A DNA stretch of 64,000 nt from Echinarachnius parma (lineage: Eukaryota > Echinodermata > Echinoidea > Clypeasteroida > Echinarachniidae). Numbering within the stretch: position 1 is the first letter of the stretch; every line of letters begins with the position of its first letter. Positions 1-64,000 of this stretch are shown here, piece after piece. The notes beneath the pieces were generated by a model that saw nothing but the letters and a program-made list of their open reading frames with translations, had not been told where the DNA came from and searched no databases. The position numbers and the translations under genes were made by a program. Location: assembly GCA_037951105.1 (NCBI GenBank), contig JBAMJV010003267.1, forward strand, positions 80,926-144,925. The letters run 5' to 3'.

Positions 1-3000
1 ACAACAACTTTGTTTATTGCACCAGTTGCGTTGGATATGAATAAAACATTAAAATATAACTGAATATAAAGTCAATTTGGTTCTATTACAAATGTGAAAT
101 TCTGAGTTTATTGAGGGGAATTTTACCATAATCCAGAACAGAGGATTTGGGGGTACTCTAATAGATCATCTTGGATTTGCATCTGAAACCTTAAAGGGAT
201 CTAGTAACTTAGTTGAAATTTGCAAACAAAAATGGCAAATGGTGTATGAAAGGTGTATTTCAGTGATCTGATATGTCCACTGAGTGATGTGTGACAATTT
301 TTGTGGTAAATGAATGTCATATGACTGAGTAATGAGCGCAAAACTGCAAAATGATATATATTAGCTGACTTTGTACACATTTTATAATTATCCAGTAGAT
401 TATTATAAATCTGAACACTTCAATCATACATATCTTTATACCAGAAGAGAAATTTGGTAAACCAAAGCTGTTTCATGCTTCTATTGGTAATATAGATACA
501 GCAAGGTTTGTGAGAAACGCTAGAGTTCCAAGTAAGTTTTGAGGATTTTTACAACTTTGCTAGATCCTTTTAAAACGACATTGAAGTTGCATTTCACTAA
601 TGTTGTATTTTATTGTTCTCCGTGGGGTTTTCCCCTCTGTGTGAGTTAATCTTATTATAGCAATAACAACCTGTCCATGAAAACAAGGAAGAATGTTTTC
701 AACAACATTCTTTTTTCTTGGTTATTACAGGACATCAACTTTGTATCTATTTTGGATATTAAAGCTGGTGCATGTTTACTATCTGTCAAAAGACTATCAT
801 ATTCCTTTATGGACTTTACTCTTATAATATTCCTGTACTTCATATACCCTCCTGTATATCATTACTCATGTGTAAAATTTGAGATTAGCTTAGAGCAAAA
901 TGATTTGAAATAAGTGAGATATGAACAAGAGCAGTATAATAATGATAAGGACTGTATAAACTATTAATGTAACCTTGACTTATTATGACTGGTTGAGACT
1001 GAATATGCTGGATTCATGCAATCATAATTTTTAAAATTTCTCAAAAAGTACACACAAACTTCTCTCAAAAAGGTTGAAGAAAAAGGTGGTCTTTATGAGC
1101 AGTTGGTCTTTTTATACAGGTTGATTTGCAGGCAAACGTATGGTTTCCACTTGCCAGGGAGACAAGATATTAAAAGTGTAGTCTTTGAACTTTTTTTGTA
1201 CAAAAAGATAGTGTACTGGAGATATTTGATAGTGTGGGTGTGTGTAAGGGAGGGGAAGGGGGAGGAGGTCATGTGGATGTATTTTGATGAAAAATGTAAG
1301 TCAAGAGTCTTTTTTAGTCATTCTCTATCATTAAGCTATTCAGGTACATGTGTATTCATTATTGTAAGCTTGAAAACGTAAACATACTTGAAACGTAAAC
1401 ACCATTTATGAAGGAAATACTCGCACCACTTTTAGCTTCCAGTTCTCATACCTAAAATAGCAATTTTTTGGCTTATGTCCAAGAACTGTTCAATCGGTAA
1501 TCTGGATTTTGTTCCTTTTTATTTATAAGCTAAAAACAGATCAAATGTATTGGAAAGATTTGTAGTTGAGGCAGATTATGTTGATCTGTCTAATTTTGTC
1601 TTATTTGTATCGTCAAATTGTCAAATTGACTGACATACTTTGCAGGATTATTCCAAGGACTTCAAGGAGTCCTTTGAAGACACCACGCTTCTGGTTGCGT
1701 TCACGACGTACATTTGAGGAAGATTGAGGAAGATTATGTTGATCTGTGTAATCATTTGTTTTCTTTTTATTGTCAAATTTATTGAACTATATATTTTCTG
1801 TGTATTTCTAATTACAGTATCCATATTGGAAGACTGGTTCTAAAAACCTTAATGGGTCTTTAACGTTATCTAGTCCTGGGATACTTACATCAAGCCTCCA
1901 CACTTACTTCTTTCTGTACTGGCCAATGCGAGTGATAAACTCATAAAGTAATAAATTGGTTGATTTTACTTGCCCCAATATAAAATGTACTTACCCCAAT
2001 TTACCCCAATTTACTTTTAGATGAGATTTACAGATATGAAATAACATTTTTCTCTCGTAGTTGATCAAATAACTAGTTATTGGTCTTCAAATATGTATAA
2101 GCTACACTTTATACTAATTGCTAAAGTTGCAAGTGGCATTTCAAAACAGAATCTCTTGATGTTTAATTTTTAAAAATCAATCTATCAGGAAAACATGCAA
2201 TCTATAAAGAATTGAATTATATTTTTTACACAAATACATTTTGTACAATTCTAGATTCCAGACAGTGTGTACCAGTCAATATTGAATCAATTATTGAACT
2301 ACAACGTGTACAATCAGTGATATTGCTTCATCGACGAAAGATCAATATTCAGGTTGAAATCTGTTTGCACAAGCATGAACAAAGTCCAGATAAATTCATG
2401 ATGTATGTGTGCCTTAACTACGTGTGTAGTGATCTATCTTTTTGTCTGTATCTACAGGCTTACATAATGAATTGTCTCTGTATTTCTCTACAGAAACATA
2501 TATCCGTTTCTAATGCAAATGCCTTCAGCTTTAAGTTGACATTGTAACCAATACACAAATTGGATATCATTTTTGTGAGGTAAATGATCTTTAAATTATG
2601 GTACGTGAACATCGCATTTTGAAAGTCTGGATGTCTGCCAACTACATTTTGCTGTATCAAAATGTTTGCCTTTGCAGTGCTCATTTCTGGCATTTGAAAG
2701 AATAGAAACAAAAATGATGGTCATATTTATATTTCTTATGGTTGATCAATTTAGTGTTATAGTTGTGTACTTGTTTACTACTGACTTACACTGAATGAGA
2801 AATGTGAAATATTAAGCTTTGAAATGAATGCAAAATATACACGCCATGAGAGCTATTGGATGTGGAAATGATTTTAGACAAGTATGATACAGTCAAACCT
2901 GTCTTAGTGGCCACCTGTCTATAGCAGCCAACCTGCCTACAGTGGCCAATTCTCTTGTTTATCTTGGGTGGTCACTTTACCCATGTATGCAATTAAAAAC

Positions 3001-3211
3001 TACATTTTTGGTTTGTATTCTTTCTTGAGCTCTCCCGACGACGGACAGTCAATCTGTTAAGTTTTTGGTTGATAGCCATGTACATTATTCAATCTAACAG
3101 GTTCATATAATTATAAATATTGTATATTTCATCCATGCACAGACTGAAGCTGGGACTTTGGATTTAAAGGACAATATTCTCGTGTGATGTTACTAATGGG
3201 ACCAATGAGCC
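1..3211. other. ERR 5' flank / 5' UTR and repeats
   Basis: No protein-coding segment is recognisable here. The stretch holds a full TTAA-flanked MITE (191-573), a decayed copy of the 'AAGCCTCCACACTTACT' repeat (about 1893-2065) and a piece of the 'CAGTCAAACCTGTC' MITE (about 2890-2990). A pyrimidine-containing acceptor ending in GCACAG lies near 3142, just ahead of the exon that carries the ERR start codon. The true transcription start and a non-coding first exon may therefore lie anywhere upstream. I could not place a promoter. Confidence 0.5.
191..573 (+). mobile_element. TTAA MITE family 1 (AGGGATCTAGTAAC ends)
   Basis: Starts TTAAAGGGATCTAGTAAC and ends with GCTAGATCCTTTTAA, so the ends are inverted and flanked by TTAA. 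Internal words 'gatctgatatgtccactgag' and 'cttctattggtaatat' recur in all family members. TTAA target duplication and short inverted ends are typical of piggyBac-type MITEs. No ORF. Confidence 0.75.
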
Positions 3212-6200
3212 ATGGCTTCTGCAGATGAAGATGACTCTTCAGCACCCTCATCCCCAAACTATGCCCAGCTTTCTGGCTTTCATGTGAGACTTGTTAGCTA
3301 TTAAAGGGATCTAGTAACTTTGTTGGCATGTGCAAAAAGTGATGAATGGTTGATACAAATGTGTATTGTTCAGATATGATATGTCCGTTGAGTATTGTGT
3401 GGAAATTTCACTTTAAATGGACGTTATATGGCCGAGCAATGTGCGAAAATGTAAAGTGATATTAGCTCACTAATTGCATTGACTATGTACACAGTGGATA
3501 GTTAAAATCTGAACCCTTCATCGAAAATATCTAACGAAAGTGAGATTTGAAAAACCCAAAGCTGTTCCAAGCTTCTATTAAGTGAAACAAATACAACAAG
3601 GTAGGAGAAAACCACTAGATTTCTCATTAAGTTGTGTGAATTTGGAAAATAGTACTCAATCCCTTTAAAGTGATAGATCTATTAACTTTGTCAAATTCAT
3701 CCAAGAATCGATTGGAGCTTTCACATTTCCCTTCGGACGTTTTTTCAATTGTCCAAATCAATTGACAGTAGGTGATGAGAGAGATCTGAAGAAAAAAAAA
3801 AGTTTTCACTAGGTAAACGCAATGTTCTTTTTCTATGAATCACTTTATATTCCAAGTTATTTTCCTGGTAAGAGTACAAATATTCTGTTCAACTCATTCA
3901 CTTTCGACTATATAGTCCAATAGTCCGCAGTTGCCAGCGAAGATGTAGTTGCAGAATGTTATAGACCTTCAGAATGTTATTCACTGTTTTTCTACTACAG
4001 TTTATTTCTCAAAGTAAATTTCCAAGCTAGAGTAGTTTTTTAGCTGCATATGGCACAAAGACATTTGATTTTGGTGCTGTCGTATACACAACACTTGCCC
4101 CTACAAACAGTTTGAAAATACACCGGATGGTGGACTGTACTCTCTAAGAAGGAGATTTTCCAACAGCGAGATCCTTAGTTTGAACCCTGTGTATGCCTAC
4201 TGAGTTTGTTCTTCAGCAAGACAATCCACTATTGTTGCACTCTACCCAGGTGTAAAAATGTCCGGTAGGAGGTGAAAGCCTTTATGAGAATGATCTTCTC
4301 AAATGCCCACGGATGAGTTGCTTGGAAGGAATGGTCCCAGGGAGTCCGGATGGTGCACACAATGTGTGCTGGCTAGTAATAGTTTAAAGACGATATTGTA
4401 TCGTAGGTGCTATATTAATCAAATCAATTATTATTATTATTATTCTCTTTTTTTCATAATTCATGCAGTCTGACAGCCTTCAGACAGAGGTGAAGCTAGA
4501 GTATGATGGCAGTCCTGGCTGCAGCAGCGACAGCATCTGTTCCCCGGAGTCCAACGCCGACACCTCCCTCATCAACGGTCTCCAGGCAGGGCTCAATGAC
4601 AATGAAGAGGGCAGGGAAGGGGCGGTAGACTTAGCCAACGCAGCAAACCCGCGGCTGTGTGCGGTGTGCTCTGATCTGGCATCGGGGTACCACTATGGCA
4701 TTGCCTCGTGCGAAGCATGCAAGGCCTTCTTCAAGAGAACAGTGCAGGGTAAGTCTATCTTTAGGCTTTGTCATTCTTTTGACACCTGAATATTGTTTGA
4801 TAAAGAGAGAGTGAGGTGGACCTAGCTAACCCAAAGCTGTGTGATCTAGCATTGGGATACCAGTGAGCCATGCAAGGCCTTCTTCAAGAGAACAGTACAG
4901 GCTAAGTCCAACTTTTGATTTGTGTTTTGACACAATAAGAACACCAATGTTTTAAAAGACAATTAACAGATTGGGTAGACCAATTCAAACCAACTCTGAT
5001 CTGGCATCGGGATACCACTGCATGCAAGGCCTTATCCACGAGAACAGTCCATCTTTAGGTTTCATGTTTCATCATTCTTATGACACCTGAATATTGTTTG
5101 ATAATGAGAGGGTGAGGTGGCTGTAGCCACTGCAAAGCTGTGTGCTCTGATCTGGCTTCGGGATACCACTATGGCATTGCCTTGGGTGAAGCATGCAAGG
5201 CCTTCTTCAAGAGAACAGTGCAGGGTAAGCAGTGAAGGGAACATGCATCGTAGTGAATGTGCGTTCATGAGGAATTGATAGGTAACATGTATCAAATTAT
5301 AAAACCCATACCAGTATTGAATACTCATGGCTAAGCCCCACTCTGCGATGCCGTGTGTGCGCATACAGGATCCTGTATACAGTTATCGCTTGCACTCACG
5401 AGTCCCTGCGAGGAGCTTATTTTCGCATAAATAAATGTTGCTCACAGTGCGTACAAACATATGCATGATTGATTCATCAAACCATTTTCTTGTGATTGGG
5501 TTTTAAAGCACAATATTGATTTAGATGACACAGAGAGATTCTCTGGGATAGTCTGTGAGATGGAAATCATGGACTTGTGGCCTTTTTTTATTTGCAGGGT
5601 ATATTTTTCCTATAAATACTACATCTTGTAGATTCTAAAAATAGTGTAGTTTTTAGCTTTCTAGAAATCAACAGGTGCCTAATCTGAGTTGTAGTGGCCG
5701 ATTAAGGTCAAAAGAAAATAGAAAATGTTATCAAGTTATCAACAGATCTTATCTCGGGTCAAGAAAAATATGTTGCATGCAAGAAAAACATTATTTACCA
5801 AAGAGCTTTAATGTTGTTAGTGCAAACATGGACAGAAGATATGTACTATGTTGGTCACATGACTTAGTTTTCTCTCAGCTTCAATGTGTTTAAAGTAATA
5901 TTAGTAACAGAGTGTGGCGTACTGTCGCACATCACCATTGGTAATGGTCAGGCACGCCAACAAAAGTGTGAGATACATTATTGGTTGCCAAGTAGACTAT
6001 TTGCCAGCTTACTTGTCAGTAAAGGCTCCAATCAAAGAACAAGTTATGAAAAAAGCATCTGATGTCATAAATGGGGACCCGGATGGATGGGAACATAGTT
6101 CCTTAGCAAGTGTGCGCCTTACAGGTGCCTGGCTGGAATACTATCTATGGAGTGGAAAATGTGCACTTTGTATGTAGGAATGATTGCAGTGTGTATCCCT

Positions 6201-9200
6201 TGACTGGATAATACTGACAGAGCTTAGAAGCTTAATGCAATTTGTGCTCTATAAATATCTATTATCATTATTATTATTATATAACTTCTATGTTATAATC
6301 ATACTTGTCAAGGAGTTGTACCCCCCTCCCTTTTTCCATTAAAATGCATAAATATTATGATAATTACAAATACAGACTTGTCTATGTTGTTTACTTGTAG
6401 TATACATGTACACGTACCTCGTTTTTTTTTTATGTAGGAAACTTAAACTACCAGTGTCATTCCAAGAACAAGTGTGAGGTGAATAAGAAGAGACGCAAGG
6501 CTTGCCCGGCATGCCGCTTCCAGAAGTGCATTGACATGGGCATGATGATAGACGGTGAGTAATAGTTAGTGATTTAATACTACAGTTGATGACTTAAACA
6601 TTTATGTAGATCAGTATGGAAATTATTTTGTTTAATTCCTTTTGTTTAGCTTAGCTACTTGTCAGCAGTAACCTTCTTTACTAATTCAATATCTAGTGAA
6701 AAAAGGATGGATGTATTGTGGCTTGTACGTGTGTACTTCCATTATTAGGACAGAAAGACACACACACAAAAATCCTACTGTATGGATATGAAGTGTCATC
6801 TATGTATCAAAATATATATGTATTTTTTAAATTTGATGTTTAGAGGCCACTGTAATTTCTTAGTATTGCATTTAATAGATGCATACACTGTCTTTTGATT
6901 AATATTCATCACATAAATCTATTACTGAAAGGAACACATGGATAGACATTGTTGTATTTGTTATCAATGAACCGTATCATGCTTTACCTATCTAAAGTGA
7001 TGTCCTTAAATAAAGATGGCTTGATAATATACAGTTATCATGGAATTATCAGTAATTGCATCCATGTTATAGATGTGGCTTACATATAATTATTCTAATT
7101 ATCAGTGATTGGTGCAGTGTTGGAGATAACAATGGCAGGAAGTCAAAGTTCATTTCCCCATTTCAGGCGGGGCATCCTTGGACTGGTTGCTTGGTGTCCA
7201 ATATGGAGAAAAAATAAACATTGTTAACCCTTTGGGCAAAAAAAATGTCATCAATGAAATATAATACACAGGGTCTTGAGGCAAATCAGCACCCAAAATA
7301 CCATCAGCGCTACACTAAATTCATAAAAGAGCCCTGTATAAATTGCAGAGCAAATTTCAGGATGATATGTTACGCCAAGCAAGCTTGAAAAGAAGCCACG
7401 GCAAACAATTGTCCCTGTTTATAACAATTAAGTGAATTCAACCTGGGCTTAAAGTGTGTCATTTTGTGTAATTTATGAACTAAATTTGACCCGCATACTA
7501 GATTTTGTATTACCAGCCATTAATAATTACCAACGGACTATAATAACTTTCTATTGAGGATTTGGGTGTTATTAACCAATTCCTTATCATTGTGGATAAT
7601 AACTTTATTACCGGTTCATTGCCTGGTACCAAGAGGGTTCAATGAATGAGGGAAAGTTATCTCAGACTTGCATGTAATATGAAAGCTGTTATCTGAACAA
7701 ATCTCTCGAAGCTTTCATTTTTTGTAGAACCTATTTTATGACAGCTCTATTAAAAGTGCAATCAGGGTGGACTCGCCAGGATATAGAGAACACGGAGGTT
7801 AGGTGTGGTGCTTTTAATTAGGTCAATATGTTTGGCAAGCCTCCACACTTACTTTTTTTGTACTGGCCCATTCAGGCAAGTAAAATCATACATTTTGAAA
7901 TGTTACTTTCCCTAATATAAAGTTGGCTTGCCCTCTTCTAGATGAGATTAACACATATTAGATTACATTGTTCTCTTGTAGTTAAACAATTATTTACAAT
8001 TGCCAGTGACGAGCCATGGTCTTTGGTATCATGCTACCCTTTGCACATACCCACTAATGAAAGGCAGATAATGTATGTAACTGATAAAACATACATGTAT
8101 ATTGCATAAATCACTCTGTGAGCCTGGAATGATCTGTACTTTTCTGAAGTCTATGGGAATCCATGTGCAGATTTTACATTCCATGATACATACTCATACT
8201 GAATGTTTGCATCCTCAATTTGAAATGTAAGCAAGTTCTAGTTTATCTGGGTCACCTTCACAGCATAACATTAGCCTTCTCTTTACCGTTGTCACATTTA
8301 TGTGTATAATCAATGCTATAAATTTACTTTTTTGCCTTGTGGCTCAGTCTGGCAAGTTAAAACAAGATTTGTCAAATTCTAGTGGCCCGAAACCCGAAAT
8401 CTGGTGGCCCCAAACAAAGAAAAACATTACAAATTCTGTCATATTTGGTTGCCTTTTCGGGCCAGTGGAATTTATCATCAATTTTTTTTGGTGACCCATA
8501 GCTCATTTTGAGTGGCAGCGGGCCTGAGATCATTTCAAGCATTGGTTTAACACTTTGAATGCTAAATTGATTGTATGAATCCAGTTGAGCCAGTGTTTTT
8601 ATACTAGTTTACATATCCCTCTGAAACATCCAATACTATAATATTGTGTGATAATTGTTTTTGTGCTTTGTCATGGTATTTCATTAATGTGGCTTCATAT
8701 CCTGTGTACTTTGTAAATCAGCGGATACCTTACAAAAGACTCTTGTTTTCATATTTGTTAAGCCATTGTGAAGTTAGAGCAGAAGATGGCATTAAGGTTA
8801 TCTTTGTGATTGAATTATTTTGATAAATAGAGCACCAAAGTGATGACATTCTTTTTTAAACAAAATGGTTCTTATACTTCTTAGCAACATGTCTTGATTG
8901 CCTTCTTAGAAACCACTAGATCACATATCAATAAACTTGCATAAAATTCTTTGGAACAAATTTGTCATTGCAATGAATAGCTGTGATATCTTTGGTACTC
9001 TTTAATCCATCCTTAACCCTAATAAGGCCGGGGGGGCCATAATGGCCCCCCACCTCCGCAATTTTTTTTATTGCTCCAAAAAAAATGACGCGCCGCTGCT
9101 TGGTGACTTTTTTATTTTGGGTCTTGCGCATATTTTAAAGCAAACATTTTGAAAATCGGACCTACCGTTACAAAGTCACGTGACCTTTTGTCTATGCATG

Positions 9201-12200
9201 TCAGCCCGAAAATCGCTCAATTTCGTGATTTGTGTACAAAACATATGGAAATATCAGTTTTCGTAAAAAGAGGTATATCATTGTTTACATTTTATATGTT
9301 TGATTTGGGGTTAAAAATAGTTGAATTATAGTTAGAAATAAAATAAACAACAAAAAACAATAAAATACATAAGTAAAACAAACAAAGAAATACATAAGAA
9401 ATTATAAAAACAATAAAAAACATACATTTTTCAAAAAATTAAAATTACCATTGTATTCTATACACTTCACTTATCATGCATGCAAATTTTCACGGCGATC
9501 GGCCGAGATCTTAAGTGGGGGCCATAATGCCCCCTCCCCCCCCCCCCCCCCCCCGGCCGTAGAAAGACCTCAAATAGCCCGGCCTTTTTAGGGTTAAAGG
9601 GATAGTACAGTTTTGGTAAGGCTAAACTTTAGTAATCAAAACCTGCACAATAGCATTACAAACTAATAGTCATAACTCCACCATGCTCGAAGGTCATACA
9701 AAATTACAAATGACTAAGTAAAAAGCCTGTTTTATCAAGCCTCTATACCAAAACTGAACTACCCCTTTAATTGTTATGTTGCTTTTCATGGAATCCTGTG
9801 ACTATACAGTGTTTTCTTTTCTTTGTCCTTTTTAAAGGGATAGATGAGTTTTGGTAGAGAGGGCGCTAGACTACTTTTTTTGTTTTGAGAGGTAATGAAA
9901 AACTGAGTGTAAAATTTGAAAGAGCATAATATTTAAATAATAAAATCATCTTTGTTTGATCAAAATCGGTTCAGAGACGGCTGAAATATCCATAAATATA
10001 ACAATTTGTAATAAACCTGGGGCCCCAGGTTTATTAGAGAATTTTGAACCAGCCGTTAAAAATTCAAAAAAATGCTTCCTCTTTTCAAAAAGTTACAAAA
10101 TAGGTATTTAAATAGTTGTTGGTTATTTCTCTATCTATCACTATTTCAACAAAGCATCACATGCACAATATTTTATTCAAAATGGTTGAAACCGATTAGT
10201 GTTTAGAGAGCGCCCTCTTACGTTTTAACGGCTCTTTTTGAATGATAACATAATCTTTACTACGTCATTTGTAATTTTGTGTTCCTTTCTAGTTATAACT
10301 ATTAGTTTGTAATGTAATGATGCAGGATTTGGTTACTCAAATTCAGTTTCACCAAAACTGTACTCTCCTTACCAGAACTCAACTATCCCTTTAAAACAAT
10401 CTAAATGTTGTCTCTTGTCCTATGCATAATTCAAATAAAATGTTATCTCATAAACTGCTATCTAATGTTCCACTCTGCATAAATGATCAACCGCAGAGAC
10501 TACCAGGGTAAACAATACTGTTATCATTATGATTGTTCTTATTATCTCAGTATTGCTCTAACCAAAACAAAGCCGTTATCATTATGATTGTCCTTATAAC
10601 CACCGTATTGCTCTTACTAAAACAAAACCATTATCATTACATATGATTGTTCTTAGTACCACAGTATTGCTCCAACTAAAACAAAACCATTATCATTAAA
10701 TGATTAGTCTTATATTAGCACAGTATAGCTCTAACTGATTATTATTGTATATGTTGCCATGGTCATGGTTTGCAGGTGTGAGACCAGACAGGGTTCGAGG
10801 AGGGAGGCAGAAGTACAGGCGGAGGCCAGAGGAGACAGATTTTGCCCCGTCATCATCGGCAAGGAGGGCAAAGTACAGGAGAGGTCAGTGAAAGATGAAA
10901 TGAGTTTTCATTCGTTGAAATCACGTATTTGTTCAATAGAAAAAAGTAAATCAGACATGTCGTCTATAGAAAATTCTGTCCTGCTTCACATTTGGAAATT
11001 CTTCTTTTTTTCAATTTCCCACTACCAAGAAATTGTTTATTTTCTGTATAAATAATATCTGAGAGAATGTGACTGAATTCAAAAGTTTGGGAAAGCCAGA
11101 TGATAATGTAAAAATTAAAACATGACAGTTAAACAGCCACCTGTTCAGAAAGGCCACTTCCCTCAAAAGGCTAACACTATAAATGCTAATCACAAGACTA
11201 ATCACAAGACTGAACCTGTATAGAAGGGTCACTTGTGTAACACAGCCATTTTCTCAAGAGCAATAGTAGCACCTGGAATAATTTCATAATTCGTCATACC
11301 TTGCTGTGTATCGGTCTTCAGATTATAAGTTTGAAGTATTTTGGACTTTGTTTCGAGATAAGCTTTGAGGGGGAGGTAAATAATGGTGTGAACTTATCAA
11401 CAGTGTCAAAATCTTCCCTTTGAGAAGTGATAGTGTGTCAAGTACAGTGATACGATTATCTTGGGCATTGAGTTTGCAGAAAGAAAAAGAAACTTGAAAT
11501 CTGACAAGACTTTGATTTGTTGTTATGATTTCAAAATTCTTCTAACCCATAGTTAATCTTTGACAGTAGTTCGTCATTTAAAGATAGCTGATTCGTTTTG
11601 CCTTTTGATTTCTTTGTAGCACAAAGTCAATACTCTGGATGAGAAGTGTGAAATATAAAGAAGTCAGAGATTTATTTGACCTAACCTACATGTAATAATA
11701 TTATATCCATCAGGTTTACCTATAATTGACCTCATATTTGTGTTATGTAACTCAAGATTTAATTAAGCAATTACTGTAAACGTGGTAATGTTTGCGGTGC
11801 ATTAATTTTCGCTGAAGTCAGCGTCCGCGAATATGAAAACCCCCAAACATAAATTCGCGATTTGCAATGTGTGTGAACACTTGCTCAGCCGCAAAATTAA
11901 AAATCCGCGAATGTGTTCTGTGTCGCTCAGCACGAAATATTAATTGCGCGAAAACAACAACGTTTACAGTAGTATATTAAAAGAAAGTATGTTTATTTCC
12001 TGTTTCCATGACATAGAATCTTTTTTAAATTGTGGTTTTGTTCATTTTGCTACCAGCTTAAAATACATTTACATGAACCTTTGTTAAATTGTGTTTATCT
12101 TATATTAGCTAATTGAGATTTATTCATACTTCATGTTGTCCATTCTCTCCACAGCGGCTGAACTGACCAAGCATCTGCTAAAGATAGAGCCCCCGGTCAG

Positions 12201-15069
12201 CACCCTCGGACCGATTGACCCCAGTCTGAGGGACAAGGACCCAGCCTTCCAGGCCATGAAGATTATCACAGACCTCGGGGACCGAGCTCTGGTCAATGTG
12301 GTCCAGTGGGCCAAACAAGTTCCAGGTCTGTATTTTGAAGGCCTAGTCTTTAGAGATTGAAAAAGGAATAAGTTTAATTCAAACTGAACCACAACTCAGC
12401 CTTTCAAAACTATTCAGGGATAGAGCATTATCAAGTTCCACATCTGTATTTGTATCTCTTATCATGCCATATTATTTGTACTATGCTATCGGGGGGGGGG
12501 GGGGGGGGTCTGGCCTTTCATTAATTAGTTTCATTTTTGTAAACTTAATTTGTACTCGATCACATCAAAGATTATGGTGTCATATGTCATTTTAAGGTCA
12601 CAGATCAGACACACACAAATGCAGTGAAACATTCATCTGTTGCACCTTGAAGATATTTATTTGATATCTTATAAATTTGGAACGCTGTTTGAAACAAATT
12701 TAACAATAGATATTTTAAATAACATCATGAAATATACAGTGGAACCTCATTATAATGAGGAGCTTGGTACCATGAAAATACCTTGTTTTATCAGGTATCT
12801 AGTTATATCAGGGTAAATAAACAAAATATTATATAAAGAGCTTACAAGTACTAAAATAAACCTTGTTACTAAAGGGGTTTCGTTATATCATAGATCTTAT
12901 AACAAGGTTCCCACTGTAGGTAATATTGAATAGATGTGACTGTATGACAGTTCTAATGTTATTTGTATTAATTTTGGTGCTCAGGATTCACAGAGTTATC
13001 ACTTGGCGACCGTAGGATCCTGCTCCAAGATGGCTGGATGGAGATCCTCCTGTGGCAGGTCATCTTCAGGTCAATCCCTCTCGAAAAGCCAGACAGAATA
13101 GCATTCACCAAGGTATGCATCCCATTCATTCTATTCATGATTAGCATCTTAATCTAGTAATACTGTCCGAATCCTCAAAATCAAATTGGAATTCTAGCAG
13201 TTCCCTCATACATGTACCTTGTTGTATTTGTATTAACAATAGAAGCATGGGACAGGTTTTTTTCTTTTCGAATTTCCCTTTCGTTAAAGAAATATTTACA
13301 ATATAAGTGTTCAGATGTTAAACTATCCACTGGATAGTCTTAACCATGTACAAAGTCAGTGCAATGAGTTATATATAATGTCCATTTAACTTGAAATTTT
13401 CACACAATACCCAGTGGACATATCAGATAACAACAATATACATTATATCAACCATTCATCGTTTTTGCACATGTCAGCAAAGTTACTAGATCCCTTTAAC
13501 AAATGTGACTGGATATTATATAGTAAAACCCTGCACTTGTCGGTAAAAATCAAAATTGAGATGTTCAAGCCATGATAAAGGCCTCATCACAAGCTTTCAT
13601 TTGGACAATAATTGGCAGATATATGATTGTTTCAAATTTACAAACATATTAAGTCTTTCACATACATTATGTTAACTTAAAATGCCAGTTTCTTAAAAAC
13701 ATGAATAACTGACAAGTGCTTGGTTTTGCTATATCCAGTCACATATGTCTTCAGATCAGTCTCGTCTCTCTACCCATCTCTACCTATCCCTCAACCTGTT
13801 CCACCCTTCTATTGGTAATATGAATACAGTAAAGAGTTAGTTTTAAATACGTTTTGTGGATTTTGACAATATTAGTAGGTTCCTTTAATATATTATATTT
13901 GAATTTGTTATTAATATGACACTCCACTATCTATTAATGATCATCCAATCTACAGTGATAGATGTTGTAAAACAGACTGTATGTTTTGTATCTTTGTGTG
14001 CTAGGGTCTAAGCATGGATGAGGAACAGGCAGCCAGAAGTGGCCTTGGTCCCCTAGTAGTGAAGGCCCTCCATCTGGCCAGAAAACTCAGGGATATTGGC
14101 ATCGACAGAGAGGAGTATGCACTTCTGAAGGCCATCATACTGGTTAATGTTGGTACGTATATTGTCAAACATTATAGTGTCGAGCACTCTTTTAAACTTT
14201 GGCGTGTGTGTGTGTGGTTTCAAGCACAGTTTATGTTAAAAATGGCCTCCGGCCCCTTGTAAAAAAGGCCCTTAAATTTGCCAGAAAACTCTAGGATATT
14301 GAAATCTGCAGGGATGAGTATGCGCTTCTGAAGGATGTCATATTGTATAATGTTGATATGTATATTGTCAATCATTATTACCAGTGTCAAGCACTGTAAA
14401 TGTTTACAGTGGCCTCTAGGCTTGTAACAAAGTTCCCCTATTAAACACCCCCCCAAACAAACAAAAACAAAAACAGAAGAAGAAGAAAGAAAAAAAGAAA
14501 GGAGTATGCCCTTCTGAGGGCCACCATACTGTGTAAAGTTGGTATGTTTATTGTCAAACATTATGAACAGTATCGAGCACTCTTTAATGGATAAACTGTC
14601 ATCAAACTGTACATCCTGTATAGTTTCATTAATGTATTGTGTGTTTGTACATTAGAGTCACTTACATCACACTTGGCCTTTCTGTTGATTCAATACAATT
14701 TGATTTGCATATGTACTACTTTATATATTGTCATAGTGTTAATATTGTTGGTGGAGACCATTAACATGTCTGAAGCATTTGTTCACCATTTCCTATAATT
14801 GCTTTTGCTCTTTTTATACAGAACTGTCAAGAATTGAAGAAGCCACGCAGCTGGGCACACTTCAGAACAACCTTTACGATGCGCTCCACCATCACATCAT
14901 GAAGGACTACCCCGGGGACACCAGGAGAGTCTGCCACCTTCTCTCCACCCTGCCTACCCTCAGACAACTCTCCACAGAGTCCGTTGAACACGTGTCGCGC
15001 AACTCGGCCGAGAAGAGCATCCCCATCCAGCAACTCTTCCGCGAGATGCTCGAGTCAAAGTGCGAATGA
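3212..15069 (+). CDS. ESRR: Estrogen-related receptor (NR3B orphan nuclear receptor), complete
   Basis: Eight coding exons: 3212-3283, 4469-4748, 6438-6554, 10776-10883, 12155-12325, 12985-13112, 14005-14152, 14822-15069 (TGA). All junctions are GT-AG, phases agree, and the total is 423 codons, close to vertebrate ERRs. The ATG at 3212 has a good context (GAGCCATGG); no coding exon is evident upstream. The zinc-finger domain spans about residues 88-153. It starts RLCAVCSD, has the ERR/ER P-box CEACK at 105-109, and keeps the second-finger cysteines (124, 130, 140, 143). It is followed by the ERR A/T-box region [17 protein letters not shown], which in this family contacts the extended TCAAGGTCA half-site. 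The ligand-binding domain runs from about residue 192 and ends with an AF-2 helix containing LFREMLE. By family this is a nuclear, constitutively active regulator of energy-metabolism genes. Decayed partial copies of exons 2 and 7 follow those exons. Being single here, it cannot be assigned to ERR alpha, beta or gamma. Confidence 0.95.
3301..3668 (+). mobile_element. TTAA MITE family 1
   Basis: Begins TTAAAGGGATCTAGTAAC, 17 bp after the ERR exon 1 donor, and ends ATCCCTTTAA (3665-3668). Carries the family words 'gatatgatatgtccgttgag' and 'gcttctattaagtg'. Confidence 0.7.
4180..4446 (+). mobile_element. SINE-like element with (ATT)n tail
   Basis: 'cttcagcaagacaatccact', 'ctctacccaggtgtaaa', 'ggtaggaggtgaaagccttt' and 'gcacacaatgtgtgctgg' end in (ATT)n at 4427-4444. 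It directly precedes the ERR exon 2 acceptor, whose pyrimidine tract follows the tail. A reverse relative is at 27670-27925. Confidence 0.6.
4800..5229 (+). pseudogene. Three decayed tandem copies of the ERR first-zinc-finger exon end
   Basis: Three fragments at about 4815-4905, 4990-5050 and 5100-5229 repeat the 3' part of ERR exon 2 plus intron sequence ('ttgacacctgaatattgtttgataa'). The third is best preserved. It reads [21 protein letters not shown] and ends with an intact CAG|GGTAAG-type donor, but the second zinc-binding Cys region ASCEACK has become ALGEACK, so a functional finger is lost. The other two have internal deletions. They lie in the intron downstream of the real exon and have no clear acceptor, so I read them as relics and not as alternative exons. 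Confidence 0.75.
7838..8012 (+). mobile_element. AAGCCTCCACACTTACT repeat
   Basis: Family marked by 'caagcctccacacttacttt', 'gtactggcc', 'atgagatta' and 'gttctc(t)tgtagtt'. Longer copies end GTGTCGAGCCCTG. Also at about 1893-2065, 18273-18515, 26352-26645 and (reverse) 45000-45238. Class unknown. Confidence 0.55.
8318..8548 (+). mobile_element. Repeat with 'ttgtggcccagtc' / 'tagtggcccg' words
   Basis: Shared words 'gccttgtggctcagtctggc', 'aaattctagtggcccg' and 'tggtggccccaaacaaag' recur at about 26750-26940, 27325-27425 and 31000-31230. Unclassified, non-coding. Confidence 0.5.
9013..9597. mobile_element. TTAA element with GGCCGGG/CCCGGCC ends and C tract
   Basis: TTAACCCTAATAAGGCCGGG (from 9013) is inverted at CCCGGCCTTTTTAGGGTTAA (to 9597). 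Inner inverted words 'gggggccataatggcccccc' and 'gggggccataatgccccct' add further pairing. A poly-C run of about 20 lies near 9535. It shares its right TTAA with the next MITE. Confidence 0.7.
9594..9770 (+). mobile_element. TTAA MITE family 2, short form
   Basis: TTAAAGGGATAGTACAGTTT to AACTGAACTACCCCTTTAA, flanked by TTAA. Contains the family words 'caatagcattacaaactaat' and 'ataactccaccatgctcg'. Confidence 0.7.
9832..10394 (+). mobile_element. TTAA MITE family 2, long form
   Basis: TTAAAGGGATAGATGAGTTT ... CTCAACTATCCCTTTAA with an inner pair 'gagggcgct' and 'agcgccctct', and a centre 'cctggggccccaggttta'. Long imperfect palindrome of 563 bp. No ORF. Confidence 0.7.
11772..11971. mobile_element. 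TA-flanked MITE, CTGTAAACG ends
   Basis: TACTGTAAACG (11772-11782) and CGTTTACAGTA (11961-11971) are perfect inverse ends around a 200-bp body containing repeated 'ccgcgaat' and 'ttcgcgatt' words. The TA at both ends fits a Tc1/mariner-type target. Confidence 0.75.
12489..12508. repeat. Poly-G run
   Basis: About 20 consecutive G 160 bp after ERR exon 5. A similar poly-G lies at 39007-39024 and poly-C runs at about 9535-9554 and 61217-61229. Confidence 0.8.
12738..12920. mobile_element. CAGTGGAACCTC MITE (pogo/Tigger-like ends)
   Basis: ACAGTGGAACCTCATTATAA at the left and TTATAACAAGGTTCCCACTGT at the right, flanked by TA. Other copies or fragments: about 44070-44245, 45430-45600, 52299-52375 and 55637-55812. 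Confidence 0.65.
13149..13499 (-). mobile_element. TTAA MITE family 1 (reverse)
   Basis: TTAATCTAGTAATACTGTCC at the left and ACTAGATCCCTTTAA at the right. The interior is the reverse of the copy at 191 ('cagtggacatatcagataac'). It lies in the ERR intron between exons 6 and 7. A partial right end of another copy lies at 13801-13889. Confidence 0.7.
13503..13744. mobile_element. Palindromic MITE, GTGACTGGATAT ends
   Basis: ATGTGACTGGATAT at 13503 is matched by ATATCCAGTCACAT at 13731-13744, with 'cttgtcggtaa' inside and 'gacaagtgcttggttttgc' on the other side. It directly follows the family 1 MITE. A second copy is at 24848-25058. Confidence 0.65.
14222..14592 (+). pseudogene. Two decayed tandem copies of ERR exon 7 (ligand-binding domain)
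   Basis: About 14240-14400 copies exon 7 from its middle ([16 protein letters not shown] region) through the donor and about 40 bases of intron ('tattgtcaatcattat'). A TAA replaces an internal codon and the donor GGTACG has become GATATG. A second, shorter copy (about 14498-14592) retains the 'gagtatgcccttctga' segment and the same intron tail. A purine-rich AAGAA stretch separates them. Neither can encode a helix set, but both carry donor-like bases downstream of the real splice site. Confidence 0.75.
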
Positions 15070-15560
15070 GGGGAATGGGACCACCAAACTAAAACTTATA
15101 GACATTGGTGGCATTGGATTGACCTTCCTATTACCAAGGCCATTGATTGCTAACATGTGATATATCTCATCTCCTGGTATGAGATGTTTGATGCCCGTGT
15201 GGAAGAGGAAGTGGAAACGACGGAGCTATGAAATCATGACTGGAAGTCGTTTCATGAGGAGCTCAAGGGAAAGTGGTTGTGAGGTAAGTGTGAGAGACAT
15301 ATGTACTCTCTTACCAACCCTCACACTTTATGGCCATTATTTCGACTCATTTTGTAATTATTATGAGGAGCTCAAGCAGCAGAAGTGGTAGTGGCAGTGA
15401 AGGGAAGTGCAAGAGCAAAGCCAACAGACTTATGTGCTCTCTTGTCAACCCTCACATGGACGCAGGAGGATTGAGGTCACGTCGTGGGACAAACATTCCT
15501 ACGAGAGAAGACGTTGCTGCTGTGAATGCACATGAATGCTGCCCTGTTCAGAGATGAGCA
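15070..15560 (+). repeat. ERR 3' UTR start with a two-copy imperfect tandem duplication
   Basis: Directly after the ERR stop, about 15230-15332 ('catgaggagctcaaggg' ... 'ctctcttaccaaccctcaca') is repeated at about 15360-15460 ('tatgaggagctcaagca' ... 'ctctcttgtcaaccctcaca'), with divergence and a small insertion. The first unit contains GAGGTAAGTG, a strong donor-like sequence, so a spliced 3' UTR is possible. No conserved protein is seen in the short ORFs here. Confidence 0.5.
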
Positions 15561-18500
15561 TAACATTTAGGAAAACTATTTTAGTTTCCTACAAAAGCTG
15601 CAGGCGTGGGTAAAGCTTGATGTGGGGAGTTATGAGTGAAGCGTGAAATGGTGATTGCATTATTTCAGAAGTCTTTGAAGGAAACATTGAGATTTTATAT
15701 TATAGTGAACATGTTTCTTGCTAACAAAGGTGTTCTTTTGTGACATATGATCAATGCTTGTAGTTGTTTTAACTAGTAGATGATGGAACATGTGCTGATC
15801 TAAGCATTCATGAGCGACATACCCGAGATGAGATCAGATGTGCATGACCGTTGCTTATGCAGACATATCATATAAATGTTGATTTGTAATGTCATATACA
15901 ACGTTTACAAGTCATAAATGGTTTATAGCAATGGTGATATGGTTGCACGGTTTACATGTGCAACGGTAGAGAAGATGAATGGTCATATTGGAGCCTCTGG
16001 AAAGGTGACAGCTGGGACGCAACATTTGCTGCATTGATAGTTGTTTGTCATTGAATATCAAAAGTTTTATAAACATATATGAATATCAAATTGCTAATAA
16101 TAATAATAATAAATAATAAATAATAAATGGGGCTTAAAGACCGCGTTATACAGTGTCTTAATGCGCTTTACATTATAACAATTCAAATAATTATATACAC
16201 ACTATTAGTCTATAACAAATGAGAAGATTTACAATATTTACAATAATATCAAAAGATAATTTGACAAAGAAAGAATGAATCTCACAGACAATTTAAAGCG
16301 ATCTCCTATCAAAACATAAAACTTAGCATTAATGAATCAATTAAATACACATTGCAATTACGAAGAATGGGTGGATCATTACGTACCAGAAAGATTACAT
16401 TTACTTAATGAGTGCAGAGGTATTTTTTAACTCAAGAGAAGAGCTAAAAAAGTGACAGAAGTTAGTAAAAAGCGATTGGACACTATTGGCAGAATACTGT
16501 GAGCACTCCCAATACAAATATGGATGGAAATACAAAACATTGTAGCCATATACTTAATCATCTGTAACTATGCTTCATCATACATTTGTCATTCAGTGTA
16601 TTTTGCACAAATATACAAGCCCTTTTGGGTGTATTACTGTATATTATTGGTAGTGCACAACTATAAATCAATCCAGGGGGTGTTGTTGAACTTAAATTCT
16701 AAGTTCGACTTAAAATTATGGTAAGCCATATATACTATTGGAATAAAACATTAACAAACAAAAAACACAAAACTATTTGAGACTTCCAACACAAATGTAC
16801 ATCAATAATTTCAAGGCTCATTGATAATAACAAATATAACTGATTTTTGTCAAAATATATGCCTTTTAAAAAGAATTGTTTCAACAATTCTACAACGAAA
16901 CTAACAGCTTTCCATAACTGTTAGATCTACCTTAACTTAGAATCTTTGTGAAATACCCCCTGGTCCTAATGAAACCTTGGAAATCCTGGAATTTAAATAT
17001 CTGTTCAAATTACAGTGCACAGTTTGTATGTTGATTTGATTCTGCTTCTTTATGAAATATCATGATTGTTATTATTATCATAACTTGTAAATCAAATATG
17101 TGAGTCACCAGTGTCTTGCGTTACATGTGTATGTAGTTGTTTTTCTTTGAAGCTTTGAATATAAGGAAACTCCATGGTAACATGAGTATGGAGATTTAGA
17201 ATGTGAAAACAATTCTTTGTCAGCATACACAATTCCAAAATTAGAATTGTGTTGAGAAAGTGAAAGCTTAGAAATAGAAACAAAAGTGAAATTGTTTCAA
17301 GTATGTGTGTGAGAGTCTTGATTTTTGTTTCAGTTGTCAACATAAACAAATAATATCAGAATTATTAATAGATGTTGACATTTGATGTGTATCATATGTC
17401 TGTTTTTTTAATTTGGTTTTGTTATATATTCTTAAATCTTAATACTTTGATATATATGATAAATACTACGGCCCTAGTTCTCAGAGGGTTGATTTTAATC
17501 CTAGGTTTAATATTTGAGTCCATGAGTAAGATTAAGTCTGGATTACTAACATTATGTTATACCGTGCAAATGCGATGTTAACCCAGGGTTACATTTAACA
17601 CACTGTCCAGAATACAGACCAGAGTGAAAAGTGAAGTTGGGATGTGTAACATTTTTACTAACTCATTGATTTTATTTTTGTTAACAAAACGATTAAAAAG
17701 GAAACGGGTGTAATTTATCCATAATCCATATATATTGAAGCGTGTATAATGGTGTAACATAATACTTAAGACGTGATATAAGAAACATTACATGTATGTA
17801 TATAGTGAAATTAATCGCCATTGTAAATAGCAATATTGAAATAAGCTCATGGATGTTTTTGAAAATATAATTTTATATTTTAAGACAGTACTAGTCAAAC
17901 TAAAAAGGGTACAGTATGTCAACTTAAAGCCAATTTTTAATCAGATAAATCCATTATGCATTGGCAGTGAATATACAGTATAAATCAAAATCTTTATGGC
18001 ATTTCAAAAAGACCTTATTTTGTTCTCAATTGTCACTTGGCACTACCAAACTTAAGAGTTGGTGTGTAGCATGGATTTGCCATTACAACAATCAAACCAA
18101 CTTGCCACTGTCTAAATTTTGATTTGGTATCTTGAAAGATATCACGCTCTTAATCTTGTTTGTTTTTTGGTTGGTTGGCTGCCTGGCAAGCGGGCGAATG
18201 TTTACATTGTTGTACAAATAAAACAATCTAACTTGATCTCGTTAGCTGCTCTTTTGAAATAACCATTCGTATGACAAGCCTCCATGATAAATTAGTTCTG
18301 TACTGGCCTGTTTGGGCAAGTAAAGTCAATCATTTATAATGATTTACTTGCCCAAAGATAAAATTTGGTTGCCCTCTTACTTCGAGATGAGATTTACATG
18401 TATGGATAATATTGTTCTCTCAATCACTCTCATAGTTACAAAATAATTTAGTTGTCCAAATTCAATTTTTATTTGCCCCAGGCAAGCAGGCAAGTGTCAG

Positions 18501-19205
18501 TGTCGAGCCCTGCATATGAGATACGAAGTCTACATCCCATCCCCCTGTCCCTTTAATACTGACTGTGCAGTGGTATAATTACACAGGGTTTTGGGCCATG
18601 AAATGCCAAAATGAACACCATTCAAAATTAAAGAAGAACATATTTATTCAGCACCTCAACAACAAAATAGAGCACCAATTTAACTTTTGCCTTGTATGCG
18701 TAGTTGACTATAATAGATAACTCTTATTGATTCATTGAAGTATTAAACTATATATGTTGTAACACCAAGTTGCGAATACAATGTTAATGTAGCTATGATT
18801 GAAGAGAATGCATTTATTTGTGTAAGCCACTGTTTACAAGTATATACCAGCAGTTTGATACATTGAGAGTATTTTACTTCTATATATGTAATCATGTATT
18901 TGAGTTTGTTAGTTTCATTCTCCACCAAATGTGCTGTATGCTCATTAATTTAATTTTGAGTTGTAATCAGTTACACTGAAATCTGCTGACAGTGCACAAT
19001 CATCTGAGGCAAATTCAGTCAGTGTATATTGGGTGAAGCATGCTGGTAAAAAGAGAGACCCATTATGGATATTTGTTGTCTTATCTCACGATTATACAAA
19101 ACAAATATTCTACGCAGTCGGAGACAATATCCATGGCTTCAGAGTGGTCATTTATTTAGGTTTGTATTTGATAGTAAGGTAAGGCTAGTTTAGACAGCCC
19201 TGAGA

Positions 19206-19420
19206 TGGGTGTTGCAGACACACCCACTATATATAGCCAATCACAAGTGGGGTTTTCAGACACACCCACTATATATAGCCAATCACACGTGGGTTTTGCA
19301 GACACGACCACTATTTACAGCCGATCACAAGTGGGTTTTGCAGACATGCCTACTATTTATAGCCAATCACAAGTGGGTTTTGCAGACACGCCTACTATTT
19401 ATAGCCAATCACAAGTAGTC
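19206..19420. repeat. Five-unit 42-bp minisatellite
   Basis: Units of GTGGGTTTTGCAGACACGCC followed by ACTATTTATAGCCAATCACAA, about 90% alike. The 42-bp period is a multiple of three, so two overlapping frames stay open by chance; I do not call them genes. Each unit holds a TATA-like and a CCAAT box. Confidence 0.85.
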
Positions 19421-19596
19421 ATTACAGTAGCATATATTATGGAGGGGTAATTGCCACACCACCACTAGTACCTGGGAATTCTTAACAAGTAAGTACCCAC
19501 TAGTTGGGCCTATGAATAAGATTAATATCTGACATTTGGTTTCAAATTATTTATTATTTATAATTCTTTCTATGCCACAAAACTCTGATCTTGCAT

Positions 19597-19690
19597 TAAC
19601 CCGTTCAGGACAGACGCCCCCAAAAAATATGCATGCTAGGATCTATGGGAATTGCATATTATACCAAAATCAAATAGTCGTAATGGGTTA
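19597..19690. mobile_element. 94-bp TTAA MITE
   Basis: TTAACCCGTTCAGGACAGAC at the left and GTCGTAATGGGTTAA at the right. Short, palindromic and without an ORF. Confidence 0.55.
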
Positions 19691-19714
19691 AGAATGAGAT
19701 TCACCCCAAGATCT

Positions 19715-19891
19715 GGGGTGTATTCTGAAAAGGATTTTAAGTTAACATTTATTGTATCTACCTCACTAAAATATTTTGTAGCAAATCGTAATTCATTTAG
19801 TACAGCTTTAGAATACCAATTTGGCTAAAAATCTTTTAGTGACGAAGATACAATAAATTTGAGCTTAAAATCATTTTCAGAATACACCCCC
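19715..19891. mobile_element. Palindromic MITE, GGGGTGTATTCTGAAAA ends
   Basis: GGGGTGTATTCTGAAAAGGA and, at the other end, TCATTTTCAGAATACACCCC. The arms continue with 'ttttaag' and 'cttaaaa' and with 'attgtatct'/'agatacaat'. About 177 bp. Confidence 0.7.
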
Positions 19892-21789
19892 TGGAACCAG
19901 TTGGCATTTTGCTGGTTGATGAAATTCCTGCTGAAATGAAAAGCATTAACATCACAAATACAAAGAAGCATTACTGTATTAATTGAATATAAAGAGTGAT
20001 GCCAACGTGACTTCTTAGCCAATTTGGTTACAGCATTAAAATTGATTGATTTTTTTTTTCTCGTTGGGATTTGGGATGATGGATTTTTTACTATGAAAGG
20101 AATAATATACATTACACATGATTTCCTTGAAGTAATGAAGACTCAAAATTTGCAACATCAAAAAAGCAAAAAGATTTGTCCTTGCAAATAACAATTATTT
20201 GTTTTCGGTTAGAAACTCTTTATTAAGCGCTATATAAATGAAATATATTTGTATTTTGTAAGGATAGATGCCTAGTGTATTTTATGAACATAAGGACATT
20301 TTTCAACGTTGTTTTCTAATTTCTAGATAGTCTGTCATGTTTTGCTTTATTGCGTGTAAATTATACAAGTATGAAGTAGAAGAAATCAGTACAGATTTGT
20401 ACATGCATGTAGTTAAAAAACACAAAAATGTATGTGTACACAAAAAATCAAGTGAGTTATCAATTTTGTACAGGTTTTGACAAATTTGTCTGTATGCGAT
20501 ATCGAACTTTGGAACTTTTTTTAAAACTCTGGGCCACTGATGTTTTCTTCTTTATTCTCCCTCTTATGTTGATACACATGTAAATATATTTGATGCAGAG
20601 AGAACATATTTTTGTAAATTTTAAATGTCCTTTTCTCTATCAGGGTAAACTTGTCTATAATAATCTAACTTCTATTTTATTGCAATTGTGTTAAATTCTT
20701 GTCGTGAAATTTAATGCATATGAGGAGAGCAGCTAGTTTGAATATTATACTTTCTGTTGGCCAGGTAAATATAGCAACGTGTTGTTTTATTTCAAACATA
20801 GGGAAATTGACTAGAAATATATAATGTGAATGAAATTGAGCAAAGATAATAGGACAAACCCCATTTTCTTTTATCATTCTTATTAAAATTGTTGATGTGT
20901 AAGTGTGTTATCTTATCCCAAAGGCCCAATTCTCAATTCTCAATAGTGGGTTAACGGCACTCATTGACATTTTATTTCCGAATACCCCGTCTTGACAGGC
21001 TTCAAAAGTCGGGGTAACATCTGGGCATCTACCCTGTTAAGAGGGTACAATTGAGGTAGCGTCAGAACAATATTGGGGGAGATTTTAAACAAGTCGAGTC
21101 GGGGTAGAGTCGTGGTAGCATCTGGACATCAGCCAGACGCAGAACCTGTTAAGATGGGTATTTAGTCTATGGACTTCTGAATCCTGCTCTTAATTTGGAA
21201 TGTTTATATTAATAGTGTTATTTTTAATTGATAGACTAAACTAACCTTGGCTTAAATTTAACCCTTCCTGTGTTAAGAATGTGGGCTAATCTCTTGAAAT
21301 ATACTTCTCAAGCTATATGTACTTGTTGCAAGAAACGCTAAACCTGAAGCCTTGCCAGGTGTTTCACCGAGATTGAAAATTATGGAATTTCATTTGAAGT
21401 TCCTGTAGTAAATAGCAGAAAATATTTTGAAACGCAACATAACATCTTTGTGAAAAATCATTGATATTCTCTATAATCAATGAAATTTAATCTATGTTCT
21501 TGGGGTATTTCTTTGTCTCAAATATAGACATTTTTGGTATTTAAAAATGTGTTATTCCTAGGTAACAAATGGCCTACCATAATTTTACTGGTCTATAAAA
21601 AAAAGTCGGCTGACCATGCATATTAAACGCATGACCTCAAGCAATGTACTTACACTCGCACAAGTCTATTTTCCTTTCATGTATTCCTGAGGAAATTTGC
21701 ATTATTTACACAAATAAGTGACAAATTTATCTTTTGTACAATGGGGATTTATGTGAGTTCCATGTACCTAAATGCACTGAAAGTAAAAT

Positions 21790-21953
21790 ACAGTCAAACC
21801 TGTCTATAAAGACCACCTAAGGGAGACAGAAAATGTGGTCTTTATTATCAGGTGGTCTCTATAGAGGTTCATTTACATGTAAACTGCATTCAAGGGAGTC
21901 AAGATCAGTGGTCTCTAAAGACAGGTGGTCGCTATAACAGGTTTGACTGTATC
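21790..21953. mobile_element. CAGTCAAACCTGTC MITE
   Basis: TACAGTCAAACCTGTCTATA and TATAACAGGTTTGACTGTA are perfect inverted ends, with 'gtggtctttat' and 'gtggtctctaaagac' inside. Related fragments are at about 2890-2990, 27452-27620, 31640-31812, 31924-32040, 39806-39848 and 54318-54450. Confidence 0.75.
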
Positions 21954-22690
21954 AATTATAAATAAGGACAACTGACAAAGATAGATTGAATGAATTACAA
22001 ATTGAATACAAATCCTGCCAGATTCAAATGTAATGCTCTAACAAAATATATATACATGTATGTTGATCAAGTACATAGTTACTGTATATCAACTGGAATG
22101 TTACCATGTTGGTTTATGAAATTGTCTATTATCAGTTGTGTAATTTTCTTCTATCCATTTGTTGTAAATAGAAATAAACAAATTATTTCAGATAAAAATG
22201 CACTTTTGAGCATTTGTATATATACAAACATATTTCCTATTTTTCATATCTGCTCAATGAATGCAGTGTCTTAAATTTTGATTTGTTTTCATGTAAAAAA
22301 AAATTAAATAAATAAAACTGTCAGTAAAGATGGAATATCTTTACTCCAGTGAAAAGTTATAATTGAAAGTGAAAGACTGGTGGAAAGGAAATGTACAAAT
22401 TTATGATTATGTGTTTGTGTATTTCATCAACTGTATTATTAAACAAACAATGTTCATGACCTCAGAAAGTAAAATAAAAGCAACATGAATCAAAAGATTT
22501 GTCTCTATTTGTGTGTATACATGATTGATGCGGTTCAATGACATAAGTGCTGGTGGCAGATTGTGTGATAAACGGTGCATTAAAGGGGAGCCAAGTGCTG
22601 CAGTTAAGTGCATAATTCCTGTCACTTATATTTCATCTTGGGTATCACTAATAAAGGAAATAATCAATGTTATTTAAACCATTATCATTT

Positions 22691-22894
22691 GTTTTGACTG
22701 AACACTGGAGGCTGCCATGTTTTCCAACTGTACCATATGTAACGGGCACTAACCAAAAGGGGTAATGTAACCACGGACATAGCAGCAGATACAACAACAG
22801 TGGTTACAAAGCCCACTTTTGTTAGTGCACGCTCGGGTAACGTTTCATGCGGTACCGTTAGAAAACATGGCAGCCTCCAGTGGCTAGTCAAAAC
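22691..22894. mobile_element. Palindromic MITE, GTTTTGACTG ends
   Basis: GTTTTGACTGAACACTGGAG and the inverse CTCCAGTGGCTAGTCAAAAC, with 'gctgccatgttttc' and 'gaaaacatggcagc' continuing the arms. The inner part also pairs ('ggtaatgtaaccac' with 'gtggttac'). Confidence 0.7.
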
Positions 22895-23636
22895 AGTCGA
22901 TAGTGGTTTTTAGAAACATTGATTATTTCCATCATTAGTGATAACCCAAGAGGAAATATACAACTAGAAGTGACGGAGCATAGTATGTCCTGGGAACAAC
23001 TGCTGTTAAAGCATATTTAATGTTGTGTCATCTTTTGATGCAATTTCATTTATGATTGTGCATTTTCAATCTGTATAACTATTATAAAACTGTTACCATT
23101 TACAAAGGGAACACAATTATTTCAGAACAAAATATACAGTCATTTATCAATAGATTTCCATTTGAATAATGGCTTTTAATCAGCAAATATGTTGGATTTC
23201 ACACATAAGATCAAATGTTCTTTATGCATTAAAAATTGCAAAAATAATACATTACTATATTGAGGGTATATAAAATGTGCACAGTATAATATGTGTACTG
23301 CCAAAAGTGATATTGGCCTAAATATAATAACAAAATGGGTATATAAATCAAGAAAGCTTACTTCAATCATGTTTCACAAGTAACATAATGTTTGGGATAA
23401 ATGAAAGTTAACTGACCAATCATATACACATTCAAGAGTTATGTTCTTTTTTTGTTGTAATGTCTCTTATCATTTGTATCTCCTTCACCACATGTCCATT
23501 GCTTATCTAAAAAGTTTCTTTCAGATCTCTGCATCATTAGATACAACAGAAAAAACACATTATTTGTTTTAATCAGAATGATAAAAAGATTGAAACCGAT
23601 GCCAAATGTCCAACACAAATTATACTACAGCGTACT

Positions 23637-24083
23637 CAATGGCCGGTATTCTACTACATTCATCAACTTAGGCTAGTCTAAAAGGACAGAAATTACCACT
23701 AACCAGTAAAACCCATTCCGCATCAGTGGAATTTGACTAGCACATTGATTGTTGTCATGCACCACCAGGCACCAGGGATAAGCTAATCGTTTCTCATTTC
23801 TCTAACATTCCAATGAAATGGTTTAACACGCCACCAGTAATTATTTCCTCTGACTAAAAGGACATAATATTACTGGCGACATGTTCAACCATTTCATTGA
23901 AATGTCACACATCCCTTTGTCTGGATGTCCAATGAGGAAACAATCAAAGAGGGTCAGAGGGTGCATGACAATCATCAATGTCAAATTTCACAGATGTGAA
24001 CTGGTTTAACTGATTACCGCTACTTTCTGTCTGTTTTAGTCTAGTAGCTAAGTTGATCAATTTAATCGAATACCAGCCAATGT
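23637..24083. mobile_element. Decayed long-armed palindromic element
   Basis: 'ggccggtattctactacatt' at the left is loosely inverted at 'aatcgaataccagcca' on the right. Inner pairs include 'ctaaaaggacagaaa'/'tttctgtctgttttag' and 'caatgaaatggtttaac' with its inverse near 23890. Confidence 0.55.
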
Positions 24084-24847
24084 ATTAGGCCCATTTTGAT
24101 TTTCTTGACCAGTCCTGAAAGGGTTAAGATACAATATTTCTAAATTAACTTTATAATTAAATGAGATGTTCAAGAGTGCATGACTACACAAATATATTCT
24201 GCCACAAAGACATGTGTTCTGAATAAACAATATTCACTAATAGTGATAAACAAACTGGATAGAAGTCACATTATCAAATTCAGATCATAACATTCAGAAG
24301 ATGAATACTGAAATTGTTCAATTTTTCATCTCCTAAATTGTATATGATCCATCCTTTTAATCATTCATTCATGCATGGTGGGAAGATCACCATACCACAC
24401 TGTGGGTGCCCATATTGAACTTGCCTTGTTTGTGCACACTTCATAACACTGTGTGAAAGGCATTAGCAAGATTGCACTGCACATCCAAATTAAAATTTGA
24501 ACTACCTTTTATACATGCATATACAACTTTGTGTGATGTCTAAATTCGCACATGGCCCTATAATGCTGAAACAGTAGGCATGAATACAATAACATTCAAA
24601 TGGAAACTTGGAAACTCTTGTATTAAGTGCTATGTGAATGCTACCCATTATCTAATTAGATTTAATTCTATTTTTAAAATGTGTGTTACAGGCTTATTTC
24701 TCAGGTTGTCACAAACCATGTTTAAAACTGACTAACAATGCAGTACCAAAAGGTTCCAAAACTGAAAACTGGATGTTACTGAAACCATCCTATCGGAGAA
24801 AAAACAACTTGTTTTAGTACTCTAGTTACATGTCGCCAACATATTTG

Positions 24848-25058
24848 TGACTGGATTTAGCAAAACTCTGTATTTGTCGGTAATTCATGTTTTGAATAAA
24901 TGCTGATTATAATCATATCTTGGCCGAATATTGTCCAATGTTTATGAAGAAGGTATCAAATGGAAGCTAATTGTGATGGAGCCTTTAATCGAGTCTTTGA
25001 AAATCTAAATGTTGAAATTTGTTTGCAGACAAGTGTAGGATTTCGCTATATCTGGTCA
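24848..25058. mobile_element. Palindromic MITE, TGACTGGAT ends (second copy)
   Basis: TGACTGGATTTAGCAAAACT at the left; TATATCTGGTCA at the right. It shares 'tatttgtcggtaat' and 'gcagacaagtg' with the copy at 13503. Confidence 0.6.
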
Positions 25059-25204
25059 ATTCCTAAAACTAAATTATCTGCCCTCCAAGTTCATGGTTCT
25101 GTTTGGGCATTGCACATTACCTGAAAGCATGGACGTTAAATTTGAAGGACGTTGCACTTTTTCAACAATACGAGGAGAAACACATACAATGTAGCGTTAC
25201 AGTA

Positions 25205-25255
25205 CACACACGCGCGCGCACACACTCAACACACACGCACGCACTCACACGCAAG
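25205..25255. repeat. CA/CG microsatellite
   Basis: Alternating 'acacacgcgcgcgcacacac' with interruptions; purine-pyrimidine alternation could adopt Z-DNA. Confidence 0.8.
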
Positions 25256-25687
25256 GTGGTTAAAATTTAACCCTGGGTGCAAATGCACTATGTGCAATCA
25301 TTTCTTTAACCATTTCAAATTAACAATAGTGTATTAAATTCAAACAATGGAATAAAATATTTTGAAATTTCAATGAGAATTCAGGCTATAGAGATGCACT
25401 ACCCTCCGACATATCAAGGGTGAATAGTATGATGTAGATGGTCACACTAGGCATATTGACCATTTACACATCATACTCACAATTTCCTGGTCCTATAGAG
25501 TACATTGACCATGCATGTAAAAGCATGTCAACAGTTGCATGCTAGCCATGCATTTTGTATCCAATGCCTATGACACAGAACAATATGGTAATATCTGTAT
25601 GAGTGGGTGAATAGAGAGTTTGAAAACACGTCCAAACTAGTTGTCAGCTGTAGAGTGATATGATATTCTCCAGTCTTAATATTTCAG

Positions 25688-28600
25688 CTAGGTTTCCTCA
25701 TCGTCTTCATTTCTTGCACTCAAGGAAGTCCCTGAGAAAACAAACAAAACATTGAGAATGAATTAAAATCATACATTAAAGGGAAAGGCCAGTAGTGGGA
25801 AATAGCTTTATTGGTCAACTAATTGATTAGTATTATTGAAATAACATAAAAAGGAGTGTGTGTGGAAAATCTGAACCGTACCATCGTCAAATGCAGAAAA
25901 ATCAGTAAAAACGTTTATGAAAGCCGCTGACATTGAGCCTAAATTCACCGTCAGCTTGGCCCGTCTACGCTGGCCACATTCTGTACGCTCGTTCGAGCGA
26001 TTTGCTTGGGCGAATTGCCATGTGCGCATTTGCCATAGGATTTACACATCGCACGTGGCTGTATATCAACCATACGACCATCGGCGAGATATCTATCCAG
26101 GCCGGATCGATATGATAATTTACCAAATATATCAATTAGTAGGCGGTTTCCAGGCAAAATTGTATCATCCCGTATTAGTAAAAACATATTCTTTCATAGG
26201 ATTGGTAATAAGAGCTTCCATTTCATTTTTTGAGAGGGGGGCGTTTCCAAAACTGGTCTTTATCTTTAATTATACTGTAATTTCAAACAAATAAACATGC
26301 AATTGGTGCTTTTATACTGCTATCCCATCATCAGATACCTACCAATAATAATGCAAGCCTGCAAGCCTCCACACTAACTTTTTGTCTGAACTGGCCCACC
26401 GGGCAAGTAAAATCATACATTTTGAAATGTAACTTGCCCCTATATACATTTAGACAAATTTACTTTCCCTCTTACCTCTAGATGAGATTAATATGTATAT
26501 GAATTTACATTGTTCTTTTATAGTTGAACAACTATTTAGTTGCCTGATCGGGCAAGCAAACTAGAGAATTTATGAAATTTTACTTGCCCCACACCAATTT
26601 TGACTTGCCCCCGGCAAGCGATCAAGTGCTAGTGTCGAGCCCTGAATAAGGTTATTTGACATAGTGCAATTCCTGTGAGTATCATAGCGCTTTGCACTTA
26701 TCCCAGTCAAGATAAGGGATATCAGTAGTCATATGTCTTCATGCTGCAATGCTAGAAATTAACTGTTTTCCCTGGTGGCACAGTCAAGCAAGTAAAATAG
26801 AGACTTATCTAATGTTGCTGGCCCGAATCATGTAACAGGAGGCCCAAACATAGAAAAACAATACAAAATCAGCCAAAATTTGGTGGCCCGCAGCTTATGT
26901 TTAGTGGCCCGGACTAGCTGGCAAGTGCTAATGTGCTATGACTTGTTAATGTCCTCTTTTTGTTTAAATATATTTCCTCATATTTTTGCCCAAACTAATC
27001 TGTTATGATATTGTCGCATACCAGTTTGCGCGGTAAGACAGCCAAACTGATATCATAAACTGGGACATAAAAGTTTCTGCGCATGTCAACAAGGACAAAA
27101 ACTTCTCACAACTTGTTCTTACCTTCCAAAGGGAAGTAATCCAGTAAATATTTCTCGTAAATGCTCTGGTCTTGCTGGAGAAACGTGCACAATATTATTC
27201 TGTCCAGCTGTGATTAAGATAAATAATAGATGGAATTGCATTAATTGTTATTTTTCAGCGACAGGTTGTGTTTTATCATATGTGTAGTTATAACGATGAG
27301 GCACAATTCAATGGAGGTGATATTCAATGCTGGAAATTAACTATTTTTCCTTGTGGCCCAGTCGGGCAAGTGAAAAAAGATTTTTCGAATTTTAGTGGGC
27401 AGAAACCTAAATCCGGTTCCCTCAGAAAAACATGATACATGATAAGTACTCGTCAAAACTGTGCATTAAGACCACCTAATATATTCAGAAAACAAGACAA
27501 TTTGACATTGTAGACAGGTGGCCTTCAAATACTGGTTCCATATCATTGTTTTACTCTGTAGGGGATCACATTTGGTGGCCACTCTAGGCAGGCTGGCTGC
27601 AATAGACAGGTGTTCATTGAACCAGAGTTAGCTGTTGATTGATATCCACATGTTGTAGAAGCTCTATATAATAATAATAATAATAATAGGTTTGATTTAT
27701 ATAGCGCCTAATATGATACAATATCATCTCTAAGCGCATTATTATTACCCACGTTATAGGATACAATGCAAACCAGCACACATTGTGTGCACCATCTCCA
27801 CTCCCTGGGGAGCATTCCTTCCAAGTGGCTCACATGCATTGAGAAGTTCATTCACATAAAGGCTTTCACCTCCTACCGGGACCCCATTTATACACCTGGG
27901 TAGACCTGAGAGCAGCAATTATATCTATTATACAAGCAGTGCATACGCATTGAGCTGTCGACAAGGGATCACATTTGGTGGCCACTATAGGACAGGTGGC
28001 CATTAATTAAGACCGGTTTAAGTGTATTTGTTTGCTCTTTACCTCGGTAGGGTTCTCTTCTAACCAGATCTTGATTGATCCCAGCGCCACTCTGCAAGCA
28101 TCTTCCTTCGGGTAACCTGGGATAGGACAATCAAAGAGAATGCTTTTAAAGGGATGTAGTAACATTGTCCAGATCCATAAATCTTACTTAGAATGTTAGT
28201 GGTTCTGTCATACCATGTTGTATTCATATAACCGATAGAAGCATGGAACAGGTTTCGTTGTTTTTTCCAATTTCCCTTTCGTTAAAAAGATATGTACGAT
28301 TGAAGTGTTTGGATTTTTAACTTTCCACTGTTAACAAGGTCATTACAATGAATTTGCAAATATCACTATGCGTTTTTGCTGATTATTTGGCCATATAATA
28401 TCCATTTAACATGAAATGTTCACACTTTACTCAGTGGACATATCAGATCACAATATACATTTTATCAACCATTCATCACTTTTTGCAAGTATGTCAACAA
28501 AGTTACTAGATCCCTTTAAGTTAATATTAATTTGTTTTAATTGCGTTTTCATTGCGGTCCAAACCTGAACAGGGGAACATGAATAATCATTCTAATATGA

Positions 28601-31600
28601 TTCAATACTCCAAATTCACCTTGCATAAATTAGTAGTTGCTATGTCAGGTACATCTTTGGCAAGCTTTCAGGTTGCCATGAACAACCTTTGTTGATAGAA
28701 TATTTGGTATATACATTACGTTACTAAACCAGTCAACTGAAATTGTTTTTTGTTCTCTGTGTTTTAGTATTACTCTGACAAGTTTCCTTTAAAAAAAATG
28801 CTTAATAATACTGACACACTGTCTGATTGTAACCCTTTCAATTGGCAGTTTTACCTAGATGGGAACCTGGTGGGTCCAGTATTAACTCTACAAGGATTAC
28901 CAAATATAGTAGGGAAAGGGTAAACAAATTGATAAAGAAGGTATATAATAAGGATTAGAATGTTTGGTTGTAATTTTGTCCAAAAGGCATATAATGCATA
29001 TAGCACAACTTTTCTTAATCACCATAATTAAATAGCAACGATGTAACATATACTTTGAAAATATTAACAAAGTATTATGTAATATACATTATGCACATAC
29101 ATGTAGGTAATATGGTCCTTAAATCTTTTTAGTAGTACTTACCATAAACTCCTGTGGATATGCATGGAAAGGCGACGGATCGAATCAGGGGTTCCACTGG
29201 TTCCAGATCATGTGATAAGCTCGATAGAATATCACTTCCCCCACTTTCTTCCCCTCCCCTCTCTCCAGGCTGCCTCCCGTTCGACGACGCTCCATCCACC
29301 TCTTCCACACCACCTGGGACGTTGTTCTCGTCCGCTTCTGCGGTCGGCACCTCCGGTTCGCCCTTCCCAGCCGCAGGTCGCCGTTTCCTGGCCTCCATTC
29401 TTGCGCGATTGTGCTTGTTGTGCTCCGTGATGCGATCGAGACACATTTCGTAGCAGCTGGTCAGGTTCTCTCTGTGGGTGAGGCTGGGCGATGGGCCGTG
29501 AACTCTAGGCCCCACCGTGTGAAGCACATCTGAAGAGAGGACAAATTACATTAAAGGGATCAATTAACTTTGTTGACAAGAGCAAAAAGTGATGAGTGAT
29601 TAATAAAATGTGTATTGGTGTGATCTGATATGTCCACAAAGTAATGTGTGAAAATTTCATGCTAATTGGATGTTTTTTGGCCGAGAAATTAGCAAAAATG
29701 CAAAGTGACATTCACTAACTCATTACACTTACTATCCCGTAGACAGTTTAACATATGAACAGTGCTTCAATCGTAAATATCTTTTGAACGAAATGGAAAT
29801 TTGAACAATGCGATAGCCGTAATGTGTCTCGCCCACTTGCGCGCATACATGCAACGAACCAACATTTGACCTTTGACCTACTTATGTGGCCTTTGACCCC
29901 AGAATATCATGGAGGCCAATATAGGGCATCTACCAATCAAGTTTGGTTACAAACAGATGCAGGGTTGGAAAGCTATTAACCCTAATAGAGTCTTGCAGGT
30001 AAACTTTCACATTTGACCTTATTTGACCTTTGACCTACATATGTGACCTTTGACCCAAGAATATCATAGAGGCCAATTTAGGGCATATACCAATCAAGTT
30101 TGGTTACAAACAGATGCAGGGTTGGAAAGTTATTTAAATTTGTGTAAGCGTCACGGATGGACGAAGGAGGGAGGACAGACGGACGCAATTTGGATCCCTT
30201 AATTTCTCTCCACCTTGGTGGGCTCGACAAAAACCGAAACCCGTTCCATGCTTTTATTGGTAATATGAATTGAATATGACAAGGTATAGGAGAACCACTA
30301 GAGTTCCAAGTTTTGAGGATATGGACAATGTTACTAAATCATTTTAAATTTTCCCCCAAAAGTAATATTTGAGACTTCAATCATATAGCGATATCATTAT
30401 GAATATGTAAGATTTTCATAGAAAATAATTGTTTTCCTAGTGAAAAAAAGTAAATCCGTGACTAACTTTATCCCAATCGTATCCAAATTTGAATACAATA
30501 GAAAATTTAGTATCCAAATTCGGATTGTATGCAATGTATTCAGACGATTTTTAAAAACTTTTTAAATCGGGTATGTTTTTTAGGCTTTGTCCTAATCTTC
30601 ATCCAAGCCACAAAGGACATCAATTAAGGTACAATTACAGACCTCGCTGTTTTTTTTTATTGTGACTTAAATTAATATACTTACATCTTGCTGGAAGTAG
30701 ATATCCTGAAAAATATAAAAAGATAAATAAAAAGATGTACAGTTATTAACTTGCAATATAAACATAAATCACATCATTGTCAATAATTTGCAATATAACT
30801 CAAATAACATTATTTTCCAACAACGAAGGATTGAGAACTGTAAATTTAGGTTCATTAAACATATCCATCATTAGACAGTACTTTAAACATATGGATTTAT
30901 TGTTCGCTTGTTCTGAAAACACTGAGCTGTCATTTGCACATTCCCCACGATTCTGAAGACATCTTTAAATTGGCAGTGGATGGCTAGGGGTTACTTAATG
31001 CTAGAATTATCTTTATTGCCTTGTGTCCCAGGGGGAAGTAAAAACAAGATAGTCAAATTATTAGTGACCCCAACTGTTAATCTGGTGGCCCAAAACAAAG
31101 AAAAAATTATAAGTAATGTTATATTTGGTTGCTCATTTGGGCAAAAACATGTAGTATCAACAAAACTATAGCCTAAAGCTACTTTTGAGTGGACCCGGGC
31201 CAGAGGGCATGTGCTAATTACGAGCATTGCTGTACCTGCAGTCATCTTGGCATCCCCCGTCTCACAGCCCTTAAGTGTCCTGCACTCGTGTAGCAGATGT
31301 GAACCTGCTGCTCGATGAATGGCTCCATCAACTAAGGTGGGGAAAAAATACAGTAAAACATGAAACACTCGCAACATTTCAAGTGGCAAATATTTGTTTG
31401 CCTGTTAGCCGAATTTGGGCATTTGAATAGTTAAAAACTACTAGCAGCTTCCAGGGCCACGCCCCCTGCACTCCCGCCAGAGTTGGAGCCCCATCCCCCC
31501 CTCCCCCCCTGCAATATGACTGGCTACACCACAAGCTGCACAGTCAATGGCTTCATCAACTAAGGTGGGAAAAAAATACACCAAAACATTGAAAACAGCA

Positions 31601-32458
31601 GGAAATGCCAGGAATCATCAACAAGCACTAAACACTTCAAATCTGTTTTAGCGACCGCCTGTCTTTAGCAGCCAACCTGCTTATAAATAATGGCCACCAA
31701 AAGGGATCCCTGTGCGGAAAAACAATGATATATGGACACTGTCTGTAGAGGTCACTGGTGGCCACTTTTTTGTTTCCCTCCGGTGGTCACTATACACAGG
31801 TTTGACTGTATAAATATGTGCATGTAGTAGATGGGAACCCGCTGCACAGTGAATGGCTCCATCAACTAAGGTGGGAAGAAAATACACCAAAACACTGATA
31901 ACAGCATGAATCATCCACGAGGCCAGTCAAACCTGTCTTAGCGGCCACCTGCCTATAGTATATAGCAGCCAACCCGTCACTGATTATAGAGGTCACCAAT
32001 CTACAGTGGCCACTTTTCTTGCTAGCTTCACTCTGGAACAGTACATGCGTACCCAACAGACTGCCTGAGATAATCTGAAGTGGCGTAGAAGTCTGAAGAA
32101 GTGCACTTTGTGTGCTGGAATGACTGCAGTGTGTATTTGTTGACGGGTAATAACAATGTCGGGCATGAAATATATATTTGTTTGAATAGTGTTATATCAA
32201 ATAACTTTTATTACATGAAAATAAACTGCATGTTGCACTGTAACTGAGCCATCTGTGTGTGTTGGTGTTTTGCTCCATTCAGTGATACTAGAAGGAAAGA
32301 TGGTAATAAACAAGTATCAATTCAATATTTCACTACACATTTTATACATCTCATCATATTTTACACTGGGAAATTAGTTAACGACTAGATCAATATATCA
32401 GAACTACTAGGTTTAAACAAAATGTATAAATTTATAGACTGCAATATATAAAGAGGAA

Positions 32459-32490
<32 letters not shown>

Positions 32491-35400
32491 ACTATAACAG
32501 TAAAGAGAGCAGAGTTTATATCATGTATGAATGCATGACTTCAGTACGCATAGCTCTTTATTTTAGGGATTTACTTTTATAATATATCCTTCATAATTAC
32601 ATAAAGACAATCACATCCACATCAAGCTTGGTGATATCAACCTGTCATATAGTGATAATTTGGTGTTCCCCCCAAATCTCAGTTTAACCGTTAAGTGTGA
32701 ACAGAGTGCAATGAAACATTTACCTCCTCCTCCTCCACCCAAGAGGGAACTATCAGCTGCATTAATGATCACATACACATCAAGCTTGGTAACATCACCT
32801 TGCCATGTAGACTTAAAAATAATTACCCCCGACTTCAGGGGTTTAGTGTGAACAGAGTGCAATAAAACACTTACCTCCTCCTCCACCCAAGAGGGAATTA
32901 TTAGCTGCATTGACGATCACATCCACATCAAGCTTGGTGATGTCCCCCTGCCACAGGCTTACTTTGTTGTTCAATTCAGGTGCTGGTGCTATTATGGGTT
33001 CTGTACATTTAAAAAAAGTATAGATTACAAAATATAAATTAGATAATGTAATGATATGAAATGCATTTTTGTTTGTACAACCCAAATTAACTAACTAAAT
33101 GTTCTTTGTTTTGAGCTACACGAAACCAGTTTGGGGGTATCAAATGTCAAAACTGGGTAAGCCCCACCCCTGGCAGACATATACTTGCAGTATTCCCATG
33201 GAGCCATGCCATAGGAAACTCTGTGCACATGGGACTGGCCATAATTTAAGCCATAATTATGACTAAGTTTTTAACATATGAAACTAAATTATGCCAAATG
33301 TAATAGAAACTAATAAAAACAGCATAACATATAATTAGATTTTGTCCAAAAAAAAACTACATCATAGATATGATTTTAAGAATAGTTTAATCACTATTAC
33401 TAGCCTACATCAACAAAATTGGGAAGTAGAAATGGTGAAAAATATTCTTAAAATAGTTTATTTGTGAAGTTCCTCAATATTTGGCTTTCAGTATAGCTAA
33501 ACATATTACACTGATGTTTGTGTTAGGCAATTATTGATATAGTCATTTTAATTTTTACCAAACTTTGCAGTGATCATAAGATTGAAATTTTGTCTTATAA
33601 TAAGAGATAAGAGATCAACAACTATTCAAAAACCTCTTTTGTAAATTTTTGAAAAAGTGTAAGCATTTTATTCATTTTTTCTTAAATCATCAAATAACCA
33701 AATAAATGTGATATCCCACATTTATTCTGATCGGATATATATAATTTATTGATATCTCAGCTGTTTCTGAAGTACTGATTTTTATCAAATTAAGTTTATT
33801 CTGTCATTAGAATTGTATTCTCTTTCGAATTTGACACTCATCAGTTTGTCGTTACCTCACAAACAAATTATTTCTTAAAGCGCCCTCTATACCAAAACTG
33901 AACTATCCCTTTAACTCATTAACTCACTCTTTGCTGCAGGGCTGTCTAGACCAATATCATCTGCATACTCTGGCCAAGTGGCAATATCTGCCAGGTCCAC
34001 AACTTGTCGTCTGTACCACCGCGCATCTTCAGCCTTCTCTTCCAAAGTCTTGCTCAGGAACAGAGCTGTCAAAGCAAACATTATGGACTTTCAGCATCAA
34101 GAGAATCAATCTTTAACACTGCTATTGATCTAGATATATATATATCTACAAACAGTTTGGTCATGTCGATTTCAGATACTTTACTCAGGAGCAGTGCTGT
34201 CAAATGAACAAATTCATTCCTGATTTTAATACAGCATCTTCCGAAGTTCCCATAATTAGTATATACCTCCCCACCCTGTCATAGTCTCATCGTCATATTT
34301 CTCCTGCACATTATAATCATTATTCATCCTGATTCTTAATTTTTAACTTCCTCTTCTGCCTGGTTTCGGAACATTCGATTCTTCCTTCCTTCCATTTTCC
34401 TCTACTTTCCACCTCCTTCAAGTCTTCCTGGTAGACCTGCTTCTCACAAGTGTTGCACATCTCCATTGGCTGCTCCATCCTACTCAGGACTGTTTTTCCT
34501 CTAGTTCACTTCATTCTCGCTTTCGTATTCTTCTCACCCCCTTATTTTCTCTAGTCATCTCCATCTTCTACTTCTGTCCATAAGATACTCCTTTTGTTTC
34601 CTCCCTGGTTTCTGAATGTTTATGGCGCAAGTGTTTAAATGTTCTTCCTCAACAAATATTTCTCCCTCCCTATTTCCCTCTATCCCCAACCCCATCTTTA
34701 TGATCTCATCTTTGTTTTACCATCTTCATAGTTCCCTCCTCATTTTCCTCTTCTTATTCTGCATCCTAATATATTCCTTCCGCCTCCTCTACTTTGCCTT
34801 CATCATGAGCTAGTGCATGCTCCCCTGGGACTAGAGTCGAGATGCTGCGCAAGATAATTGTGCGGGTTTGAACTGTACCTGATGACCTCACCAAGGGTAA
34901 TAATGCACTTCTGCATGAATAGGGCACCTAGAGATACATGGCGCTCTATAATTATGCTATATATTATTATTATCGTTCTCTCCATTTTCTTCCAATTACC
35001 ATGCATATTCCTCCTACTCATCTTTGCTTAGAAGTAGAAGCAAAACTTAGAATAAGATGCATGAGGAAGGAGAACTCTGAAACTTTCATAATGCTCAGAT
35101 TTGTAAAAGTTTTTAGAAATTTTACTTAAATTAGTTTTAGTTAAAGGTATAGATTTAAATGATCTCAATATATCTGCGACTGAGAGCATGAGAAAGAGGC
35201 AAACAAATAGATGAGGCAAACAAAAAAATGTCCTGCAATTCACCGAAATATAGGTTAAAACTTTGTACTATTTCTCAGTTTTAACATTTAAATTAGATAT
35301 TGCTATTCCAAAATAAGTGTTCAAAGAATCAAACAATAAATTGTCAGAGTCTGAGATTATGAATTGATGATGATCGATGATTGAATATCGTCACTAATGA

Positions 35401-36653
35401 TAATTTGACATATGCAAATTAGTAGATCGACAAATCTATCGCTTTCATGGCCTTTTTGACATTATTATTATTTTCACTGTCGGCATTCTAGCGATAGACG
35501 CGACCGATACGCGGTGCCTTAAGAGGCAAGAACACCGTAGCTCTACAGTAAAAGTTACTTACGGAAAATCATTTTTTTTGGCACATAAAACACAACATAT
35601 TTAGTATTTTGAGCGACATTTGTAGCCCTATCAATACATTTAGGGCTGTTATAATACTTTAACTCACCGATCTCGTGTGTCACTATACATGTCATTCTAT
35701 AATTACGGCGAATTGTGAGATTTTCCACAATTTTCCATCACTCTTCGTCGGTCTTTCGCCGTTCAAACTGCCGTTATCGTACACAGATGCAATAATTACG
35801 GTATCGCTAGCGTGCACACAAAAAAAAAAAAAAAAAAAAAACGACCCAAAATTTAAATGAGTTATTTGACTTGACAAACTGTTACCGCTACCGAATAATT
35901 ATTGGAATCACTGGCCCACAATTATTTGCTAAAAATGTAGCGGTAACAGTTTGTCAAGTCAAATAACTCATTTAAATTTTGGGTTGTTTTTTTTTTTTTT
36001 TTTGTGTGCACGCTAGCGATACCGTAATTATTGCATCTGTGTACGATAACGGCAGTTTGAACGGCGAAAGACCGACGAAGAGTGATGGAAAATTGTGGAA
36101 AATCTCACAATTCGCCGTAATTATAGAATGACATGTATAGTGACACACGAGATCGGTGAGTTAAAGTATTATAACAGCCCTAAATGTATTGATAGGGCTA
36201 CAAATGTCGCTCAAAATACTAAATATGTTGTGTTTTATGTGCCAAAAAAAATGATTTTCCGTAAGTAACTTTTACTGTAGAGCTACGGTGTTCTTGCCTC
36301 TTAAGGCACCGCGTATCGGTCGCGTCTATCGCTAGAATGCCGACAGTGAAAATAACAATAATAATGTCAAAAAGGCCATGAAAGCGATAGATTTGTCGAT
36401 CTAGCAAATTAGTAGCTAGTCTACTCCAAAAATTACACAAATCAATAACTCCATCTTTAAACAAAAAAGTCATGACATAATTGGATCCATTTAATTATAT
36501 GTACTTTAACTTTGGTTAGACTTTAGTGAAGTTACCTCTTGCTTTCTTAACACTTGTGCGGGACCCCGATCTCGGCTCGTCTGTACAGTGTCTTCGTAAA
36601 CTAGGAGGCATTGGTGATGCCTGCTGACCGATGACTGCATCAAAATCTTCCAT
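25688..36653 (-). CDS. MACROD1: MACROD-type macrodomain ADP-ribosyl-hydrolase, complete
   Basis: Coding exons in transcript order: 36653-36536, 34065-33928, 33000-32875, 31331-31236, 30705-30685 (a 21-nt microexon), 29529-29143, 28116-28043, 27207-27123, 25731-25688 (TAG). All are GT-AG with agreeing phases, giving 362 codons. The macrodomain begins near residue 98. It shows GDIT (D105), [12 protein letters not shown] (N116-G127) and [10 protein letters not shown] (D129), then YVLHTVGP and [10 protein letters not shown] near 283-296. These are the ADP-ribose-binding motifs of MacroD-class enzymes, which remove mono-ADP-ribose from acidic residues and hydrolyse O-acetyl-ADP-ribose. The linker [19 protein letters not shown] matches the N-terminal region of MACROD1. 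An insert of about 75 residues, charged and Gly/Pro/Glu-rich, interrupts the domain at residues 203-280. The start is the first in-frame ATG of exon 1 (AAGAACATGG). A further 5' exon giving a mitochondrial presequence is possible. Paralogue choice rests mainly on linkage. Confidence 0.88.
26352..26645 (+). mobile_element. AAGCCTCCACACTAACT repeat, long copy
   Basis: Runs from 'caagcctccacactaac' to 'gctagtgtcgagccctg' and contains many GGGCAAG/CTTGCCC words that can pair with each other. The copy at 18273-18515 is its closest relative. Confidence 0.6.
27670..27925 (-). mobile_element. SINE-like element with (AAT)n tail, reverse
   Basis: (AAT)n at 27670-27688, then 'ttgatttatatagcgcct', 'cagcacacattgtgtgcacc' and 'aaaggctttcacctcctacc', the inverse of the copy at 4180-4446. 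Confidence 0.6.
28146..28519 (-). mobile_element. TTAA MITE family 1 (reverse)
   Basis: Both TTAA boundaries are visible (28146-28149, 28516-28519) with the inverted ends AGGGATGTAGTAAC and TTACTAGATCCCT. Located in the MACROD intron just upstream (transcriptionally) of exon 7, 29 bp from its acceptor. Confidence 0.75.
29551..30347 (+). mobile_element. TTAA MITE family 1, interrupted
   Basis: The left part (29551 to about 29812) and right part (about 30231-30347) make one family copy, split by the TGACCTTTGACCT repeat. The left TTAA lies about 20 bp upstream of the MACROD exon 6 acceptor. Confidence 0.65.
29813..30230. repeat. TGACCTTTGACCT repeat inserted inside a TTAA MITE
   Basis: Two direct units ('tttgacctacttatgtggcc' at 29872 and 'tttgacctacatatgtgacc' at 30030), each followed by 'accaatcaagtttggttac', interrupt the MITE that begins at 29551 and resumes at about 30231. 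The right end is 'gggaggacagacggacgcaa'. The insertion is therefore younger than the MITE. A target duplication is not clear. Confidence 0.65.
31528..31602 (-). pseudogene. Decayed copy of MACROD exon 4 acceptor edge (copy 1)
   Basis: On + it reads 'gctgcacagtcaatggcttcatcaactaaggtggg', then an A-rich intron end like the real exon 4 edge at 31300-31365. It keeps the CCTTAG acceptor and the first exon codons (VDEAID-like) but not the rest of the exon. It lies upstream of the real exon in transcription order. Confidence 0.6.
31818..31915 (-). pseudogene. Decayed copy of MACROD exon 4 acceptor edge (copy 2)
   Basis: A second, better copy encodes [16 protein letters not shown] on -. It is identical to the real exon start except that the Arg after His is Cys, and it then runs out of homology. 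The acceptor and about 40 bases of upstream intron are preserved. As a pseudo-exon it has no matching donor. Confidence 0.65.
32459..32489. repeat. (AAT)n microsatellite
   Basis: About ten AAT repeats; possibly the tail of a lost SINE. Confidence 0.8.
32596..32866 (-). pseudogene. Two decayed tandem copies of MACROD exon 3 donor edge
   Basis: About 32725-32866 reads on - [28 protein letters not shown], a near copy of the real exon 3 motif with NAANNS changed to NAADSS and one extra Gly, plus a GTAAATG donor and the following intron 'tttcattgcactctgtt'. About 32596-32725 is a more decayed unit preserving 'caagcttggtgatatcaacctg' and the trailing intron. Loss of the Asn of NAAN would impair an ADP-ribose site if it were ever spliced in. 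Confidence 0.75.
33550..33914 (-). mobile_element. TTAA MITE family 2 fragment
   Basis: The right end 'accaaaactgaactatccc' + TTAA at 33911-33914 is preceded by 'aagcgccctctat', 'gatatctcagctgtttctga' and 'gatcggatatatata', matching the long form at 46588. The left end is not found. Confidence 0.55.
35414..36412. mobile_element. Foldback DNA element with 9-bp target duplication
   Basis: The element (35423-36403, 981 bp) has a left arm at 35423-35890 that is nearly the exact reverse complement of the right arm at 35938-36403, around a 47-bp centre. It starts TAGATCGAC and ends GTCGATCTA. It is flanked by the perfect direct repeat GCAAATTAG (35414-35422 and 36404-36412). Each arm has an internal poly-A/poly-T tract of about 20. 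Short ORFs in the arms mirror each other and are not genes. A 9-bp duplication with long inverted arms fits Mutator-like foldback elements, but no transposase is present to prove it. Confidence 0.88.
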
Positions 36654-37669
36654 GTTCTTTTGTATACTGGCTGAGAACAGATGCCAACTCCTCGAAATTG
36701 TTTGAAATTGAATGCCTTCCTGGCGCTGCCACTGCACTCCGGCCTACTTGTCCCCTTCCACACCTCTCACGAGATGGGTGACTGTGAGATACCAGACAAG
36801 AATGCTTGGATGCGGTTGTCTTGCATAATGCAAACGTTGATGGTGTAACGAAGCTGTGATGATGACGTTTCGATTTCACAATCTCCAAATTCAGAATTGT
36901 TTGTCTTGATGATGTTCCATTCAAAACGTAATTATTAGAGCGTAACGCTATCTTACTGAACTTCCAAGACCAAGTAATATACAAAAACATTAATATGAAA
37001 TAGCACTTCCGGATGCATACGCATTAACTATCACTATCATTCACCAGATCAGATGCAGCGGCAACATGCATGGATGTTCAGGGCATAATAACACTCGCTC
37101 CCGATCTCGTCCTGCGATCCGATATATCAAAAAACAAAATATGAACCATATAGGTCTAGTCACTGCGTGTACGCATCCAAAATATCTTGATGGTATTCTC
37201 GCCTCTTGTCTCTGTCTTCTTAAGTAGTTTAGTTAAATAGATCAAAACACTCACTTTGATAAAGATTTGTGATATACTTTTATGTGAAATCATACGTTCT
37301 TGATATTTTATGTTTGTATTATGATTTATTTTAAATATGAACCATTTAGAAAAAAGATAATATTGAGTAGCGAATGTATAGTATGCCGATACTAGAGGAC
37401 GCGAGTCGTCTATAGTCCCTCGACATTTCCCTCGCCCAGCGCAGCGCCAGTCCCAATGCCCGTTGTTGCAGGTCACTGATTGGCGAATTTAACCAATTTG
37501 GCGCGCTTGGCATGTACGTATAATATAGCGTATATGATCTAGATAGGACTGATGCCCCTAGCTCTGAGCTAGCTGATGTAAACATCACATGTTAATGTTG
37601 TCTTGTCAAAGCCAAGTTAGAGCGCGGCAGAAATAACTAATTTACTAGTAGACTAGACAAGCGAGAAAA
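36654..37669. promoter_or_regulatory. Divergent promoter region of MACROD and RNASEH2C
   Basis: The start codons of the two oppositely oriented genes are 1,016 bp apart. The part nearer RNASEH2C is GC-richer than its surroundings. It has an inverted CCAAT box (ATTGG 37479-37483), a direct CCAAT (37493-37497) overlapping the E2F-like TTTGGCGCG (37497-37505), and a TATA-like 'tataatatagcg' near 37520. No other exon is convincing. A 116-codon frame on - (36990-36640) starts MFLYITWSWKFSKIALR and looks presequence-like, but it is out of frame with MACROD exon 1. Confidence 0.55.
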
Positions 37670-40600
37670 ATGGCACTATTCGTTGATGGGAAATCACTGC
37701 AGAATGAGAATCTAGGGGCAGCTCAACTGCATTTAATGCCCTGCACCATTGAGGCCGAGAGTGGTGATAGCGATAGGGAGGCAAAAGTCAGCGAGTATTT
37801 CACCCCAGCCATCAGAAAGGATGAACAGGGAGCTGGAGCTGGAGGAGGTATTATTTTAGTCTTGACTTGATGACAATTTAATTCTTGGTCGGTTAGAGTG
37901 TATTTCCACTTTCTGGGAAGAGTCAAGGTTGACTTTAATTAAAGGGATCTACATCTAGTAACTCATTATTTGATGTTCCACAATTGACAATCCATGATCA
38001 TGTGTATAATAATTCATTGACATTGTTTTTGTATGATCTATGTCTATGAAGTATGTTTAGTGATACTGATAGAAAATGTTTAACGTTTTACGCATTTCAT
38101 TGTGCATAGACTATTTACTTGTCTTTATATATTTATGAATATTTATTGCATACTTATTTCCTCTCTAGTATTGGCTATGCATACTTATTTCCTCTCTAAA
38201 CATTCCACAAACCTTCCTTTCATTTTCACTCCCCCCCTCTCTAAAATTTCCCCCCTCTCTCTCTCCCACTGTCTATTTGAACACATACTATTCTTGTTTC
38301 ATGTTAAATGCATGTTTATTTGAGGTTATTAATTAGCAGTGTTAGATTAGTCTTCATGCTGTTTTAAACGTTGTTGCATTATCAACTGTCTAAGTGTGTA
38401 GATTTGTTACCATCTGTTAGCAACCACTGGAATTGGGACAGAAGGCTTTTTAACACCCCTGCATGTCATGGGGCTTACTGTATGGCTTTTAGCCAGTTTA
38501 ATAGTTACAACTTTTTCCAAGCCCTGGCATTCCAGTGGTTGCAATTTCTTCACTTTGTTACACTTCTCTTGTATACTTGATTTGCTGAATAAAATGATAA
38601 TAATAATGTGCAAAAAGTGATGAATGTACAATGTATATTGTTGTTATACGGCAGTAATAAGCAAAAATGCAAAGTGATATTCACTAACTCATTGCACCGA
38701 CTTTGAACACGGTTATGAGTTATGACTATCCAGTGGATAGTTTTATATCTGAACATTTAAATCGTAAATATCTTTTTAACAAATATCTTTGATAACAAGA
38801 AATTGTCTTGTAGTTTACTTTGATTATTGAATAATTTCCATTCCAAGTGAAATGATAATAATAACGGTTATGAGGATTATAGCGCTTTACACTAGCTATT
38901 ACCCAGGTCAACAGATAGACACTGTTATCATTCCTTCACACAATGTGCACATTTTCCGTGATCATTTTTAATTTATTTATTTATTTTATTTTATTTTTTT
39001 TTTGTTGGGGGGGGGTGGGGGGGGGAATTCAATTGGCGAGATTGCCTACATAGTAATTATCTGGGTGGTAGCTATTGTTGGAATGGGGTGGTGGTCATGA
39101 TAGTAATAGGTTATACAGACTTTACAATTTGATGGAAATTGTCAAGATTATTTGGGTGTGTATTTTCTCCACAGGTGTTTATACATCATTCAGAGGCAGG
39201 CTTCTCAAAGGGGAAGATATCAAAGTTCCTGAAGGATACAAAGGTTAGATTTTAAAACATGCAACACTCAGCCTTTTTTCATCAGAACATCTCCGTAGAT
39301 CTGTTTGTTTTCATTAAAAAATAGATTTAAAGACCTTAGTACAGTTTTGGTCAAACTGAATTTTAGTAAATAAAACTTGTATGTTATCATTAAAAAGTAA
39401 GTTGTAATACAATGATGCGTCAATCGGTCAATGGTAGAAAAACATAGTACATGTACAGTATACACCACTAAGTTACAGGGCTCTTTTCCTTCAAAAAGCA
39501 GCTGTTAACACACCAGAAAGTTTTAATCATTTTTTAACCTGAATATTAATGTGATGTTTGGTAAATATAATTATTTTATAGAGAGATCATCAAACACAAT
39601 TTTACAGCCAATTTGGTAGATTTTTTTAAATGTAGGATTAAAAATATTGAATAGATGTTGGTGCCCCAACATTCATCAGCTCTGTTTCTAGAATGATTTA
39701 TTTTGTCTTTAAAATTATGTGCTTTATTAAATGTTACCTCACAAAAAAAAAATATCTTGAAGCACCCTCTAAACCAAAAATGAACTATCCCTATACGTTT
39801 GTCATACAGTCAAACCTGGCTGCTAAGTGCTAAGACAGGTTTGACTGACCCGATCTTAGTCTCTCAGAATATATTTCTAACTAAAATATAATTTGTTGAC
39901 ATTCTAGCATTTTGTGATGTATGCTTCAGTGTAGACTCTTATCAAATAAAAAATTTGTTTACTGACAATTGTCTTCTATTTTAGCAGGCATTTCTACTAC
40001 CTATATATTTTTACACTTGTTAACAATTGAAATGCAATACCGTCCTGAAATCTATATTTATCAATGTCTTGTTTTAATTTTTTTTCAGGATTAGTTCTTC
40101 GAGAACCGAGTAAACCTTTCACAGAGGAGGAGGTAAATATTCGTTTCTCATATTGGGGTTTTTTTCTTCAAAGCTATGAATATCTGATCATAATGTGTAT
40201 TCTTTAATTTATATCATTCATGGCGCGTCACAAGTGGCGTCACAGGAAGCGCGTCTTCATAAAATTCACACCTGTCAGCCATGACGGAACTAATGCTGTT
40301 AGGTAAAGAAAAAATCCCAGATCGTTCTCGGATCGGTAGAATTCAAAATCGCTAACGAGATTCTCGGATCGGATCGGATCTCGGAAAAAAATAATATTGC
40401 AATTTGCTCTGAAAAAAATGCAGCGTTGTAGACTTATCTTTCTTGTTTTATATGCCAATAATATTAACAATGTTGACGCTTTGAGGCATGCACATATCAA
40501 TCTTTACAGAAAAACAGTTACAGACTATTCAGAATTAACTAAGTTTCGCAAGAAAAGTATTTTTTCCGAAGTGAATTGGGCCTAGAAATCGATCGTTTGT

Positions 40601-43600
40601 TCAGCATTGCGCCACACATTCACAGAACTCAGCCGGCCAGTCACGGGGAAACATCACATGTAAATTTGTACGATCTTCTTGGTGAGAGCCTTCAAAAAGT
40701 GGCTATAAATTAGCCTTTTTGTGATCAACACAATTTTGGTAGTCTACTTACATGATAACATGGCATTTGAAAGCTGAACAGATTAAAAAAATTACCCCCA
40801 AAACAATGAAAAACTGCGCTGAATATATCGATAAATTTCCAAAGCACGTTCGTGAGGGAAGGTTGAAGGGCAATTCCAAGGTAACAGCGTGACGGTAGGA
40901 GGGTGTTTCTCACGATGAAAGTCTAAATAACTCACAAAATAAAAATGTCCAGAACCAAATTTTGATATGCATCTGTTACCACTATCCTACTAATTATTTA
41001 CAATAGGAAAGAAAATCAAAATTCCCACTAAATTATGAATTATGAATATCAATATCTGCGGTAACAGCGTGACGGCAAAAAGACATGGGTTTCTTACATG
41101 GTAAGAAACTAAGCAAACTCTGTGAACTACAGGAACATTTTGCAATGTTGTCACATTGATTCTTTGTACTAGACATCAAGCTAGAACATCCAAATAAAAA
41201 TGTAGAAAAAATCCAATGTTCATAGTAAATATGATATCATAAACGTATCTGTGCACGGTAACAGCGTGACGGTAACAGCGTGACCTCTGAATTGTACATG
41301 TTATATATATGGGAGATATTGATGAGATGAATAAGATTATATAATTTTGATGTAGTCATCCAGAATCTATACACAACTAGATGAATGGGTAATATAACCC
41401 AGATGCTCTGAAATGATGGTTCGCATGACACAAATTTGCAGCCTAGCGCCCTCTATTGATCAAAAATGTTTTTGGACAAAACTGAAATTCTTATCTTTTT
41501 CAGAATTTAGTTTGAGGAACCATCAAATATCAAACCCAAAATACAAACTTAATTGCAACAATGAAATACTAGACCTTTGACATCTGACCTTTGACCTTAT
41601 TTCTCAAATTAGCATACAAATGTTTAATTTTATATGGCACAGTGCATATCTACAAGTGATTTGTTTCATGTAACATGATTTCAATGTCAGTAAGTTTTTG
41701 TGTTTGAATTGGTAATTATCCGAGTGACCTTTGACCTGTGCTCCAAACATTTTCATAGAATTTTCTTTTATCTACAGTACTCTTTCTAACATTAATTCTG
41801 GCATTTTTTTGTGAGATAAAAAATAAACTACAATAATTTGACCTGTTGACCCTTGACCCCATGACCAAATTCTATAATCATGTCATCTACTTCACTGAAC
41901 GCATACCAGTATTAATTATCATGTCATCCTTCAAGGATTCTTGAAATATCTTGAGAATAATATATTTTTTGCATATTAATTAGCTGTGACCTTTGACCTT
42001 TGACCTCATGGCCCCAAAATGTATCAGATAATCTATACCTCTGAATACATGTTTTGTACAAAGTTTGAACAGAATCCATCCAACGATTCTTGAGATATTG
42101 CAAAAAAAAAGTAGGTTGCGTCACGCTGTTACCCAAAAAGTAACAGCGTGACCAAATTGATATTGCTTAGATTAATTAGTGGTAAAAGATAATGCTGCTA
42201 TTTAGCATCCATAATATAGCCCTATGGGTGAATGAAGAAGAAACAAAAAATAATTTCATTCCCATTCATATTTTTCCAGAAATATTAAAAATACCTGTTT
42301 TTAGGGTAACAGCGTGACATATAGATGACTATAAATGAAACAGTCACTGAAGCAGAACAAAGAGCGAAAATGCCAAAATAGATATTTATCTGATAAATTG
42401 AAGTAATGTTCTTACCAACACTGAAAGAAAATTTTATGAAAACCTATTTTTGCAGCTCTTTTAAGCTTAATATTTACAAGTATATTTTGTGAAAATAATT
42501 GAAAATTAATTTATGCTAATTAATTCCTATGAAATAATAGTTTACGCCAAAAATTCTTTTGAACAAAATGCATTTCTGAATAGTTTAATCTTTAAGCTTT
42601 AATTTGATACCAAATATGTTATGATTCGACGAATTTGAAAAATGGGTGCTTATGTCAATGTTTGCTTGGAATTGCCCTGAAGTAGTTACGGTACCGGTAG
42701 CAGCAAGTTTTCGGGCCGCTGCACTGCTGGCATGTTTCACGCATATTCGCTCGTGTACGGGTCTTTGTTCTTACGCCGGATATGGATTCATCCGCGATCT
42801 GTTATGTATAGTTGTTATTTACCGATTTTTTTAGTAGTTGTTTGCATTGCTTTGGGGCTCAGTTTTTTTCTGTTCAGCTTTTAAACGCCATGCAATCATG
42901 TAAGTAGAATATCAAAACATTTAAACATGGTGCAAATAACCAAAATACATATTTTGAGCCACTTTTAGAATGCACTGGCTGATCAGCTCGATCATACAGA
43001 TATACATCTGAAGTCTCCCCGAGAGTGTCGGCCTAACTTTGTGTGCATTTCCGTCGGCAATATCGTTCAAATGACTAGCAATTTTGCGCATCCTGTTCAA
43101 TTTTCAACTGCGAAACGAATTAACGAACCAATAATTTCTCCAAAATAACCACTCATAAAGTAAACAATATTGATTCCCCCATTCTGTATTTAAATTACAC
43201 TACTTAATGGACTGTCAAACATACACATTTTCAATTATTACTGGAGAAAATGGGTCGGCAAAATCTTCCGATATTTTCTACCGAGAAAATTTATTTCTCG
43301 GATCCGGCTCGGAAGCGATTATCGCCGGGAAATCGGATCGTTCCCGGATCGGATAACAGCATTAGCAAACCATAATAATAGAGAGAGAGAGAGAGAGTGT
43401 CAATTTGTATAGTTGGGTTTTTTCAATGAAGTAAACAGTGGGGAACAGTAATAAACAGTAATACAGGCGGGAATTTAAAAAAAATAAAAATTCGGGGGCT
43501 CCTTTTAAAATTTGCCAGCATAAAAATAACTGTAAAATTTGTGTTGCATTGAACTCTATGCAAAGTTATGGGGACCTCTTCACTGCCGAATTTGCCCTGA

Positions 43601-44425
43601 GCCCACATTATTTTCCACTGGTTGGATAATTGTTTTTTTTTTTTTTTTTGCAGGATCGCTCTCTGAAAGCTACACACAGCTTTGATAAACTCACCTACTG
43701 GAATTTGGAGACGACACCATCAAGCAACGATACAATCCAGCGAGCTATGGCATGGAGTCAGATAGCATCTGCTGTAAGTCGCTGTTTGAATTTATTGAAT
43801 AAGTTTTAAAATAAACAAAGAAAAATAGGCTTCGCCGAGAATCGAACCTGAGATCTCTGGCTTGCTAGACCGGTTTTCAACCATTGAGCCACAATAAGTA
43901 AAAACATGCCTACAAACATGATTTTCTTTACAGTAACAAGGGGGAAGAATGACTACTGAATATTAACTTAAAAGTATTATTTTTTTTTATAATTGACTCT
44001 TATTTATTTATAAGTAATAATAATAATAATCAATTTTGAATTACACTGACGGATTATTGTATTCTGTATACTGTAATGGGGAGCTTGGGAATATAAACAT
44101 ATCTCAAACTTTATCAGGTATCTTGTTTTATTAGGGTTTAAAAAAAGAAATATAAAGAGCGTAGACCAGCTAAATTAGCTTGCTGTAAAAGGGTTTAGAA
44201 CTTTAGTTTATATCAGAGCTCTGTATTATGAGGTTTTACTGTAAAAGAATTCATTTCAGTAATTAACTAATTTGCCAGAAATTTGAACAGACTCTGAAAA
44301 TGTGAGTTTTTGTAGTTCAAATACTTTCACAATGTATTCTATCTCTGACACACTCACAGCTCCATAGCCCCGTTGCACCATTATCACCAGTCGAGTCGCA
44401 GGGCAGTGTCGCTGGTTGCCGATGA
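37670..44425 (+). CDS. RNASEH2C: Ribonuclease H2 subunit C, complete
   Basis: Five coding exons: 37670-37847, 39175-39243, 40089-40132, 43654-43773, 44360-44425 (TGA). All are GT-AG with phases in agreement, giving 158 residues (the human protein has 164). Recognisable blocks are LHLMPCTIEAE, EYFTPAIRK, TSFRGRLLKGEDIKVPEGYKG and FDKLTYWNLETTPSSND, matching the human order LHLLPC, FFTPAIR, SFRGRCLRGEE and FTLWGLETIPG. In the family this is a non-catalytic subunit of the trimeric nuclear RNase H2, which removes ribonucleotides misincorporated into DNA and RNA:DNA hybrids. The first ATG (AGAAAAATGG) follows an in-frame stop. Intron 3 (40133-43653) is swollen by nested transposons. A polyadenylation hexamer AATAAA at 45796-45801 is the best candidate 3' end, but that is unproven. 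Confidence 0.95.
37940..38785 (+). mobile_element. Fragments of TTAA MITE family 1
   Basis: 'ttaaagggatctacatctag' at 37940 resembles the family start, and 38607-38785 resembles its middle ('gcaaagtgatattcactaac', 'gactatccagtggatagtt'). The intervening sequence is unrelated and includes a T/C-rich tract (38210-38275). This may be one interrupted copy or two fragments. Confidence 0.4.
39325..39798. mobile_element. TTAA MITE family 2, decayed
   Basis: 'cttagtacagttttggtcaa' at 39334 and 'aaaatgaactatccct' at 39778 are the two ends. The TTAA is lost at the right. Lies in RNASEH2C intron 2. Confidence 0.5.
40864..42681. mobile_element. GGGCAATTCC element A (1.81 kb, 4-bp TSD TGAA)
   Basis: The terminal repeats GGGCAATTCCAAG (40868-40880) and CTTGGAATTGCCC (42665-42677) are perfect and flanked by TGAA on both sides (40864-40867, 42678-42681). 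Seven copies of GTAACAGCGTGAC lie inside: forward at 40881, 41061, 41258, 41272, 42140 and 42306, and reverse at 42120-42132. The first copy abuts the left terminal repeat, and those at 42120 and 42140 face each other. The interior includes 'TGACCTTTGACC' repeats. It has no transposase-like ORF and is presumably non-autonomous. Confidence 0.8.
41570..42115. repeat. TGACCTTTGACCT repeat units inside element A
   Basis: Four loosely spaced blocks (near 41588, 41725, 41838 and 41985) share TGACCTTTGACC and, in the last, 'ccaacgattcttgagatat'. They are the same family as at 51170 and 29813. The copy near 41985 has three half-sites in a row. Confidence 0.6.
43815..43905 (-). mobile_element. tRNA-derived repeat (reverse copy)
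   Basis: On - it reads TTGTGGCTCAATGGTTG ... GTCTAGCAAGCCAGAG ... GGTTCGATTCTCGGCGAAGCC, the same family as 61571-61646, with an extra insertion in the D arm. Located in RNASEH2C intron 4, 42 bp after the donor. Confidence 0.6.
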
Positions 44426-45863
44426 AGATGGAATCAACATTTTATGGGAAATGGATTCATGAATAGACACATCATACAGTGAGACGCCGGTTTGTGTGGA
44501 TCCAATCAAGAACAACAGCAACCAAGAATATAGCTGATATACTTGGGCAAGGACTGGGTTTGGGTGAAGCGAGTGGAGGAATACAGCCACCCAGAAAAAA
44601 AGGAGAAATATTTAAAACTCCTTGAGTGCCGAGTTCAACAATCATCACGCAGTAACATTCCTCCTTCGCAAATATGTGATCGTACACCACAAAACGACCA
44701 TTACGTCGCGGTGGTTGTTTCTCTGTCATTAGCTGAAATTGTTTAAGATATGAGATTCCCATCCCAGTTAGAAACCACTGCACCACATGTACTGTACAAT
44801 CCTGGACTGTCAGGGACAGATGCAGAAAAAAGGCATTGGATACTTGGTTTGTATGGAGGCTAACGACTAGGAAAATCTTGCTGTGCGTTTTTTGCTTTTG
44901 GACACAACTACAACAGCACACCTTTTATTTATGAGATCAGCACACAGACATCCACTTTACAAGATGAACAGATACTGCATGTATGCAATGATCTACAATA
45001 GCACTTGCCCAGGGCAAGTAAAAAATTATTTCGGGCAAGAAAATTTCATAAATGGCCAGGTTGATTGCCCAACTGGGCAACTAAACTATTGGCAAAGTAC
45101 AAGAGAATAATGAAATTCATCTAGAAGTTATGTAAGCAGGCAAGAATATTTTTGGTTCGGGCAAGTACAATTTTAAAAGTTATGATTTTCCTTGCCCGAG
45201 GGGCCAGTAGAGAAAAAGGTTAGTGTGGAGGCTTGATGTACGCAAACCATACTGGTTTGTGTGAACAACAATGGCCCATAAAACGAATATGAATTTTCAA
45301 AACAGTACTTACATGTATTTGATCATGGCAAATCCATGTGTAATTTTAGCCCTATTTATCCATCACTTAAAAATGAGGTTTCTGCCCTAGTCAAATTGAC
45401 TAGTAAACAGCCGTTGTCTTTATAATTACAGTGAAACCTCAGTATTAACAAGCACCTAGGCTCCATTGAATTTACCTCATATCAGATATATCCGATCGGG
45501 TATTCAAAACAATAAAATACATTGAACATGGACCTGTGAAATTACCTTGCTATATCAAGTACCTCTGTTCACTGTAACCAACTAAGCAACCAGATTTTCC
45601 ATGTTTGAAAAGATTACCATCGATTTTCATATGCCGTTGTGAACATGTATTTTCAGAAGGGTACCGGCAGCATAGTGACCTTCAAATTTTGTGTATTTTG
45701 TATGGTTTGCATATTTAGGAATACCAATATTTGAAACTATGTAGTTGTAAAAAAAAAAAGGAAAATATTTTGTAAATGCTTTTGTCAGTATTTTCAATAA
45801 AATTGGATCGAGTCAAATATGTCTTGAAGTCTTGAAGTATATTTCCTAAAGTAATAGTTTAAA

Positions 45864-46262
45864 GGGGACCAACACCACAAAATGATATTCTTATAAATGA
45901 AAGGTAATAGTTTTAGTAGCCCATAGATTCCAGGTAAATTATATCATTTGAAAACTCATCACCATACTAAAGGAAGTGTACATTGGTCTGCAGAAGACTT
46001 GTCTATTGTCTAGGACCTACGTGTCTTCCAAGGTTCTATTGTCTCCAAAAGTATGTATGAATGGAATTGGCACACTCGCAAATGTTTGGAGCTGACAGAA
46101 CCAAAGGCCCTGTAGGTTCCGTAAGATAGGTGATTAATTGTAATGCTTATGAATTACACAACCTTTTGCAAAGTGTTTGACATCTTTTTAGTATCAAACA
46201 ATGGTGCCAAAACATATACTGGTAACCATGTATTTATCTTTCGAGTGATGGTCCCCTTTCAG
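45864..46262. mobile_element. AAAGGGGACCA MITE
   Basis: AAAGGGGACCAACACCACAA ... GATGGTCCCCTTT. Contains 'ggtctgcagaagacttgtct' and 'gccaaaacatatactgg'. A truncated reverse relative lies at 52372-52700, with 'aaaggggaccaccacgcaaa' and 'cttcgtctgcagacata'. Confidence 0.6.
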
Positions 46263-46587
46263 TAGCCAAATTGTAAAGATACCTGCTGCATTGTGTAATG
46301 TCCCAGCAAAATCATTAAAGCCCTCGTCGCATATCATCAGATAGCATTAACGGATGCCCGAAGGAGAGCAAACTTTTCAATAACTTGATCTTTACATCTT
46401 TAAGAGAAATTTCAATCACTTTTAAATGAGATTTAAAAACATTTATTTTGATTGTAGATTATTATTTCGCAAATTTTATATCCGTCGGGCATTCGTTTAC
46501 GCTATCCGGTGATATGTGACAACACCATAATAATACATATCTGCTACAGTGACTATTATTAATATGAAAATCACCTTGTTATATCAG

Positions 46588-47117
46588 GATGGGGTAGTTC
46601 AGTTTTGGGTATAGAAGCGCTGCACAAAATATTTTGTTGTGAGAAAATGAAAAACTAATTTGAAAGAGCATACAATTTTAATTAAAGAATAAACTTTATT
46701 TGGTCAAAATCATTAAAGAAACAGCTGAAATATCAATAAACATATCCGATCGGAATAAATCTGGGGCCCAGATTTATTAGATGAATTTTTTTTTTTGATT
46801 TAAATAATGCTTACACTTTTTCAAAATTTTCAAGAGGTTTTTAAATAGTTGTTGATGATCTCTCTATTTAATAATTATTTCAACAAAACATCACATGCAC
46901 AATTTTGTATGAAAAATGGTTGAAACCAGTGCTTTTTTAGAGAGTGCTCTCGTGTGTTTTAATGGCTCTTTTTGAATGATAACAAGCTTTTTACTTAGTG
47001 GTTTGTAATTTTCTATACCTTTCGAGCATGGTGGAGTTATAACTATTAGTTTGTAATGTTATTGTGCAGGTTTTTGTTACTAAAGCTCGGCCTTACCAAA
47101 ACTGTACTACCACTTTA
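46588..47117. mobile_element. TTAA MITE family 2, long form
   Basis: 'ggggtagttcagttttgggt' at the left, 'ccaaaactgtactaccactt' + TTAA at the right. The centre is 'ctggggcccagatttattag'. Same architecture as 9832-10394. Confidence 0.65.
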
Positions 47118-47220
47118 AAACAGAAGAATATAAAAGGCTGGGACCAGCAAAATTACCTTCTTATTAAAGAGGAGTTTCTTATATCAGAGCTCTAAGTAGG
47201 TTCCATTGTATGATATTTTC

Positions 47221-47350
47221 ACAGACTATTTTGCAAGCATACATGTAGATGATTGAACTGATACCTGACTCGCCTATCTAACTTGTGTTTTGGATAGGCG
47301 AGTCGGGTATCAGTTCAATCATCAACATGTATGCTTGCAAAATAGTCTGT
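47221..47350. other. Near-perfect 58-bp hairpin
   Basis: 47221-47278 is the inverse of 47293-47350 with one mismatch and one G-T pair, around a 14-nt loop. The arms start ACAGACTATTTTGCAAGC. Not part of any repeat I see elsewhere in the window. Confidence 0.8.
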
Positions 47351-48359
47351 TTTGTACATGACAACAGAATTACTGGAAACCACTTGTATGCAGACTGCAG
47401 AGCAATGCTTAACAAATCTACAAATCAGACATACCATGACACAATACAACATCGCATCAATTGTTATACATATTTTATTTCATACACTATCAAACATTAT
47501 AAATGCATAAACATTATACATACACATGTAATACTTCAATATTGCAGCCCCGTTAATTACATGTACATGAACATGTAGTTTTGATACAATTATGTATACT
47601 CCGCACAAAAAGAAACAGGACACTTATTTAATAAAACATCTCATATTTTTTAACGATAAAATATATGTTATTGTATATCAAATTAAAGATAAAATTGCCC
47701 TCTTCGATATTAGCATAGAATCCAGGAGAAATCATTCATGCATGACTTGTCACGGTCAATTAACCACCGCAAGGTCTGTTTTCAAAAATAGCAAAAATGG
47801 AACATCCATTCAATCATTTAAATGTTGACAAGCATGATATAAATGCTATATACATGACATGGCATAATTATTTCATTACAAATGTGATCTTTTTTAGTTT
47901 CATCTCAATAGAAAAAGTGTAAATGAAGACAAATTGTGAACGTTGTAGGTTTTATTTTCATCCAAATGTAACAAAATTTGGAATTCCATGGCCAAGGTGT
48001 ATTCACTTGTCCATAATTTTATTTCAACACCAAATTTCTATTTATCTTGATTTGTATCTATATAGCTCATCATAATATAACAGATATTTACTTTTTTCTT
48101 CGGGAACCATTATCCATATAACATTTCATTTCCCTTGGGGAGTTATATTTTTGTCTCGGAATACTATATTCTTCCTCAACGCTACGCGCTTCAGAAAAAT
48201 ATAATGTCCCTCGACAAAAATAGAACTTCCCTCGAGGATCTCAAATGTTATATTGCCCCTCTAGACAGTCAATATCTGTATAATAATGCACAAAAAGAAA
48301 TTATGCCAATAAAATTATATTGAGTTGAAAATAGTATGTCTATGTATACTAGTAACCAG

Positions 48360-48602
48360 AATTAAGGGATTGGCGCCCAACTTCTGATAACGGAGTTCCG
48401 GGGTTCGAAACTGATTGATGTCCTGGCATTTTATGTTCTCTAGCAAGACATTTAATACACATTGCTGCTCTCTACACTGTCACAGGTGTAACAATAGGTA
48501 CCTGTGAGGATGTGTACGTGAGGATGTGTACATGGTTCATTTGCAGCAGTGTGCTCCCAATGGGGGACTGGCTGGAATACAGAGTGTGCTGATTGCAAGA
48601 GT
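48360..48602 (+). mobile_element. SINE-like element
   Basis: 'ggcgcccaacttctgataac' and 'ccggggttcgaaactga' resemble A and B boxes. 'ctctagcaagacatttaata' and 'gctggaatacagagtgtgct' are shared with the other SINE-like copies. Tail unclear. Confidence 0.45.
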
Positions 48603-48632
48603 GTACACATAGACTTAGGAGAAAGGCACCAT

Positions 48633-48752
48633 GAAAGAGATACAATTCATTGTAAGTCAGAAAATGTGCACATTTCAACCAATCAGATTTGGGCATGTAG
48701 AACACATGATCTGACTTACAGTTAATTGTAACTTATGTATCTCTTTCTGCAA
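48633..48752. mobile_element. Small palindromic MITE, GAAAGAGATACA ends
   Basis: 'gaaagagatacaattcattg' with 'taagtcag' is inverted at 'ctgacttacagttaattgta' and 'tgtatctctttc'. About 120 bp. Confidence 0.55.
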
Positions 48753-49030
48753 CGGGCCCATATCTAATAAATGTCTGTCACGCAGACGGCTGGATGGACA
48801 GAAAATGCCTCCAGGATATCATAGGAGAACCAAAATGAATAATAAAAATACTAAATAAATGAAGATAAATAAAACATCAACACTGTCAACAGCTGCTTTG
48901 AATTTTGTTAAATAATTACATGTGAAGGTTTTAGTAAAATCACTTATGTCCACATAGGATGCATATGTGTATTAATATGTAATACTAAGGATTGTTATAT
49001 AGTATATATTTTATGTCAATGGAATTCCTA

Positions 49031-49463
49031 TACAGGGTGGCCCAAAAAAACCGGAACGGGGCACTTCCCAAAATATAGTAACAAATGTATTATGTCCATC
49101 GGATAGAGTGTCTTTTCAAATGAACAACGATACCAAGAACAGTCAATTTGGTCGTGTAGTTTTTGTTTTAGGGCGCTGTGAATGACACCATGTTGTTAGT
49201 GTGCACTCAGCCGTGTGCCGAGAGAATGGGCATGCTCGCTGAATGGTATTACGGGCAAGGAGTGCGGTTAAACTGGCATTGACTAAATAAATCGGCACCT
49301 GACATGGTCTCACTCACTGCGTCCTTAAACAAAAACGACCTGACCAAAATTACTGTTCTTGGTATCGTTTTTCATTGGAAAGGACACCCTATCCGATGAA
49401 CATAAACATTGTGGTATTATGTTTTGGGAAGTGCCCCGTTCCGTTTTTTGGGGCCATCCTGTA
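49031..49463. mobile_element. Mariner-like MITE, TACAGGGTGGCCCAAAAAA ends
   Basis: TACAGGGTGGCCCAAAAAAA with 'ccggaacggggcacttcc' is inverted at 'ggaagtgccccgttccg' and GGGGCCATCCTGTA. TA at both outer ends. The long arms include 'ataccaagaacag' and its inverse. The 433-bp body lacks a transposase frame. Confidence 0.7.
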
Positions 49464-50579
49464 TACACAAAATAGATTGAGGCTGATGAAGCATTATTAT
49501 CCAACTGAAGTAAATGTTATTAACCAAATTGTTGACGTACTTACGTCTTCCTCAGAGTTACAAACAAGTGAGGAAATTTACAAAACTCCAAAGAGCGCAT
49601 ACCAAGATACAGAAATTATTGGGCACATGAAACAAAAATTACTATGGAAATTGCGCAATGAACATTACGCACCACATGGTTTGTGACATATTTATGGTCG
49701 ATATTCTTTCTATACTGGTTACAAAACAGGACTTATGAAAGTAACTTCAAAGCGTTATACAATAGTGCACATTATCAGTTTCTGATTGGTGAAAATACTG
49801 ATTATTAACATCATTATTAAAGCTCAAATCATCTATCGCAGTCATAGATATACATACCACTGCACTGAATGAAACATAATACCAAACTTCCTCGTAAAAA
49901 TATAATATGAATTTTCAAACATTCACCAAATCAATCTTGTCTACCTCACACGATTTTAAGTCAAAACTTTCTACTACTACTATTGCAATATTACATTGTA
50001 AATTACAAATCAAAAAATGTACAATCCTCAATGATTTCTCAATACTATTTCCGCTAGGTTAACTGAGCGGCTTAAACTATTAATTAAAGAGTTTGTGATC
50101 AAAGAGCAGAAATGGCATAATTAAGCTTGGGGATGCAACAGCAACAATCGCCTTTTAGAACTAGGCTATTTTGTAAGCACCGCATAACACTGACCCAGTG
50201 TGTAGTGAGCAAAGTGTTCAAAAGTTGACACTGCGCATCCGATTATGCATCCGAATCTGAACCACCTTTATCAACATATTCATGAGAGCCTGCTAGCTTA
50301 GTTCCATCTTTGATGACGTGGCCCATAATTAAACACTTAAGATATTTTAGTTGCTACATGGGGTTAACTTTGTGGGTACCTAAGGCTAAACCAGTTGACC
50401 CTAGTAGGGGACTAGGAAACTGTTTGTTGCTCCCTGAATTGTATTATTTGAAATGGAATTAGCAAGGAGCTAAGCTAGCAGGGTTTCATGAATATGGGGC
50501 CTGGTTATTAGAGTTGACATTCCAGCGTTGCTCTTATCCACACAAAGGGCAGATTTTGCAACAAAAGATAACTTTATTG

Positions 50580-50963
50580 CAGGTGTTGAAGATTAAGAAT
50601 CCATCTCCTTGCTGTTTTCAAATGAAACCATCCTGTGTCTTGGTTTCAAACGATTCGCAAGTGGTGATAAATAATCCATTTCCTTGCTCTGTTTTCAAAT
50701 CAAGCCACCCTGTGACTTGCTTTCAAACGGTTTGCAGGTGGTGATTTAGAATACATTTCCTTGCTCTGTTTTCAAATCAAGCCACTATGTGACTTGCTTT
50801 CAGACAGTTTGCAGGTGGTGATTAAAAATCCATTTCCTTGGCTCTGTTTTCAAATCAAGCCACCTTGGACTTGCTTTCAAGCAGTTCGCAGGTAGTGATT
50901 TTATAATCCATTTCCTTGCTCCGTTTTCAAATCAAGCCACCCTGTGACTTGCTTTCAAACAGA
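50580..50963 (-). repeat. Tandem array of about 75-bp units in the DHTKD1 3' UTR
   Basis: At least five imperfect units of 'ttccttgctctgttttcaaa', then '-tcaagccaccctgtgacttgc' and '-tttcaaacggtttgcaggtgg', run from about 50605 to 50963. The last unit reaches the DHTKD1 stop codon (50964-50966), so the array lies immediately downstream of the reading frame. Confidence 0.75.
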
Positions 50964-53900
50964 CTAGCTATCAAAGGTCCTCGCCATGACCTGTTTGACC
51001 TCCTCCTGATGCAGGGTGGATGTGCCAACCGCTGGAACTCCAAGGACATCCCGGCCTGCGTACTTCAGCTGCAAGGGGATCAAAGTAGCAAGACATAGTA
51101 ACTAAAGAATGTCTCTCTAAAAATAAATTGACAAATCTATAATGTTACATGTATCTACAGGTATATAATGAGCCATGTGACCTTTGACCTCATGACCCCC
51201 AAATCATTGGCTCATCAAGATACATACAGGTACCAAGTTTGGTGATGATCTGTCAATTGGTTCTTGAGATATTTAACATTTTAATATATGTAATTAGCCC
51301 TAAGACCATTTACCTTGGATATCATGACCCCCAAATCTTGCCAGTTCATTGGCCCTTCAAGATAAACCCAGGTACCAAGTTTGGTGATGATCTGTCAACT
51401 GGACCTTGAGATATCGTGATGAGCTTTCTTTGCCTTGTGACCTTTGACCCCAAAATCTAATCGGTTCATTGGCTTCTCAAGATACATGCATGTTCCTAGT
51501 TTGATGACAATCTGCTAACCTTTTTTAAAGATATGACCAAAAGCTATTTTGTAACATTTAATGAGCCCTGTGACCTTTGACCTCATGACACCAAACTGTA
51601 ACCGGTTCATCCGCTCCTAGCTCCTCAAGATACATACATGTACCAAGTTTGATGGCAATTGCAGAGGCATAATTTAAGCCTTGACATAGGGCCTACATAC
51701 CTTGCAGCCAACGAGGTTCTCAAAGCGAGGAGCCACAAAGAACCAGGCACCCATATTCTTGTGTTCTTCTTGACTCCATACAAAATCTAATAATAAAGTT
51801 GGAATAAGAAAAAAGAGATTTGTAACGGTTGACATGATTTACACATATTTAGCACTGCCAATTTTACAACATGTTTAAAATGTTTATATGCATGGTACAT
51901 ATCCATGGAAAACAGAGGTGGTTTTGTCAATCGATTTTAAGTTATGAAAATAAAAAAGGGCACTTGTTACACACTTTGCCAGCTATCAACGAAAGCCCGG
52001 GCATACAGAGCCCACTCGACCTGATCCGACTGAAAGCCACAGTCGGTCCAAGTCCAAGTCCGAGTCGAGTCGGCTCTGTCTGCTCTGTAAGCTTCCAGGG
52101 ATTCAATTTCAATTCAATTCTAATTTATCTAACCCATCATCATAAACATGTCAACGATTAATCATGAAAATACAATATGGATGAATAGTTTTGGACCCAT
52201 CCAGGAGCTGGGCTTGAAATTAGGGCCTATATTTACATACAAACAACAATGATTCAATCAACTTTTCAATTGAGAACTGTTGTACTGTGCAATAACTCAG
52301 TGGAACCTCGTTATAACAAGGACCTTTGAAGCAAGAATGTTATATTGTTATATCAGGTATCCTACTATATTAAAGGGGACCACCACGCAAAGAACACAGC
52401 GTTATATGTTTTGGTACCGTTGTTTGATATATAATGGATGTTTGCGAAGTGTTGTGTTATTCATAAACAATGCAATTAATCACCAAAACTCACAGAACTA
52501 ACAGGGCTGATGGTTCTGTAAGCGCCAAACGTTTGCGAATGTGCCAATATTATACCCGCGTACGTTTGAGAGACAATAGAAGCACGGTAGACGTGTGCAT
52601 CCTAGACAATGGACTAGTCTTCGTCTGCAGACATACGAACAATATCGTGATGGGTTTTCAAATTATATAATTTGTCTGGAAACCAATTTTTCTGAACTTG
52701 TTGGTGGAATGGACTACTAAAACTATGACATTTCATTTATATAAGAATATTATTTTTGGATGGAACAAAGGTAAGGAGTGAGTGTGGGAGTGTTGTAGTA
52801 TGTTGGTTCAGGCCTTTGTCTTTCAATACAAGGGTAGTGGGTTTGATTTCCAACCGAGGCACACGCGTCCTTCAGCAAGACACTTTATTATCCACACTTG
52901 CTGCTCTCACTTCTAGTGTAGTAAATGGGTACATAGCATGAATTGAATCATTTGAAGTGCTTGATTGATGTCACAAAATAAATGCTGGTCTATTATTATT
53001 ATCATTACCTTTGGCATTAGGGTATCTTGCTAAGGCAGCCTGTAAGGTATCAGCTGGGAACGGGCAGAGGGACTCCACGCGGACAATAGCAGTGTTGTGA
53101 GCTTGTCGCTTCTCTCTCTCATTTGCTAAGGCATAGTAGTGCTTGCCACAGCACACAATCACCTTCTCTATGCTGTGAAATCAAATTCAATAGAACAAAA
53201 TCCATTATTAATTATTTTTAAATGCAGTGTCGGTTGTAAAAACTCTCCTGTCTTTAGTTTTGTTTTGGTTTACAATCCAAGGCATAGTAGTGCTTGCAGC
53301 AACACTCAACCACCTTCTCTATGCTGGTGAAAACAGATTAAAAACAAGTTTTGTGGCAATTAAAACAGATTAAAAACAGGAATCATCATTTTTTAAATGT
53401 GAATCAATTGCCTATAACATTGCTGGTTGTAAGACTCTCCTTTATTATTTTTGTTTACAAGCTAAGGCAGAGTAGCGCTTTGTACAGCAAAAAAAAATCA
53501 TCTTATTTATGCTTGTTAAACAGAGTAAATAAGAATTTGTGCCATATTTGACCCATATCCTATAGAAATAAAATATTTTACGATAGCAGTGTTGTGAGCC
53601 TGTCACTTCTCTCTCATTTGCTAAGGCATAGTAATGCTTACTCTGACACACAATCAGTAGTTTGTGAAAGTTTCATGGCAAATGGATTATTTTTTTGCTA
53701 AGTAAGATACAAGTGAATATACAAATTGCCTAAGCATTACATATAAAGCTTAAACACAAAATCAAATTGATGACTTGACTTGACTTAGGTGCGTAGGACG
53801 GTGTGTCCCCTTGCTCCCCTACGAGAAATCCTGCTCCATTCTGATCTATCCTGGGCTAGTTGTTCTGCGTCTTGTAGGGATAGACCCACATCGCACCGAA

Positions 53901-56900
53901 CTTGGTCCTTCCATCTCTTGGTCCATCTCTTGGTCCTTCCATCTCAAATTGATATATCACAATAAATTTCCCCAAATTGTTACCATTACCAGACCATTAG
54001 ATATATGTACATACACCTATGACTGATATTTCACCTCCAGAACTGAATGCTTTTGCAATTTGTCTGCTGACAATGCTACTCAGTAACTTTACTATCGAGT
54101 CTCAAACCAATATGACTGGCATAATCTTTATCAGGGACTTACGTGTGTGGACTGGTCGTCTGGTCATCTATGACTGGTCTAAAGCTGGTTCCAGGACTCA
54201 TCTCGGCCAGACTGGACGTGGCCGCTGATAGACGCAGCAGGATCTTGGGGGCTGCCATGATGAGGGGCTTGCGGAAGTTTCGCACCATCTGTTGGGAGAA
54301 AAATACACAACTACTGTCAGACATGTCTTCGCGACCAACTGTTTATAGCATGCCAACCTGCACCCAGCGATCCCCTGCAGAGAAAAACAAAGTAACATAC
54401 ACCGCCTATAGAGTATAGAGGTCTCCTGTCTACAGTGGCCACTTTTCTTGTATCTGTAATTCAATCAAGACAACCTAAAACTACCGCTAATTTTAATTGG
54501 GATTTACTGACAGACTGACCTTATTCTAAACCATTTTTGAGCAGGCATTAGGACCAGTTTAAATATTGGGATTATTTTACAATACAGAGCTGACCCAGAC
54601 CTCATTAAAAAATATAAATATTTTTAGTAGATTTGCTAAGACTCTTTCTGGGCATGTTTGCACTACAAATATATTGTTTTTTTCTAATTCTGTAGGACCA
54701 GTGATAACTGATTATTACACATGAGTATAGCCTTTGCAGACTGCAATAAATGTGCTAGCGTTTCTTCCATTTAATTCAATTTCCAAGAGCTATTGTTTTG
54801 TTTTTTGTTAAAGTTTTTGTGCCAGCATCAGGAAATTATAAATATTTGATAGTATGTTGTAAATCAATTAGGATACACTATTATTTAGGTTAAAATAATG
54901 AGAAAAAATACAGGGAGAGGGGTGCACTATGAGTGATTTAGACCCAAACAGTTTTAAAATGAGCCTCTCTCGATCCCCACCAAAAAATAAAAGAATATAA
55001 AGGATAAAGGATGCAATTTCTCCTATGGTTCAAAGCAAAATACATTTTATGCAGGTAGGCCAGAAAAGAAGCCCTATTACAAATTGAAAGTCATTTCCCC
55101 AAAATTTAAATATGCATGAAAATAATTTCCTGCATTAATTTGGTAATCAGATTTGAATGTGATTTGGTAGAGAATGAAGTTTATATGAAAGGCATATTCT
55201 GTGCAGCTGTGTCTTGTAAATTTCACATTCCATGCACTCATCTTAAAGAAGTGAAATTTACATGGTTTTTGTCAACAACAAGGAATGTCTAGGAATTGTA
55301 AGTGAGCCATGAGCCTTGTCATGCCCACCTGTCTCTTGTACATTTCACATTCCAGGCACCACTAGTCAGGAAGTGAAATATACATAGAAGGCATTTCTCT
55401 TTTTCACTCTTTAAAACATGAAACTTACAAGGTTTTGGTAAACAAATTGGAATGTCTCAATGCAGAATGTACAATGATGTTTTTCTTGCCAACATGCATC
55501 TTGTTTTATTTCACATTCCAAACACCAATAGTCAGGAAGTAAAATATACATAGAAGGCGTTTCTCCTTTTCACTCTGTAAACAAATTGGAATGTCTCTGT
55601 GCAGGTTGAATGGGAGTGAATGTAAAAGGTTGGTACAGTGAAACCTCATTATAAAAACCATTCAATCTACCTCAGTCTGTTTATCAGATATCTTGTTGTA
55701 TCAGTGCAAAACAAATTATAAAATACATAGAACCTGGACCTGTCAAGTTACCTTGCTATATCAGGTACCTCTTTTTAACAGAGCCTGTTAAATAAAGGGT
55801 ACACTGTATTTCTGGGGTTTTTTTTCACAAAACACTGTTATAGGTTTTAGCATAGATTCAAGGGGACGTTTATCACTAAAATTGATGCTAAAATCAGTTT
55901 TAGTGCTTGTGAAACATCCTACTGGGTAACATTACGTAATCAAAATCCTGATTTAACTTCATTTAGTAATTAGGCATTAGTTCAAGATTCTTTCCCAAGG
56001 TACCAAACTATAAAATATCAGGCGACGTATTATATAAAAGGAATGAGCAGAGGTGGTAGAGAAAGTAATCAAACTCTCAATTTGACTTCAATGAGTATTT
56101 CAAAAATGGTGCAAGATCCTTTCCAGAGCTGACAAACTATAAAATACCTACATACCTTTAATAATAATAATACAAAAATGTATATAGTGCAGCTACAATA
56201 AATATATATGCATTGATATTGCATACTTTCTCAACTCCCCAGGGAGCATACTAGTCATGCTGCCAATTATTGCCCGAAGGCTAATTAACACCCGACCATG
56301 GGAAAAAAACATACAAGGGCAAGAATCAAATTATTTATATAAAAAGTACCTGGCGACGTAATAGATGGAAGTATTGAGCGGGTGTGGTAGGGTTGGCAAT
56401 CTGTACGTTGATGTTGTCTCCATCTATCCTCTCATCACTGCTATCACATGCCTGGAGGAACCTCTCCAGACGACACGACGAGTGTTCCGGTCCCGCTCCA
56501 TCAAATCCGTGGGGTAAGAGCATCACTAACCCACTCTGAACTAGCCACTTCACTGCATCAAAGGGTTATAGATAGAGTAAAGAACTGATAGAATCAATTG
56601 CAATAAAAATAATATTAATAAGTTTTGTTTGCCCAGGTTAACCAATTCGGCGCTTTTTGCACTGTTCCCCCAGAGGGACCCGTGTCTAAAATTATTACCT
56701 CGGTCATTGGATATACACCCTCAATCAATGCAAAACTCTCTCTACTCCGTGGGTAGCATTCCAGCAGGCTACTTTACGGCGAGTGTAAAAGTGACAAGTA
56801 ATCCAAAAGAAAATATCACATTTATCTGATTCTAAATTGGTCTGTTTCATCCACTAGTTGGAGGCTTGCAGGTGTATGATTTACAAATTCAACGTCAGAT

Positions 56901-59900
56901 AACTCGGGTATGGTCATAGATCTTTTAAACAATCTTATAAATCTGTTGGTACATGGGGATGGGGGATATATTTGTCGACAGATCAACATTCATGGACTTC
57001 AGTACTTTCCCATGACTAAATTTCAAGTTAAAGTCCTTCCCATGCCAATTTAACTGTTCAACTATCCCTTCACAATTCTTTAAATGCCGAGTTGCTGGCT
57101 AGAAGGCAAAAGGTACCATTTTTTAGATCTTTGGTAGGGCCTGGTCAGATTTCGAACAGGAATTCCTAGGCTTGAGGTGGACACTAAAAATCGCTTAGCC
57201 ACCATGCCCATGAGAAATGTGTTAAAATGGGTGAATATTTTGGAAACTTACACTCTCCAGATACTATGTAAATATCAATAATTGTCTGTGCTTATAGACC
57301 CCAGTACTTTTCCACATGAGAAATGTGTTGAAATTTGTGAATTTAGAAACTTACACTCTCCAGATACTATGTAAGTATCAATGATGGTCTGTGCAGCGTT
57401 GAAGAAGTCTCCAAATTGAGCTTCCCAGACTACCAACTGCTGAGGGCTCTCTATACTCATTCCATACTCAAAACCAAGGACAGACTCCTCGGACAGAGGG
57501 CTGTTTGCAACCTGCATTGGAATAGAGTGAGGAGAAACAAAACCAACTAGGTCAGGTCCTGACTTAGCATTCAACTTGGCTTTTTTAAAGATGACCATAT
57601 AAAAACATTCATCATCATCAATTTAATTAAAGAGAAGAATCTTTTAAACGGGTCTAGTAGTAACTTTATATTGCCACCTGCAAAACTGATAAAGGGATGA
57701 TAAAATATGCATTATGTCTACCGAGTATACCGAGTGAAGTGTGAAACTGAAAGTTTAATGATGAATTAATGTTATATGACCAAAAAATGAAGAAAAAAAT
57801 GTCAAGTGTTATTTACACTTTGTATACAGTTGAAATAATCCCTTCTTTCCTCTCTCAATTTCAAATTCAAGAAAAAATATCTCAATAACATAGTTGACAT
57901 TTGAAAAACAAAAGCTGGTTTCAAACTTCAATTAGTAAGAGGGGAAAAAACGAGACATGGATGAACCAGTAGATTTATATTTGTGTGGTAGATTCAGACA
58001 AAGTTACTGATCTATCTCTTTTAAAATAGAACAAGATATCGCAAGAACAAAAACAGGATGGACGGACAGACAACCCGAAAACATAATGCCTCTGACCACT
58101 TTGTTGGCAGAGGCATACACAAAGTGAACATACCTCAAAGAAGCCTGTTTGTGCATCCTGAATGTGATTGAGTGGAATGTGAATGCCATCATCTTCTTGA
58201 TCCACCAGCATAGCATGGCGGTGACTGAAGGTACCTCTCCCTACATCCTGCCCACTCAGTCTTACATGGAATCCTGCAGGGAAAATATTTTGTACAAGGC
58301 TAGTATAAAGTATACTTATAGTACATAGTAATATATAGTATACGCAATATTGTATAAAGACGCTTTTTGCATATATTCTCTTGGAATTTCTACACTTATT
58401 GTTATGTATGAATGTACTATGAATTTTCTCCTTTTTTTCTTTTGTTTTCTCGGGCCACCAAAATTTGGTTTCGGGCCACCAAAATTCGGTTTCGAGCCAC
58501 CAAAATTCGGTTTCGGGCCACCAAAAAAAAAGACAAATAAAACCTCTAAAAAAAAGTTGATGATTTCAAAGCAATATCTCACTAAGAACATTTTTTTGAA
58601 ACAAAAATCATACACACAAATAACACTCCTCTAATTTCCGAAAGTTCACAGTCTATCACTTTTTCAACAATGTTCTTATGCTAAAAAATAACATCAGTTT
58701 CCTGCCCGTTATCAGCAAAAAAAAAAGAATAGGTGAAAACTAACCTTGCAAGAGAAGAGATCCAAAGGCCAGAGCCTCAGCTGTGGCCCAGTCCACATTG
58801 CTTCCATCTTGTAGTCGTTTCATTCTGGCATCGACGAAGGTCTTCTTTAAATGCGCGTGAATACTCTGTATTACAAGTGAGACATCATTCGCAGATAAGT
58901 ACAGGTATTAAAGAGATCTAATAACTTGTTGACATGTGCAAAACTAATGAATGGTTGATAAAATTGTATTTCTGTGCTCTGATATGTCCACTGAGTGATA
59001 TCTGAGAATTCCACGGTAAATGAATGTCATATGACTAAGTAATGAGCAAAAATGCAAAGTGATATTTACCTACTCATTGCACTGACTTTGTACAATCCGA
59101 AATATCTGAAAACTTCAATCGTAAATATCTTTCTAATGAAAGGGAAATTTGGAAAGCCAAAACCTTTTCCATGCTTCGATTGGTTATACGATTACAACAG
59201 GGTATGATATACCCACTAGAGTTCTATGTAAGCTGTGTGGATTTTGACAATGTTACTAGATCCCTTTAAGTATCAGTTTTCATTGTGGTTGTTTCTTCAT
59301 ATATTATGTCTAAATTCCCACAATCCTATAAATCTACATCACTATGATATTCCTATTATACCATTTTCTTTCATAACAATTTTGTGATTCATACTTACAA
59401 ACTCTTCTGGGAGTTCAACTGATTTAGCACCAATGTATTTAAGCAGTTGTCCATCAATTCCTGTACAAATGAAAACAAAAGACATTTCTTCTAAAATCAA
59501 TTTGACTGCATTTTCCTTCGGAAAAACGCTTGCAAATCTCACAAAGGTGCATTAAGCATAATTTGCTGATGAAAAATTGACATAGAAAACGAATACAGTT
59601 TATCATCAAGATTTATACATGGAATTACATTTGAATTTACTTGCACTCTTGATTCAAACAGTTTTCTGAATTTCAAACTTTAGGAGCCTTGAAGAAATCC
59701 AATTTAGCTCTTTTATTATGTATACATATTCCTATATTCAGATATGATGATAATCTGAAAAAGTGGCATCATATTATAGAAAGGCTTGTAACTACAAGAT
59801 GGTAGATAGCTCCATTAAACCATCAATTGTCTTTGGGTTTGTGTCAGGCTTATATAGCTTCTGACCATCGAGCATTGAAAATGGTTTCATGGAACGGCCA

Positions 59901-61924
59901 CCATCAACAGGGCCTTGTGTCTCAATGGGACCTTCGACCTTACCTGTGTCCCATGATGAGATGTGAGATGGGGCAGGTTCAATCGAGGCCCACTGCCCCT
60001 CTCTGATTGAGTGGTAGGCGTGGTCCGGGGCTGCATCCACCTCTTTCATACACATGTTCCACTCCAGCACCTTATCTCGCACCCTCTGATCTACCTCCGC
60101 CTTGTCGATGCACCCTTCCTCCTGAAAATGTAAAATGTGGTTACATAATATGATAGATATGATTCGTTTTTACTTGCACCAACTCCTAAATAAATGCACC
60201 AGTTGGTGGAATGGAACTAGTATGCACACACATTCCACACAAACATGTACAGTACGTAATCTTCAAGCTTGAAGCTGCACTTTATTGGATGAAGAAGAAT
60301 ATAAATAGATCAATCTTACCAATTCAAGGACAAGCATTATTTTATCTAGAGTAAAATCAATCAATTTTCTCTTTATCTTTCAATTTTCTTTGCTTCAGAC
60401 AGGATTTCTACTTCTGCACTCTGTCTTGCACCTTCTGTTTAACACCTCTTACTTCATAAGTGTGCAACATTAGCATGTTTACCATTCACTATCACTCATA
60501 AGTTATTACACTTATGAACATATTTTGAGACAAATTAACATTGTTAATTGATGTATGCATATAACAAGTGAACAACTTCAAACCCCACATCACATTACCC
60601 TGCAAAATTGAATGCAATGGCGACCCCATGGGCTGCTTTTTTCACACTTTGTATTTTGTTCAAGCTGTTCTCCTTATCCTAACTTGAATTCCTGATATTG
60701 TTTCTTTAAATATAAGTAGGTCTTTTGATACATCAAACGCATTTTAGTCCCCTTTACCAAGAGATGTTTATATCCATTCTAACTTACAGATGCTTTGAGC
60801 AAGTAGGCGTCTGGTATACTGAGCCTGCTCTTGATTTCGTCATACATGATTGGCTGAGTGAAAGAGGGATCATCAAGCTCGTTGTGACCCCATCGCCGGT
60901 AGCACAGGAGATCCACGACAACGTCTTTTCTAAATCGTTGTCTGTAGCTCATCGCCAGTCTTGAGGCTTTTATGACTGCCTGGAAAATAAAAAGTTATTG
61001 AAATGGAAGTAAAATAATGATTCCTTGTTATTAAGTTCGTATCTGTTCATGTTATCCAATAATAATCATCTTCCCATAGGGCAATTAGTCCATAAGAAAT
61101 TAAGACCAATTTTCTGTGAAATATAGACCCTCACATACAGAATAAATATATTATTAAATACATTGATCAAGGACATTTTTTTAATAGAAGCAAGATCATC
61201 TGTAACTTTTAATACTGCCCCCCCCCCCCTTCCATTTTAAATAAAAAGATAAATACTACAAGTCACATACATAAGAATACCAACAGTCCTTTTCAGGACT
61301 ACACCAACAGTCCTTTCTAGGACTACCAAACAGTCCTTTCTAGGACTACCATAGTCCTTTTCAGGACTCACCAATCCACCCATCTCACATGGTGCAACCG
61401 CAAACCACACGTATTAAGTCACATACAAATGTAATCATGATGATATTATTGACTTTGTGCATAAAGTCAAGGGACTTTTATATTTGTTAAAAGAGCAACA
61501 AATTATTTTCATTCAAAGATAATTATAAATAAAAAATGAGCAAAGAAAATTGGGCTTCGCCAGGAATCGATAGGGCCTTTGTGGCTCAATGGTTAGAGCA
61601 CCGATCTAGCAATCAGTAGGTCTCAGGTTCGATTCCTGGCAAAGCCTAATTTTCTTTGCTCATTTTTAAATTTACTTGATTTATTTCTGGTCTATTTCCC
61701 CTAACTTTGAATTGAATGTTATCTATTAATACCTCTGGGTCGTCTCCATTGACATGTATTACAGGGTTTCCATTCATCTTGGCAATGTCGCTGGAGTAAG
61801 GTGAAGAGCGCCCCCTCTCGGATGGAGTTGTAAAGCCAATCTGGTTGTTGATGATGAGGTGGACGGAGCCCCCCAGGGAATAGTGGGGCAGATTGGCCAT
61901 CACAAAGCATTCAGCTATCACACC
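50964..61924 (-). CDS. DHTKD1: DHTKD1, 2-oxoadipate/2-oxoglutarate dehydrogenase E1 component (C-terminal part)
   Basis: Twelve exons in transcript order: 61924-61733, 60979-60788, 60121-59944, 59460-59399, 58865-58745, 58273-58134, 57511-57355, 56552-56350, 54288-54143, 53172-53009, 51786-51701, 51068-50964 (TAG). All are GT-AG, phases join, and the total is 581 codons. The 919-residue human protein implies about 340 N-terminal residues to the right of the window. Diagnostic blocks: [19 protein letters not shown] (the thiamine diphosphate/Mg NNQ loop), [101 protein letters not shown] and [35 protein letters not shown] matches DHTKD1 better than OGDH. The enzyme decarboxylates 2-oxoadipate in mitochondrial lysine/tryptophan catabolism. 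Two exons (57511-57355 and 53172-53009) have decayed partial copies beside them. Confidence 0.95.
51170..51690. repeat. About four units of the TGACCTTTGACCTCATGACCC repeat in the last DHTKD1 intron
   Basis: Units of about 110-130 bp start near 51176, 51300, 51432 and 51565. The consensus has 'tgacctttgacctcatgac', then 'cggttcattggctcctcaag', 'atacatgtaccaagtttg' and 'atgatctgtcaa...gagatat'. The reverse of TGACCTTTGACCT is AGGTCAAAGGTCA, a DR1 nuclear-receptor element. The same family occurs at 29860-30140 and 41570-42110. Confidence 0.7.
52770..53006 (+). mobile_element. tRNA-like SINE ending at a DHTKD1 splice donor
   Basis: A-box/B-box-like words ('gtagtatgttggttcaggcc' and 'gtgggtttgatttccaa') are followed by 'cttcagcaagacactttatt' and a (TAT)n tail ending at about 53006. 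The tail directly touches the minus-strand donor of the exon at 53172-53009. Confidence 0.6.
53265..53680 (-). pseudogene. Three decayed copies of the DHTKD1 exon 10 acceptor edge
   Basis: Copies at about 53276-53340, 53457-53520 and 53583-53660 repeat the start of the exon at 53172-53009 ('gctaaggcatagtagtgctt' on +), two of them with the adjoining intron. The third still reads [12 protein letters not shown] on -, as in the real exon's [12 protein letters not shown]. None retains both splice sites. They lie upstream of the real exon in transcript order. Confidence 0.75.
55190..55612. repeat. Three tandem units of about 140-170 bp in a DHTKD1 intron
   Basis: Each unit carries 'tttcacattcca', then 'cactagtcaggaagtgaaat', 'atacatagaaggc' and 'aaattggaatgtct'. 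Starts are near 55205, 55330 and 55490, and the last is truncated. The words TTTCACATTCC and GGAATGT recur in inverted order, so each unit can also fold. No coding potential. Confidence 0.6.
57206..57291 (-). pseudogene. Decayed copy of the DHTKD1 exon 7 donor edge
   Basis: 'gaaacttacactctccagat' with following 'actatgtaaatatcaataat' and preceding intron 'catgagaaatgtgtt' copies 57322-57405, the last codons and donor of the exon at 57511-57355. The GTGTAAGT donor is retained. The coding part ends after about 45 bases. It sits downstream of the true donor and could compete as a cryptic one only if an acceptor existed. Confidence 0.7.
58451..58526. repeat. 22-bp tandem repeat
   Basis: GGGCCACCAAAATTCGGTTTC repeated about 3.5 times. 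The open frames across it are a by-product. The words resemble the 'tagtggcccg' repeat family. Confidence 0.75.
58908..59269 (+). mobile_element. TTAA MITE family 1
   Basis: TTAAAGAGATCTAATAACTT at the left; TTACTAGATCCCTTTAA at the right, with the typical interior ('gatatgtccactgagtgata'). It begins 43 bp from the acceptor of the DHTKD1 exon at 58865. Confidence 0.75.
61283..61370. repeat. Four-unit array of small palindromes
   Basis: AGTCCTTTTCAGGACT / AGTCCTTTCTAGGACT occurs four times at 20-26 bp spacing. Every unit is itself an inverted repeat (AGTCCT...AGGACT). Confidence 0.75.
61537..61661 (+). mobile_element. tRNA-derived repeat with inverted flanks
   Basis: 61571-61646 is tRNA-like: A box TGGCTCAATGG, B box GGTTCGATTCC, anticodon-loop-like CTAGCAA (AGC). 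The anticodon stem does not pair well, so I do not call a functional tRNA. 'gagcaaagaaaattgggctt' at 61537 is inverted at 61642-61661, so the whole unit can fold. Confidence 0.6.
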
Positions 61925-62172
61925 CTGTATAGGGAAAGCAATTCAGTATCAATTCTGTAAGTATTCATTTTAAGCAAATGTACCAGCACTCCTGCAAAAA
62001 TATGACAAATCAAGTGATATCCTGGGATTTCAATAGAAACATTTATACTGTAAATCCTTATGCCACATACTCAAATCCAAATTAAAGACACGAGTATTTT
62101 GAAAGATTTATTTTGTATTTCAATGCTTAGTTTAGCTTGCGCTGCCATTAGTAATGTATAACCATATACAGT

Positions 62173-63831
62173 ATATGGGCAACTCCAGCGTCACGGACAT
62201 TACAAATCAGAGAATTTTCATGACTTTCCAATGCCACTACTAATTCATACCTCTAACTAATGTCTAACTTTTATTTTGATTACAAAACAATATCCTAGTT
62301 AAGTATTCAAAAAAAGTTTCAGAACATTTATCCAATTCGTTACTGAGTAATTCTGCGAAATGTGCGCAGTCACGGACATTACATCTTTTGGACATGACTT
62401 TTTGCATCCATATACATATTTGCAAAAGTCTGTGAGTTCTGAGACCTCACAAAGGTGATTTAGGTATTTAATTATAGACAAGGCAATGATGAATTGAATC
62501 CAAGTTGTTTTGGGGGAAACGGGCCAGGCATATGTGATCTAGACAACAAAACGTTGCGTCACGGACATTACATTTTCAGCGTCACGGACATTACACTTTT
62601 GTCCACTTTTTCTAAACTCAGAAATAACCCGCAAAAAATGCTCCATTGTGCATGACACTTTTTTAATTGTACATTTGATATGTAATCAAACAGTTTTGAG
62701 AACAAAAATTATATTTCAATTTTTTTTAAATTAGCAAAAAATTATTTTAAAAATATTAATAAGTTTTTCCAAAATTATTGTAAAATTTGAAAATTTTCAA
62801 CAGAATGTGCAGTAAACCAAATGTTCAACTATTTAAAATAATATTATACATTTTTAATGAGGTACAATGCTGTTTTGTGCCAAAAAATTGTAAAATCTAA
62901 AAAAAGTTGTGTACATCATGGGCATAACACATGGAAAATCATGGACTAAGAGTATAATTTTTGCAATTTGATCATACTATATGAGATTTAACCATCTCTT
63001 TCTCCTCCCAGTAAGTTATAGTCAAGTCTTTATTGATTATTGAGACATGCATGTTCAAATTAAGCAAGGAATTTAGTTTAATAAATAGTTCAGAGTACCG
63101 ACTCAAAGTTCACTATCTGATTAACGATACAATTTATTAAAACTTGAACCAGGAAGGTAGTAGTCCCCCTGTTACTTGGGATTATCTTATTTCTTGGCTA
63201 AAGTAAGACATTTACATAAGAAAATAATGCTTGATATTTTTTTGCTCTGCTTTTTTATACTTTTCACTGTGTATGTAATGTCCGTGACGTAATGTCCGTG
63301 ACGCCATTCTGGACAAGCCATCAAATATTTTAGTAAATGCTCTTGATATACTTTATGATATAACATTCTAGCTTTGCAAATGAATTTTGAATTAAATTGA
63401 ATTAGGACTTCTGCTTCTACAAAAACTTTTATATCTAAAACATTACACATCAATGTTGTAAGAATCAAGATTTTATCCAATATCAGTTTTCAAAAAGTAA
63501 AGATTTTTACACAATTTCCTTTTCTATGATGTTAAAACAAAGCATAAACAAGACATTAGAAGTAGAATTATTGTTCTGAAGTGATCCATATTTTTAAATT
63601 TTATTTCACAAACAACGGATGCAAATTTCATCATTTTTGGGGGTAATACATACAATTTTTGTCCCAACTTCAATGGCCAAAAAAAAAAATATTCTGCATT
63701 GAATTTCAAACTTTTTTCCTTTAGTCATCAAAATATGGTCCTTCCTCATTACTATCCAGTAGTTAACAAGGCTGTCCCATGAGTTTCATTTTTCCATCCT
63801 TGGGTGACATTTTTCGTGGAATTGCCCATAT
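62173..63831. mobile_element. GGGCAACTCC element B (1.65 kb, 4-bp TSD ATAT)
   Basis: GGGCAACTCCA (62177-62187) and TGGAATTGCCC (63817-63827) form terminal repeats flanked by ATAT on each side (62173-62176, 63828-63831). Inside are six copies of a GTCACGGACATTAC motif: forward at 62188, 62369, 62556 and 62579, and reverse at 63275-63289 and 63289-63304. As in element A, the first copy touches the left terminal repeat. The interior is AT-rich with no convincing ORF. It lies in the intron upstream of the first visible DHTKD1 exon. Confidence 0.8.
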
Positions 63832-63849
63832 ATCATTACTACAAATCTT

Positions 63850-64000
63850 CAGTGCTGTAGGACTCGAGTCCGGACTCGGTATCGAGACCGGTCTCGAGTC
63901 CGTATTTCTCGGGACTCGGACTCGGACTCGAGCCAAAAAGACTCGGTCTCGGACTCGACCAATGGTGACTCGTGACTCGGGCGAAAAACGGGCCGAAACC
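63850..64000. mobile_element. End of a CAGTGCTGTAG element, running off the window
   Basis: CAGTGCTGTAGGACTCGAGT opens a GC-rich stretch of repeated GACTCGG/CTCGAGTCC words. The start fits hAT-type ends (YARNG). Only one end is inside the window. Confidence 0.5.

Follow-up and report, generated by a model that had tools for sequence, protein, structure and literature searches.

The window, by which we mean the whole stretch of 64,000 nucleotides of Echinarachnius parma DNA analyzed here, carries close to its right edge a mobile element termed B and, farther to the left, a sister element termed A. Between positions 57975 and 61921, the minus strand holds pieces of a 2-oxoglutarate-dehydrogenase-like gene (E1_dh, with Transket_pyr below the cut-off), and element B lies upstream of the exon of this gene at 61.6-61.9 kb. 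The genes lying within the window and near it look like those of an animal. Just beyond the right end of B, degenerate short repeats of the GACTCGG type occupy positions 63860-64000. Direct reading of the window returned the coordinates, ends, ATAT duplication, and motif of element B as given in the preliminary description of this DNA, and its features are as follows:

62173..62176, no strand, left target-site duplication (TSD) ATAT, by direct reading
62177..63827, forward strand, element B, 1651 bp, non-autonomous copy of the 1.65-kb form B1
62177..62186, forward strand, left terminal inverted repeat GGGCAACTCC
62190..62203, forward strand, B motif 1, GTCACGGACATTAC, offset 13 from the left end
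62369..62382, forward strand, B motif 2, offset 192
62558..62571, forward strand, B motif 3, offset 381
62581..62594, forward strand, B motif 4, offset 404
63275..63288, reverse strand, B right motif, 539 bp from the right end
63289..63302, reverse strand, B right motif, 525 bp from the right end
63439..63440, forward strand, site of the third right motif lost from the window copy of B, placed by alignment of eight copies
63818..63827, reverse strand, right terminal inverted repeat GGAATTGCCC, which is GGGCAATTCC on the reverse strand
63828..63831, no strand, right TSD ATAT, by direct reading

The second left motif copy reads CAGTCACGGACATTAC, with two mismatches. A scan for the 16-mer containing the motif, at up to three mismatches, gave six matches against 0.19 expected, and none of 100 shuffles reached six, which bears out both the enrichment against shuffled sequence and the count of four forward copies on the left and two reverse copies on the right. 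The array had been described as starting exactly at the terminal repeat; it does start at the end, although the first 16-mer begins one base inside the decamer and is thus not flush with it. Additionally, one 12-mer is present six times in the window copy, and no 12-mer passed two occurrences in 200 shuffles, AT-rich and two-letter words being excluded from this test. In comparison with seven other 1.65-kb copies, the window copy is eroded by an 11-bp deletion between its two right motifs and by a 9-bp deletion that destroyed the third right motif, and it is 99.4% identical to the majority of eight B1 copies. It contains no transposase gene: the longest open reading frame (ORF) with a usual start has 97 codons, and the two ORFs tested against Pfam gave no match.

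The genome searched comprises 1.2 Gb in 14,790 contigs, in which the exact B 16-mer occurs 3743 times (reversed control, 0) and the B end followed by the motif (GGGCAAYTCC-N(0-8)-CGTCACGGACATTAC) occurs at 850 places, again with a reversed control of 0. Twenty of these 850 ends were examined over up to 10 kb each. Both exact ends were recovered at 13 of the 20 loci, and all 13 are bounded by a perfect TSD of exactly 4 bp. The seven loci in which a second exact end is absent (L010, L014, L016, L023, L025, L027, and L028) include, by alignment, near-complete copies with mutated ends, truncated or rearranged copies, and one copy cut by the end of its contig. A further complete copy with ATAT on both sides (L008) came from a separate search. 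When the 13 duplications are taken together with those of the window copies of A and B, position 1 is A in 11 of the 15 TSDs, position 3 is A in 13, and position 4 is T in 12, an AYAT-like bias in which ATAT appears five times and ACAT twice, the others having at least three A/T except for GCCT. Inverted ends, a TSD of fixed length, and insertion at many sites (13 of 20 loci; 850 ends) identify a terminal-inverted-repeat DNA transposon, and element B belongs to a high-copy family of non-autonomous DNA transposons. The end-to-end pair of decamers in L019 (GGGCAATTCC at L019:4876) was taken as chance rather than as a further family, since no duplication or partner was found and the adjacent sequence looks like ordinary exon-bearing DNA; L025 was rejected as an autonomous copy of B, its larger ORFs being read by eye as reverse-transcriptase fragments.

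The complete copies fall into three forms. B1 spans 1.60-1.69 kb, and the seven copies examined plus the window copy are 95.6-99.4% identical to their majority. B2 spans 0.71-0.79 kb, with one 2.3-kb copy bearing an insert; its left 420-430 bp are common to B1 at about 93%, after which the two diverge, and it has the four left motifs and none near the right end. B3 is a near-palindrome of 423 bp that folds back on itself. One such copy, at L015:4156-4578, folds back almost perfectly (DNA fold z -29) and bears motifs at both tips. Each of the 15 complete B elements read has its first motif at offset 13; where the other left sites (near 192, 381, and 404) exist, their positions agree to within 7 bp among the 14 non-palindromic elements. 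On the right side of B1, the nearest motif lies 378-397 bp inside the end (525 bp in the window copy, where the site was lost), and motifs reach up to about 575 bp inside, while the left array starts at the end. The layout had first been called symmetric, which does not hold for the window copy, where the right pair lies half a kilobase inside (525 and 539 bp), nor for B2; a symmetric layout was seen only in B3.

We further compared the motifs with their flanks across these forms. At two motif sites, the B1 majority and four B3 arms (the left and right arms of two loci) are identical at 108 of 112 positions, against 448 of 685 in the flanks, or 96% and 65%, respectively, and when the first 212 columns are ranked by conservation in windows of 14 bases, the top 12 all overlap motifs or the terminus. 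The four arms are related to each other, which inflates the count, so that the test amounts to about two or three independent comparisons rather than four. Read in this way, the difference makes the motif look constrained, and the B motif is probably a transposase-binding site, as predicted from its conservation. One could instead regard the motifs as functionless relics that a tandem duplication or gene conversion within the element left behind, and the two adjacent motif pairs, 23 and 14-25 bp apart, do resemble local duplicates. Relics, however, would not be expected to keep 96% identity while their flanks fall to 65%, and the layout recurs in element A with a different motif; we therefore consider this explanation very improbable.

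Element A, the sister of B, has the following features:

40864..40867, left TSD TGAA
40868..42677, forward strand, element A, 1810 bp, sister family
Left offsets 13, 193, 390, and 404, either strand, A motifs GTAACAGCGTGAC
Right distances 545, 525, and 359, either strand, A motifs GTAACAGCGTGAC
42678..42681, right TSD TGAA

The A motif has 1506 copies in the genome and the A end with its motif occurs at 372 places, with reversed controls of 0 in both searches. The preliminary description had held that the shared architecture would be chance if ends and motifs did not co-occur in other copies; with 850 places for B and 372 for A, they do, and the same ends, the same duplication length, and the related motif core agree with its view of A and B as two families of mobile elements. 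The motifs segregate as well: the exact A motif is found in none of the 15 complete B elements and the B motif is absent from the one A element read. The orientation of the motif relative to the end is reversed in A with respect to B, and a B motif in the A orientation behind an end with a short spacer was not seen among the matches listed (100 of 534). On the nine contigs that bear both A and B sites, the two are at least 32.9 kb apart among the matches listed (100 each). The window A element and the B elements have no blastn similarity (E up to 1e-6), the only blastn matches to A falling in two B loci, outside the B elements themselves.

The positions of the motifs are nevertheless close in the two families. 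In a B1 copy (L024), the left motifs stand at 13, 192, 381, and 404 and the right ones at 558, 533, and 380, near the layout of A, with a summed distance of 51 bp over six sites. None of 200,000 random placements reached 51 bp, and 174 of 200,000 did so when confined to the occupied spans, in a test that sets one A sequence, that of the window, against one B sequence, that of L024. All 25 A copies for which an exact end is listed carry a site no more than 5 bp from 193 or 390; the motif on the opposite strand lies at 1195-1255 in 18 of them and at 1430, 2298, 3561, and 9011 in four, and the remaining three have no position for it among the matches listed. This count covers clusters with a listed exact end, and thus stands apart from five others (C84, C114:207 kb, C238 twice, and C266). 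Motifs at similar positions in A and B, with a different motif sequence, suggest docking sites of the moving enzyme. Part of the shared spacing may, on the other hand, be inherited rather than constrained. The comparison of A and B gave z scores of 1.3 and 1.5 for the intervals between sites (reached by 22 and 17 of 200 shuffles), 5.0 for the left 430 bp as a whole, with tips and motifs counted in (0 of 200 shuffles), and 0.06 for the right ends, values by which a faint common ancestry is possible.

A more speculative view treats the sites, which on the left lie near 13, 190, 385, and 404 bp from the tip and on the right near 370, 530, and 550 bp, as marks of a ruler whose positions are under stronger selection than their sequence, such that the transposase family would have switched motif and orientation while the geometry was kept. 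The nucleosome repeat is close to the pitch of about 180-190 bp of the left sites, so the enzyme might read its end as chromatin. We regard this view as doubtful.

Other end types were found in the same genome. Ends followed by CGTCACG without the B continuation occur at 15 places, five of them of the form GGGCAAYTCCAAGCMTAGCGTCACGT, and ends followed by CGTGACG without the preceding bases of A occur at 534 places, of which 493 are GGGCAATTCCAAGCAAACGCCGTGACG, a type named D and known from its terminal 27 bases only. The first 18 bases of D are those of the right end of A, and D and A have the core CGTGACG at an identical offset. The terminal 14-mer of D was considered as an array and rejected, as it occurs 528 times in all (reversed control, 4) against 493 times at ends; it is hardly repeated elsewhere, and a motif array is thus seen in some, though not all, of the families with these ends.

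These ends also bear on whether the motifs could be sites for a host transcription factor or silencing factor, a promoter or insulator array that the transposon merely carries. Such a role would suit motifs found as far as about 575 bp in from the right end of B and a core, CGTCACG, that resembles common bZIP-type sites, and the binding of a transposase to the motif is on our side a prediction. A host-factor array, however, sits poorly with a nearest copy that keeps offset 13 throughout the 15 complete B elements read, and with a core that A, B, and D ends alike have among their first 27 bases; furthermore, motif and orientation differ between A and B at close positions, which fits a partner evolving with the element better. 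On balance, host-factor sites appear unlikely in comparison with docking sites of a transposase.

The search for such a transposase covered three protein families (DUF7869, DUF6589, and PF20700) and found no gene for A, B, or D, and it is for this reason that we infer the binding of a protein to the motif. The proposal that motif and cognate protein co-diverged between A and B, made when the two elements were first described, is accordingly kept here as a conjecture. DUF7869 (PF25273) has 66 matches in the genome, and on three contigs (C177, C42, and C5334) a DUF7869 gene lies about 6 kb from a B end or B motifs in the same orientation, as would be expected if this gene encoded the cognate transposase and the loci were autonomous B elements. 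The comparison of these loci, made over their left and right parts, argues strongly against it. The left 1.2-1.4 kb of C42 and C5334, which take in sequence beyond the B end, match C177 at 98.7-99.3% identity; on the right, from 8.2 to 14.8 kb, the identity is 95.9-99.5%, and the similarity ends at one point in all three contigs; and the B end belongs to a nested 784-bp copy of the 0.79-kb form B2, matched along its length. Since the flanks outside the B end are shared and the B copy is nested, the three loci are one duplicated unit and the association counts once. In C177, from the one DUF7869 group examined in this respect, no right end matching B was found 8 to 14 kb inside, and a terminal-repeat search of the unit gave low-complexity pairs and no convincing ends. 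In view of the shared flanks and the nested copy, DUF7869 was rejected as the cognate transposase, and we attach only a negligible likelihood to it. The unit itself, at least 14.8 kb long (L041-L042, L047; G000:C177, at or before 207618 to 222419; also C42 and C5334), combines a multi-exon DUF7869 gene, a short-period tandem array, and the nested B2 copy.

An A-type element at G000:C551:65984-75008 has its outermost listed motifs 9 kb apart, against the usual 1.2 kb, and is a candidate autonomous or interrupted copy. DUF6589 (PF20231) and PF20700 have 72 and 32 matches in the genome, of which none falls inside this long candidate (C551:66-75 kb), its end positions being taken from the matches listed (100 per pattern). 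PF20700, a Mutator-like transposase domain, forms tandem arrays of its own at G000:C174:301860-331354 (seven matches) and C9873:22115-32907 (three), with the same orientation every 4.5-4.8 kb and several matches in open frames of 693 codons.

With respect to known superfamilies, the target of piggyBac and Kolobok is TTAA, which none of the 15 TSDs matches. CACTA/EnSpm elements have subterminal arrays in which a protein encoded by the element binds a motif about a dozen bases long, and thus resemble B in the motif arrays of their ends, but they have CACTA termini and TSDs of 2-3 bp, in contrast to the GGGCAAYTCC termini and 4-bp TSD of B. Sola ends begin with GRG. By TSD length, AT richness, and these initial bases, which were the features compared, Sola2 is the best fit among the superfamilies considered, an assignment that we hold as tentative and somewhat short of even odds. 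Sola2 elements are described with 4-bp AT-rich TSDs (AWWT; ATAT, AAAT, ATTT) and inverted repeats of 12-21 bp (Bao and Jurka 2013, PMC3627910); the 15 TSDs found here are likewise AT-rich and 4 bp long and the inverted repeats likewise short (10-11 bp), whereas motif arrays are not mentioned for Sola2 in the portion of that paper available to us (PMC3627910). The rule given for Repbase, in the accessible part of its source, places elements in one superfamily when they have the same TSD length and positions 1-11 alignable with at most one mismatch (PMC4455052). The tips of A and B, GGGCAATTCCA and GGGCAACTCCA, align in this manner with a 4-bp TSD in both, and by this rule, applied to their sequences, A and B are assigned to one superfamily.

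The closest functional parallel comes from hAT elements (Hermes, Tol2, and Ac), which share with B short subterminal repeats at fixed positions from the tip (PMC10368747). According to the sections of that work available to us, several BED domains of the Hermes transposase hold the left-end subterminal repeats and none hold the right end, and the exact phasing of the left-end repeats matters (PMC10368747). In B, too, the left end is predicted to be held through repeats and the right end without them. The left sites of B differ in that they extend over 400 bp at intervals of about 180-190 bp, and the TSD of Hermes is 8 bp (same source, PMC10368747), as opposed to 4 bp in B, where the longest direct match is 4 bp at all 13 loci; by TSD length, B is not a hAT element. 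Hermes is nevertheless the best parallel for B, which by this analogy may work in a similar way. A literature search by keyword, covering titles and the openings of abstracts, with motif letters and Repbase outside its scope, returned nothing on these families; A and B are new families of a kind already known.

Drawing on the observed ends, 4-bp duplication, target bias, motif conservation, fixed spacing, and B1/B2 asymmetry, we consider, with a probability of roughly three in four, that B is a high-copy non-autonomous cut-and-paste family moved in trans, whose 14-bp motif most likely serves the transposase or an accessory protein as a docking site, the binding being part of what we infer. Coding for nothing recognizable, B would be moved by a transposase encoded elsewhere. 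This enzyme would cleave at the GGGCAAYTCC tips and choose for insertion a 4-bp AT-rich target of the ATAT type, leaving the 4-bp duplication. The DNA-binding domain of this enzyme, or an accessory protein, would dock on the motif at fixed distances from the left end, such that a putative DDE-type transposase would assemble on the left array and pair it with the right tip. The left array is proposed as the main loading platform because the 0.79-kb form has multiplied without motifs near its right end. Element A would then be a sister family in which the tips and site positions were kept and the motif sequence and orientation changed.

These families are abundant, with at least 850 (B), 372 (A), and 493 (D) ends, and a single autonomous copy could fix their superfamily. 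Near-identical tips combined with different motifs at the same positions offer a natural experiment on the co-evolution of transposase and docking site, and the autonomous partner, once found, would allow binding specificity to be swapped between A and B. Finally, the window carries another inverted-repeat element, at about 49033-49461, with ends like CAGGGTGGCCCAAAAAAACCGGAACGGGGCACTTCCC and TA on both sides, which is unrelated to A and B; a GGGCACTTCC pair at positions 49059 and 49436 is part of this element.
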